A stretch of 64,000 nucleotides of DNA, taken from positions 17,101,021 to 17,165,020 of the forward strand of contig OX387602.1 in assembly GCA_947568835.1 (NCBI GenBank), given 5' to 3'. The position numbers were made by a program, and so were the translations under genes. Source of the stretch: Protonemura montana. Taxonomy: Eukaryota; Arthropoda; Insecta; Plecoptera; Nemouridae. The stretch's first letter is position 1, and each line of letters begins with the position of its first letter. This document shows positions 1 through 64,000 of this stretch, one piece after another. The notes under the pieces were generated by a model that did not search any database, was not told the origin of the DNA, and saw nothing but the letters and a program-made list of their open reading frames with translations.

Positions 1-3000
1 TGTGTAATTCGGAGAACGAAACTGTGTAACTGGTTTTCTATGACATACAACGCTTGTTTTTGCTACTCCCGCAGATTTTGACAGGTCTTCGTGAAAAAAA
101 GATACACTAAAGTGGCTACTTAGATGTTAAACGATTGCACGCGAGGTATAATTTAAGGATATAATCGCGTCGCTATTGTAAACGAGATGATGATATTTTT
201 TGTCGACGCCTAAAAATTAGTGGGAACTGGGTTATTTTTTTGTCTTGGTAGGTATACGACACGAATCAGTTTGACCCAAACCCCGAACCGTATCCTCTGC
301 GAAAACCACAAAAGCCGATCTGAATGTGTGGCTAATGAAGGCACACGCGTAGCACGCTTAGGTGACAGGCAAAACAAGCGACCCCTCGATCGATTGTTTC
401 CGATATATGGGCGGATACCAAATCAATCTGCGATCTGCCTCCAATCGACCACAGCATGGGCAACATCTCTCACAAGACTGTCTCTTCAGAACAAGAAGGT
501 CTGACTTGAATTCGAGATGGATCGCTTCCGAATTGGCGAAAAGGGTGCTTTCACGCTGTAAATTGTGACACATTTTCAATCTTGTCAAAATCTTTGTGGC
601 GTAACATAGTACGTCTGCATCACTCTGTAAAATTACGTCCTAACTCTTAACTGACTTACAACACAGCTTGTAAACTTTGCGTCTGCATAAATTAGTAAAT
701 CCATATTATAATATCCAAAGACATTTAAGTTTCATGTCTTAAAATAGTATATATGTATACGTCGGTTGGTAGAAAAAGTGTTTACTGTCCAGCCGGTTCG
801 CCAATCAAACGCGAATAAACTTAATTGACGAGCGGTTGGCCAAAGTCCCTCGAGTCGGATATGCGGGTACCGAAGAAAGAAGGAGAACCGGAAGTGTAAG
901 GAAGCTGCAACGTCCCGGAATACATGCGTTGACGACGGCTCTGGTTAACTTCGGCCAGCTGCTTGGCTCCAACCGAAAGAGTTGTGTCGCGGGAAGGGGG
1001 TACGCTGATAGCAATCGAATGGGGTGAGAGCATTGTCGCTGGTTACGCGTACTCTTTTGGTGGAATACTCTGAGCATAATGATGTGTCGCTCTTAAGGAG
1101 CGAGTATTTTTATCAGTCTGTTCTTGGTGGGAATCTGCGACACCGTGTCTGCAGCGATTGATGAACATGATGGCAAACAATCTTGGAGGAAAAGATTTTT
1201 TGTAAAAATTGTCCGAGCATCACAACATATTTAAAAGCATACATGCACTACATCCATTGGTTTGGGCAATTACGTTGTACTATGATAAATATAATATTGG
1301 GTATTGATTATTGATTATTGGCGAACAAAATCCAAGGAAATTATAAGGAATACAAATTTGATGTTCGGATTGGATTAAATTAACAGGTTTCTCTTTTGAA
1401 GGCAACACGCGCTGTGATTTTTAAAATCATGTTATTGATCAAATAATTATATGGAGAAGGTCTTAGATTGCGTCAATTTAATAACAAGCCCATGCGAGAA
1501 TGTATTAATCGAGATATAATATGTTGAGTATGTGAATAAGGCTGATCTTAAATTATGAAAATAAGTAGTGGATCTTGTTAAAGAGACAGTCATCTTTACC
1601 TAAGTGATATGCAAGAAGACGTTTAGTTTTTTTTTTACGCTCGTGGATGTCTCCGGATCATTTACCAGTTCTTTTGCCAACCTTTCGAAATATTAACAGT
1701 TTTCTTGTAGAAAAAAGGGCCTGTAACCATGATTCACGTTATTTTATATTGAAGGGTGATTCGCAATTCCAAAAATATACTGATGAAAAAAATATTTAAA
1801 ACTGGATTTACAACTACCAACCATTGTTCCCGTTTGAAGGGACAAATCGTTTCAATATTTGTATACAAAACTATTGCTAAGGTTATAAAAAGTAGACGTG
1901 AGTCTAAAAAGTATAAACAGAGAAGTTGTTTATTGTTATTTGTTGAAGCACAAAGTACCTTGCTCAAAATCATCTTCATCGCCGCATGATAACAAAATCA
2001 AGTAATTGATAACGTCATTCAACCACCTACTTTTTCTTTCAATTTCCTCTCCACTCCATGGCAATGTTTTGAGAATTCTGCAAGGTCCAAGCCAAAACTG
2101 TCAAGTACACAGCTCTGCGATCGTTATCAAAACGTGTTCCCAACAAATTTCGACTAGTATTAACTTTGACTCGTATTAATATCTACTTTTGTGACGTGCC
2201 ATGTATAGCCCATGTTACAACAAGAAACAAGAATTCCTGTTACGATTCATTACGAAATACGCACGCACGCAATCAGGGAAATCCCGCGCTCTCTACGACA
2301 CTTTCATCCTTAAGGATGCGTGAACTACTCGAAAATTTCCCCAAAGACAATCACCTTAAAACATATTACAAAAAATTAAGTATCCCCTAATAATTCAGAA
2401 CACTTTATCCCGAATCCAAGCCACAAAAAACTTATCCAAAAAAAAGTTGTTTGCTATGTCTAACCCATGGAGACACCCACAGCCGCAGCCAGACCGCGAT
2501 AACTCCACCACCGCGTTATCATTAATTGGCATTGCCCCACCTAGGGTGTTAGAGGCGGTGCCAAAGTGTGCTGGCTGCCTTTCGATTGGCGCTCGAGCCG
2601 GCAGGATGGTCGCGAGCTTGGCAGGGATGCTGCGGTACTTGGTGCTAGCTCGACGAAGATCACCACCGTGGCGAGCTCTCCACAGTACCTCGACGACGGT
2701 GACGCCGCAAGGACGGGTGCAGGAAGTGCCGCGTAGACACGACATCGTTGGTACACGTGACGCGTTTTGGTATCATCTCGTGTTGTTCGTGTGATTAGTT
2801 TGGTATCAAGACAAGAAACTTACAAACACACACACACGTCGAGCGCATCAAACTGGGGCTTGAAACATGGTCATTATGTGAGTAGTGTTTGGAATATTTT
2901 CTGTTATAGCGGTTAGCATTTGGCATTTGCTCGTTTTTTGTGTCCGTTTTGATATTGATGATCTTATTAGGGTAAAAAAAATCTATTAGCGATTAGCGTT

Positions 3001-4797
3001 TATCCTTCGGATAGCTTTTAAAACACATCCATCTTGTTTAACAAGCAGCTAAAAATTGAAATCATTTGTAAAAAAGTGGACAAAATCCACAGACGACTTC
3101 CGACCCACAAAACTAATAGACTTTTAAATGTATATACGACTCAAATTTCGTTCTAGATATTTGTCATGGATTGCTTAAAATCTCGTTAAGTGTGCAATCA
3201 TAATTAAAATAGAGTAGACTATCTCTCTAATTAAAACATAAAGTAGCAAAAAGATCAAGAGACATACCTGTGAAATCCCGCAATCATTGCGAAGAAAAAG
3301 TGGGCATGGTGGCCATCCAAAGAGATATAATAAACGAGACGTTTCGTACAACCTGTAATTAATCAAAATGAATCCAAGGTTTCTAATAATATAGATGTAA
3401 TGATAGGTTCACATCTAATTATCTGTCACACCATAGATTTTTACTCGTTAAAATCAAGATCGAGTCACTTTCAACCAAAATCGAAATAGAGCCATCTTCT
3501 CGAGAGAAAATTGAACCAATTTAAGATGTACGTACGATGAGTCACTATTTAATAAATAATCATCCATCATTGAATTAGTATCAATTGATAGGGATTTCGT
3601 CTCTTTACTCCCCCAACCGAATCCCCGTTCGCCGACGCCTCATTGGCCAATCGGTGGCCGACTCATCTGCTCCCTGATTGGGTGAGTCGGCGTCGCCGCG
3701 CATTGCGCATGGATGTGCATTGTGCATGCTAACTGGATCAGATTATCAGCCCGACTAATTGGTGTAATCAATTAACAAAGCGCGTGGTGGGAAGAGGGCG
3801 CCAGCAACCCGCTCTTTGCTGGTGCAGTCGGTACCTGTCGGGCGATGGCTCAGGAGCATCGTGTTCGTGGATGAGACCTGTTGGCACCTACGCACTTAGC
3901 ACTGACCGAACTCGCGATACGTATTTTGGCGCCGCTCTAGGAAGTGACGTTCGCGTTGGGTTACTGGCAGATAGTGGATTCGATTCGATTGATGGATCAT
4001 TGAACATTGATTTGTTCGTGATTTTTTTTCTTAAATGTAGGTGGATCATAGACTGATTATTTTGTATTTATTCTTTTTAATATAGGTACAGGAAGAGAGG
4101 GTTCATTTAAAGTTTCATTATGGGACTGCAGGCCTTTGCTTTTATCGGTGGATGTATTAGTATATCAAAAATTTCTATCGAAATACAATTTTTAAATTAT
4201 TGCACTTCAAAAATTATGAAATATGAATTAGTTGCATGTCTGATTTCAAAGATCTATTTATTTCGCTCCTAACTTTAGAGCAAATTATCAAAAATTTGCA
4301 ACCCGAATTTTGGACAGTCGTTGTAAACCAGGCCAATCTACCGTTCGAGAGGGCAGGCTGCAACAATATTCCCATGCCCTCGGACGATTCGGGTTTTCGG
4401 TTGCAACATGCTTGCCAATAAATCTAAATTAAAAAAACACACACACAAGCAGTACAAATCTCAGTGCCTCGCCAAGCTCGCTAGGCAACCGGTCACACTT
4501 GTAATCATCGCAGGCCCTACTTCCAATCGCTCGTTACTTTTCACACATCATTAGAAGATAAACAAATGACGGAGTAAAAGTTTTTAGCACACTATTACTA
4601 TTAAAGACAGAATCATCGCCATGTGTCGGACTGTTGATTTTATTACGTTGAATTTATGTTAATGAGTTTTTTCTAATTTGTTATCTGCGGTCATCAAAAT
4701 AAAATTTGAATAAGAAAGCAGAGACGAATCAAAGCTTCGTTAAAGTGTTTTTTCTCACTTGGAGCGCACCGTCCTAACGTTTGTCTTCGATTTTCAG
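1..4797. other. Upstream flank of gcm, no recognisable gene
   Basis: Mostly AT-rich noncoding sequence. Two GC-richer blocks, about 800-1030 and 2450-2760, are open on both strands at once, show no codon structure or known domain, and are not called as genes. A third GC-rich block at 3600-4010 carries CCAAT palindromes and hairpins and is annotated separately. The first gcm coding exon begins after a good splice acceptor at 4796-4797, so a noncoding first exon and the gcm promoter probably lie somewhere in this flank. I could not place the transcription start from sequence alone. Confidence 0.6.
3630..3691. promoter_or_regulatory. Candidate regulatory block with CCAAT palindrome and nested dyads
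   Basis: ATTGGCCAAT at 3642-3651 is a perfect palindrome containing a CCAAT box in both orientations. GCCGACTCA at 3657-3665 pairs perfectly with TGAGTCGGC at 3683-3691 across a 17-base loop that holds another ATTGG. CGACGCC near 3633 is also inverted as GGCGTCG near 3689. The block sits about 1.1 kb before the first gcm coding exon, in GC-rich sequence surrounded by AT-rich DNA. That suits a promoter-proximal element for gcm, but no TATA box or initiator was placed with confidence. Confidence 0.25.
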
Positions 4798-4825
4798 GAT
4801 CCGTCGCGACACTGGGTCTCCGGAC

Positions 4826-7800
4826 ATGTCGTCGCACTGCCGGATGTCCTCGGGAGGCCCCCGACACACGGACTGGGACATCAACGACACCAGCATACCC
4901 AGGGTACGTCCGACTAATCAATCTAACCGTCTTCGCCAATCTTGCAAGGCGAAACAGATCATTTAGTAGAAGCAGATAATTGAGACGCGGTTCATCTTCC
5001 CTAGAAACTTTGTGCATTTTTTCCGGTCCAAATTTCAGAATATAATTGGTGTCAGGATAAAGTGTTTATAAATGAATCATAAGTGCACAATTGTCAGAAA
5101 AAAAAATCAAATTAATGCTTTCCAGCTCTGAATCTAGTTTTGCAAAAATTGCATGCGTCTATTTTGGTATTTCGCTAGGATTCTTTCTTCAAGACTAGAT
5201 TTCAGAACAAAACGGCACCCAGTGAACGATTCCAGCTTTTGTATTCCCGAGTTTACAATATTTTACAAGCAGGAAACTGGACATTAAAAATATTCTTATG
5301 AGTTCTCCCGATCTCATTATATCAATTCGGAAACGCGACTTCCCTTCTCTGTAACCGACAAGCGAAAAGATCATGTCCATGCACGAAACAATAATGGGCG
5401 ACCATAAACGGTTATATGTTAATTCCCTTCGAGTAAAGTAAGAATTCGATTCCGGCTGTATTCCGTGACAAACGCCAAAACGCATGCAGGGTAATTTATT
5501 TATTTTCGAGGTTTACACGTTCAACACGGAGTAGGAAAATTGGGTAGACTTTACTCTCAAAAAAGGCTTTATAGATCTTTAAATACGCTCAAATTTCAAT
5601 TTCAGGTGAGCGAATTTGACCGCTGGGAGGAATGGGCCGACGGCCACTGTCGCCTTGTCTACCCTCCATCGAGCGAAGAAGCAAAACGCCACGGCTCAGG
5701 CTGGGCGATGCGCAACACCAACAACCACAATGTGCACATCCTCAAGAAGTCCTGTCTGGGGGTGCTAGTCTGCACGCAGCGCTGCTCGCTCCCCACCGGC
5801 GACAAAGTGCACCTTCGACCTGCCATCTGCGACAAGGCGCGGAAGAAGCAACAAGGTATTATCGTCAAGACCGACCACTTTTAGTTTCTTACATTCTCTG
5901 CAGTTGTACTCGAAGGTTTTCCAACTGATTTTTGGGATTGTTGTACGGGGTTGGGTGGGTTGGGGTGGAGAAGGGGGCAATTTGGATTCAAGCCAAGGTA
6001 ATTGACGCTCGGCTATTGCCCATTGCAATTTAATGTGTAGACTGAAAATATCCTAAACTGTCAAGAAATCAACAATTGGAAATGTTATCTCGTTTTGGAA
6101 TGTTCCTATGTATACTACAACTACACTAAAATTAAATTAACTAAAAGTACAACAAAAAGCGCAATTAAAACGTTGGCACACTAATAGCGTATAAGTACTT
6201 TGGTGATAGCCCTTTTAAAACACGTGCATAACTATTAGAAACTTCCGGCCAGCATTTTCCAGCGCAATTTCCTTGTTTCACCTTCTCCTGTATTTTTCCA
6301 GGTAAACCATGCCCCAACAGACAATGTTGCGGTCGACTAGAGATCCTCCCATGCCGTGGACACTGTGGCTACCCTGTCACCCACTTCTGGAGACACACAG
6401 AACACGCCATATTCTTCCAGGTAATTCTCAAGAGGACATAGCTCAAAAGAAATGAAACTGAGTCTTAGGAAATATACTCTTGATCGTGTGCCCGTTGTTC
6501 GTTTGCTCATGAGCTGGAAACGTTTTTAGGCGAAAGGAGTCCACGACCACCCCAAGCCCGAAGCGAAGTCCACGTCGGAGGCTCGACGCAGTCTGGGTGC
6601 CGGCCGACGAGTCCGCGGTCTAGCCGTGCTCCTGGCCAGGGAGGCAGCGCTCGGTAGCAAGGTGAATAACTGACAAAACTAGACCATCCCGGACTAGACC
6701 AGCCCTCCAGGCTAAGTCTAGCACTAGCTCAGATACCACATCGATGATAGTCCATGGTACAAGTTAAGTTGGTACTTGGCACCATGCTGTCAGTCCAGAA
6801 CGGTCAAGCGAGATAATCAATTAGTTTCAATTATCGAGTGCGCATATCTGCTGATTAATTGTCGAGGATAACCAATCAATATCCGACCACCCAAGAAGTA
6901 ATTGCCGGTTAACACACCTCGTTCAGGTGGTCTGACTCTTCATAATCGCCCACAGGGGATACAGAAGCTCAAATAAATCTCATAGACACCAATTATCGTG
7001 TCGTTCCGTCAATTAACACTTTGAGTAATTGAATGATGCGTACTGGTAATTAGATATCCGCGAGGCGAATGGTATTTTAACGGCGAGCGTTAATTCGTGT
7101 GTTTCAGCTGATGTCGTTACGGGAAGGGAAACGACCCGCAGAGACTGATTACGAGATAGCGCCACGGTCGCTCCTCCCTCCGCCTCCGCTGATAAGCGAT
7201 ACTCAAAAAGGTAACCATCGGTTTCAACAAAAGCAACCACGGAGTCTTTATACGGCCGTTGACATGCTTTTAAGCCAAACTTACCACAATACGATAAAAC
7301 TGGCATAACTTTCTAGCGTTCAGTGCTGTATTTAAAGATTATAAGTATAGAGTGTCCAATTTCCCTGATTGTCTGTAAAAAAATCTTGCGTTGCATATCG
7401 TCCTCTACAAATATTTTCTCATCTATTCAACCGATTCAACTTAGGAATAGAAATGGTTACCACTTTATCGAGTTCTAATTCCAAATGAACTAATTTTGCA
7501 GATTTCTCGTGTTCCTGCCCACCGTTCGAGTGCATGTGCGGTCGGTCACCGCCGAGCCAGGGTCAGTACCAACTCCACCCCAACCACCCCAACCACCAGT
7601 ACCACCCTTACACGTCACCAGACTCTTCCTACTGGTTCCACGAGCCGTCACCACACACCGACGAACAGTCACCGATCGCCGCCAGCCAGCCACAAACCTA
7701 CGACTTTCTACCCCTCGGCGGTGACCTCTTCCAGCCCGAAGAAATCTTCCAGCTCGACCAGCCTCTCAAGTCAGACTACTCTCTTCTGCACAACAACAAC

Positions 7801-8562
7801 AACAATAACAACCTCACTAGCAACAACAACAACACCGATGTCGCTCGGTCACCGCCGATGCTGCTCGATTTGGGCAGTGGGGCGATTCACCGGGACACCA
7901 TCAAGCCGGAGCCAGAGTACTGGATGCTGGCGCAGCATCAGGACGGCGGCAACACGGACGAGAGCAACAGCAGCTCGAGCAGATTCCCGCCCTGCTCGCC
8001 GGAAAACATCGCCCTCAACAACAATAACCTGGTCGAGCAGCCGAACCTTTGTGAGATTGGACGAACGATGCACTATGAAGGCGATACCGTTGAGATGAGT
8101 CAAAACGCGAAGGAAGCGGCCAAGTTAGGATTAATCTGCAGTGATATGCAGCCGGATGGGATGGTGCCTTACGGCGTAGACTGCGAGAGAATGAAGACGT
8201 ATCTTAGCATAGAGGAGCCTACGACGGGCATGATGAATTACTACAATCATAGAGGACAGGAGGAGATTCCTATGGAGACCGGCTACCCGCAGTACGAGAT
8301 GCAGGAGGCGCCGCGGTGTGGCAAGGTTTTGCAAGACAGCTACGAGAGTGAGTGTAACAGTATGAACATGATTCCCCAGTATCAAGTACAGTCTGACTTT
8401 AACAACGTGTTGTACTGCGGAAGTGATAACTTAAGCAACATGCCGATCAGGTCGCCCGAGGGACAAATGGCGGATTATCGAATGCATTGTGCGGATGATG
8501 CGTTTCAAAATCATTCGCACTTCCACGCAAGCCCACAGTTTCAGCACGTCACGCATCACTGA
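4826..8562 (+). CDS. gcm: Glial cells missing (GCM-domain) transcription factor
   Basis: Sequence-specific nuclear DNA-binding protein of the Gcm/GCM family, which in flies drives glial and hemocyte fate. Six coding exons: 4798-4903, 5606-5855, 6302-6420, 6530-6661, 7108-7210 and 7502-8562. All introns are GT-AG and join in frame to give 580 residues. The start is the first in-frame ATG (4826); the exon itself opens at a tttcag acceptor at 4797 with no earlier ATG, so a 5' UTR exon is expected upstream. The GCM domain spans roughly residues 16-175: WDIND (17-21), [11 protein letters not shown] (30-40), [11 protein letters not shown] (58-68), the cysteine/histidine pattern of the zinc-binding folds (C76, C82, C86, C101, C113, C118, C127, C131), the THFWRH motif (136-141) and [11 protein letters not shown] early in exon 4. 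Residues 231-240 form a Cys-rich CPPFEC segment. The long C-terminal exon is rich in Pro, Asn, His and Met, with Asn tracts at 325-331 and 335-338, as expected of an activation region. No break or missing key residue was seen. Confidence 0.97.
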
Positions 8563-8682
8563 TTTACTTAATTCATATTACTCGCAATTATAAATAGATA
8601 CAGAAAATGCACGTCTATTTTGTATACTTTCCATTCCATTTTTTCCTTAACTCCTAGTGAACGTATTCAAACTTTTCCTCTA

Positions 8683-8688
8683 AATAAA
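8683..8688 (+). terminator. gcm polyadenylation signal AATAAA
   Basis: Canonical AATAAA hexamer 120 bases after the gcm stop codon and 350 bases before the TATA box of the next gene. It gives gcm a short 3' UTR. Confidence 0.65.
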
Positions 8689-9033
8689 GCTAACCTTCAA
8701 TGTGGCATGTGCTTGGCCTGGCACCTCCACCGTAAAAAAACAAATCAGTTACGACAGCTAATGTACGCTTGGGAGCTACATGCATTATTTAAGTCGCACT
8801 AGCGACTAGTGTTAAGCGTAATCAGCTAACTAAATTTAAATTAGATTGTGTTTTTTAATTGGAAAACAACTAAAAGCACGGTTAGGCATCACCACCATAT
8901 TTCATTGGTCAATTGTTTCACCATAAGGTGACCTAAGCCAATAATTATTTTGACATTGAAACAATGGCATTGACCACGCAAAGGCAGGGGGTATCGAGTA
9001 GTAGATAAAATTCTAATTACCTCTCCTATATTC

Positions 9034-9069
9034 TATATAAATTCGTCGACATTTAATGGCCTCTCACTG
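9034..9069 (+). promoter_or_regulatory. Core promoter of GLUT-A: TATA box plus initiator
   Basis: TATATAAA lies at 9034-9041. A TCACTG initiator-like element at 9064-9069 places +1 near 9066, about 30 bases after the TATA box, which is the spacing expected of arthropod RNA polymerase II promoters. A second possible initiator, TTCAGT, occurs at 9071-9076. The first in-frame ATG of GLUT-A is 111 bases downstream of the predicted start. Confidence 0.55.
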
Positions 9070-9097
9070 CTTCAGTCGCAAGGCGCAGTTGGTGTTC

Positions 9098-9268
9098 ATG
9101 TCAATTTTGTGGATTCTGTCAACAACATATTGCGAGGAAAAATCCCGCTCAAGTGGACAGAGGAAAATACCGAATCATGAGCAATGTAAGTAGTATTTGC
9201 TAATTTCTCTGCTTATTAATTTATTGTTCGTTACACACTATTTTGATTTACTCGCAGTCAAAGAGTGA
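9098..9268 (+). other. Overlapping upstream ORF in the GLUT-A leader
   Basis: ATG at 9098 has a poor context (T at -3) and opens a 32-codon frame. It crosses the first intron (9186-9257) and ends at TGA 9266-9268, past the main ATG at 9177, which lies in another frame. If transcription starts near 9066, this uORF is in the mature mRNA and would lower translation of the transporter unless ribosomes scan past it. The main ATG has A at -3. Confidence 0.4.
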
Positions 9269-11872
9269 AACGGTGGGCTGGACACCCATTGTTATACTGG
9301 CTGGGGCTGCCACCACGTTGGGGGCATCGCTGACTGTGGGGTATAACAACGCCGTCATCAACACTCCCGCACTTGTAAGATCCATCCCTTACATTTAAAT
9401 TGAAGTGATTTAGTCCTGCGATCCAATTTTAACAAACCCACTTGCAGATTGTGCGTAGGTTTTGTAAAGATTCCATCGCCTTGCGGTACCAACACGAGAT
9501 GACCGATTCCCAAATGAACGTGCTATGGTCGGTTATTGTATCAATTTACTTGCTGGGGGCGTTTATAGCATCTCTCTTCGGGGGCTGGCTTGCTGACAGG
9601 TAAAAATTAAATTTGAATGCTACTGTGTTAATTTTCTGACAGGTCTAGGTGATTCTCGTAAAAATTTAATCGGTCTCATGTCTTAAGGTTTGGGCGCAAG
9701 GGAGCGATCATCATTAACAACGTCTTAGGTGTGATTGCTGCCGTATTGTTTGTAACCTGTCGCTACGCAAACTCGGTGGAGATGCTGCTTTTGGCTCGGC
9801 TCATTGTTGGCCTGTCAGCTGGTAAGAATGTAGGCTTAAATGAACGAGTTAAGTCATCAACCCCTTTTGAAATTGAAATGTGAAAATCGAATCCCCCTGG
9901 TTCTAGGTCTCACACTATGCACGGTGCCAATGTATTTGACAGAGATAGCCCCTATCAGAATAAGGGGTGCTGTAGGATCTCTTTGCCCGCTGGGTCTGGC
10001 GACAGGGGTCGTTCTTGGTCAACTGATGGGATTTCAAATGATACTAGGTAAGTAAAGCTATACCAATTCACACTCATTTTCGAGTAGATACACCCGAACA
10101 ATTATTCCGTGCATTTTAATATCTTCGCTAATAGTTGTGTACTGGTTGGTCTCTTTTCAGGACACGAATCTACTTGGAACTTTCTTTTTGGGTTTTACGC
10201 ACTCCCGATCCTCGTGTGTTCTCTATCACTGCCCTTTTTACCAGAGAGTCCGAAGTACTTGTACTCGATAAAGGGAGAGAAGGAGAAATGCGCGGATGGT
10301 ATGTTACGTCTTGAATTGCTATCTTGAATTAGGAAACATTCTTAGGAAAAATTGAGAGTGGAATGAAAATAATCTTCCACAGAACTGTCTCGCATAAGAG
10401 GTTTACCTATTGAGAGCCTGCAAGACGAATTGGAAGCACTACGGCTGAACGCAGAGAACGAACGCACTTCTTCAGGATCTCATAGTTTGATATCCGTGAT
10501 CAAATCTGGTCCTCTTAGGCTACCCCTGATCCTGGTCTGTGTCCTGCAATCTGTCCAGCAGCTCAGTGGAATAAACGCAGTAAGGCTTTTCCCACCAAAC
10601 AAAGAGTTTCATCGAAATTCAATGATTCAATGACGCATTGAAATACGATTTTGTCTTTGCAGGTGATCTACTATTCTTTTTCCATTTTCCTCAACGCTGG
10701 AATAAGTGTGGAGAACAGTCAATACGCCACTCTGGGCACCGGATGTGTCCTCTGGCTTATTTCGATCCTCTCTGTATTCTACGTAAACATGATTGGCAGG
10801 AGGATTTTAGTGATAACAAGCCTGTTGTCATGCGCCACTTTTCTGACCGTACTTACCATCGCGTTAGTCAACATCGTAAGTGCTATAAAAGAAACAAAAA
10901 AAAGTGTAATTATTTCACGTAAGTACGTCGCAATAAACAATGGGCGGCGATTTCCTTGACACAGGCCGCGTATCGGTACCATATCGAAAGTCAATGTCAT
11001 TTCCTTTACGTGTCATCTACGCCTCATTTTCCACCGAAAATGAAAATGACCGTGGGCACGTTTTAGATTGAGCCTTGGATAATGCCACGCAGGAATTATC
11101 TTGCTGTGGTCACGCAATTTTTTCCACGACAGAATTGTTGGTTAGTAAGAATATTGAGTCAGGAAATAACTATGCATTCAAAAATCCAGAAAAAAGTTAC
11201 AGATTTCTTGCCCACTCAGAGGCCATTGCAGAATACCTGTGTAGAATGTGTATACGAACGGACCGAATTGGATCACTCCCGAGTCCTAGAGATACATAGT
11301 ACGAATAACGATTTCGCAAGGTTTTTTTTTGAGGCAGAATGCTTTGGTTACCAGGTCTTTCGGAGTTCGATCTTATATGGGTCAGGGTTTCTTTGACCTC
11401 GAGTTATGCCTGTGGTTTCTCATATGTTTCTCAGGACTCAACATCCTGGATGCCGTATTTGTGCATAGCTGCCGTTCTCAGTTTCGTGATCTCGTTCGGG
11501 ATCGGGATCGGGCCCATCCCCTTGTTCCTGGCGTCCGAGTTGTTCGTGGTGGGACCCCGACCTGTGGCTATGGCCTACGGTAGCATGGCTAACTGGGCCA
11601 GCAACTTTACTGTCGGCATGACCTTCCCTCTGATACAAGCAGCAATCGGCCCTTACGCCTTCTTGCCGTACATCGCGGCTGCGCTTATCATTTCCGTGTT
11701 TACCTGGTAATTTATTCCGATTTTGATAATTGACAATAATTAAAAAATGTTTAGTTAAAATAATTTTCCTTTCTTTTCTAGGTTTTTTCTCCCCGAAACT
11801 AGGGGCCACACTGCGGAAGATGTTTCTGGCCAGCTGATACTTGGTTTCAAAAGCCAGATAAACAAGACTTGA
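9177..11872 (+). CDS. Class I facilitative glucose transporter (SLC2A/GLUT-like), tandem copy A
   Basis: Twelve-helix plasma-membrane hexose uniporter of the major facilitator superfamily. Ten coding exons: 9177-9185, 9258-9374, 9448-9599, 9688-9821, 9907-10047, 10161-10298, 10383-10579, 10663-10875, 11435-11706 and 11782-11872. They join in frame to 487 residues, normal for the family. Signatures seen: [11 protein letters not shown] in helix 1, the DRFGRKG loop (about 92-98), PMYLTEIAP (145-153), PESPKYL (212-218), QQLSGINA (289-296), NMIGRR (338-343), IGPIP..ASELF (392-404), GPRPVA (407-412), NWASNF near residue 422 and PETRG (462-466). GPIP, GPRP and QQLSGINA resemble human GLUT1-4 more than insect trehalose transporters (Tret1). 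At positions I align with GLUT1 sugar contacts, Q161, N317 and W388 are replaced by P165, L326 and L397, so the substrate is uncertain. It has its own TATA promoter. The first exon encodes only MSN. It is paralogous to the gene at 16909-19910. Confidence 0.93.
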
Positions 11873-12111
11873 AGATCAACCTCGAATCGTAAAAAAAACT
11901 TTGCCTGAGTGCCATAGGCCATTGCGGTATTTTTGTTTCCATTACTACCTGTCTACGATCTATCTAAAGACTTGCATCTATACACGTAAATATTTAATTA
12001 AATACATTGATGATCATGACTTAACAAAATTAGCAACAAACGGTTTTGCCAAAAAAAGAACTTCTACCTTAGCCTCGGGGATTTAAGTTATAATATATAG
12101 TAATGCATTGG

Positions 12112-12121
12112 AATAAATAAA
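12112..12121 (+). terminator. Polyadenylation signal of GLUT-A
   Basis: Two overlapping AATAAA hexamers (12112-12117 and 12116-12121), 240 bases after the GLUT-A stop. The nearby AT-rich sequence contains no competing gene start. Confidence 0.55.
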
Positions 12122-15100
12122 CCAACAAGCCAAAATATTCCGGTAAAATTAGAGGTTATAGGTATCTGCTGCAAATGTAATCGGATTATTGGAGATAACT
12201 AACCTCAGTCAACGCTTTCAATATCTCCCTTGTGGTGAATTTCAGTACGTTGCCTGATCACAGATTTCACTTGTTCTAAACACACCGAACGACATCTTCA
12301 AGACACTACGAACCTTGCTGCCATCCTCTTGCCCACCGACTGCAGTGTCTATGCTGTCTATCCTCTCTGCTCTAGCATTCTGTGCAAACTAGTTCGATAT
12401 GTGATTAAAGAATGCTGTTCAGATGTAAACAAATGTTCCCGCAGCCCTCGACTAGGTTTATTAGGTTAGTTTAGCTAGTTGACCTATCGTTCAGATAAAA
12501 CGACTTCATGCTTGAACGAGTTTCAGCTCTCCCGAGCCAGTTTCAACAATTATTACCGAAAGGTTCCTACAAGTACTTTCCCTTCGTAGGTTTGTGGTGA
12601 CCAACACACCGCCAATGTTTGTTTTATTTAAGCGTTTTTTGCATCTTTCTTGTTATATTAAAAACAGCAAATAAATCATAGAGCGCGTGCTCAGTGCTCT
12701 CAGTGTTTTGTGAATGCATAGAATAGTTCGGTTTGGACTGATTGGTTGACCGTGGAGGCATGATTAATTTCCGCACATCGCATGAGAATTACACGGTTAA
12801 TTGCTGAATCTTTAGGGCATGAGCTGGGTCAACAGGTTCCAGCCGCATTGACCCTTGCTGGAATACCTGGCCGGCAGGAGATAGATGGATGACACGGTGA
12901 TTCCGCTACGGCGCTACCTGCTTTCAAGCAATGGTTGTGCGCCTAATGTTGGACATAAATTCTCTTGATGATGCTTATTACCATGCAAATTGTTTTTAAG
13001 GATTATATAAGAGCCTCATCAAAATGGATTTGATTTTTTCGATCGAAATAAATTGTCCTCACATTGGGTTTACTAAACAAGTGGAAGTGGAAGGTCAAAT
13101 CATACAAAAGTTTGCAGAAAAGCTGAAAATGAATGTATCTGCCTGTTTGAAGATGTGTTTTTTGTTCAATATTCAGTCTGTCCTGATATTTCCTCCCGGC
13201 TGAACAGGTGTCTGATACCAAAGAATATAAATTAATGACTTAGTATGGCAATACCAAGATTTTGTGTGTTTTATAAGGGCATACTTGAGTTCCTATCCCA
13301 GTTTAGTTGGACGTTTTCTCCTGCTTTGCCACCAAATAACTAATAATAATAACCAAATAAATAAATAACAACCAAATAACTAATTGGCCACTAATTTACT
13401 ACGATGCTTATAAAGATGCTCAAAGGGTATCTTTGCTCCTAGGTTTGGAGTGATAGGAAATTTCAACAGGGCCTTTAATTGACTGGTTTACGCTTAGTTG
13501 ATTTATATATTTCAATGTGTTGCATTGGAATTATTAATTGAAGAGATATTTTTAAATAGGATGGCCACATGGAAAGCCACATGGTGGCACCTACCGTTAC
13601 CAAGCGTTGTCGGCTCGTTTGCTCATACATCAATTTCCAAGCAGGAATTTTTCTGTCCTCTCTCATTCTTAAGAGGAAAAACAAACAAACAAACATCAAA
13701 CAAACTACCAAAGCAAAGAATACCCAAATAGTTTTTTTAATGAATTATCAGTCCTGTGCTTTATTAATTAAAAATATTCTCAACGAAGAAATTTTGTAAA
13801 TAGAGGTTTTCATCATCCACATGCATCAATATAGAAGTTAAATTAGTTTTTTTCTGAACACTTAGGTGGTACATACTTATACTATTAAGTATACATACAT
13901 TGAATAATATTCTGGTCATTTTATCAATTTTGTCTCAATTTTGATAGCATCTATGAACAGTCTCTAGTTCACAGGGTAATCAACAGGTATATGTGTTCTC
14001 TTTCATTCTGACTTTTAACAATTACAATACATTTCCAAACGACAAACTTGACCTTTCACTACACCATTAAAAAAACCCCGCCAATAATTTCGCTTGAAAA
14101 TGTACAGCCAGCGCTCGAGAGCATAGCGAGAGCAGAGCAAGCTATATCCATTGCAGTTTCGAGCGCTCAGTCGGCCACAGCAACATCAGATTGGTACCAC
14201 GTTCATCCGGCTACAGCGCTGCTCACCTTACCGTCAATTTCTAGCGTAGAATTCAAATGAGAACAACTAACGTTCGATCCACGCGCAACTACCGCCTGGT
14301 AATTATTTTGGCAAATTTTTTTAAACAAATACATCACTGCTCTCTAAAGAGTCTAGGACAATAAAATAGCTGAAGTTCGCTTTTAAAGTTTTCTTTGCTG
14401 TGTTTGCGAGTTAATACGAAAATAATTACCTATGTTTGTAAATCCGATTTCGCTCCATTCTAAAAGTATATCGCCCTATGACAAAATAGACACAATCGTA
14501 TAGTTAATTCAAAGGTAGAATATAAATGTAATGACTTTCTTTTAAATTGCTACAAGAACAATTCAGTTTCGTAAACTGTGATTATTTCGATTGAGCATGG
14601 AAATGATTCGATTGAGCAACAAATGGATGGAAATGCATTTATTGATTCTACGGGTTGTCAAAATTGCCTGTAATTATTTCAACAGAATCACGTGATAATT
14701 GAATATGTATCTGTCATTTCAATCGCCCGAGGTGTAAATCCCGAGTATGTGCTAAAATTGTGTGCGAAAGATTGGTTGCTCACTCGTTCCATACCAATTT
14801 CTGCTCGTCACACGCCGGTGGTGTACTTAATTCATGTTCTTACACACGACTCTTGATTATTTCATTAAAAATATGCATTGTTATCTTCTTTTTTTTTCAT
14901 TTTTAAATTGCCTACTGATGCAAAATCTTTCCCAACTTCCCACAACACCAAAAAGGTGTTGATATTGTTATTAGAAAGTATTGCAAAACATAATATACGA
15001 GATCGAAATGTGATTACTGCAATGATCGGTCACTCTATAGTAACTGCCTGGTACTGAAAAAATTGAGTTATTCGAATTCACATCGCGTTTAGTGCAGACG

Positions 15101-15254
15101 TAAGAGTAACCAGCTCTTGGATCCTTGATTGAAAACAGGTCGAACCGGCAAACAACCAGGAACCATCTCCTAGGAAGAACAAATTGACGGTTAAGGTGAG
15201 TGAAATTTATTGGCAACATGGATGCAATGAAAAAGCCTGCGTGTAAAATAGAGC
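12122..15254. other. Intergenic spacer between the two transporter genes, left part
   Basis: No coding exon recognised. It contains a degenerate A-rich tandem block at 13331-13383 built on ACCAAATAAC and AATAAAT units, and an (AAAC)n run at 13677-13694. The open frames here are short, lack family motifs and look like chance frames in AT-rich DNA. Confidence 0.6.
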
Positions 15255-15544
15255 ACTATAAACAGTGGCGTAACTACCTGCGGGGCAGACGGGGCGACCG
15301 CTTAGAGGTTTTCCCTGATAGGGGGCCAAAGAGCCCGTGTCGACAACCCAAATTTATTTGTTGTTTGCCAAAAAAATCTTTAAGTTCATAGTAGCATTTC
15401 AGGCACTCTCACTACCCCATTGAGGCTGTGGGGCTAGACTAGAAAGTAAGTAGTTCAGTAGTCACTATTTACTGGGCTACGGTGGCTGACGGCAGTCACT
15501 GCGGTGCCCAAAAAAGGCGTATTTAAAGTGACCATAACAAGAAA

Positions 15545-16235
15545 GTGAAAAAACGTCCTAAAATCAGCAGCTTTTTCGTGCATACTGGTCGAGTTTTCCG
15601 TTTTGCAGCGATAGTTTATCTGTGGCAAAAGAAACTTCTAATTACACTGGGAATTTGTCTGACGTGCACTACGAGAAAATGGGGTAAGACTAGATTAGAT
15701 TATACTTATATAATGCAGGGGTTCATTTAGAATGTATCCCAGTTTTAGTTATTCTCAATCAAATTTGGCGCAAGGTGTCTTGTTTCCTCTCCTTCAATAT
15801 AAAGTATAGTATGCAGTCCCTTCGATCTTAAATCGATCGTTCTTTCTCAATCTGTAGTCACTTTCAAATGAATATCATTGCAAACTGAGTTTAATGTGGC
15901 TATCTTTTAGCTGTCTCAAAACGCGTATGAGACTGAAATATTTGCGTTCTCGTCATGTCGAGACCACCCAAATTTCCCGACACGAAGAAATAATTAATAA
16001 TCCAACTGCTCACAAACATTACCCGGACATCGTTGTTGCCCATACGAAACATTTCCTTGTTGACAAGGGCCCATGCGATACTTCGGGGCCTTTTCCGACT
16101 TGTACTGAGTCAAAACGAAGATTTTCTGCCAGCTACTATGAAACAAAATCCAGCACAGGACCCGGACATGGCTATTCACCTGCACTTAATGTCGCATATT
16201 GTCAATCGTGTTCGCTATTTGCTGACAGAAAATAA
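15545..16235 (+). pseudogene. Remnant of hAT transposase N-terminal region
   Basis: Frame 15545-15730 starts with a KKRPKISSFF-like segment, typical of the very N-terminus of TTF/ZMYM-type hAT transposases. A second frame ending at 16235 carries a YSP..NVAYCQSCSLFADR segment resembling the zinc-finger motif (YS....AYCF.C.LF) that follows in those proteins. The two pieces are in different frames with stops between them, and the dimerisation and catalytic regions are absent. Family placement rests on these short motifs and on the inverted ends of the element, so the exact limits are uncertain. Confidence 0.45.
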
Positions 16236-16494
16236 GACAAGTAGTTGTCTATATAAAGAGAAGCTACCCATGGGCAAATGGAATTTGTGTCTGGAAACAA
16301 CTATGCGTCATTTTTCACCTTGGATCGCTTTCGGTGATCTCGATTTATTACCAAATCGCAGAGAATTGTTCATTTCTAGTAACCATACATTTTTTAAGCT
16401 TCTTTTTTGGCACTCGCAAGTGACGTAAATACAAATGTGTGCGATACAGAAACATTAGAACTGTTCATCTTTTTCAGACCTCTTCCTCTAACGA

Positions 16495-16516
16495 GGGGGG
16501 GGGGGGGGGGGGGGGC
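16495..16516 (+). repeat. Poly-G run of 22 bases
   Basis: Uninterrupted G22 just inside the right end of the hAT element. It can form a G-quadruplex, and its exact length is prone to sequencing error. Confidence 0.85.
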
Positions 16517-16573
16517 AAAGAAAAATCTTGCCCCCCGGCCCAGGAATATCTAGTTACGCCACTGACTATAATG

Positions 16574-16908
16574 CATACTTCCGGCAACTCCTAGGCCATG
16601 GGGTTATCATTCGAAATGACCCCAACCTTTTTTTCCATGGCTTCAAATATATGTAGCCATGAAAAGGATTGACATCCATGCAATCACCAGAAACATATCA
16701 TCAAGTTAATTGTAGATTCATTAGTTATCTTTCTCCCATGCAAGATATACGCGTATTTTTGTCTTCAAGGTAAGCCATGCATAATTGTTAGCTTCAACAC
16801 AACGCGTCGGCTGAGAATCCTTCATTGGTGCTGTTGACACGGATCCTGGATGACGGTCTGCTGCTCAGGATCGAGACGGCTTTGAATTTTGCAACCAGAT
16901 TCCCAGCC
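16574..16908. other. Short upstream region of GLUT-B
   Basis: Holds the presumed promoter and 5' UTR of GLUT-B. The frame upstream of the ATG at 16909 is open for about 80 bases but contains no earlier ATG. No TATA box as clear as that of GLUT-A was found; an AGATATACG string near 16743 is the only weak candidate. Confidence 0.4.
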
Positions 16909-19900
16909 ATGCCGACAGACTCGACGATGAAGACCAAAGACACGAAGGTAAACGTTTTATTGTTATTAGATAATTTGTATTGTGACAATTTACGAGCGAA
17001 ATTGCAGTCTATTAATAAATAAGAATTGTTGAATATTTTTGTATCACTCTATTTCAATGATGGATATCAAAGACGGTTGAATTTACAAATCAAAATACTA
17101 ATGTTGAAACTAAGCTACGTAAAAAAGTGGAGAGTGGTAGTTTATTTTAACATGCTTGTTGTTGCTTCCAAGGACTCGGCTGCTGTGTCCAAGGGGTGGT
17201 CCCCTATCGTGATCGTCGCTGGTGTCGCCACCACCCTGGGTTCCTCCCTTCCTGCGGGGTACAACATCGCAGTGGTCAACACTCCCGCACTGGTAAAAAT
17301 AATCAATTTCACATAGGAAAGTAGTGCAACTTGTCCGCATATATTTTGTAACCGTATAAGAAAAACTTTGATATATTTCATCTTAACATGCTCCTTATCT
17401 CCACATGTCCGGACACGTGCCAACGCTTTGACGTGAAGTGATGTTGCCTATTTTGAAATTAATGTTGTTGATATTGTTGTTGCTCAAGTTAGCGGTCAAG
17501 CATGAGTGGAATTTTCTATCTATTCTGTCACTGTACTTGCATAACGATATAATACTTCGTATTTACAAAACAAATAATGTCGACGCTGATCATAGCCTTA
17601 ATAACTTTCCGATAATCACCTTGAATTGAACGTAACACACAACTGTCCCGAGTGTACATGATTGCGTGCCAGAAAATGAAAATAAATTAAGACTTTTCCA
17701 TCAACTTTTCCAGACTGTGCAGCAGTTTTGCAACAGTTCCATTTCGTCGCGCTACAACTACGAGATAACTGAGTCCCAACTAAACGTGCTATGGTCGGTC
17801 ATTGTGTCCATTTACTTGCTGGGAGCGTTTATGTCGTCTCTTGCCGGAGGCTGGCTCGCTGACAGGTACCATTATGCAATTCAATTCAATTAGAAAGTGT
17901 GTAATCCTTTACACCCTCGGTAAGTAACAAGCGTTATTACGAGTCCAAGAATTGGTGCCCAAGGCTACGATGAATGTAGAACATGTCATTGTTTACAGAT
18001 TTGGTCGCAAAGGAGCCATAATAATCAACAACGCACTGGGCGTATTCGCTGCTGTATTGTTTGTAGCGTGTCGATACGCAAACTCCGTGGAGATGTTGCT
18101 CTTAGCAAGGTTCGTCGTCGGCCTGGCTGCTGGTACGCTTAACAATGATCGAACTTTGCGTTCTAGTACTTCCTCATAACTAAACCTCGCCGTCCCTGAG
18201 TTGAATTGATTTTTAATGTTCAGTCACAGAACAGCTATTTTTATGGGATTCTTCTAGGTCTAACGCTGTGCACCGTGCCAATGTATTTGACCGAGATAGC
18301 GCCCATTAGTATCAGAGGTGCTGTGGGTGCACTTTGCCCACTGGGTATGGCGACCGGGGTAGTTCTCGGCCAACTACTGGGAATACAATCCATACTTGGT
18401 AACATTGCCTTCGTGTTTTTATTCGATTGATTGTGCTCCTGAAATTTTGGATTTAATCTAATAACAATCGCTGTCTGCAGGCGACGAGTCTTCATGGCAT
18501 TTTCTTTTCGGATTCTATGCAATCCTCATCATCGTGGCTTCTGTAGCTCTGCCAGTTTTACCAGAAAGTCCGAAATATTTGTACGTAGTGAAAGGCGAGA
18601 AGATGAAATGTGCCAAAGGTAATTTCCATTCAACCACATTTGCCAGATAAAATAAAGTAGCCATCGAGTATTATTTTTAAAAGAAATTTCTGTTCAGAAT
18701 TGTCTCGCATACGAGGCGTTCCTGTTGAAAGCCTGCAGGACGAATTGGACGACTTGCGGTTGACCGAAGAAAACGAGCAGAACGCTGGAATCGAACATAG
18801 CTTGATATCCGTGGTGGTTTCGGACTCCCTCAGGCTTCCACTGATACTAGTTTGCGTACTCAACTCAATCCTGCAACTCTGCGGCATCAACGCTGTAAGA
18901 AATCGCGTGCAAAAGTTTTCTTTTTCACCTGGGTTCACACTGGGGCATCAAATATGTGTTTCCTTACAAAAAGCCTATTACGGAGCGGAGAGCAAGTTAG
19001 AATGAAGCAAATTGTGATGACCACTATTAATTCCTATTGCACACGAATAGCAGAATAATTAACAAAAATGTTCCAGTAAGATTTTTATTTTCGATTAAAA
19101 ATACCTCTTATTTCTGCAGGTTTTCTACTACTCATTCTTAATCTTCCTCAACGCCGGAATCAGCGTGCAAAATAGCGAATACGCCACCATCGGCACCGGC
19201 TGCGTCCTCTGGATAATTTCAGTCTTGTCAATTTTCTATGTGAACATGATCGGCAGGCGTCCTCTACTGATTATAAGCCTTTTGTCATGCGCCTCATCCC
19301 TAATCTTGCTCACGATCACATTAATCTACATTGTAAGTACTTAGATATAAACAAATTACAGTTTGAGAATCAACATTGTGAGAGGTGTCAACATTGTCAC
19401 CTGTTTATACCCAAGTGTAAATATAAATATGGAAGGTCCCTCTTTAATTTCCATCTGCTTCCAGGATATAGCCACCTGGATGCCGTACTTGTGCATCGCT
19501 GCTGTGCTCTGGTTCGTGGTCTCGTTCGGGCTCGGGATCGGGCCCATCCCCTTGTTCCTGGCGTCCGAGTTGTTCGTGGTGGGACCCCGACCTGTGGCTA
19601 TGGCCTACGGCAGCATGGCTAACTGGGCCAGCAACTTTGCGGTTGGGATGACCTTCCCTCTGATACAAGCAGCAATCGGCCCTTACGCCTTCTTGCCGTA
19701 CATTGCCGTTACTCTCGCAGTGTGTGCGTTCACCTGGTTAGTACATACACCTGCATACTTGAGGTTTTTTTTAAATAATTTAAAAAATATTTTTTACACT
19801 TGGGTTGTTTATTTTGTTTCTGTAGGGTGTATCTGCCGGAAACTAGAGGGCGTACTCCCGAGGAAATTTCAGAGGAGTTGAAAGTTGGATTTAAAAGTCG

Positions 19901-19910
19901 GAGCAAGTGA
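16909..19910 (+). CDS. Class I facilitative glucose transporter (SLC2A/GLUT-like), tandem copy B
   Basis: Paralogue of the transporter at 9177-11872. Ten coding exons: 16909-16947, 17173-17292, 17714-17865, 17999-18132, 18258-18398, 18481-18618, 18698-18894, 19120-19332, 19465-19736 and 19826-19910, giving 496 residues. Exons 3-9 are 152, 134, 141, 138, 197, 213 and 272 bases long, the same as in copy A, with the same phases. Motifs: [65 protein letters not shown] and PETRG (473-477). In helix 7 the family signature QQLSGINA reads LQLCGINA (300-307), losing one of the two sugar-binding glutamines. Q161, N317 and W388 of GLUT1 align with P176, L337 and L408. The N-terminus is longer (13 residues in exon 1), with a second in-frame ATG six codons in. 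The exon 2 acceptor (AAG at 17170-17172) is weak and could be a few codons off. Confidence 0.92.
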
Positions 19911-20029
19911 AAACAACGGGAATCGCGACTATTTTGATGTAACGTGGAACGACATCTATTATTACGATAATTAAAATAATATAATTATTTTTACTATACT
20001 AGTGTACATAAAAGTTTAAACGTAAATGC

Positions 20030-20035
20030 ATTAAA
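20030..20035 (+). terminator. Probable polyadenylation signal of GLUT-B (ATTAAA)
   Basis: ATTAAA variant hexamer 120 bases after the stop, followed by a T-rich stretch. No AATAAA was seen nearer the stop. Confidence 0.4.
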
Positions 20036-23000
20036 AACATTTATTATTTTTTGTAAAATAATTTTTTCTGTCGATGGTTACCAGTTTCCTCTGCAAAATG
20101 ACACCAATTACCATAGAAAAAGGATTAGGTCATTCAAAAGTAAAACATATTAGTATCAAATAGTAATTTTGTTGCAGCGAATCATAACAAAAATGTCGGT
20201 CAAGCTGGAACCTCCGGATTCGTTTTCTCTTCTTATTTCTATGTTTTTTTTTTTTATCAACACCCCAAAATGTTTCGTTTCTTTATTGCTATTTGTATTT
20301 TGAATTTTGGAGAACCGATCTTCCAGCACAGAGTCGATCGAACAGTCTCGTTAGTCTGTGTTTGCTGCTGTCACCTAGCGGCAATAAGTCGTATCTATAA
20401 TAAGATGAAGTTCGTTTCGGCACCGCTAGAAAGAACCGCGCTCTTTTCAAATCGTCAGTTACGTCTGTTTTTAGTTGAAATAACGTTAATTCCTGCTAGC
20501 TTGTACGGACGCAACTGTAGCAATAATCGATACCTGGTAAGCCGAGGCTAAATTTAATTTAATATACGCAAATATATAAAATCATGCACGGCTTTCTTCA
20601 TTAAACAGTAATAAGGCGCACTTAGACAGCAAAATGGCGCCTCCACCTGCATATCGCCAGTGAATTTCTATTATTAAAGCTTTAAGGATTACTGCACATT
20701 CCACATACCTCCAGTGTGATGCAACCTCCGATTGTGTCCATACGTCCCGGACATGAGGTACAATAGGCACACAGTTGGCCAGACGTAAAGTTGACTCCGA
20801 TTAATTGTTTGCATTCCATTACGCTGTGCATGCATCTCGGGGCTCGGGTATTTGCTCTGTCGCACGCGGGTTATGACGCGGCATGGCGCTGCGGCGCTCA
20901 AACAATCAAACAGCCCCTGACCACTGTTTACTGAGACCAATTATACTAATACCACGGCATCGGCGGCGACCACCATATACCCAACCCCCGACACACTAGT
21001 ACAGATTTACGTTCATCTTGTGTTTGTCTACCATTACCTGCATTGGCATACATTGTTTGTAACTTGTTACGCCATAGATGTCTTTGCTCGATACAGTTAC
21101 ATGTTGATTAATATTATGACTATAATATTATTTGCCTTTGATGTCCGCCGTGAGTTCCCATCGGTTTTACTTCGACTTGAGCTTTAGTTATTTATATATA
21201 TAGAGAGAGAGGTTTATAATCTAAGATGAATCGTGAATCATAACTTCTTCGCACGTGAAGATGATTACTTTCCTCTCCAGCTGTAGCCACGGCGAATTGC
21301 GTATTGAAACGAATTAAGTTTTCCCCAAGTATATTGTCCCCAATATGTCAAAGTTTCCACGTAAGTATACACTGGTTTCGGAGCGTCGCTCTGCATTTAC
21401 AAAACCTGGAGCGCGAATCGTACACGATGCGTACAAAGTTATCAATGCGATTCCCCCCGCTGAATAAAGGTTCGATTTGAATAGCTCACTGGTAAACGTT
21501 CGAACATGAGGGATGGAAATGGGTGTAACTTTATCTTAATTCATTATGCAACATTTTGCATGCTCGCCTCTCTAAGAAACTGTTCTTACAATTGACTCAT
21601 TTACCTGCCTCTGTGCGGGTTTTCTATAGCCGCTGATTATGTCGGTGTTAGGGTCCTACTTTTGGAACTTGTGTGTATCTTCTGTACTCATTTATTCCGC
21701 TCTGTTCATAATTCACAGCATTCATCGCAAGTTTGTTAACGTGGGGGTTGAATGGGCTACAACTCAAGAACTAAACCATCTTATTGCTCAGCATTTGAAA
21801 TAGCTCATTGTCGGCATGCACGTAGTAGGTACCTAATGCTTAGACCCCTAAGTTATATCTTGGGAAAATCATTCTCCTCAGCACGCTGCATTCACGGGGA
21901 ATGAAATGATGAACTTTAATACTCTATCTTTCGTTATTGAAAATAATCTGTGCCGAATTAATTTTCAGTAAACTTTTAGTTTTAGCTACGATATATATAT
22001 ATATATATATGTAGGTATACCAAACTAGGCAATTATTTAGATTGGGTGATGAGTTCAACTTGATTTCCCTACATAATTTAGACGAAAAGGGATGATTGTA
22101 TTGTTTGTGAAATTCATTGAATCGGAAAACAATGTTCGTAGCCCTGTTCGTCGATACCGCTTTCCTTGTACCAATTATCCCCTTGAAGGAATAATCCACT
22201 GAAAACGTCCTCGCCCTGGTTGTACAAGGGTCTTCATAATTCCGATGTTCCTATTTATCTTTATTTAACTTTACAACAACGAATAATAGATAAGCATGTT
22301 CAAAACATTCCTTGCCGACTGGGGTTTTTATGAATTTTCAACTGTTACCTGCAGAAGGAAAAACATCAGAGTATAGGAATTTATTTCTAAAGCAAGGTAA
22401 CAATTGTAAAATTATATGTTTTATCAATTAAAATAAGCCAGTTCATCAATTATATAGTCAAGCCCGCGAGAGAAGATACCAGCCCAAGGACTGCCAATGC
22501 CGAGGAAGTATTGCTACCATCTGACGAATGGTGGTATTTCAAAATACTCATATCTGCAAAATAATTCGCAATATTGTTATATGTGGCAGAAACATTCTTG
22601 TAATGACTAGGCAGGCAAATGATCTTGGCAGAACAAAAGCATTAGAGCAAAAGTAAAAGTAAAATGGCGGACATCAGTGGGGATGATTTTTAGTGTTTTA
22701 TGAACATGTCAGTAGGCTCGCATATCACCCCAAAACAACCTTCGACGCTCCTGCCGCAAAAGTGTGTTCTCTCGCTGAACGGAGCTAGTCGCAAACGTTT
22801 CTTTATCTGTAAACATCAATGAATTTAACGTTTTATTTTCATGTGGCTTTAATTTCAATCTAATTGACAGTTTATTGTGAATTATAATTCGCTCAGGACT
22901 CGAGTCCAGTCTATAACGACAAATCAAAATGTCTCGCTGGTGTGTCCCTGGTTTGGGCACTTTTTCTGCTCATACTTTCAAATATTATTTTGATATTTTT

Positions 23001-26000
23001 TATGTCAAGAAAAACGTAGACAAACTAGAAAAAACTGTCAGATCTGAGATAAAACTATGGCAGATGAGGGACATTAAAACCGAAATTTGAACAAGTTATA
23101 GCATTGGTTATCGGAAGAGTAGGTTTGTGAGAATTTTTATAGATATAAAACGCGAAAAACATTCATCGCCGACATTTCATGTGAAAACTTCAGCTAAGGT
23201 GCATTTTAAACTGTCGACACCGGCGAGGAAAATCGTAGAAATATTCAAAAACAAGAATTTCCCTCTGGTTTGGACGGTGAACCGAGTTATAGAACCATGG
23301 ACAATTAGCATTGCAAAGATGTGCCAATTTGTCTGTGGCCGTTATTGTAGTCACGAGTACAGTTTTGTATGACCGCTTTGGGACAGATTGACTACATGAA
23401 TTGCGAGGGCTCTGGTGCCGATATCCGACAAAATTATGCAGAAAACAATTCAAATATCACTATATGCACACCTTCACTGCATATCTACACTATATTCCAT
23501 CTTGCTGTACGGCAGTATGTTTTCAAATGTACGTATATCCTAAAATAGGCAAAATGTAAATTAAATGCCTTTGCGTTTTTGTTTTAAAATTACCTATAGC
23601 CTGGCAGTAAAAAAAACGTATTCAGGAACATCATTTACGCGCGTTCAAGAAACCCCGGCGTTAAAACAGAAAAAAAAACCATTCAAAATATAAAAATAGA
23701 TACGTTTTAAATTGGAATTTTTGAAATTATTGTATCGAATCAATTAGTTCTTTAGTGCAGTCATAATCAAGCTGATATTGCTCCATGAGCCTTCCCTTAA
23801 TTAGCTTCAGCGCAGCATGTTTTACGAGTGTTTAGCATAAAATTGCAGTATTGGATATGAAACGCGTGGCTTATGGTGTAGTAGCAGGTACAGTAGCCAT
23901 GGAATAGGTACACCGAACGTACATGCAGAGCTGACGCTGACGGTGTTAGGTGTACACATGTTGTTCGATGCCCGTATATGAAACAGAGGTGCAATAAAAC
24001 GACTAATAATAATACACCAACTGCACTTTACGTTTTAATTATTGGCATTCCATTGCATATTACATGCACCGACCCCCAGATCAAATATGCAAGCATGCAG
24101 TGCTTTTTATGAAAGTCGTGAGTTTTCAATATCAAATTGAACTGCAAAATGGAAATAAACATAAAAAATCATCAAGCAACTGTGCAATTGAAATCAACTT
24201 TTTTCTGTAGGTTTTCATGAGGTCTTTTTTCAATTATCGGCCCTGAAATTGTGACTTATGTTTTGTCTTCAGTTACCTTTAAGTAAAGCTAAAACTGTGC
24301 ACAAGTTGCCATTACGCTAACTAATATTATAACAACGCATCTATATCAAGCATCTCTATGATTGCATATTGTTAACCATGAATTGAACTTAATCTATCGA
24401 ATGGCGAAGCTTAATATCAATACATATGGCATTGTTTAACATATAAAACAATTGTACCTGCATCATTATACACATAGGTACGTTTTGTGTATGTCTACTT
24501 CAAAATAAGGATTACGATCGGTATTATTATAATTATCGTATACTGCTATTATTTGGGAAACAAAACAATACGAAGCTTTATCATGAAAATACTCCAAGAA
24601 CACTGGAGAGCATAAGTCAGAATAATACCAGCGCAGTTATTATGGCTAAAATAATAAAGTTAATCTCACATTCTATTCTATATAAAATAATATTCTTTGT
24701 ATTCTAAACGTAAAAAAAAAGAGAGCACTTATATGAGCACAGCTAGGCTTACACAAACGTAAGTGCCTCTTGGCCTGCCGTTCCTTGACCAGTGGCTAAA
24801 ATATAACAATGCACGTATGGCTGGCACAAAGCAGCAGACTCATAACGTAACCCACGCTGTAGAGATGTTATACTCAAATGATTTTAATCCGGCGTCGAAA
24901 AAATTTAGGTACATGGGGGGAATGAAAAAGAGAACAATGCAGGTGAAATGTCCGAGTGTAGGCGGATGCGTATGCCGTACAGGTATGTGTATGTATATGT
25001 CTGTATGTGTGGCGTACGGTGTAAGCAGTACATATATAGTAACCGTCCAGAAGCCACAAGGGGTTAAGTTTTAAATCTCTCATTTAGAAAATGCACCCCC
25101 ACGCCGCGGGTTCATTAGAGTACCCACTAATCCAGTCATTAAAATGAAACAAAGGGGGAGACAACGAACGTTTTCAAATGGAAAAGTTCGTCGAAATGCT
25201 TTATACTTAAAAAGGCATATAGTATACCGTGGTTTGTAATGCCATGAGCAAAAAATATGTGTGGTGGTATGTAACTGAAAAGTACGATATGTATAAAATG
25301 TGTAGCGAAACACTATTTGCTTTCAAAGTCCTAGCTGCTGACATACATGTGAGTATGCAACTTGCAGAAATACACGACCTTACAATGGGTGAGTTTAGGG
25401 GAAAATGATTGAGGCGGTCAAAGATTGTGGTTTACGAACTATCCTTTCATTTCACTTTCTGCTCGGCAGTTCTTTCTGCGATGCAATCACAAAAATAGTG
25501 CGACAAGCATGAAGCCAATATAGGATTCATCTTATTCTCAGTCTAGTAGATGAAATGCCTCGTGTTCAATAGCATTGCTGTCTTTTTTTTGCAAATTAAG
25601 CGTGGCATAACCTAAAAAAAATTGCATTACATAACTTTTTTTTTTTTTGCATTTTATTGGCTTCAGAGCTGTTAAAAAGCTAATATATTAGCCCAATAAG
25701 CATCAGTAATAAAATTGAATAGAGTAATTAAAATTGGAGGAAATTGGCAGTTTTAATTGGAGGAAACTGGGAGAACATATTGATGAGCCGATGTGATGAG
25801 TTCTGATAAGTTTTAGAAAGGGTTATTGTTTAGAAGTGATTTGAGGCAGAAGTCGAATGAGGTGCAAACATGCAAACCAAGGAACCTAATTCTTCTGCGC
25901 CTGCAAAACAGTTTTTCTGTTCTGGCAGCAAAAAAAAAAAAAAAAACGAGGTTCCCGCCTCCTTGATGCAAACATGTACACATTCATGTTAACTTAAGAA

Positions 26001-27773
26001 AAATATTTTTTCATATTACTAGAAGTTGCTGGGTCTGTGCGATTGTAAGCTAAACAACAGTTTTGTGGATTTTTGACAAAATAAGCGATCTGGTAGGCAA
26101 TTAGTGCCCACTTTCCTAACACAACTCAATCCTAAATGTTAAAAAGAATGGTTGCTACACATACGCGTTAGTCTGCACGCAGCAATTGGGACTGACTGTG
26201 TTGATGAATGTTTAAAACCCTCTTGCCATGTGATGGCCACGTAATCGCTGTACCTATACCTGCGCCAAATTGAGGGACAGCGAACTTTATATACAACTCG
26301 TTCTCAACAGAAAATGACGTTTAGCTTGTATTAAACGTGACGGTTGGATTATTGTGGTTCAACTGCTACAGAAGTTGATTACTTATTTATGCCCCGCCGT
26401 TTCGTTCCGTTTGGAGCAGACCGCGGCAGAGCTCGTCTGGTCTCGACTCGTCTCCTGTGTAGGTGAAGTTGATTCTATTACCGGTCTTTTGAAAAAAAAA
26501 AAAAAAAAAAACTTTCCGACTGTCTGTCCAAAATACATGTATTTTTTGTGATGCTATGAACGTTTTTTCTCTCTCGACGTGAGGTTAAATTCTGGTAAAT
26601 TTTTGACACGTTTCAAAAACTGTTTAGAGTCCCCAATGGCTTTGACGTCGTGTGACACGTATCAGGAGAAGTCGAGCATTATGGATGATGATGTAAATAA
26701 TAGAAACATATCGTTTATTCGCAAGGGATGCTGAGCCCGGTGCTTGTTGTGTTTTCCAGACGCCGTGTATACCTTCTTTTGCACCATATTTGTCATGCCA
26801 TGTTACGTTATAGGAAGACCACAAATAGCCGATGATTGCGCGGTAAGAAGCGAAGTGATACGGCGTGTGATACAAAATAATATCTAGATGTTGACTTTTA
26901 TCACCAATTTATAGAACATGAAACCGTTTTATGATATGTTGGTGAAGAAAATTGGTCTCGATAATCTAGCAGGAGAAAAAAAATTATGTAAAGTGCAGAA
27001 TTAATGAGCAAAATAAGTTGTTGCATTCATGTATGGGTAGGTACTAAAGAAACACACCTCATCAAATTGCAACATATATTTTTATATAAAATATATATTT
27101 TTATCGATAATTTCACGCTGTGTCTGTTTTTTCACACCATGCGGCAATACTGCAACAAACTATGAAACAAAAACTATAAAACTCTGTAAAATTCACGGTC
27201 TGATGCTGTACAAAATCTTTTTGTGATGATCGCCATATGATACAACACTGATTAAAAAGAGACGAGAGATACGATTGGATAGCTATTTATGGTATTTGAT
27301 CATCGTCCTTATCACGGCGATTGCTTTAGTGCACCCTGCTGGCACAGCGAGCTGTCTTCTTTCATAGAAATGAAATTCATATTTGAAAAGCCATTGGACA
27401 ACATGCGGCGAGTTTAATGGAATACGCAACGGACCGTGGGCTTGATATTTCAAATAAAACATCGGCAAACAAATAACACGTTAACGTTTCTTGATATTCC
27501 CACGAACGAATCTTGTTTGATTTGCTAATTGATTATACTTATTTCATGAATCACAAGCGATGGACTAAAATCTAAATAGAACTGCGAGCTACCAGCAGGA
27601 GTAGGTACACCAACTAAATAAAATGGAAACCAACTTCGATTTTGTTTCGCTAAAAAATAATAAAACACTCATTTTACTTGCGGCGCAAAAAAGCGAACAT
27701 CATGTTAGGATGAAATCTTATTTAAATTGCAAACGCTTGCAATGCGCGGGGTATTTTATTATTAACAACACTA
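20036..27773. other. Gene-poor AT-rich stretch
   Basis: No exon with both coding character and splice signals was recognised. It contains the (AT)10 microsatellite at 21991-22010, a run of 17 A at 25930-25946 and a run of 20 A at 26492-26511. These could be simple-sequence expansions or tails of old retroposed copies; no flanking direct repeats were found to decide. Open frames here are short and overlap on both strands. Confidence 0.55.
21991..22010. repeat. (AT)10 microsatellite
   Basis: Ten perfect AT dinucleotides. Confidence 0.9.
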
Positions 27774-27841
27774 TAACCGTCTCAAAAATTGATGCCCAAA
27801 CGCGGACATCCACGTTTGGGGATCAATTTTTGAGACGGTTA
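27774..27841. repeat. Near-perfect 29-bp inverted repeat (hairpin)
   Basis: Left arm 27774-27802 and right arm 27813-27841 are reverse complements over 29 bases with one mismatch (G/C at the 20th base of the left arm). They are separated by 10 bases. The core reads CTCAAAAATTGAT on the left and ATCAATTTTTGAG on the right. There is no coding frame of note in it. It may be a very short foldback element, a cruciform, or a source of double-stranded RNA if transcribed. Confidence 0.9.
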
Positions 27842-30589
27842 CCCATGTTCACCCCTTTTTGTTCTGATTAACTATACTTCATCGAAGTATCAGAAAAGCT
27901 GTCAGTGTTCTCTGCTTGCACCTACTCATGATTGTAGAATACTTTCAATTCCTCTTTACTAATATTTGCCGATTGTCTTAGCTTTTGTTCGTGAGCCGCT
28001 AAGTGCCACAGTGAAGTGTGTTGAACGATCACAAAACTATAAGATCTCCTCTTCATCTTCGGCTCAATTTACCGCCGTCTCCTATATCGGCGGTCTTCTT
28101 GATATCGGAGACCGAGGTAAGTATAACATACAGAAAACACACTCTCCACTCTCAAGCCTTTCTATTGACTTGCACGAGGCACCTCGACCTAACAAACTGC
28201 CTGTTCACTCTGTTTACCATCCTTACTTTGAGCTCTTCGCTTTCCTTGATCCTTATTTTCGAAACCACTCATCGAGTGCTCATGCAACATTGAGTGTGTA
28301 CCGATCAGTTTGATCTTAATCAAACAGTTAGTCACCTGCGATTCACCAATTATCATATATTTTTATTTTACGGCGCATTTTTCGAGGAAAGGAAACACAA
28401 ATCTGGAGACCCTAAACGTGTTATAGAATGGGTAGATTTAATTAAGGTAACTTTACTGTTTTTACTTCCGAGGCTTTTGTTCCATTCTGAACTTAGAATT
28501 TTAATTTCCCTGACATTAATTGCGCATACACCGAACGACGTTAGTCAGAATTCCTCAACAATCCTGTTTTTGTAACATTATGCTGCCAAAAAGTTTCGAA
28601 AAATTAATATAAAAATTATTTTATGCAGCATACTGTGGAAAATGTGATCTTTGAACTTTATGGTAAGACAATTAATGTCATGTCTGGTAATTCAAAACAT
28701 TCCGGAACAAAATATGTCAACGAGTTTGTATTATTTACTCACCTTAAGATCGTCTCCAGCATTGATGAGCGTGGGAAGAAACCGCTGGATGCAGGTTTGA
28801 TATCGAAGAAGGTGGAGCCAAAGCGCTCATAAGTTACCTGACCCAAAGATAAAGTGGCAGGTACTTATTAGTGACCATACCTCTTAATAATTAGTACTTA
28901 CAGAGCTCGATATTTAAAACAATACTTGTGTATGTTGTACTGACATAGGTTTGACACGAGAGGTATGCTCTCCCCCGCATGATCTTCGTTTCGCCTTAGA
29001 GAGCACATTCATCTTATCGAGAAGATTTTCAAGTTCAGTCATTTAATATTGAGATGGCGATCCAGTTCAGTTTATTAGCAAACTCAAAGCAGTTAAAAAT
29101 GAACCAAAGGTTAAAAAAACACACATGTCTAAATCGTTTATCTCGTTAAACGTATTACAACTGCAAGTTTTGAAACTCAAATCACCTCATATCTAACAGT
29201 GGGTCATGGAAGATGCAAACAACCCTCTTTCTTATAGGGTCCTACTCTTCGGACACAAATGAAAAACCACACGCATGACAAGGCTTCGTAAAATAAGACA
29301 CTTTTTACAAATAATTTAGACGTATGTGCACGTGCGGTGCTGGCGATGCACGAGATGGCACGTAGAGTTGACATCTCATTTTGCCCAGTCAGTATCGCAT
29401 GTTACTACCCTTAAATGCAAGAGGGTCACAGGATAAAACGAGGTCAAGTATTGTGTCATGGGTTCCAGAACACGCGAGTTGTCGTCGCATCGATCTTCAT
29501 TAGCGACTTGATCACGTGATTGACGAGAGGCTGATGGGACATCACAGTATTAATTGTTGAACGTATATAGTGTATATATACGTATATAGATTTAAATCTC
29601 AAGACAACGAGCTTCTTGCGTGAGAGACGGGGTGCTTGGGTCAAGCCAGCTGCGTCTCGGAGGCATTGTCATATGGTGACGCTGATTTTCGGCAAGCCAT
29701 TTCAGTATCGGGACAGAAGCACTCTTCAGAATTGTTTTGAATATCGTACTGGACTCTAGCCAGAATGTGTTCCTAGCTTACAAATAGAATCAATCTCGAT
29801 TCTTTTTTTTTTTTTAGTTTCCAGTGGTTTCTATTTTACTTCTAGTACCGTTCATATGTACCGTCTATGTACGCAATACGCAATCTTTTAATTTTATGCA
29901 TCGAGAAACAAAAAAAGAATTATTACGATATATTTGCACTGACAAATTCTAAGCACTTGTCTCCAAGCGAATAGATTTGCGTTGATTTACAACAGAAATT
30001 GATCATGATTGGAGAATTGAACCGAGCATTGCAACATCGCCCACGTGATATCGACGATGACCATTTCAGTAGCGGGGGGATAAGCGTCAAGCACCAATCA
30101 AACACCAGTGATTTGTCACCTGTCTTTGAAGATACCTCCTACCAGAATAACACTCTTCCCAATCGCCGGCAATCGTGGTGCGCAACCGCTCTCTCGACCG
30201 CTCCGCCTTCAATTCGCTCAGCGCTACAGCCTTCGCTGCAGCCAACTGATAACGACGACACCCCTTATCACACGTGATCTACGCTTTACTCTGCAGTTGC
30301 AACCAGTTATGTTACGCTATGATTCAACTAGGATTACATCTTTATGCCTCGGCATTGACTAACGAACTAACGTGTTTTTAGTAGCAACATTTTTTAAAAT
30401 AAATATTTTAATATTTTTTTATGCATTATGTTATTTGAACGAATCAGACGTAATTAAAGTATCGAGTAGAACACTAAAGAAGCCCGGATAAATACGAAAT
30501 CAAGCAGCTAAGTTGCGTCCCATTGCTGTTCTTGAGTTGCTAAGAGATTATCAATGTCCAGCATCGCAACAGGATACAATTCAACATCC
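27842..30589. other. Unassigned stretch with one possible exon
   Basis: A segment at 27982-28116 has a gattgtcttag acceptor, a single open frame over 135 bases and a perfect GTAAGT donor, but its translation matches nothing I know. The remainder is AT-rich with short, unremarkable frames. A T-run occurs near 29805-29815. Confidence 0.35.
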
Positions 30590-31565
30590 AGAAATCCCGC
30601 TCGCCGGCACCAGGAATCGATCTGCGGTGCGAGCTTGGCGCTCGCTCGCTAGGTGGCACGGAGCGCTGCACACTTTCCCCACCGTCCGATGGGTGCGCGG
30701 GGAGCGCAAGTCTGCCGGCTGCGTCGCGACCGCTCGGAAAGCAGCAGGCAGCCAGTAAGCCTAGCCAGTCGAATGCAGGCGCAGAGCCGAGCGCAAGGTG
30801 TCGCGATAGGCGTCGGTGAAAATTCGTTTAAAACCACGTTTTCCTGCGTCGTTTAGTTCATTCGTCGCTTGTCAGCTGACCTAGCTTGACCTGTGAAGAC
30901 ATTATCACGATATTCTTGGCTGGATCCTCAACACAAGGGTAGCAATCGTGATATTTAGATGGACGTTCCTATTTAACAGTGTTTTCTGTTCAGCGTGACA
31001 GTGCAGCAGCAGAACTAGAATTTAGATTATTATAACCTGACTGCATTTGCGTGTGTTTGCGAGTTATCAATAGGCACCCTTAACCTCTTAATTAGAAAAG
31101 TTGTATGTGGTGAAAGTTTCATCGTTTGTGCCGCATTTTATCTGCATACATTAGGAAAGGATCTTGTAATCTAATTAAAAATATAATTAAAGCGGGCTGC
31201 TGACTTTGGTGAATCGAGAAGATGTCTTAAAACCCCGGACTGTCAGTGGTAATAACACATTTGTAGTGATTTAGACCCTTTGGACCGGGGCGACGTTGTC
31301 AAAGGGCGAACGAACTATAAACATTAGAGTTCCATAGCACAAAAGTCCGCCGAGGGTAACAACAGGGGGTAACTTATTGTCCGCATATCTTTTATTATTG
31401 GCCATTACTTGAAGAGAAATCCCTCCTTTACCTTACACAGAGGTTTGAGCTTCGGTCTTATATCCGAAGAAAAACTTTTTTCGAATTTTTGAAGGCCAAC
31501 AAGAAACACATTGACGGTGCACGCTGCTCGCTAGAGGGTCTTCTGGAGTACAGACATCGTCAAAT
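30590..31565 (+). promoter_or_regulatory. GC-rich block, possible promoter and 5' UTR exon
   Basis: Bases 30590-30860 are markedly GC- and CpG-richer than the surroundings and hold no convincing coding frame. The following sequence has many stops, like a long leader, and reaches a consensus GTGAGT donor at 31566. This is the pattern of a first noncoding exon of a + strand gene with a large first intron. No TATA box or initiator could be fixed, and no downstream exon has been tied to it. Confidence 0.2.
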
Positions 31566-34500
31566 GTGAGTCCACTAGGCTAGAAATAAGAGCACATGAG
31601 TAGTTGGTATTGGATTTCCAGCCTTTTACTCGTTCCATGGATGTTGGACAGCATGGGTCCCGATCATATGACAGAACCCGACGTGTCCTGTGCTCCCGTC
31701 CCCGGCTCCTGAGGCGAGGAAGTCGGGTGGCATCCCGTTCCGTCGCCGCGAAGCGCCTGCGATGTATCTTGGACCCGAACCCTTCCCTAATTTGGTGTTA
31801 ATCAAGTCGAGGCCGCTGTTTTCTTAGTCCCAGGCACCGGTTTCTTACATGCCAGGCCCTACGACCATTTCGAATCGCTTACCTTACGCCAACACTTTAG
31901 TCGCATGGCGGCCCATGTGCGTGATTTAAACGTGAAACAATAACAAAGTGCGGCGTGGAGAAAACTCCAGTGTTTTTCACATTCAAAGTAAAGAAGCCGC
32001 CTAACATGTGTGACAGTTGCTTGTATTTATCTTGTTTTTTTAAGTGTATTCGTCGCAATAGTTGGCATTACATGCAAATCAGCCTGCCGAACTAATGGCT
32101 GTGCTATCCTATGGGCGCCAGCACTCAGCACTTGGCATCCATTACTATGCCAATCATAAAATAATGTCAGTTATCCGACCGAGGGACGTTCTGGCCTAAG
32201 TGCATAATTATAAACTTTAATTCAATTAAACTGTCGTAGGGGATTAAAAGCATACTCCACTCTGCAATCGATCTATAACGTAGAACCCTAGAGTTTCAAC
32301 CAAAGTTGACATGGTATATATTAACCAATTTAAGCTGGGTATAATCTAATTATGAAACTAAAAGGCTATGTTTATGCATTGCAAAGGGTCTGGCCAGTTT
32401 AGGTCCTCAGTCTAATTACGAAGCAATTAGCTTAGAGCAACAATATATGAATGTTGCTGTTCGACTAATGAAGGCTGCAGTAATCTATGTTCGCGCAAAC
32501 ATTTGCCGTAAGTTTTCCTCGATTGGAAGAAGACGATCGATTGGTTTCAAATTGAGCCCATTCAACCGAATCGAATTATTCTTAATGACATGCCATGCTT
32601 TTATCAAGTTTAATGAGCGGTAGAATTAAAATTTATGATCCCGGAAGATCAGTAAAGATTTGCCAATTTTGTACCTATATCATGTGGAGCATAAAATAAT
32701 TATTTAATCTTCTTTTGGTAATCGCCAGCGTTAAAATAAATCGATCAGTATCCATACAGAATCAATTAGACATTCAGCTGGGAACTTAAATTCCAGTTAG
32801 CTAAGTCTTGAACTAAAATATCGACCGCCTGCAAAGTAAAAATTGCAAGCGATTCCAGGATCCATTCCACCGTACTTTTGCATTTGTTAGCGCTCTATGT
32901 AATAACGTTCAAGCTGAAACATGCCCCGCGATATCGCGGTAATTGTCCGATAATGTCTGGGGTGCAATTTATTTTATTGGATCAATATTATCTTATAGGG
33001 GAGCGGATCAGCAATGTTGTAACTACACAGTCTAATTCACGGCATGTACATCGGATCTGCATCCATGCACAACGACAGTGCATACGCATAGAATCCATTC
33101 TTGCAATGAAAAACTTGGATGAACTGAGACCACAGCTTATGGGGTTTCCTCTCCATAAACTGAGTGTGTGGAGGCTCTTTGTCACCCAGGGCTGCTCTTG
33201 GTCCTGTTGTTTTTCTTCATGTTCAGACTTCATACATCTCTATTCGCGAGTGAAGGCGCGACCATTTCAATAAAGATTACTCTGCAGTCGGTCCTTTGTG
33301 TCGGCACAATCTGCATCGAGAACAGGGATTCTTCTTATCTGTATGATGCAACTACTTCCGCACACAAAATGCCGCTGAAAAATTATCTCAGACTTCTGCG
33401 GTAGTGGCCTTTCCTCTTATGAAATGAAACGCATGTAAATATGTTGTCATCCCTTATCAAGACAACTGGTAGAGAGAGATATGAACGAATCACGTTTAGG
33501 TGTAGGGAAAATCAGGCTAGTCTAGCCTAATCTAATCGTGTCTGTGTATTTTTGGTAGAGAAGGAGGAGAAATCGCTGTCTCATTGGACAACCTTGACGC
33601 TCAAAACAATCCGACTTGATTGAATGGAGGATAGGAGTTGAATCAATTCAGAACCCTCTCGAGTACCTTCGTTTCTCCAGCACTGTTGAGCATTTTCATT
33701 CGAAGCAATTTTCCTATTTGACCGTTTTCATTTTGACCCCGTCGCCGCTTTGCTCGCTCGAGATCTACAGATCGAACTAGAGGAAATTTGTTCAATGGAC
33801 ACACTCCTTTCGGCTATTTATCGACGAGTGTTACGTGAGATAAGAGACGTTCGACATTTTTATCCACGGACCCCGAAAACATTTACTTCGACTCACTTCA
33901 CCCTCGATACTTTCAGTTTCGCCCAGGCTGTCGCCCGACAAGCCAAGTAATTTGACAAATCTTAGAAATATATGCCCATCGTGCATACCTGGTTCTATGT
34001 TGCCATGAATAAAAAAAAACAATAAGGCCCTCATTCTTACGCTTACCACGTGCCAATACACAGGGATTTGCAGACAGAACATGAGATTAGCAGGAGATTA
34101 CCTATTACCTGCGTTGGCCGCGTGCTAGCATTGGACGGCCGGTCACACACGTCATAAGTTAACAAGATAATCATAAGATAACACACTAGTGTGCCGATGA
34201 TGGTCACCTCCTCTCGACCGAGCAATCGAAATGGCTGCAGCCAATCGTCTCGTTTCACGTGGGCTGCCACTCGACAAAAACACTTTCTCGTTTTCTTCTT
34301 CTTCTTCTTCTACTACTTCTTTGTTTGACCATAGCGAAGTGGCTTGGGTACTCTGCTCTTACCTGCGGAAACTGTAGTACACTAACGCAATCCTGGCTTG
34401 AAAAAGAGTACCAACATTGGCTTGGCTCATTTACCGTCCTATACGATTTAGTTCGAGTCGAACCATCGCTTCTGTCGCTTACATTTTCTCGATCGCTGCT

Positions 34501-34987
34501 CAACAACAAAACACGAAGATGAGTGAGGCATGCTACCAACCCGACCAGACTTTGATGCTGTGCACAAGCGGCTAGCCCCCGAGACATCTAAAGCGCGTTT
34601 ACCGTCGACCTGCATTCTTTCTTTGTTGTTACTAGTTAGTGTCATCGGTCGATGGTAGAAGACACCTACGACCGCCTACATAAATAACCCCGCCGATTAG
34701 GCCTGCTAGCAATGGCTGCTGCCAACAAGAATCGTAAACTCGTCGAGTGTGACCCCGTCGTCTGTAGACGGCCCGCGGCCCCTCGCCCTTCCCACGCGAT
34801 TGCGAGGGCCTCGCGCTCGGGGCCGAGCCGGGCCACCCTCGCAAGCTACAATACACGGCGTAAGCGGCTGCCTGCCAGCAATGCACGAATAGGACCCACT
34901 ATTCGACTCAGCTTTCTGTACAAGTAGGTTATTTATAAGAGGGCACTGCGTCAGATCGTAAACCTAAGAGTGACGTCACAAAAACCT

Positions 34988-35000
34988 CCCCCCCCCCCCC
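34988..35000. repeat. Poly-C run of 13 bases
   Basis: C13 on the + strand (G13 on the minus strand). Confidence 0.85.
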
Positions 35001-37536
35001 TCAACTCAACTCAGTCGCCGGCGCTAGATTTCGAATCGTCGGTGTTATGTCCCTGCTGCACAGCTTGCACTGCACAACACACCCAATGCACAAGTCACCG
35101 GCGCCGAGTCAACCTGTTCGCCAGTCGAGTGAGCTCAGGAGATCTCGAAGCAGGTTTTAATAAGCGATTGAAGCAGGTTACTATGAAACTACCAAACAAC
35201 CAATTAAGAGATCGATACGATCTGTGGCTAAGGACCAATCAGTGGTTAAGCCCCTTGGGAAAATGCATAGAGTTTTTGCCTTCGCTTTGCTTTGCTATCA
35301 ACTTTGCATAATCGTGTTCGCTTTCGAGCTTCTTGGTGATTTGCTCCTGCTTCAGCTCTAGCCATGTGACGGGGAAATGCAAGAGCGCCTGCTCTGGAAA
35401 TCATTGCCATCAGTTGGTAGGTTGTACACGATGCTTGACAAGCCGCGGCGGCTTTCAATGCAGTCGTGCCCGTGGCCCATTTAAACGGGGAAACTGCGGT
35501 CTAGTAGAATAAACTTTGAGGGTACACTAACTCATAAGTTATAATGCGTTTTCTTATTCATTAAAAAGTTTAATAATTTTTTTGGCTCCCCGTTGATGGA
35601 CGTATGACGTCATTACGGGAACCAATTACAAGCGACGTCATTAGCGAACTGATGAAGGAATTAACTCCCGACACTAACTGCGAAGGTTGGCGACCCTTTT
35701 CAGTTCAATTCTCGTGACCCGAAATTCATAAATTTGTCTAGAGACTGATTGGTCTTCCTCAAAGACGGCACTAGCCGACGACATTAGCAATCATTGTGGG
35801 AGAAGCAACTAATGATCATCACGAAAGGACTGTCCTCACCTTCACTATAAGCACAGACTAGGATTAAAATGACCGAGCGTAGCCCTGGACAAACCTCAGG
35901 CTAAATAAGACACTAAGAAGTACATACCGAGACAACAAGAGAGTAAACTACGAATCGTTCGCTTGCGTGGCTCAAACTGGAAGAACCGGAACTAGGGATC
36001 AAATTTTAAATGCGCAACTCGGGCAAAGAAGTGTTGACATGTATGGGATGGTTTCTACTCTACCCTAAGTGACAATCTGATGAAATACCACTCTCAAACC
36101 TCGTCGGTTTCCGCGCATAATGGAAAGAGATGTTTATCAGTAATGATGATCCTTTGTACAATCACAATCAGACAGATTTCTCCGATAAGAATGTCAACAG
36201 CGAAACTCGATTCGGGAGAAAAGGCGTCCCCCAAGGATCGTAAGGAATGCAGAGGTGAATCGGATCGGCCTGTGACTGGGGAACGCGTTTGCATCGCCAG
36301 ATATCGTGAATATTGAGAGTAAGTCAAGGTGAAGAGTGAAGATGATAAGGCAGAAAGCGGCATAAGAGTACGCGTACGCGGTGTATGACGAACGCTGCCT
36401 GCCATTCACTGTCCAACGCTTCATGGACGGCGTCCTTATCGCTTTCGCTTGATTACTTTACATCTACACCATCCTACGTTTTCGGCTCGGCTAGTACGAC
36501 GTGGTGTAAACGCAATCAGCTGTCCCAAGCTTTTTGAGGCCGGCCGGCCCAGGGTTTGTTATGCACCCTTATCATGGACCCTTATTCATCAAGGTAGCTT
36601 GGGCGGGGGTATATGGCCTGGGGTGGCGGGACGCGGGGTAGGGAGGGAAGTTATTACGAACAGGGACATGAGAAGTGGTCTTAGAGAGTAAAATCAATTT
36701 ACTTTTAAACTAGGAACATATTATATTTATGACTAGGGGACGGCTGTGACAATAAACTAGTAAAGTAATATGAAAATCGTTTTATTATATTACCAGGTTT
36801 GGAATTTTAATTTGGGACGGAACCCTGACGGTCAAACAGTAAAGGCCAGCTTCTCTGCTATAGTGTTTCAGCAATAACATCTGAATTTTGTGTTATTTTG
36901 AAACCTGAGAGCCGGGAAATAATTAATTAACGTGCTGGATATTAAATTGCATGTTTAATATTCACTTTTATTGTGTAGAACGTCGAAATTAGTTGCGAAT
37001 TCTGATATTAATTTCGAGAGCAATCTGAATTAAAGATCGCGCAGTCTTTTGGCATGTACCATCACTTCCCAACACAAGAGCGGAGAAGTATTTGTTTTTT
37101 TCTCTGTTTGGGGGTTCTGTCGTTTGATCAGACAAAAAGCTTACTATGCAGTGCAATGTGCCTTTTTCAAAAGGTTGACTGACAATGCCAATTTCCTAAA
37201 ATTCTTTTAGATGCATATAGCACAGAGTGGCGCGTGAGAGAGAGGGAATGAGGGAGATGTGGGACTCAAGAGCGAAGAGTGGAGCTCCTTTTTTATTGGC
37301 ATTTCAGCTTGGCTGTTATTTTAACCAAAACCACTCTACGCTAAGTGATACTATACGAATGTAATTTATATATCCACCATGTTGTTATTAACCAGATCAC
37401 TTTACCCAAAAAGCCCTCGCATATTGATTTATTTTTACCACTTAGGCATGGATTTTGATAAGTTATGATCACTTTTTTGGGGATGCTTTCTATTTGAAAA
37501 TTGCAATTGATTTTCTCGTCACGGTTTCAAGGAAAG

Positions 37537-37588
37537 CGTCGGCGGCGGCGGCGGCGGCGACGACGACGGCGGCGGTGGCGGCGGTGGC
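37537..37588. repeat. (GGC)n / (GAC)n trinucleotide tract
   Basis: Interrupted GGC, GAC and GGT triplets over about 50 bases, isolated in AT-rich DNA. There is no open gene context. Confidence 0.85.
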
Positions 37589-38466
37589 TATGTGGATGGA
37601 ATGAAGGCATGTGCAGCATGGGCTGACTCTCTGGCAGACGCTCTGGCTTGCTAAGTGGCTACGCTATTGCTCGGTTTAATTAAGCAAAGCAAACCATTCC
37701 AGTAATGGCTTCCTAGGATTAGAGAGCCAAGGCTTCACTTACGTTAATTAATCTTTGTGCAACTCCGGAGCTGCTGGCAAGATGGAACACAATTATATCA
37801 TTTTCCATTCGCACACGTAGAGGCGGACGCGAGAGAAGGCCTGCTTGCTGCGCTCGCCATTGTCGATCAACCAGCGCCACCGTGTTATCAGACAATAGTC
37901 AATATTAATTGTGTGACGGTTATTGTTTTAATGACGTTTAATTACGTTTTATGACTCTTGAATTAATTAGAAGGCTCTCCGAAGAGAATTCTATTTTGTA
38001 CGAATTTAAAATAAGCACGCCGTTTTTAATTGAATCGAACTGAGGACTTGGAACAGGGCGTATACGAGGGCCGTGTATTTTTTGCGCTAACCTTCCCCAA
38101 TGAAGTGCAAGGCAAACACGGCTGTTCGTCCATTCATCTCTCGAAAAGAGTATTCCGCAATCAGCTTAAATTTAGATGAAAATATTTGCCTTTGCTACTA
38201 ATAGACCGTGGTCACCTCCCAACGTAAACACAGGTTCCAAATCCTGAATACTCTTTCCATAGTGTGTTATTTTATTAAGAATAAAACTGAACAAAACCAA
38301 TAAAAGTCTTTCGGATCGTACAGGATAAGTCTTCGCAGATATACAAGTCGCATGATGATGGTTCTAGAGTTCACAATTGATTAAAGTTAAGCATGAGACA
38401 TTCCCTCCTTTAGAGTGGCTCAAAGATAGTCAACCCCTTTACCTCTATCCGACCCTAACTTCGTTA

Positions 38467-38516
38467 CGGCGTCGGCGTCGGCGTCGTCGGCGTCGGCGTC
38501 GGCGTCGTCGGTGTCG
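38467..38516. repeat. GGCGTC hexamer array with 21-base higher-order unit
   Basis: Three GGCGTC units followed by an extra GTC form a 21-base unit, present twice (38467-38487 and 38488-38508), then a diverged GGTGTC. The long arginine-rich frames on both strands here are produced by this repeat and are not genes. Confidence 0.85.
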
Positions 38517-41402
38517 ACAGAGAGCTGAGAGCAGTGTCTGTGCGCACCCCACCTCGCCCATACACGGCGATAACAAAGAGCTTACCGCCCTAAAGACACA
38601 CCACTTATTGCTCGTCAATGTGGCGCGCATAGCCAACGCCGGTCGAACCACAACGGGCGTCGAGCGTCGAGACGCGCGATCGGCGCCACCCGATAACAAG
38701 CTACTTATCACGGACCCACCAGCGAAACAGACACCAGGCTTATCTCGCGCTAATCGCGTCACTGCCGTGGTCCCCGCTGGTCCTCGCGTGCCCCCCCCAA
38801 CCCAATGGCTGGACCAATCGGGTGGAACGACGCGAGAGCATTCATCTCTGGAAGCCATGTCTTTGTGCGTAATTATCACGTCAATTTGAAAGTCGCGCAA
38901 ATTATTTTGTTTCTAAATGAGTCGCAAAACAACCCTTTTCATACTTCTATCTAATTAGGGTTCTGAATTAGAGTGCACTCTCGTCTTCCCATCCATTCCA
39001 CTGCTCGCGCTGCGCGTAAACAAAATCTCAAAGCGAAGTCGAGGGGGCGTAGCGCTTTTAGCTTTTTATGACACTATTTTTTCAAAAACTTTGCCCGGCT
39101 AGTGTTCTATGTGCAGATAAGAGACCGATGAACTACTGGCTAATCAGGTATCACCGCGTAGAGACGTGTAGAGACATTGTTCACGCATTCGCTCTCCCCT
39201 CCCGAATGTGTGTAAATTGATCTAATCGCGCGTAAAATCCGCACTGCTTATTCTTACACGCACCTAGTCGTACCTAGACACAATTACCACGCGCGGGTAC
39301 ACAACCGAGGGACGTCGTCGACGATGAAGCCACGGCAAAGGGGTGAATGGACGGCGAGGGTGCAGCACAGGAGTCTTCGTGTGAACATTCCATTAATTAT
39401 CGTAACAAGAGGAAGAGAGATGACGCCGTCGCCTCCACCTCCTCATCCACCCGTCCACTTTTCATATGCACCCTTTGCATCGTTCCGCATTAGTTTATTA
39501 AATCGAGGCCATTGTTTTGAAGGGATGTGCCATGTGCGAGACAGTGGTAGAAGGAGATACCGTCCTCCCAACACTAGGCGCTCCTTCCCCAGTCTCCCGA
39601 ACCCCCGATCCCCAAGTTCGGTTACGAATTCTCTCTCCTTCCTTCTCTTCTTGCTTGTGCCGCCATCGCCATCACTCGCACGCGCTATCAAACTCTTCTT
39701 TTCAAAGTCATTTCCCCTCTGGAATCTCGCTACTGAGATATTCTAAGGGTGGGTGTAGGTATGTGTATATAGCGGCTATGACTGTACACTATATACGCAG
39801 AGGTATTGTTACTAGAGCAGTCTGTAATTGGCTTGTGAAAAATTAATCTGCCGAGATTTCATTAATTAAATTTAAATGATTTATCAAAGGGGCATACAAC
39901 TTGACAATAAGTGGGTCCTTGTGGGTCGGTCCTGAAAGCATGGTGCTCGTTGCAGTTATTACTTTTTACCGGCAAGGGAAACGGCGAAGGGGGTGAAGGG
40001 AGTCGAGGGGGGTACAATCGATCGCGCTTATTTCTCCACGCACATTCGAAACATGGCGTAGCTAATTAAATATCAGCAGTAATACGTCCTTATACACAAC
40101 AGTCCAGTTTCGGTCCAGCTATATATATCTGTCTATATAGCACAATAGGATGCACATTGTTGACGATTCAATTTCCTCTAAAACGTATAAAAATGGTAAA
40201 CCCCATTCTTTCCTGGCAATTATTACCGTTGTTGTACTGGCAATTCTGATTTTAATAATCAGAGGCTCGTTCGTATTGTGAAACGTCGGTTTCCAACCCT
40301 TTTCTCGTCCCTCTAGCCCATAGCCAATTATTCTAAACTTCACTCCAATTGGGGTTGAGTGATCAAATTAAACCCGATACAGCTTCCTCCACTCAGAATG
40401 CGCCACCCCTCTGCTACCTCCCTTAATCCCTCTCTTTATAATTTCATATCAGAACTACCCTCCACCACCATCCATCCATCCACCTACACCATTTATTGCA
40501 TACCTGCATTGATTTCCTTTACACTAAGCGCATAGTTCAAGTTTCATACCAAAACAATTTAATTATTTTGTACATGTCAATTATTAAACTAGATCTTGTA
40601 CAGGACCGAGTCCTGGGAGAAACATTGTACGACTACGACTCGGGACATTGACTGCACGGAAACTGTTTCCACGGCGATTTCTACATTTGGCATATCTCGC
40701 CGGTATGCGCTTTTTTTCCCGTATCGCATGACCGTTTTTTTCTGCGTTGATTTTCAAACTTCCCGTGCAATTTCCTTTCGTCCTATTGGACTGCCTAGAT
40801 TTCGTTGGATTACATTTGCATTCATATTATTATTATACATTCATGAAATCTGCCTGGCCGTTTGGGGACCGACAGCTTCACAACCTTTTATTTCATGTTT
40901 GCAAAGCAATAGAGTCTAAATATTTTGTGACAAGTTGTCGATTTAGGAAATTGAACGTATTATTGTATTACTCCATGTAGAATTGGTCGTCCATCTCCGA
41001 ACATAGAAACCGTATTCGCTGCGAACAAACGAGTCGATATAACAAAATGTATTTCATATAATATTATATCCTGAACATCATTCAAGTGGATGGAATAGCA
41101 AACTGTTGCATTCCGAGTGCTAAACTTTATCCATTGCGCAGATAGCAACGATATTTTGTTGTTTTCAGTCCTTCTGAATTGTGAATCTGTTAATTTATTT
41201 TAATTAAATGCTCAGAAAGAGCTGCAAAAAAAGCAATTTGCTTTAAATTTATGTGCAGCGTAATTATACACTATTTTAATTATTTATTTATTATTATCCC
41301 ATCACAGTATTTCATCCCAAGCCCTGATTCATAATGAATGTTCGTTCATTGGACACGGCGCGGTATCCCTCGGAGGGCCCTGTATTGCTCGAAACAAGTC
41401 TA

Positions 41403-41422
41403 GGGGGGGGGGGGGGGGGGGG
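41403..41422 (+). repeat. Poly-G run of 20 bases
   Basis: Uninterrupted G20. Confidence 0.85.
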
Positions 41423-44400
41423 AGAATAGGAAGTGCCAATGGAAAGAAGTGCCCTCGAGGAAGTATCCGCGTGATCCTTGTGAAAACGGCGAAGCGTAGA
41501 GAAACGTTTGCCGCGCCACGGTTGCGTGCAAGCCTCCTTTTAACACCTTCGTATACACGGCATTCACTTCAATTTATACCATTTTCTCGTGACACCCACT
41601 GTACCCCCCACTCCACACACCGTATCTTCAATGCACAAAGCACATGCGATGCAACTAAACTGCAATCGTTTTATTCTGCAACGAATGTATGTATTTCTGC
41701 GTACACAGAGAGATTTATATATTTTTCTTTGGTTTTCTTCCAGCTGTGTGTTGAGAAAATAAAAAAATAACCATATTCACCCTCATTAACTTTCAACTCA
41801 ATGACTATAACCTGAGTAAAACAAAACGTTTTCGTTGCACTGTAGTTGCATGGTTTTTTTAAACTGGTGGTCATTTTTTTCCCCATCGGGACCAGCTAAC
41901 ACAACTTTTTAAACTCAAAGTCTAATCTTGATCCGCGAGACAAGATCTGAAGATAAAATGATTCTTCACATGACCTCAAAATAGAGACAGGTTTACTGCC
42001 CATTTTGTAAAAAAAAAAATAGATCCTTATCTGCTAAACTATTTGTTCACCCTTAAATCAAAGCTATGGCTGATAATTCTTCAGTCACTCTTTGTGAGCG
42101 CTATTTTTCACTTTTCTCGTGCTACCATAGCGCTAATGTTGAGGTCTTCGCGAAAAATAGCCGGCAAATGTCTATTTTACCGATAAAAATTGAAGCTGCT
42201 TCTAGATGGAGTCACCGTCGTTTCGAGAGTTGAGAAATTTCATCTCGTTATTTCCCGCAGATTACTCGCGTTTCAGCGTGGTTTACGCGTAACATCAATC
42301 ATAACCACAACGAATGATAAACACGTATCGATATTTCGAGTTGTAATTACAAAATAAATGTTTGTTAAAAAGGGCAGCCGGGTGCGCGATCGGGTGGCAC
42401 TTTCTGTTACCACGTGTTAACTGCTCTGCCGAAAATGTAACATTAACGCTGGCGCACTGACTAGAACCTACAAACTCAATGGTTTTATTAATCACAGGTT
42501 TGCTCAGATATGTGTCGTGCTCTGGGATATTGCCCCCCAGCAGCGGATCCACGAGCAATTCTTTCTCAATGCGTTATATTGCCATTCGCCACAAACTTGT
42601 AATTACGTTTTCTGATAACAATAGCAATCTATCTCTCCACCCTATCTCCCTCCATCTTATAACCTTAGTAACATCCATCTCTATTATAATTATTAGATAT
42701 AGATAATCCGTGCTATATATGAAATTGTTTTATGCCATGCTATAATAATTACGGCGATTAATCTGCCACAGTTTCGACACCATGCTCATGCCATCGTCCC
42801 AAACTGCGAACTCGGAAAACACTTACACAGCTATTGCCTGAGCTGGCAAAACTTGTACCGTAAAAACTTATAGAAATAGTTGAAATTGCCCGATGTTCTT
42901 AGTTTTTAGTTTCTAGGTCAAACCGCTTCGTTTGAATCAACTATTACTGGTAATGTTTGCTGGATGCATAGTAAGGAGTAATCAAAGCAAGACCGGGGTT
43001 GATGGAGAAGCATTGTTTGATTCAATTGTGGTTAAAACTGTTAACCCTCAAGACTGTTCATTCGGCTGCATCATTTTCTAAAGCCGACAATGATTACTTA
43101 TCTTCTTTTCTCAGAGCGCAGTTCACATTAAAACGACACACAAAAAAAAATCTTTACTCTCAACTCGATGGCTTAACCTATACTTAAAGAAAATTACTTG
43201 TTATTTACCAGGTCCGATTTAATTAACTTTATGTGTGTATGTGCTAGTCACTAGAGTTAGACAATGTAGGATACAGCGAAGTTATCTCACTGGCTTCTCG
43301 GTTGAATGGCAGACGAAATGCTACTCGAGGAAATATAAAGATGGGTCTGTTAAAGTTATAAGATTTTCAAAAGGTACATACTGTGTTGCTTGCTTTGTTG
43401 GCAAGAATGAAAAAAAAAGTTTGCGAATTCCCACAAATACTATTGTCTCACTCAAAGCTATTTACTTTTCTCAATTTCACATTTTTAATATGCGCTGTTA
43501 TCTCTTGATTTCAGGAAAATTGAGAGGCTGATCAACGACAGCTTGAAACGGGGGTGAAATTCTGTAAGTTTTAACAATAATAATCTCTCAGTACCCCTCT
43601 CACACCATTTTTTGATATATTTATACGATTAAAAGTATACCTTCTCCTCTTTCTCCTCCCACCTCGTGCCGCCATCGTGCCATCTCGCGAGAATTTATCG
43701 TCCAGTAATAGTAGACAGGTCAGCCTTGCTATCACAGCATCATATATGCAGCAGACGGGATCTGATTCTGAACTGTACCACGGACCAAAGTTGTTTCAAA
43801 TTTTGCCCGTTGCCTTACAGCGCGCGTCTTGTGTGCCCACCCAAGCGAGTAGTCGCCAATATCCTACTCCAAGGCTGAATACTACCGAACCGATGCTGTA
43901 GCTAATGCAACTCTGTGTAATTCAAGCTTGTTAACAAGTAACCTTTCGTTTATCCCGCAAGTTAAGAACAACTTACAGATCGCACCGATCGGGTAATTAG
44001 GCTCAAAGACTGATTGGTTAGAATCTTTAGGTAGCAGATTAATTGGTAATCAAGAGAATACAGGTATGCTGGGACGATAAAAGTCTTAACTTAGGTTATT
44101 AGTTGTTGAAATGTTTTTTCGAGTTTTACAGGTAATTTGTTTGTGGTAAAAAATGACGGTCTTTTGCTCTTTAGCTATCATTTTTCCACTCACGAATACG
44201 CACATTATGTCCGCGTATATAGAAGCAGCATAAACAAAAAAAAAACATCATTATAAAAGAAACCCCTAAAAAGGTTATTATCCCGTGCATATATAAAACC
44301 CTTTGATCCCATTTCAAGTGAGGGAGTTACGAGTTATTAAACCTGGATGAAATGTAATTTGTTATGTAATCAAATTACGACCGAACTTGATTATACTTTT

Positions 44401-45191
44401 ATACTGAAGCCAATTTTGTGTAGATGAGTAAAAATTACAAGAACTATTTACTTTGTATGACCCTAGATAATGAATTGCGTTAGATTGGAATTAATATTTT
44501 TGAAACATAAAAAATTACCCGTCAGTTTCGCTGAAGTTGATTCAGTTTCAGCTGTTTAGTTTCCAAACCTCCCGTGGCATCGAACCCACATAACAGACTG
44601 ACCGGCTCCTAATGCATTCAATTATTTGGATTAATTTCAATTAAATGGTCAATACGTCCATTACACACACACACACCGGTATTCAGCACACGACTTCTGG
44701 CTTGTTGCACAGAGATCATTGCAATTCTGTGCATTCCTCCCGAACGATTCCTCATGATCAATCATCATCGATGGCGACCGCTGCAAGCGTCAATCGCTGA
44801 TCAGATAAACGAACGAAACCAAACAGCAAACCAGGAGACTGGTAATACACGCTTGTTTCACTGTCCGTCCATTGTCCAAATGCATTCAGTTTTCTGTCTC
44901 AACGGAATATGAGATCACCGGTATCTTGCTGTTCTCCGCGGGGATGTCTCGCAGCCCTCCACGGATGACGCGACGCCGACACTGCGACTCGTGGCGTGTC
45001 ACCCATGAGCCGGCGCTAGCTTTACCCAACGCAATCACGCTTATATATACCACCGCACTTCATTTATTTTTGCACCAATCCACTTAAAATATACGACGGA
45101 GAAGGAGAGTGCGAAAGCCGGCCACCCATATCCCCGAGTCCCGGCTGCACCGCCGGACAAATTGAAAAAGCGAGCACTTTATGAGACAGCG

Positions 45192-45233
45192 CCGCCACCG
45201 CCGCCGATTCGGAGGTGGTGGCGGCGGTGGCGG
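45192..45233. repeat. GC-rich perfect inverted repeat
   Basis: CCGCCACCGCCGCC (45192-45205) is the exact complement of GGCGGCGGTGGCGG (45220-45233) across 14 bases. It would fold into a very stable hairpin. Confidence 0.85.
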
Positions 45234-45439
45234 TGATGCGGATATACGTGGAGAGACAACGAAGACTTGATGAGAGTGAGATACTAGTGGGGAGGGGGCA
45301 GGCAGGGTGCGGGGAGGGGGTGTTGAGCTGATGAGTTTGGGTTTTGTATTCTTTGGCTAAATTGATTGGAACGCCAAATTAATTGGAGTTCATCCTTCCC
45401 TTCCTTCGCCTGCCTCGTACAGTCTCGTCAACCAATTAA

Positions 45440-45440
45440 A

Positions 45441-45470
<30 letters not shown>
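45440..45470. repeat. Compound (AC)n(AT)n microsatellite
   Basis: About ten AC dinucleotides run directly into about six AT dinucleotides. Confidence 0.85.
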
Positions 45471-45471
<1 letters not shown>

Positions 45472-48400
45472 CATTGCTCACTCACACATCTACCTATCGA
45501 TCAAAATGAATGTCTGGTGTGAGAAAAAAAACGCAGATAACGAAACGTGTGAATCGAATTAAAAATCGAAATTAAAATACGCCCATAGATGGTTTTATGG
45601 GTCCGTGCAAAGACATAAATATAATAAAAAGCAAGACAATGTAATCGAATAGCGTACCTGGGGCGGACTGGTTATTCGTCATTCTGAGAATGATTGGAAA
45701 ATGGAAGTGCTATTAATTAGTTATTCCATCAGTAAAAGAGCGAGTCTCTGATTAAATTCGTCTATTTTATTGAGTAGTTGTCTTCTGTGCCATCAAACAT
45801 GGAATACATTTATTACCGCGACGGAAGAAAAGGAGAAAAAGAAAATGCTTTCAAGGAAATTACACAAATAATGGAATATGGAAGTACTTACCCTTATTGA
45901 CTTATTTTCATAACAATCGATTCCGCCAGACCACTTCGGAATTTTTCCATATTTTAAATGGAAAAGGATCAATGCAAGGAAAAACATGTTAAAATAAAGC
46001 AATAACTCGCGTAAATCGCACTACTGGCCCAATTACGTCTTCGATTGAAGCTGATAAGATATCCCATTAATAACATGTTCGACTTGCAAATTATTAATAG
46101 CCTGTCTACTCGTTGTCTGTACTGCCTGTACCCACGCTGGCTCACTATCCTCTATATAATATCGTATATTGGCAATTAGTTAAGGATATTAAATCGACCG
46201 CCATCATAATCTGTGATGATTTATGATAAAAGCGCCGACATGCGTTAAATTAGGCTTCACTTGATTGGCTAATAAATCCACTATTGTAATAATATAATCC
46301 ACTCAGAGAGCCTATGCATTCGGACCTCTCGCTCTCCCGCACGGGCCGATATCGGTGCCAGTTATTGGCAAATGGGCTTTAAGTATTGCTTACAGAAAAC
46401 AATTGTTCGCTGGAAGATAACACTGGTGAACGGAGCCTGATGGGACTGGACCAGGACCACTGGAGAGAATGCGTGCGGAATGAAATGCGAAGTGAGGGAG
46501 AGAGAGAGAGGTGGATAGAGAGAGAGGCACGAGGGCTCGCGTTGCATTGATAAAGGATTATTATTGCAGAGTAATTAAGGATTGAAATTGTCTATTAACT
46601 TAATTGACAGGATAAATCATTTTAATTAGCAAAGATTAAGAACACGTGGGACCCTGAAAACCACGCTGAAATTTAATTACGAAATTTCATTAAAATTTGG
46701 ATTATACATGAAAACAGAAATATCTGCCTGGGTGTTTATAATTACATAAATTGGGTTCTACCGGCATTCACCTGGACCTTTTTTTTTACCTACGGGGTGT
46801 GACAAAAGTTCCCGGCGCGTAAACTCGTTTAATTCTGTCAAAATATAGAGGACCACATTTTATAATTTTACGATATTTAAAGTAGAATACACTAAAGCCA
46901 CAGGCACATCCACTATCATTGCAAATTTAGTAAAAGGCAATTCTGCCAGCTAATAGATATTATACGTGAATTCAATTTAAAAATGTTGGCGCCTCACAAT
47001 AAAACGCCAAGCAACTCATATCTGGTATGACATTCGATAAAAACTCTACGGGCTGCCCCCTACCTATTAATGGGAATTCCGTTACCTGAGAGTCTTGGTG
47101 CAACCCTGACTACCCCCACGTCTCCACAGGTCACGCTTATGTCTTCTGTTCTTTTTCCAACGACTTTCCTGACAAGTTAGTCGCCTAAATAGGTCGCCTC
47201 GTTCGGTGAGCTTGCCCCTAGAGCAGCAGCTGTTGGTAAACCGCCTAATCGGGACCCACGCAACGCGCAGGAAGCCAAGATAGCGGCATCAGGAGACTAA
47301 TTACCTGAAGACACTGTCACGTTCGATTATGCATCTCCTCGGAGCTGGACACACGTCCACATCACAGCTGCAGGCGTCGCTAATGGACGTCTTGTGTTAG
47401 TCCAAACAGATCAAAGTAGATGATAGCGTGTATATATAGGGGCAAGGCCGATTGTGTTGAAGCACATTTTTTAGAAACTACCGGAAATTAGTAGAATGTT
47501 AATTCACTTTTCAGGTTTTCACACATGGTTCGCTTTGTTTTAATTAGGATTTGTATATCTATTAACCGAGAAGGATATTCAATTTCTATCATGCAACGGA
47601 CTCTCCTTTGCTCTAGATTCTGTTTGAAAACAAACTGCTTCCTTCTGATTCTTTTTCTTCATCTGACAGTTACATATAGGTTGCAACTACAGGGCGATAC
47701 GATATAGCTTTGGTGTGTATAGCGAATCAAATATATTGGTTTGGCGGCAAATCGTTTTGTCGATGAGTTGAAACCAAAAAGCAAACGTCTCCATTTAGCT
47801 CATTGAACGTTTATCGGCTTGTCGGCGGCTTTTTTTCCTGCCTCCCCCTCCCCCCTCGTGCCACCCCCCATCGACTGGAGGCAGGCGGCAGCCGGGGCAG
47901 GAAAGGAAGCAGGAAGGTGATCTCGAAACGGAGCGCCTTGCTCACTCGCTCGCGATGCCTCAGGGGTGGTGAAGGGGGAGGAAGTGGAGGCTGAGCAGCC
48001 AGCCTGGAGCTCTTATGTTGTGATCTGTGAATGCCAGCGATTGTCACGCGGAGAGAAAGAGCACCCCCACCCCCTCCCTGCCCCCACCCCCAGACCGCGT
48101 GGCTCCTTACCACCCACCGTCGACACCTGTTGGTGTCTGTGTGCAGTAAACTTGACACTGAGCCGCTCTTCTTTTCGCGAAAGCTTGCCGGCACGACGCA
48201 CGGATTGCACGCTATATGCATCTGCAAGACAAAGCAGTACGGATACCTCGCGGGTTTGAGGACTCATACAGCACTGCTGGTGCACCATGACTTTCAGTTG
48301 TAACGCGCATATATGCGTGTTGTGTAAATTTCTCTATGTGACATGTCACATTTCCAGCAATCATTCTCTTCTACCCTTTAATCAACTCGTTTTGAAACAT

Positions 48401-51400
48401 GGTCTCTACCCGTTCTTTTGGAGGAGGCTGGTAGTAGCCCTCCTCCCGACCAGCCATCGACTTCCTACTTTAAATTAATTGGATTTCAATCACATTAGCG
48501 GGCTACCGGATATCCTATATCCCTATATTTCTTTCTCTATCCCAACTGTTGGAGGGTAACCTAATATAATACACATTGTTCCCTTCAGATGTTAATCAAA
48601 TTGTTTCATTAAAAGAGCCGCCAGACCGTGGAAAACGCGGTTAAAAAATATTTATGGAGCTTGGACCCTAAATTCATATCTTATTAATTACAGCGCACAG
48701 CACCTAATGCATGAACTGAGCAGGTAATTTATGTGAACAGGTTCGCTTTTGGCCAATTGAATGCGAGTTCGTCGTGATTATATTTATCACACCATGTCCA
48801 CGCCATGAGCATCTCATGTATTTTTAGGAATGGGAATTCATATTATTCAAATATAGCTCATCTAATTACTGGTAAGTTTTTTTTTTGGTAATCGCTAATT
48901 ATGCAGTTAATACATCTTCGCAACAGCACGGAATTTGACATGCCTTCGCGAGCCACTGACGCGGGTGCAGTTTCGCACCACGCTGCAATTTCAACGCAAT
49001 TATAAAGAAATGATAACCGATAATAAGTGGCAGCTAAACAAAGAGTTGAGAAGTTGGTCGCCTTTCGAAAGATTAACCTCCAAACGATGAAAAACCAAAA
49101 TACCCCGCGAGTTTGAAACCCGTTTGGGGGCAGCCAAGTGTCGTTAGTGCCAAGAGATGAGGGGAAGGGGGGAGGCCGGAACTGGTGACCAGTGACCCCT
49201 GACCTGCTCCGGTGTCTGACTGACAGGAAGTGGTGGCAGCACTCCGCCACATGGTCCGACGTGTTGGCTGCGCACAGAGCAGAAAGCTGCGCGCGGACCA
49301 ATGCTCGCGGCACGCACTGCATGGCCAAAAGTCTGCACGCACCGCCAAAACAATTCTTGGAGCTCATCGCTGAATGCAAACACGAACCTTGTATATTCTA
49401 GACGCAATCCTGAGTCATGTTAGCGAGTCATCAAATGCATCTAGACCGCAGTTTTTATTTTTCGCCAGTCGAAATCATCAAAGCATGCTATTTAAGATAA
49501 ATTACCAGCAGTTCCGTAGTAAATTACTTGCATACATTCAAACAAAGACGGGAGTTTTAATATACGTTGCGTAATTAAGAGAATACACATAAGAGAATGT
49601 GACAGAATCCTATTGATGACGTGGAATTTCACACCATCGTCGCCTGTAATTGTAAAACATGCGTTTCAGTGACGTGCTAAAAGCAAGCATTCTTGAGCCG
49701 CTCTAAAGTCTAAGGTGTAGGTACATTGGTTGTTACAGAAGAACGCCTTTCTTGTAGTTTACAAGCACATGAGCGCGGCTGTTTTGTTCGAAAAGGCACG
49801 TTGCCTCGCCAACACAATCACTGTATCGGTCGAATGTCATGTCTCCATGAGCACTGTTTTTCAATATTTTCAAAGTTAATTACCCCTTTTTGTGTTTGTG
49901 TGCGCTATGTTGTGCGCGATTGCTGGGAATATAGTTTCGCCCGTTGTGGTCGTAAGGGTAAGGGACTGTGCCAGAGTTTTGTTGCATACCCACAGCATTG
50001 AACATGGCCAGTAGCTCGATGCAATGACGTTTTGCAGACTTGATATTTCACATCGTATTTAGACATAGTACATGTCGTACTCGAATTTGAATATGGATTA
50101 TTGCTGCTTTATTCCACCTGCTCTTTTTTGTTATCATGAAACTGATTAATTAATTTTTTGCCGTAGTGTAATATAGTAACAATATCATTTATTACATTTT
50201 CGGCTAGCATATCTGAGGCAAATTTAATTTTAAAACAAATAACTTTCCCTCCGTGCTTTAGCACATAATACCAATTGCAAAAGCTTTCACATTTATTTAG
50301 CATGTATATCACATTTATGTTCTGTTTTAGATATTCTATTTCTAATCTATTTTCCGATATACAAGAAGCATTGTGTGCTGTATATACGGACATAGCAAAT
50401 TCCGTTTGCTTTTTAAAACATATATATCCACGTACCGGGCAATAATAAACCAAAAATAAAATATAATTTGTAGTCCAAGCCCAGACCGAGTTTGCTACAT
50501 AGCATATATACATAGCATAGCATACACCCATATGGGTTCTCCATGCCCACTGATTGTCCCGCTCGCCTTTCGTACTTGTATTTTCATTCCGGTCTCTACG
50601 ATATGTGTATGCCCTTTACAGGGCTTCTGTCCGGCCGTCTTACTTCCTATACTTTGATTAGTCCGGCACTTGTATTGTTTCTGTGTCTCTGTCCATGTCA
50701 AACGAGCGCAGGGTACTCCTCTAAGAAACCGTGTTCGTCTTCAGAAGGGTCCGTGTTCAACCACCCTTTTATCACCCACGCCTTGCCGCTAAGAGAAACA
50801 CTCATTCCTTTGCCTAATCTCGCAAAGAAACGTATAATTAAATGTGACCTCAATTTTAAATAGTGCGACAGATAGATTTTAAAATAGTTTTAACATGGAT
50901 AAAGAAGGTGTGTTTACATTCCGAGATGAAGATAGCTGCTACATCGCGGTGACAATTTCTAGTGCACCGCATCTTTCGAAAACGATCCAAGAAAATGGTT
51001 ATGTTGAAGCAGGCGAACACATATTTTCAGATATATTGTAATCCTTTGTGTGTTTTCCGATATTTCTCATCAACGCGTTTCCATCCGCAACGATTCGCAA
51101 TTGTTATTCAAACAAACAAAAACTTGCCGCCAAGTAAGTTTCTCATTTTAGCGTGCGCCATTTTCTTGCGCGTGGTTTCATTCCTCCCCGTTTACTCGTT
51201 AATAGTTGTCTTAAAACATTAGGAATATTGTAAAAGTGAGTGAGAGAGAAGAAGCGTATACGCCAGCTTAACTCGAAGAACTAACTTTTATCTTTTATTA
51301 AATTACATAATGTTAATCTGTTCTGTCTTGAACACCCAGAGCCGCTCAGGAGAACGTGCAAAACGTTCACTCCTGTAGGATCCCTGCTCTGCATGCCTGC

Positions 51401-51438
51401 ACCCACCCTCTCTCCTATCACAGTCAACAATGTAGAAG

Positions 51439-51470
51439 AATATTAATTAACAACATTCTTAATTAATATT
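51439..51470. repeat. AT-rich dyad of homeodomain-type cores
   Basis: AATATTAATTAA (51439-51450) and TTAATTAATATT (51459-51470) are perfect inverted repeats 8 bases apart. Each arm contains a TTAATTAA-type core. Confidence 0.8.
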
Positions 51471-52323
51471 ATAGGTTTGCATGAAAACATTGGTGCAGCA
51501 TAAATTACTCTAAGTTAAATTAATTTTACGATACTATATAAGTCAGTGAAGTTTGTGTGACTTTCAGCAGAAAGTGCTAGAACATTTTATGAGGATCTTA
51601 GAGCAAGCGCAACGCATTTCATTGAGAACTGTCACTCTGTCAGTAAAAACATGTAGATTCTTCCTAACCTGGGAATAGAATCCAACTTGGGCACAGTATA
51701 TTCCCTCCCAGAATTCCTTTCACTAAAACATTTTACCTTTTACCACGGGACAATAGTCCCTGTCGATATGTACGGCGTCGGTATTTTCGAAAGAAAGAGC
51801 AAGAAGATGCTTCTAATAATAATTTAACACATTTTTAATACCAAACTCGTTCACGTGCGCATTGAAAATCAATTTCAATCCTTGAGAAAAGACAAGTGAC
51901 TTCGTCAACTTCAATTACATCAACAGCTAATGACGGGAAAATTAATTAATTATGCTCCCTTCTCTTGAGTATGTACGACGCATACTTGACGTGCAAAGAA
52001 TATATACAAAGTCCTGCGTTCCTACTGGCGTCTGCTTTTTTGTTCTAAAAAAACGACGCCCACCGACGCCGCTGTATAAGTTTATTTACAACTTGTAGCA
52101 TCAATTAGACAGCTAATGAGCTAATTAAAAGAGTATTCAGTGTAATGAATACCGGGGGGGATTATTATTAACTCAATGCACTGCTAATTACCGCATGGCA
52201 GAGGCAGCGGCGGCAGCGGCAGCGCTGCGAACTTCCACCACCCTTGCTCCAAAGCTCCCCAAACGAAAGAGTTATTTAATTAATGTAAGACGTCAGTCGC
52301 GGGTGGCGGCCGGGGGTTGGTAG

Positions 52324-52343
52324 GGCGTCGGCGTCGGCGTCGC
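52324..52343. repeat. Short GGCGTC hexamer array
   Basis: Three consecutive GGCGTC units, the same unit as at 38467-38516. Confidence 0.75.
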
Positions 52344-52744
52344 GACGCATTTGAGCAGCAAGCCGCCACTGCGGAGAGCTCACCGTAGAGCGGAATTAGC
52401 TCTAGTAAAAGATTAACCCCATGTGCTGCACTATTTTGGCGCGCGACTTACTGACGTTCATTGAAAAATATCCCGGTTCTCATAGGTAAAGACACTGGGA
52501 GATTGTGATTTCAGATTGACTTCTGCGTTACACCTGCGAACGTCTTGATAAGCGATGAGATTAAGTCTGTTGCTGTCTCGTTGTTTTTGAGTACCTATAG
52601 TAGAGGTTGGCGATTTTGGCAGTACGAGGTTTCCTGCTCGTCGGAAAAGCGGAGACTCCGCCGCCTCCTGAGCACGGCAACACGATAAAAGGAAACTCCG
52701 CCGTTGGGGGCGCGGGGGATTGGATCGGCGGCCCGTAGAATGGA

Positions 52745-52757
52745 GGGGGGGGGGGGG
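52745..52757 (+). repeat. Poly-G run of 13 bases
   Basis: Uninterrupted G13. Confidence 0.85.
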
Positions 52758-53694
52758 ACGATCTTAATTGCGCTTTTCAATTTCGTACTGGGGCTTCCGG
52801 AGAGCTGCTCGCAAAACCCGAGCAACTTGAGTCAAACTGAAGATGACTTTTGTTCTATACTAGTAGGTATATCTTCTGTAGCAACAAAGTACACAACACA
52901 GTTATTATTGTATTCTTTGGGATACACAAAGAGATTGACGTTGACCGTTGGAAATCTTGTTAAAATTTGATCTACAATGATTATGATGAAGTCAAAACGG
53001 CGATAGAATTTGTGGTTTGTCACTTTAAAACACATCAATTCCTCTATTACCTTTCTTTGGCACAAATATTTGCTGAGTTTAACAAGGACAATTTCCTTCG
53101 GTGATCTTTGCCAATCGTTTTTTTTTTGCTGTCAATGATTTTTCGCAGGGCGTTTTGGAGCCGGACGCAATTTCGGCGAGTCTTGCACTCGGTGCTATAT
53201 AGCCAGGGCAATAGAGAGACAAACGTTTGACCCTAACAACGTTTAACGATAAACCCGTCGAGTTTCTGATTGCTTCTTTTGTTGGACCCAGCAACCAATT
53301 AGTGTGCTCAATGGAATAACTTGGGATCCTCTGATGAGGCCTGGCGGGACCCACCTTAGTTTAAGATTGGACCAAGATTTGATTATTATTAAGTTACATG
53401 TTCAAGTTAATAGTCGTCTTTTTTTCTAAATTAACTTTAAGGAGAGAGAACTTTTCCATACGCCTGGATATCGACTTGAAAAACACGGCACCTCTACCAG
53501 GTTAATTCTAGTTTCAGGACCTACGTAGATTGATAAAGCATAATACGGCCCATTCGGTTACAGTTTAAGACGCCGTTAAGATTTCCAGATTATAATTTAC
53601 ACGTGTTTATAATTTATCACCCATTGTGATGATGTAGTATTTCTTGTATTTGATTTAGCAATTCTAAATGTGGTCTGGTTTGCTGTTTCTTCAG

Positions 53695-53803
53695 GAGGAG
53701 GCGTGGACAGGAGGGCCACCTCTGACGCCGGGGGCGCCTTCGAGCCTCCCAGCTGTGACCTCTCTCACCTCGCCCAATGACGACACCTTTCTGAATGACA
53801 CCG
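53695..53803 (+). CDS. Unidentified internal coding exon
   Basis: The segment has a strong acceptor (ttgctgtttcttcag ending at 53694) and a perfect GTAAGT donor at 53804-53809. Of the three forward frames only phase 0 is open throughout, giving 36 residues plus one base (entering phase 0, leaving phase 1). Composition is rich in Pro, Ser and Thr, then acidic: ..LTPGAPSSLPAVTSLTSP followed by NDDTFLNDT. This resembles a linker or activation segment of a regulatory protein, but I cannot assign a family. Codons are GC-rich against AT-rich flanks, which favours real coding use. The parent gene would be on the + strand with large introns, and its other exons were not established. A possible next exon in matching phase begins at 55519. 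Confidence 0.45.
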
Positions 53804-55518
53804 GTAAGTACCAGAAGTGCGCTCGTTGATCTTGCTTTAGTTTCACAGTCGAGCCTTGTCTGCCGCGAAAACCCATCAAGAGTTCTCGACAGAGGCTCGA
53901 AAACATATTTTTTTATGGCCACATCTTAAATTATTTGAACAAAATATGGAGTCGAAAAATCTTATTAAAAAAATAATTAGAAAACGCAATCCAAAATCCG
54001 AAACCCCCAATCAATGTTCTTTGATTGGATTTGCCACGGTGACGGGCACCTACCTAAGTCCTCACGGTAAGGATAACGCTCGCAGTCTGTATCCTTACAT
54101 TCAGGACTCTAATCTCGCTGGGGTTACATTGTAAAATGTTTCCGACCTAATTGCTTTTCATAATTGCGTCATGTTATATTGTTATCTATTAATATACTAA
54201 TTACCATTTATAATTTCCGAACGAATTACCTTCGCTTGCTCGTCGCATCGCAGGAGTTAGTTTAACTTGCCAGGGTTTAGACTTTGGAGGAGTTGCCTCT
54301 CCTTTGTATCTTGTCTTTTCGTAACACTATAGTCGATCTCTTTCCACCCTCTTTGTCTCTCTTTCGCGCTAACCTCTTTCGCGCTCTCTCTTCCTCTCGC
54401 TCGCTCACTCCTGCTAATTAAAAGAGAGAACAGAACACGGCCCACGAAAGATTTCATTTAATTTCATTACCGTTATTTGTCGTTGACATCCATGCCGCCA
54501 GTAAGAACAACGGCGATCCCGATTCTGACCCATGAACTTTAAGAATTAAAAGATAAACGTCACCTACAAGGCAGTCGGCTACAATGAGGCCGATTTATAT
54601 TAATGCTAGCTGTGGGCTGTAATGGAATCTCGTCGCAGCGAGACATTTCCAGACGGCGATTACAAAAAGAGTGTAGATTTCGTGATTTTGTTTGGATATA
54701 ATAAGTCCCAGGACGGGGATTGAGTTTCTCTGCTGTGCGATGTAGCAAGTCTGGGCAAGGCGGGCCCCTACAAGGAAGACATCAGAGACACCCCCCAAGA
54801 GGCGACATGCTTCCTGCGAGCAGCTGCCATATGCCCGACAAACTCAAAGATCCAACCAATTAAAGCAATCAGCGTCATTTAAGTCGGCTCCGTACAACGA
54901 TAGCCCTGTTCTTCGTCGCTCGCTCATCATCTTGCGCTTACCTGTGCCTCATCCTCATTAGCTAATTGCCATCAAACACCTGGGGGCTTAGTAAGAATAC
55001 GTTATGTTTTAGCCTATAAGTTGGGCCCTCTTAAACAAAAGCATCATCCTAAAATCCAACCAAAAGTTACAAAAGGTGACCTTTGTTCGAGCGGCGTGGG
55101 ACAAGTTAGGGACAAAAATCGAGCAACCCGTTTGGTTCCCTCTTCCGTCTCCTGCCAATCGTAATAACCAAATTTTATGTATCTTGACTGGCTTTAGTAG
55201 AGGTACAGTATTATTTCATTTCGTATTTTATGGGCCGGGGCCCAAACACAATTCTTTTCAACGCTTAGAAGTAATACTTCGTTTCGAACGCGCCCGCGCG
55301 CGGAGCCTCGGAATGGAATCTTGATAGCACAGAAATAGTTATTTTTATTGTGAAAACGTGCTACTTATTGACGATTTGGGAATGAAAAGCTATCAACGTT
55401 GGTTCGAGGCCCCACTGTGGACTTGGCAGTTATATTGTCCTCTTGGAATATCTCCCCAGGGAATGCTCGTGGCCCGTTCCCTTCCGCGCACCCCGTCACT
55501 CGTACCTACCGGAAGCAG
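53804..55518. other. Putative intron after the unidentified exon
   Basis: No further exon recognised. It includes a pyrimidine-rich, CTCTTTC-type stretch around 54335-54410 and a frame at 53856-54134 without family motifs. Confidence 0.3.
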
Positions 55519-55667
55519 GAGTGCTGGAGTGGCGGCGGCACAGTGGTGGTACACGGGGGGAAACGCTAGTGGATTTGCTCGACACCCGCATGGTGCAGCG
55601 CCAAGTGCGCGACATGACCACGGCACACTCCGACACCGATCACCAACCACAACGTCTTCGCAAATAA
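55519..55667 (+). CDS. Possible terminal exon following 53695-53803
   Basis: A GAAGCAG acceptor at 55517-55518 opens a frame whose phase fits the donor at 53804. It would add 49 residues to a TAA at 55665-55667: LEWRRHSGGTRGE..., then a charged tail ending HQPQRLRK. Third positions are mostly G or C. Against it, the polypyrimidine tract is modest, another acceptor at 55460 would lead to a different frame, and a second frame is also open here. Treat it as a hypothesis only. Confidence 0.2.
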
Positions 55668-56240
55668 CGCGGGCCGACTGACGCATTTTCGGACTCTTCG
55701 TGACAGCAGAAGACCATTTAATTGAAACACGCAAGATTGCGTCGCGTAGCGGAAGTTGTGCCTCAATATGCGGATACCAAAACAATTTCAGTCTTATGTA
55801 TTTTACCGAGACTAACCAGCAAATATGCAACTTGTCTCCAAGACTTTATTGGCAAATTCTCTAACACTATAAATATAGAAGTAGCATGCAGGCAGGCAGT
55901 CACTCCATGGCTGAAGCATTGATCGCAGAGTGTAGACGTTCAAATGACGTCTCTATACATGAAAATTGTTTTAAAAAGCTTTTAGTATTGACTTCAAAAC
56001 ATTAGCTTTGTTATAGTGGCTATACTAATAGGGTTATACAGAATACGGACAGCATGAATTTGTCTGGAATGTTTTTTATTAAATGTTATTGTGCTATACG
56101 TTGAGTGTCGTTAGAGTTGGGGGGTGGGTGGGTGGGCAGGAGGCAATGAGAGCGGTGTAAAGTGTGATAAAGCTGTGTGCTGGGAGGGGTTAAGTGTTTG
56201 TCCACTTGAGTGAGAGCGCGCCAACACTCGACTGGCTTGA

Positions 56241-56275
56241 CTGCAAGGCAGAGCAAGGCTGCAAGGCAGAGCAAG
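56241..56275. repeat. Tandem duplication of an 18-base unit
   Basis: CTGCAAGGCAGAGCAAGG is followed at once by a second copy lacking only its final base. Confidence 0.85.
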
Positions 56276-56910
56276 CCAGCTGACAAGAGACATACGTTTG
56301 TACACGATCTTGGTTCGCTCACCGTGCTCTGCTGACGGCTGCCTAGTGCCTGCCTTGTCGCACTTACTTATAATTCACGCTATAAAAAGATTAAGACGTT
56401 AAAGGATAAGATATGGCTAATGGAAATGCTTTTAATGGCTGTCTCTTTCGGAGAGAAAATGGTCGGAAAAGCTTGGAGCATTATCGTGGATTCCATGACA
56501 GGATATTTTCAAAATATTAGTCGCTTCGTGAAATTATTAATTCTATTAAAAAAGGTACAACCGGTACTACTTTGAAGAGCGATGCTAGATCATAATTTTT
56601 TACACAAATGGTAAAAAATATCTTTCAAACGTTCTGGGGTAGCGCCAGTCTGTACCCAGAGTGTACTATAGCAGCATACACACTTGCTATTTTTCGTGCT
56701 CGGTTTTTGTTATTAAAATTTACGTCCCATTCGATCGTTTGAATAGCTGTGGTTATGCGTTTCATTCGCAACGAATTACTGGATTTCGATACCTATGCCT
56801 CCACTGTAGGGTGGGCCAGGCGTCACGCGCAAATATATCGGCAATTCGATAAACGAAGCTTTTCACGAACGATCGACCGATATAATGCGATGCGATGCGT
56901 CGGATTAGCG

Positions 56911-56940
56911 GCCGACGCCGACGCCGACACCGGCGACGAC
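56911..56940. repeat. GCCGAC hexamer tract
   Basis: GCCGAC units, three near-perfect, then CGGCGACGAC. Related in composition to the tracts at 38467 and 58217. Confidence 0.75.
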
Positions 56941-58216
56941 TTCGAGGCGAATGTGAGCCATTCCGGAGTGCAGGCGGAAGACAGAAGAGGGGCACTGTTT
57001 ATCTAGCTTTTACCAGATGTTACACACCACGGAATCGAGCAACGTTCATTAGGAACTGTGTCGATTGACGAACACCGGATAGGTTCAATGTGTGCTCACG
57101 AGGATTCACTCAGCGTCATTTCTGCGCATTGTCGATTCAAGGGCCATTTTTAGTCAAGTACCCACTGAACTTGAATTAGATCTGATTTGTTTATTGCCTT
57201 AGTGATGGCGTTTAACAAGATGCATTCCCAATTAAGAGCAAAAGATACTGTCGCTACTTTATGCTAGAAGAATCTATCGGTGTCTAACGACACCTATGGT
57301 GACAAAACTGACTTCATGAAGTTACCAATACGTATATGCAGAGACAGCCATCTATTCTGATTTTCAACCACGCGGAAAACTCTGAGAAGAGTTGACAAAG
57401 CGATGTTCAATCACTTAGCGTGCACACGCGACGCCTTCTAACGCAGGCATCGCCGCCGCGACGGCAAGGTGCGACGCCTGCACCGTCGGCGATATTGCGT
57501 CCGCGGCGTTCGCAGCGGCTGGAGTCTGGAAGCGCCACCAGCAAGCGAATGGAAATAAGCTAGGCCAATATGAGTGGAATATCTCAGAGGTCCTGCAGCC
57601 TCACATTATTATTTTTTCATCAAGTCGGTATAATGCTGGACGAGCGGCCGGCTGGCCGGCTGGCTCTGATATTGAAACATGCGGCGGCGGCGGCGGGGGC
57701 GGCGTAAGGGGCGGCAGGGGTTGGTTGTATATACTCTGTTTATGCGGCCGCATGCAGTAGCTAGCGAAACTGGGAAAGAAATTGGAAATTGAGCTGGACT
57801 TTGTATGTAGGTAGGAGGGGTGAGTGGATGGCAAGAGTGGCAGGGGGCAGGGATGGGGGCGAGTAGTATAGCAATCTTCTTTCGGTCAGCTGTGAGGAGC
57901 CAAGATTCGAATACAGAAAACTAGAGGTAATACATTATATTATATTTTTCAAATAAACTTGAATGTTGTATAAAATGAGACGGGGAAAAATAGCGATTTA
58001 TGAAAAAAGATCTTTTTGATCTTTGCGCAAATTTAATTTTGTTTGTTGTCCAAGTTATTGAAAAACGTTTAAAAGTTCACATATTGGAACCGTCGTCTGA
58101 TACAGCCGAAGTACCTGGCACATACTGATGAAAAAACTTTCCACCTACATATTTTCATTTTGTTTCTCATCGGAGATTCCAATTTAATTTCCATCGTGGC
58201 GACCGTTTCTCGTGCA

Positions 58217-58255
58217 CGACGCCGACGCCGACGTCGCGACGGCGACGGCGACGGC
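58217..58255. repeat. GACGCC / GGCGAC hexamer tract
   Basis: GACGCC units on the left and GGCGAC units on the right of a CGACGTCGCG centre. Confidence 0.8.
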
Positions 58256-59393
58256 ATGAGACGCCGGCGCCTCCACCACAGGACCCCCTGCGTTCCGAAA
58301 AACCGTCTCGACTGGCACGCTTCCAAAATAGGGAACCGCTTTTCGGGAACCACCAGTATTACATAGGCAAAGAGCGGGCGCTCTATCCCAAACAAAGGAC
58401 CGCAAATTGAATAAATTAATCAATTATTTAGTGCTACCGCCTGCTTTATATATCACAGTTATTAATAACCTATCATGATAAAGCCATTATAATAGCCTCT
58501 GGTATGGGCCTATATTTGCACTCCGATTGGGCAAAGTTGATCATAATGCCTGGCATGGCTTATTAAAATGGTTTGCTCAAGTATGCTAAAATCGCTGAAT
58601 TTATATACCTATGTACGGCACTCGAGTCAATAGATAGCGATTTCAGCATGCAACTATTTTGTAATGGCCTTGCCTATACTTTGGACGAGTGAAATATTTC
58701 GCTATTAATATTGGCAAAATCAAATCGTTATTGAGCCTATGAAATGCCATTGTTCCACTTGGAATTACTGGTGAATTATGCACAACCAATTCTGGACCAT
58801 CACAACCCATATGCAGGCCAGTATTTAACGACGTACTTTATTTGCTGCTAAGACATTTTGTTGTCTTGCTAGTACAACGATAAGAAATATGGTATATTGT
58901 CCCTCGTTTTTGTGAGATCCAAGCATTTACGATTGAATTATGGTATTGTATAACTAACTTTATTTCGGAAGCAATTTAAATGGTTATTAAAATATGAGAT
59001 TGATCTAAATTGAGTTTGTGTACGAAACAGATTGGCTTACCCCCAGTTATGCATGTTTCCCGACTCTGTCTAGCCCGTTGTATCTTTCTCCCTCGCTCCA
59101 AGCGGGAACGTTACCTGTCAAAGCTCAGCCTAGCGCCGCGACGCTGTGGATCTTTCAGCAAGCGATCCACCGGACCACTCGGATCAACAGCAGACGACGC
59201 CAAATCCACATCGAATCCACACTCCTCCAGCTAGCCATAGCTTTATCAAAGTCCAGGTCAGAATGGTTCCATTCGAAATAATTGAGAACAAGCCGTAACA
59301 TTAACACACGCCTATTTTTGATCAGCCTTCGTTAATTAAATCTCAACTCCAATTTTCTAATTTTCTAAAAATTTAGCATTTTAGTTCAGTTCA

Positions 59394-59409
59394 GGGGGGG
59401 GGGGGGGGG
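59394..59409 (+). repeat. Poly-G run of 16 bases
   Basis: Uninterrupted G16. A poly-C run of 11 bases lies 280 bases downstream at 59687-59697. Confidence 0.85.
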
Positions 59410-62400
59410 CATTTAGTTTTGAAATTAATTGCAAATGTTCTGTTGTAGTCTTTGTGTGATTAGCCGGTATACGTTGGTGTGAGGGAATACCGGGCAGCTG
59501 CAAGTATGGGCTCCCTATTAGCCTCAGACCTTGATTAGGCTGCTTGGTTAATTAATAACCCCCCGCCCCCGCCCCCAGCCCACCCCGCTCGCACTTCACC
59601 CGCGCTCATTGTTAAGGGGTAGCAGCGAGACTCGGCGTATTCAAATCCTTGCCAGGCAGGCATCACTTCCATTTGCCCAAACCCCTCCCCCCCCCCCTCT
59701 CCCCCCATGCCGCACCACGTCCCGTGTCCCGCCAGTTCAGACTTCGAAAAATAATACACGGGAATGAGTTTCGCAATGTCGGAATGATAATTGAAAACAC
59801 TGGCTGATTAACAATTGACAGAACAGTAGAATTGCATATTGATCTGTTGGCAGACGACTTGTGGAGATTGCGAGTTTCGATTCCTTCGAGTGTTAGGAAT
59901 TATTCGAGTGTTTCGTGGCCATCGGTCCTGACCGGAACGCGCCACGTGTGCCGGAATTCGGCAGGTTTCCGGCCGTATTTTGCCTTATTAGTTTTCGGCT
60001 TCACGTGGCAAGCAGGGATTATTTTTCCCGGAGATTTCCCAAGGCAACGGTGAACATGTTTAGCCCGGCCGGCGCCTCCACCGAGAATTGAACTAGGGAA
60101 GAAGCAAGTGCCTCACAACCCACACCCGATCGATCCAGGTTTTAATTATTTCTCTCGAATTATTGTTTTAATAATGGATGAACCAATTGCCCGAGAGAAT
60201 TACATTGTCTTAGATCGCCGTGTGTTCTAAGAATAACGATGCCTTATTAATTGCCATCCCCAGGGACCATTCTTCCACAGTAATAGCTGTTTATAATTTT
60301 AATCGGTGTTATTAAGTTCGTTATTCATTCACTCGCTACACTTTGGCAAAACACGCCGGACGGTCGGAAAACGGCTTCGGGTATGAAGATCAAACAAAGT
60401 GCTCCATGGCTACCCCAGTCAGCCTACCCCAGATCAGGTTTTATTCAAAGAGATTGGACGTTCTATTCATTTTCCTTTCAAGTCAGTAAATAAGTAAAGT
60501 CGTGCGTACCCGGTCACTTTACAATGTTATCAATATTTTAGGTGCAGAGAAAACACGCCACTTAATTATATTATTGCTATTAGCTATGTTGATAAATGCA
60601 TCTCTCAGAGTTGATTGGCAGATGCATGCAATACATACGGGCAAATCAACACTGTACGTGCAAACATGGCTATTTATCATTGATCTTCAGCAAATGATCA
60701 CCATTTTTCATCTGATCCATTTTCTATCCCTATAGTCTATGAATCAGCTAGACTATGTGAGAAGTGCATTATAAGCTAACCTGTTCGTTTGAGCGACTCG
60801 AGCACTTATAAACGAGCACAAAGAATGTGACCCCAAATATCTTTGCAAGCTATTTTAATAAAGAATTTCTCAAAAATTATTTAGTCTACAGCAGTGTAGT
60901 GAATTGCATTTCAAAATTGATTTCTGCCACAGAGAAAACAGTGCGCGCGCTTTTAATCAATGCAGCCTCCACGGGTCCTATTCAATCAAATCTCCATTCA
61001 TAATTAACGGTAATTGCGCAATTTGTCTGTTCAAATTCACTCCATTACCTGATTCAGTTTTATGACCGACGTGAAAACATTTTCCAAAATTATTTCAGCT
61101 GACAATAAAAACGATGTACAGATCTTTGTTTCATGAGAAGTTTATTTTAAATAAATCGGTTTGATTGACGTTTCATTGTCCAGAATAAAACACGTAGCAG
61201 GAGTTCTTTATCGTCTCATCCTACTCGCTCCCTTTCGGATAACCATGTCCTCTATCCTCGCCCCTCGAGTGCATATGTCCAAGCCGTGGTGCGGTGTCCA
61301 TCAGCATATTAACTTGTCTGACACGGGCCTTCGCGCTGGTCGCGACCCGATTAGCAGGAACACCGGGTCGCAATTGAAAGCCACTTAGCCTGGTACTTGT
61401 TATAAGATTACCGTGTACCTAGCCGTGGCTGCTTGCTTGCAATCGGCCATGGCTATGGACGACTATCCACTCTCCAGCTTCACTCCCCGCAACAGTGCGA
61501 TCTGCACTAGGCACAAAGAGCATTGCCTGCCTCGGCACGATTGTTCGGTATCTAACGAGCACCGAGCAGCTGACTTGCCTTTTAATTGCACCTAACCAAA
61601 GAATCTCTACGATCTTCAGCTGCTCAAAGAATTCACGATGGAAATCACGTTTACAGAAATATTTTTTCCACTGTAATGTGAACTAAATAGACATGGATGA
61701 AGTGACTGATGAAGTTGCACTTGCAAGAGTTAGTTAAAAGTTACAGAACTGTGCGACAAGATTCGAATTATTGTGTAAATCAGTTGAACTCTACGAGGAC
61801 TTTTTCATTGAGGTTCGTGCTGACTTATTTGGAGCGCCGCAGATTCAAGAAACAAGCTGTTTCTCGTTGTTTATGGCTCGGTACATCCAAGGTGTCAGAA
61901 GTATATTACCACGTCCATGCTTGCGGATAGCTGGTTCTATCCAACCGGACTTGATAATATTGTTATTAATATAATGATGAAACCCTTTCTTAACCAACAA
62001 CTTGTCATAATTCAAGGCCATGAACTCTCGAGAGAATAATTTTCAAACAAGATTTTCGTGAAGTTCAATTAACTTTCCAAGATATGCAATCGTCGTTTTT
62101 AATTTTTCGTCAATTAGATTCGCAATGGCGACTTCCTAAAAGCAAAAACTCGTTTTCCCACTTGTCATGCACTGCGCAGATCGTTTTCTACGGCTGTTGA
62201 AACAATGAAGACTTATAGATTGTCTTACATTAAAGAGTTAGCACCAGCAACGAGGTACAGAAACTGTCTCCAAATCAAACCGTGCCAAATAAGCTTTCTC
62301 GGTTCACCACATTTTGCATGCCCCAGGCTTGACGAATTTCACCAATTAACTCACGCGTGTATCTTCCTTCAAGGAGTCACCTTTAACCTATCAAACTCGT

Positions 62401-63153
62401 ATGCAAGGAATTCTTTCGATTCAAACATTCACGGCGCCGAAATCTCGTTTGCATTTGCCCAAAAACGAGTTTGCTATTTGGATTGTAGGTCATTTTTTAA
62501 AACTTTGTAGACGAGCAAATCAAAAAAGAAGCAATACCAGCAACGAATGATCAGCCGGATGGCGCTAATGAAACCAGTCACTTTGTCTCTGAATGAACGG
62601 ATCCGGATCCGATCAAGAGCTGGAATCTACAAAGGTATCGCCAGAGTTTGGGAAATGTCATCTACGTGTAACGGTTTCGTATACCAACTCTCCCGTGAAA
62701 CCAGAACCAAAACATTTCCCATCCAGAGAATTCCTTTTTCTCTTTGTCACTGTCCAATTTAACTGTTAGCTAATTATAATAGTTCTAATGCACGCATTTC
62801 ACGATAAAAGCGCTCGGCGTCCCCATGTCAATTAATAAATCTGTACTCTGTTGTTGTTGTTGCTCCTGATTAATTAGCTAATGGCGTGAGAGGTAGGCGG
62901 GATGTGTGATGATAACTATTGATGAAATCTGACAACAGTCGACAGAGAAGAGACAGGCACACACGTGCAAAGCGTCACAGCTAGCCGGTCGACCGCGTCG
63001 GTGTGCCGGTGCCGGTGCCGGTACTGGCTGGCTTGTATGCGGCGACGGCGACCGTTCACAGGGACGAACCTGTTTCGCCGGGCGGCGGCGGGCGGCGGAC
63101 ACCGACACTTACACACACATTCCTCACAAACGCCAAGACCACGAATGAAAATA

Positions 63154-63175
63154 ACACACACACACACACACACAC
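63154..63175. repeat. (AC)11 microsatellite
   Basis: Eleven perfect AC dinucleotides. Confidence 0.9.
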
Positions 63176-64000
63176 TCGCTAAGCACTACTTAACGATTAA
63201 ACCAAGCTTAATTAAATAAGCTTTTACCCACTCCCATCGCCGTGTGTTTCATTACAATACATTTTATTACATTTAATTTATCGCCGACGCTGGAGGTTGG
63301 CAGTGCACGAGCGTCGCGGCGGGCACTCTGCGATGGCGTGAGTACGTTTAATTGGCGTCGTCGAGAAAAACAAGCGTGCCCCGGGTCGGCTCGGGTCGGA
63401 CAGCGTCGCGACGCGCGAAGTAGCCTCACGAACTCTGGCGTGCGGAAAAACTAGCCAAGAGGGCGTTCGCTAGAGCGCCGAGGAAAGTGTGCTGGGAAAT
63501 GCCTCGCTACTATATCATAGCGGACTCGCGGGAACGTGTACTCGCTTTAAGTGCATTGTGCTTTACCTTTGTGGTGCATATTAAGGTAAATTATGTTTGT
63601 AGAGTCTATTGATAGAGCTGTGTGCATCATCTTACCTTTATACACAGGCCCCGTAGTATAACAATCATGTTATAGAGCTCGCAGTTGCCGTAATCATATT
63701 ACTGTATTCAGGTTTCAATTTAATCCGCGGCTTAATAATTATTTAAGTGTTGTACGAACTTGATTGTTGGTTAATATTAAACGAAGTTTCTGGCTGCTAG
63801 CTCGTTTTGGTAAGTGTACTGGCTTATCTTGTTAGCGGAGAGGGACAGAGTGCCCGTTATCCCGGTGTCCTGGCTATACCTTGATGAACTCTCCAGTCTG
63901 CACAACGGTGCCGCTGCTTCTTGTGGAATACCCTAGTAACGGCTACCTTTATTTATTAAACACACAGTTTAACGAGGGTGCCTCTGACAAATATGGATAA

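Follow-up and report, generated by a model that had tools for sequence, protein, structure and literature searches.

A probable short gene conversion between two tandem SLC2-type sugar transporter genes of Protonemura montana

Two tandem sugar transporter genes

The window analysed here, a 64,000-nucleotide stretch of the Protonemura montana genome (C1:17101021-17165020), carries two SLC2-type sugar transporter genes (Pfam PF00083), copies A and B, that lie in tandem on the same strand ~8 kb apart. Copy A (9177..11872, +) has 10 exons and encodes 487 aa: exons 1-5 at 9177-9185, 9258-9374, 9448-9599, 9688-9821 and 9907-10047 (+), and exons 6-10 at 10161-10298, 10383-10579, 10663-10875, 11435-11706 and 11782-11872 (+). 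Copy B (17152..19910, +) has 9 exons and encodes 490 aa: exons 1-5 at 17152-17292, 17714-17865, 17999-18132, 18258-18398 and 18481-18618 (+), and exons 6-9 at 18698-18894, 19120-19332, 19465-19736 and 19826-19910 (+). Both reading frames are complete and all introns are GT-AG. Exon lengths are equal in the two genes from A exon 3/B exon 2 through A exon 9/B exon 8, so that the codons align without gaps; the comparison covers 482 codons, which excludes the N-termini, where no alignment is possible, and the final few codons at the C-terminal end, and the same residue is encoded at 364 of them. Outside the segment described below the coding identity is only about 73%.

Both proteins match the Sugar_tr domain (PF00083) over its full length (A 351.3 bits, E=1.1e-104; B 345.6 bits, E=5.8e-103; cut-off 22.3), and the match of human GLUT3 to copy A spans nearly the full length (E=3.6e-98). 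Among known transporters their closest counterparts are the facilitative hexose transporters GLUT1/3/5 (SLC2). By these matches A and B are assigned to the SLC2/GLUT-like sugar transporter family; the label "glucose" that they were given in the first-pass annotation is uncertain, because transmembrane helix 10 (TM10) has GPIPL, not GPIPW.

Upstream of the transporters lies a glial-cells-missing type gene, recognized by an exon with a GCM DNA-binding motif at window positions 5603-5875 (+; PF03615, E=1.3e-40). A 357-residue open frame at 7489-8559 (+), rich in Asn, Gln and Pro and with the highest codon score in the window scan, gave no Pfam match and is perhaps the last exon of that gene.

The genome searched comprises 258.5 Mb in 34 contigs. 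A protein search identified a third paralogue, C, a multi-exon gene on contig C14 in which the corresponding segment lies at 3499615-3499890. No third closely similar copy or donor was found: a search of the genome at the DNA level with the exon as query, by a method that passes over simple repeats and very frequent words, returned A and B only; in a viral collection one locus matched, at 27% identity, and was not useful.

A near-identical segment in the longest exon

The two copies share a nearly identical segment in an exon of 272 bases, which is exon 9 of copy A (11435..11706, +), as the first-pass annotation had it, and exon 8 of copy B (19465..19736, +), which had also been numbered 9. 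The counts given there are exact: between 11502-11673 of A and 19532-19703 of B there are 5 differences in 172 positions, with uninterrupted identities of 79 bases (11502-11580/19532-19610) and 56 bases (11618-11673/19648-19703). When the whole genes are compared, introns included, the only exact matches of at least 18 bases are of 79, 56 and 27 bases, and all three are in this segment. The differing positions are 11581 (GGT/GGC), 11609 and 11611 (ACT/GCG), 11614 (GTC/GTT) and 11617 (GGC/GGG). Four of these are silent and one is a replacement, so that to call the synonymous sites identical here was too strong. Four of the five fall within a 9-base island between the longer identity blocks (11609..11617, +; B: 19639-19647), a clustering equalled in 263 of 200000 random placements. 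Apart from the island there is one difference in 163 bases, which suggests that most of the segment was homogenised recently relative to the rest of the gene.

A likelihood scan places the best segment at 11490..11673 of copy A (+) and 19520..19703 of copy B (+), with 6 differences in 184 bases and encoding GPIPLF...FLPYI; its log-likelihood gain is 38, compared with 6 for the best segment elsewhere, and a left edge at 11483 is nearly as likely. The 3' edge is sharp, the 56 identical bases being followed by 15 differences in 28 bases (11674-11701). In a blastn comparison of the window with itself four A-B matches were obtained: a block of 94% identity over 232 bases that contains the segment, two exon blocks at 74%, and a long gapped match at 65% that spans several exons with their intervening introns.

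Silent divergence between A and B is 0.12 in the tract (42.8 sites) and 0.62 over the remaining aligned codons (318 sites), and replacement divergence is 0.015 and 0.155, respectively. The tract figures refer to the 58 whole codons of 11501-11674, which hold 7 differences, the five above and one at each edge. As the earlier reading anticipated, silent divergence is not uniform from exon to exon: the tract exon stands at 0.26 and the other eight aligned exons at 0.435-0.73. Within the tract exon the 3' part is at 0.75 (8.7 sites) and the 5' part at 0.40 on just 14.8 sites, making the 5' edge a soft one. Beyond the exon both flanks are divergent (the seven aligned exons on the 5' side 0.435-0.68, the last exon 0.73), and this divergence on both sides of the tract in both copies argues against a hybrid gene produced by one crossover. 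The lowest 57-codon window has a silent divergence of 0.093, a value reached in none of 20000 codon permutations (lowest permuted value 0.177), and a run of 34 codons is free of silent change (longest permuted run 25).

For the two introns beside the tract exon, 56 and 86 of 300 shuffled sequences score at least as well in local alignment as the real ones, and seven of the eight A-B intron pairs lie inside the range given by shuffling (17 to 293 of 300); the intron after A exon 4 is marginally alike between the copies (3 of 300).

Gene conversion and competing explanations

The tract is very probably the product of interlocus gene conversion between tandem duplicates, extending from ~11483/11490 to 11673. 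The duplication of A and B is shown to be old, as judged from silent sites that are near saturation, and ~170-190 bases of the longest exon would have been copied non-reciprocally between the copies much later, since the trough in silent divergence has divergent sequence to its left and to its right. The longest stretch of good homology is probably where the exchange began, and the tract may be confined to the exon because of the flanking introns, which align no better than shuffled sequence. The recent conversion first proposed thus gains support from a trough with a sharp 3' edge, from near-saturated flanks, and from the divergence of paralogue C at silent sites.

The last point comes from a three-way comparison of 436 codons aligned in A, B and C. 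Silent divergence in the tract is 0.57 for A-C and 0.58 for B-C but 0.12 for A-B; outside the tract the corresponding values are 0.76, 0.76 and 0.60. Amino-acid differences in the tract number 18 of 58 for A-C, 19 of 58 for B-C and 2 of 58 for A-B. Among degenerate positions with one amino acid in all three proteins, the codons of A and B coincide at 32 of 35 in the tract versus 93 of 174 outside (Fisher p=1.7e-5). Where the amino acid varies between the three, A equals B at 17 of 19 positions in the tract and at 104 of 196 outside it (p=0.0027). Codon agreement with C shows no significant increase in the tract, either for A (16 of 35 versus 60 of 174 outside, p=0.25) or for B (15 of 35 versus 53 of 174, p=0.17); the slightly lower A-C and B-C silent divergence there may be due to GC-rich codons. 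Because C is so divergent in the tract at silent sites and its codon identity is not significantly raised, the A-B identity is special to that pair, and family-wide conservation of the tract, whether of protein or of DNA, is too low to explain it.

Run tests in the manner of Sawyer, the way in which GENECONV works, were carried out with our own script, C serving as the third gene. Taken over the 648 sites that vary among the genes, the longest stretch of A=B falls in the tract and was reached in 3 of 20000 permutations, and in 0 of 20000 when mismatches were allowed. With silent sites only (185 variable sites in codons synonymous in A, B and C) the exact run was reached in 1215 of 20000 (p about 0.06, not significant) and the run with mismatches in 285 of 20000, which is significant. 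A conversion test of the type that had been proposed is therefore positive on all variable sites and marginal on silent sites alone.

As a control, 28 pairs were formed from eight further sugar-transporter reading frames found in this genome. None of the 25 pairs with silent divergence of at least 0.71 has a 57-codon window below 0.50 or an exact match longer than 18 bases, although the control is a loose one, these saturated pairs being 26-63% alike in protein and A-B agreeing at 364 of 482 residues. The three closer pairs, all among duplicates on contig C5, are 82-93% alike in protein with silent divergence of 0.13-0.39, windows down to 0.02-0.25, and exact matches of 38, 38 and 149 bases. 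Silent divergence that is high overall yet falls into a deep trough is seen in A-B and in 0 of the 28 control pairs. The duplicates themselves (L009, L010 and L011, at C5:15151058, 15098160 and 15088154) are three close sugar-transporter genes, of which L009 and L010 lie ~53 kb apart on opposite strands, range between 0.02 and 0.28 in silent divergence from one part of the gene to another, and share the 149-base exact match; this pattern is possibly another conversion, or just recent duplication.

The conversion may have been more than one event. Two or more conversions, maybe in opposite directions, would be a sub-case of the same reading and share in its probability; we consider this possible, if somewhat doubtful. 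The tight clustering of four differences in the island favors it, and discontinuous tracts are described at low frequency, with overlapping events able to mimic split tracts (PMC3924818). The island could accordingly be a gap between two events or a patch left unconverted in one, but a single event with patchy repair, or later clustered mutation, would give the same picture.

An assembly or polishing artefact, in which one copy was corrected with reads of the other, is very unlikely. Exact blocks of 79 and 56 bases would be within reach of short-read mis-mapping, but the five differences, four of them clustered, persist in the tract, which argues that the copies were read apart there, and the window is free of N and lies within a 33-Mb contig.

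Also very unlikely is that selection on the nucleotide sequence itself (a splicing enhancer, RNA structure, codon bias or an antisense frame) has fixed the silent sites of A and B since the duplication. Third-position GC does rise in the tract, to 0.76 from 0.55 in the remainder of A and 0.59 in that of B, an antisense frame is open across the tract in both copies, and such a constraint could act on A and B alone and spare C. C is nevertheless free at the silent sites of the tract, the antisense frame differs at 5 of 60 residues versus 2 of 60 in the sense frame, the window holds no Rfam match at gathering thresholds, and the ten other stretches of at least 8 residues in which A and B are identical show silent divergence of 0.32-0.84. 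An antisense gene, an RNA family, codon bias and a conserved protein are thus each thought unlikely as the cause of the silent identity, and a family-wide constraint on silent sites is rejected by the divergence of C from both copies. Returning to conversion, third-position GC of the tract-exon flanks (A 0.67, B 0.76) is based on too few codons to give its direction.

Position in the transporter and comparison with known conversions

Aligned to human GLUT3, the tract covers TM10-TM11 (helix numbers from PMC4549712). The GPIPW Trp of TM10 is described as present in GLUT1-4; in GLUT1 it is W388 in helix 10, with N411 in helix 11, W388 is inferred to act in substrate recognition, and GLUT5 A396W is reported to have gained glucose transport (PMC4549712). 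Unlike the Class I glucose-type GLUTs, A, B and C lack this Trp, with GPIPL in A and B and GPIPY in C, which puts Leu (A and B) or Tyr (C) at the W388 position. The Asn of the NW motif is retained in A and B. Outside the tract, TM7 reads QQLSGIN in A (10383-10579), like GLUT3, and LQLCGIN in B (18698-18894), where Leu stands in place of the first Gln of the QQ pair, the sugar-binding pair of this helix. Two other paralogues, on contigs C4 and C2, carry the Trp (GPGSIPW), and the former has the look of what we take to be the canonical insect Glut1.

Since the tract carries the TM10-TM11 part of the sugar cavity, with an unusual Leu where GLUT1 has W388, it might be supposed that the conversion has been held by selection, keeping one substrate gate common to two transporters that diverge elsewhere, as in the QQ pair of TM7; we consider this unlikely. 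A residue connected with substrate recognition may also have been settled for both genes in one step.

The observation is real, statistically strong and ordinary in kind. What it adds is a probable short conversion between paralogues with near-saturated silent sites, coding sequence ~73% identical outside the tract, and adjoining introns that can no longer be aligned; tracts of this sort mislead both the dating and the trees of transporter families. A literature search judged by titles and the opening lines of abstracts found no conversion in insect GLUT genes.

Conversion is well known in duplicated genes, and the A-B pair adds a clean new case. Tracts that survive between Caenorhabditis paralogues are described as tending to 50-200 bases and as usually reported for exons, and in one genome-wide survey they were commoner between near neighbours (PMC3966223); for yeast and rodents, an average of 200-300 bases is given as usual (PMC3924818). 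The length of the A-B tract, the same-strand tandem layout and the ~8 kb spacing fit these published accounts. Closest in form are Caenorhabditis fog-2/ftr-1, HSP16 and zim/him-8, in which neighbouring copies have short tracts alike (Table 1 means of 58-416 bp; PMC3966223); A and B differ from the cases as presented there in that their flanks are near-saturated at silent sites and their adjoining introns are without homology above shuffled sequence. The GOT1p1/GOT1p2 genes of Tigriopus californicus likewise form a mosaic of high and low divergence between duplicated metabolic genes, although these were studied across populations (PMC3728101) and the A-B mosaic comes from one genome.
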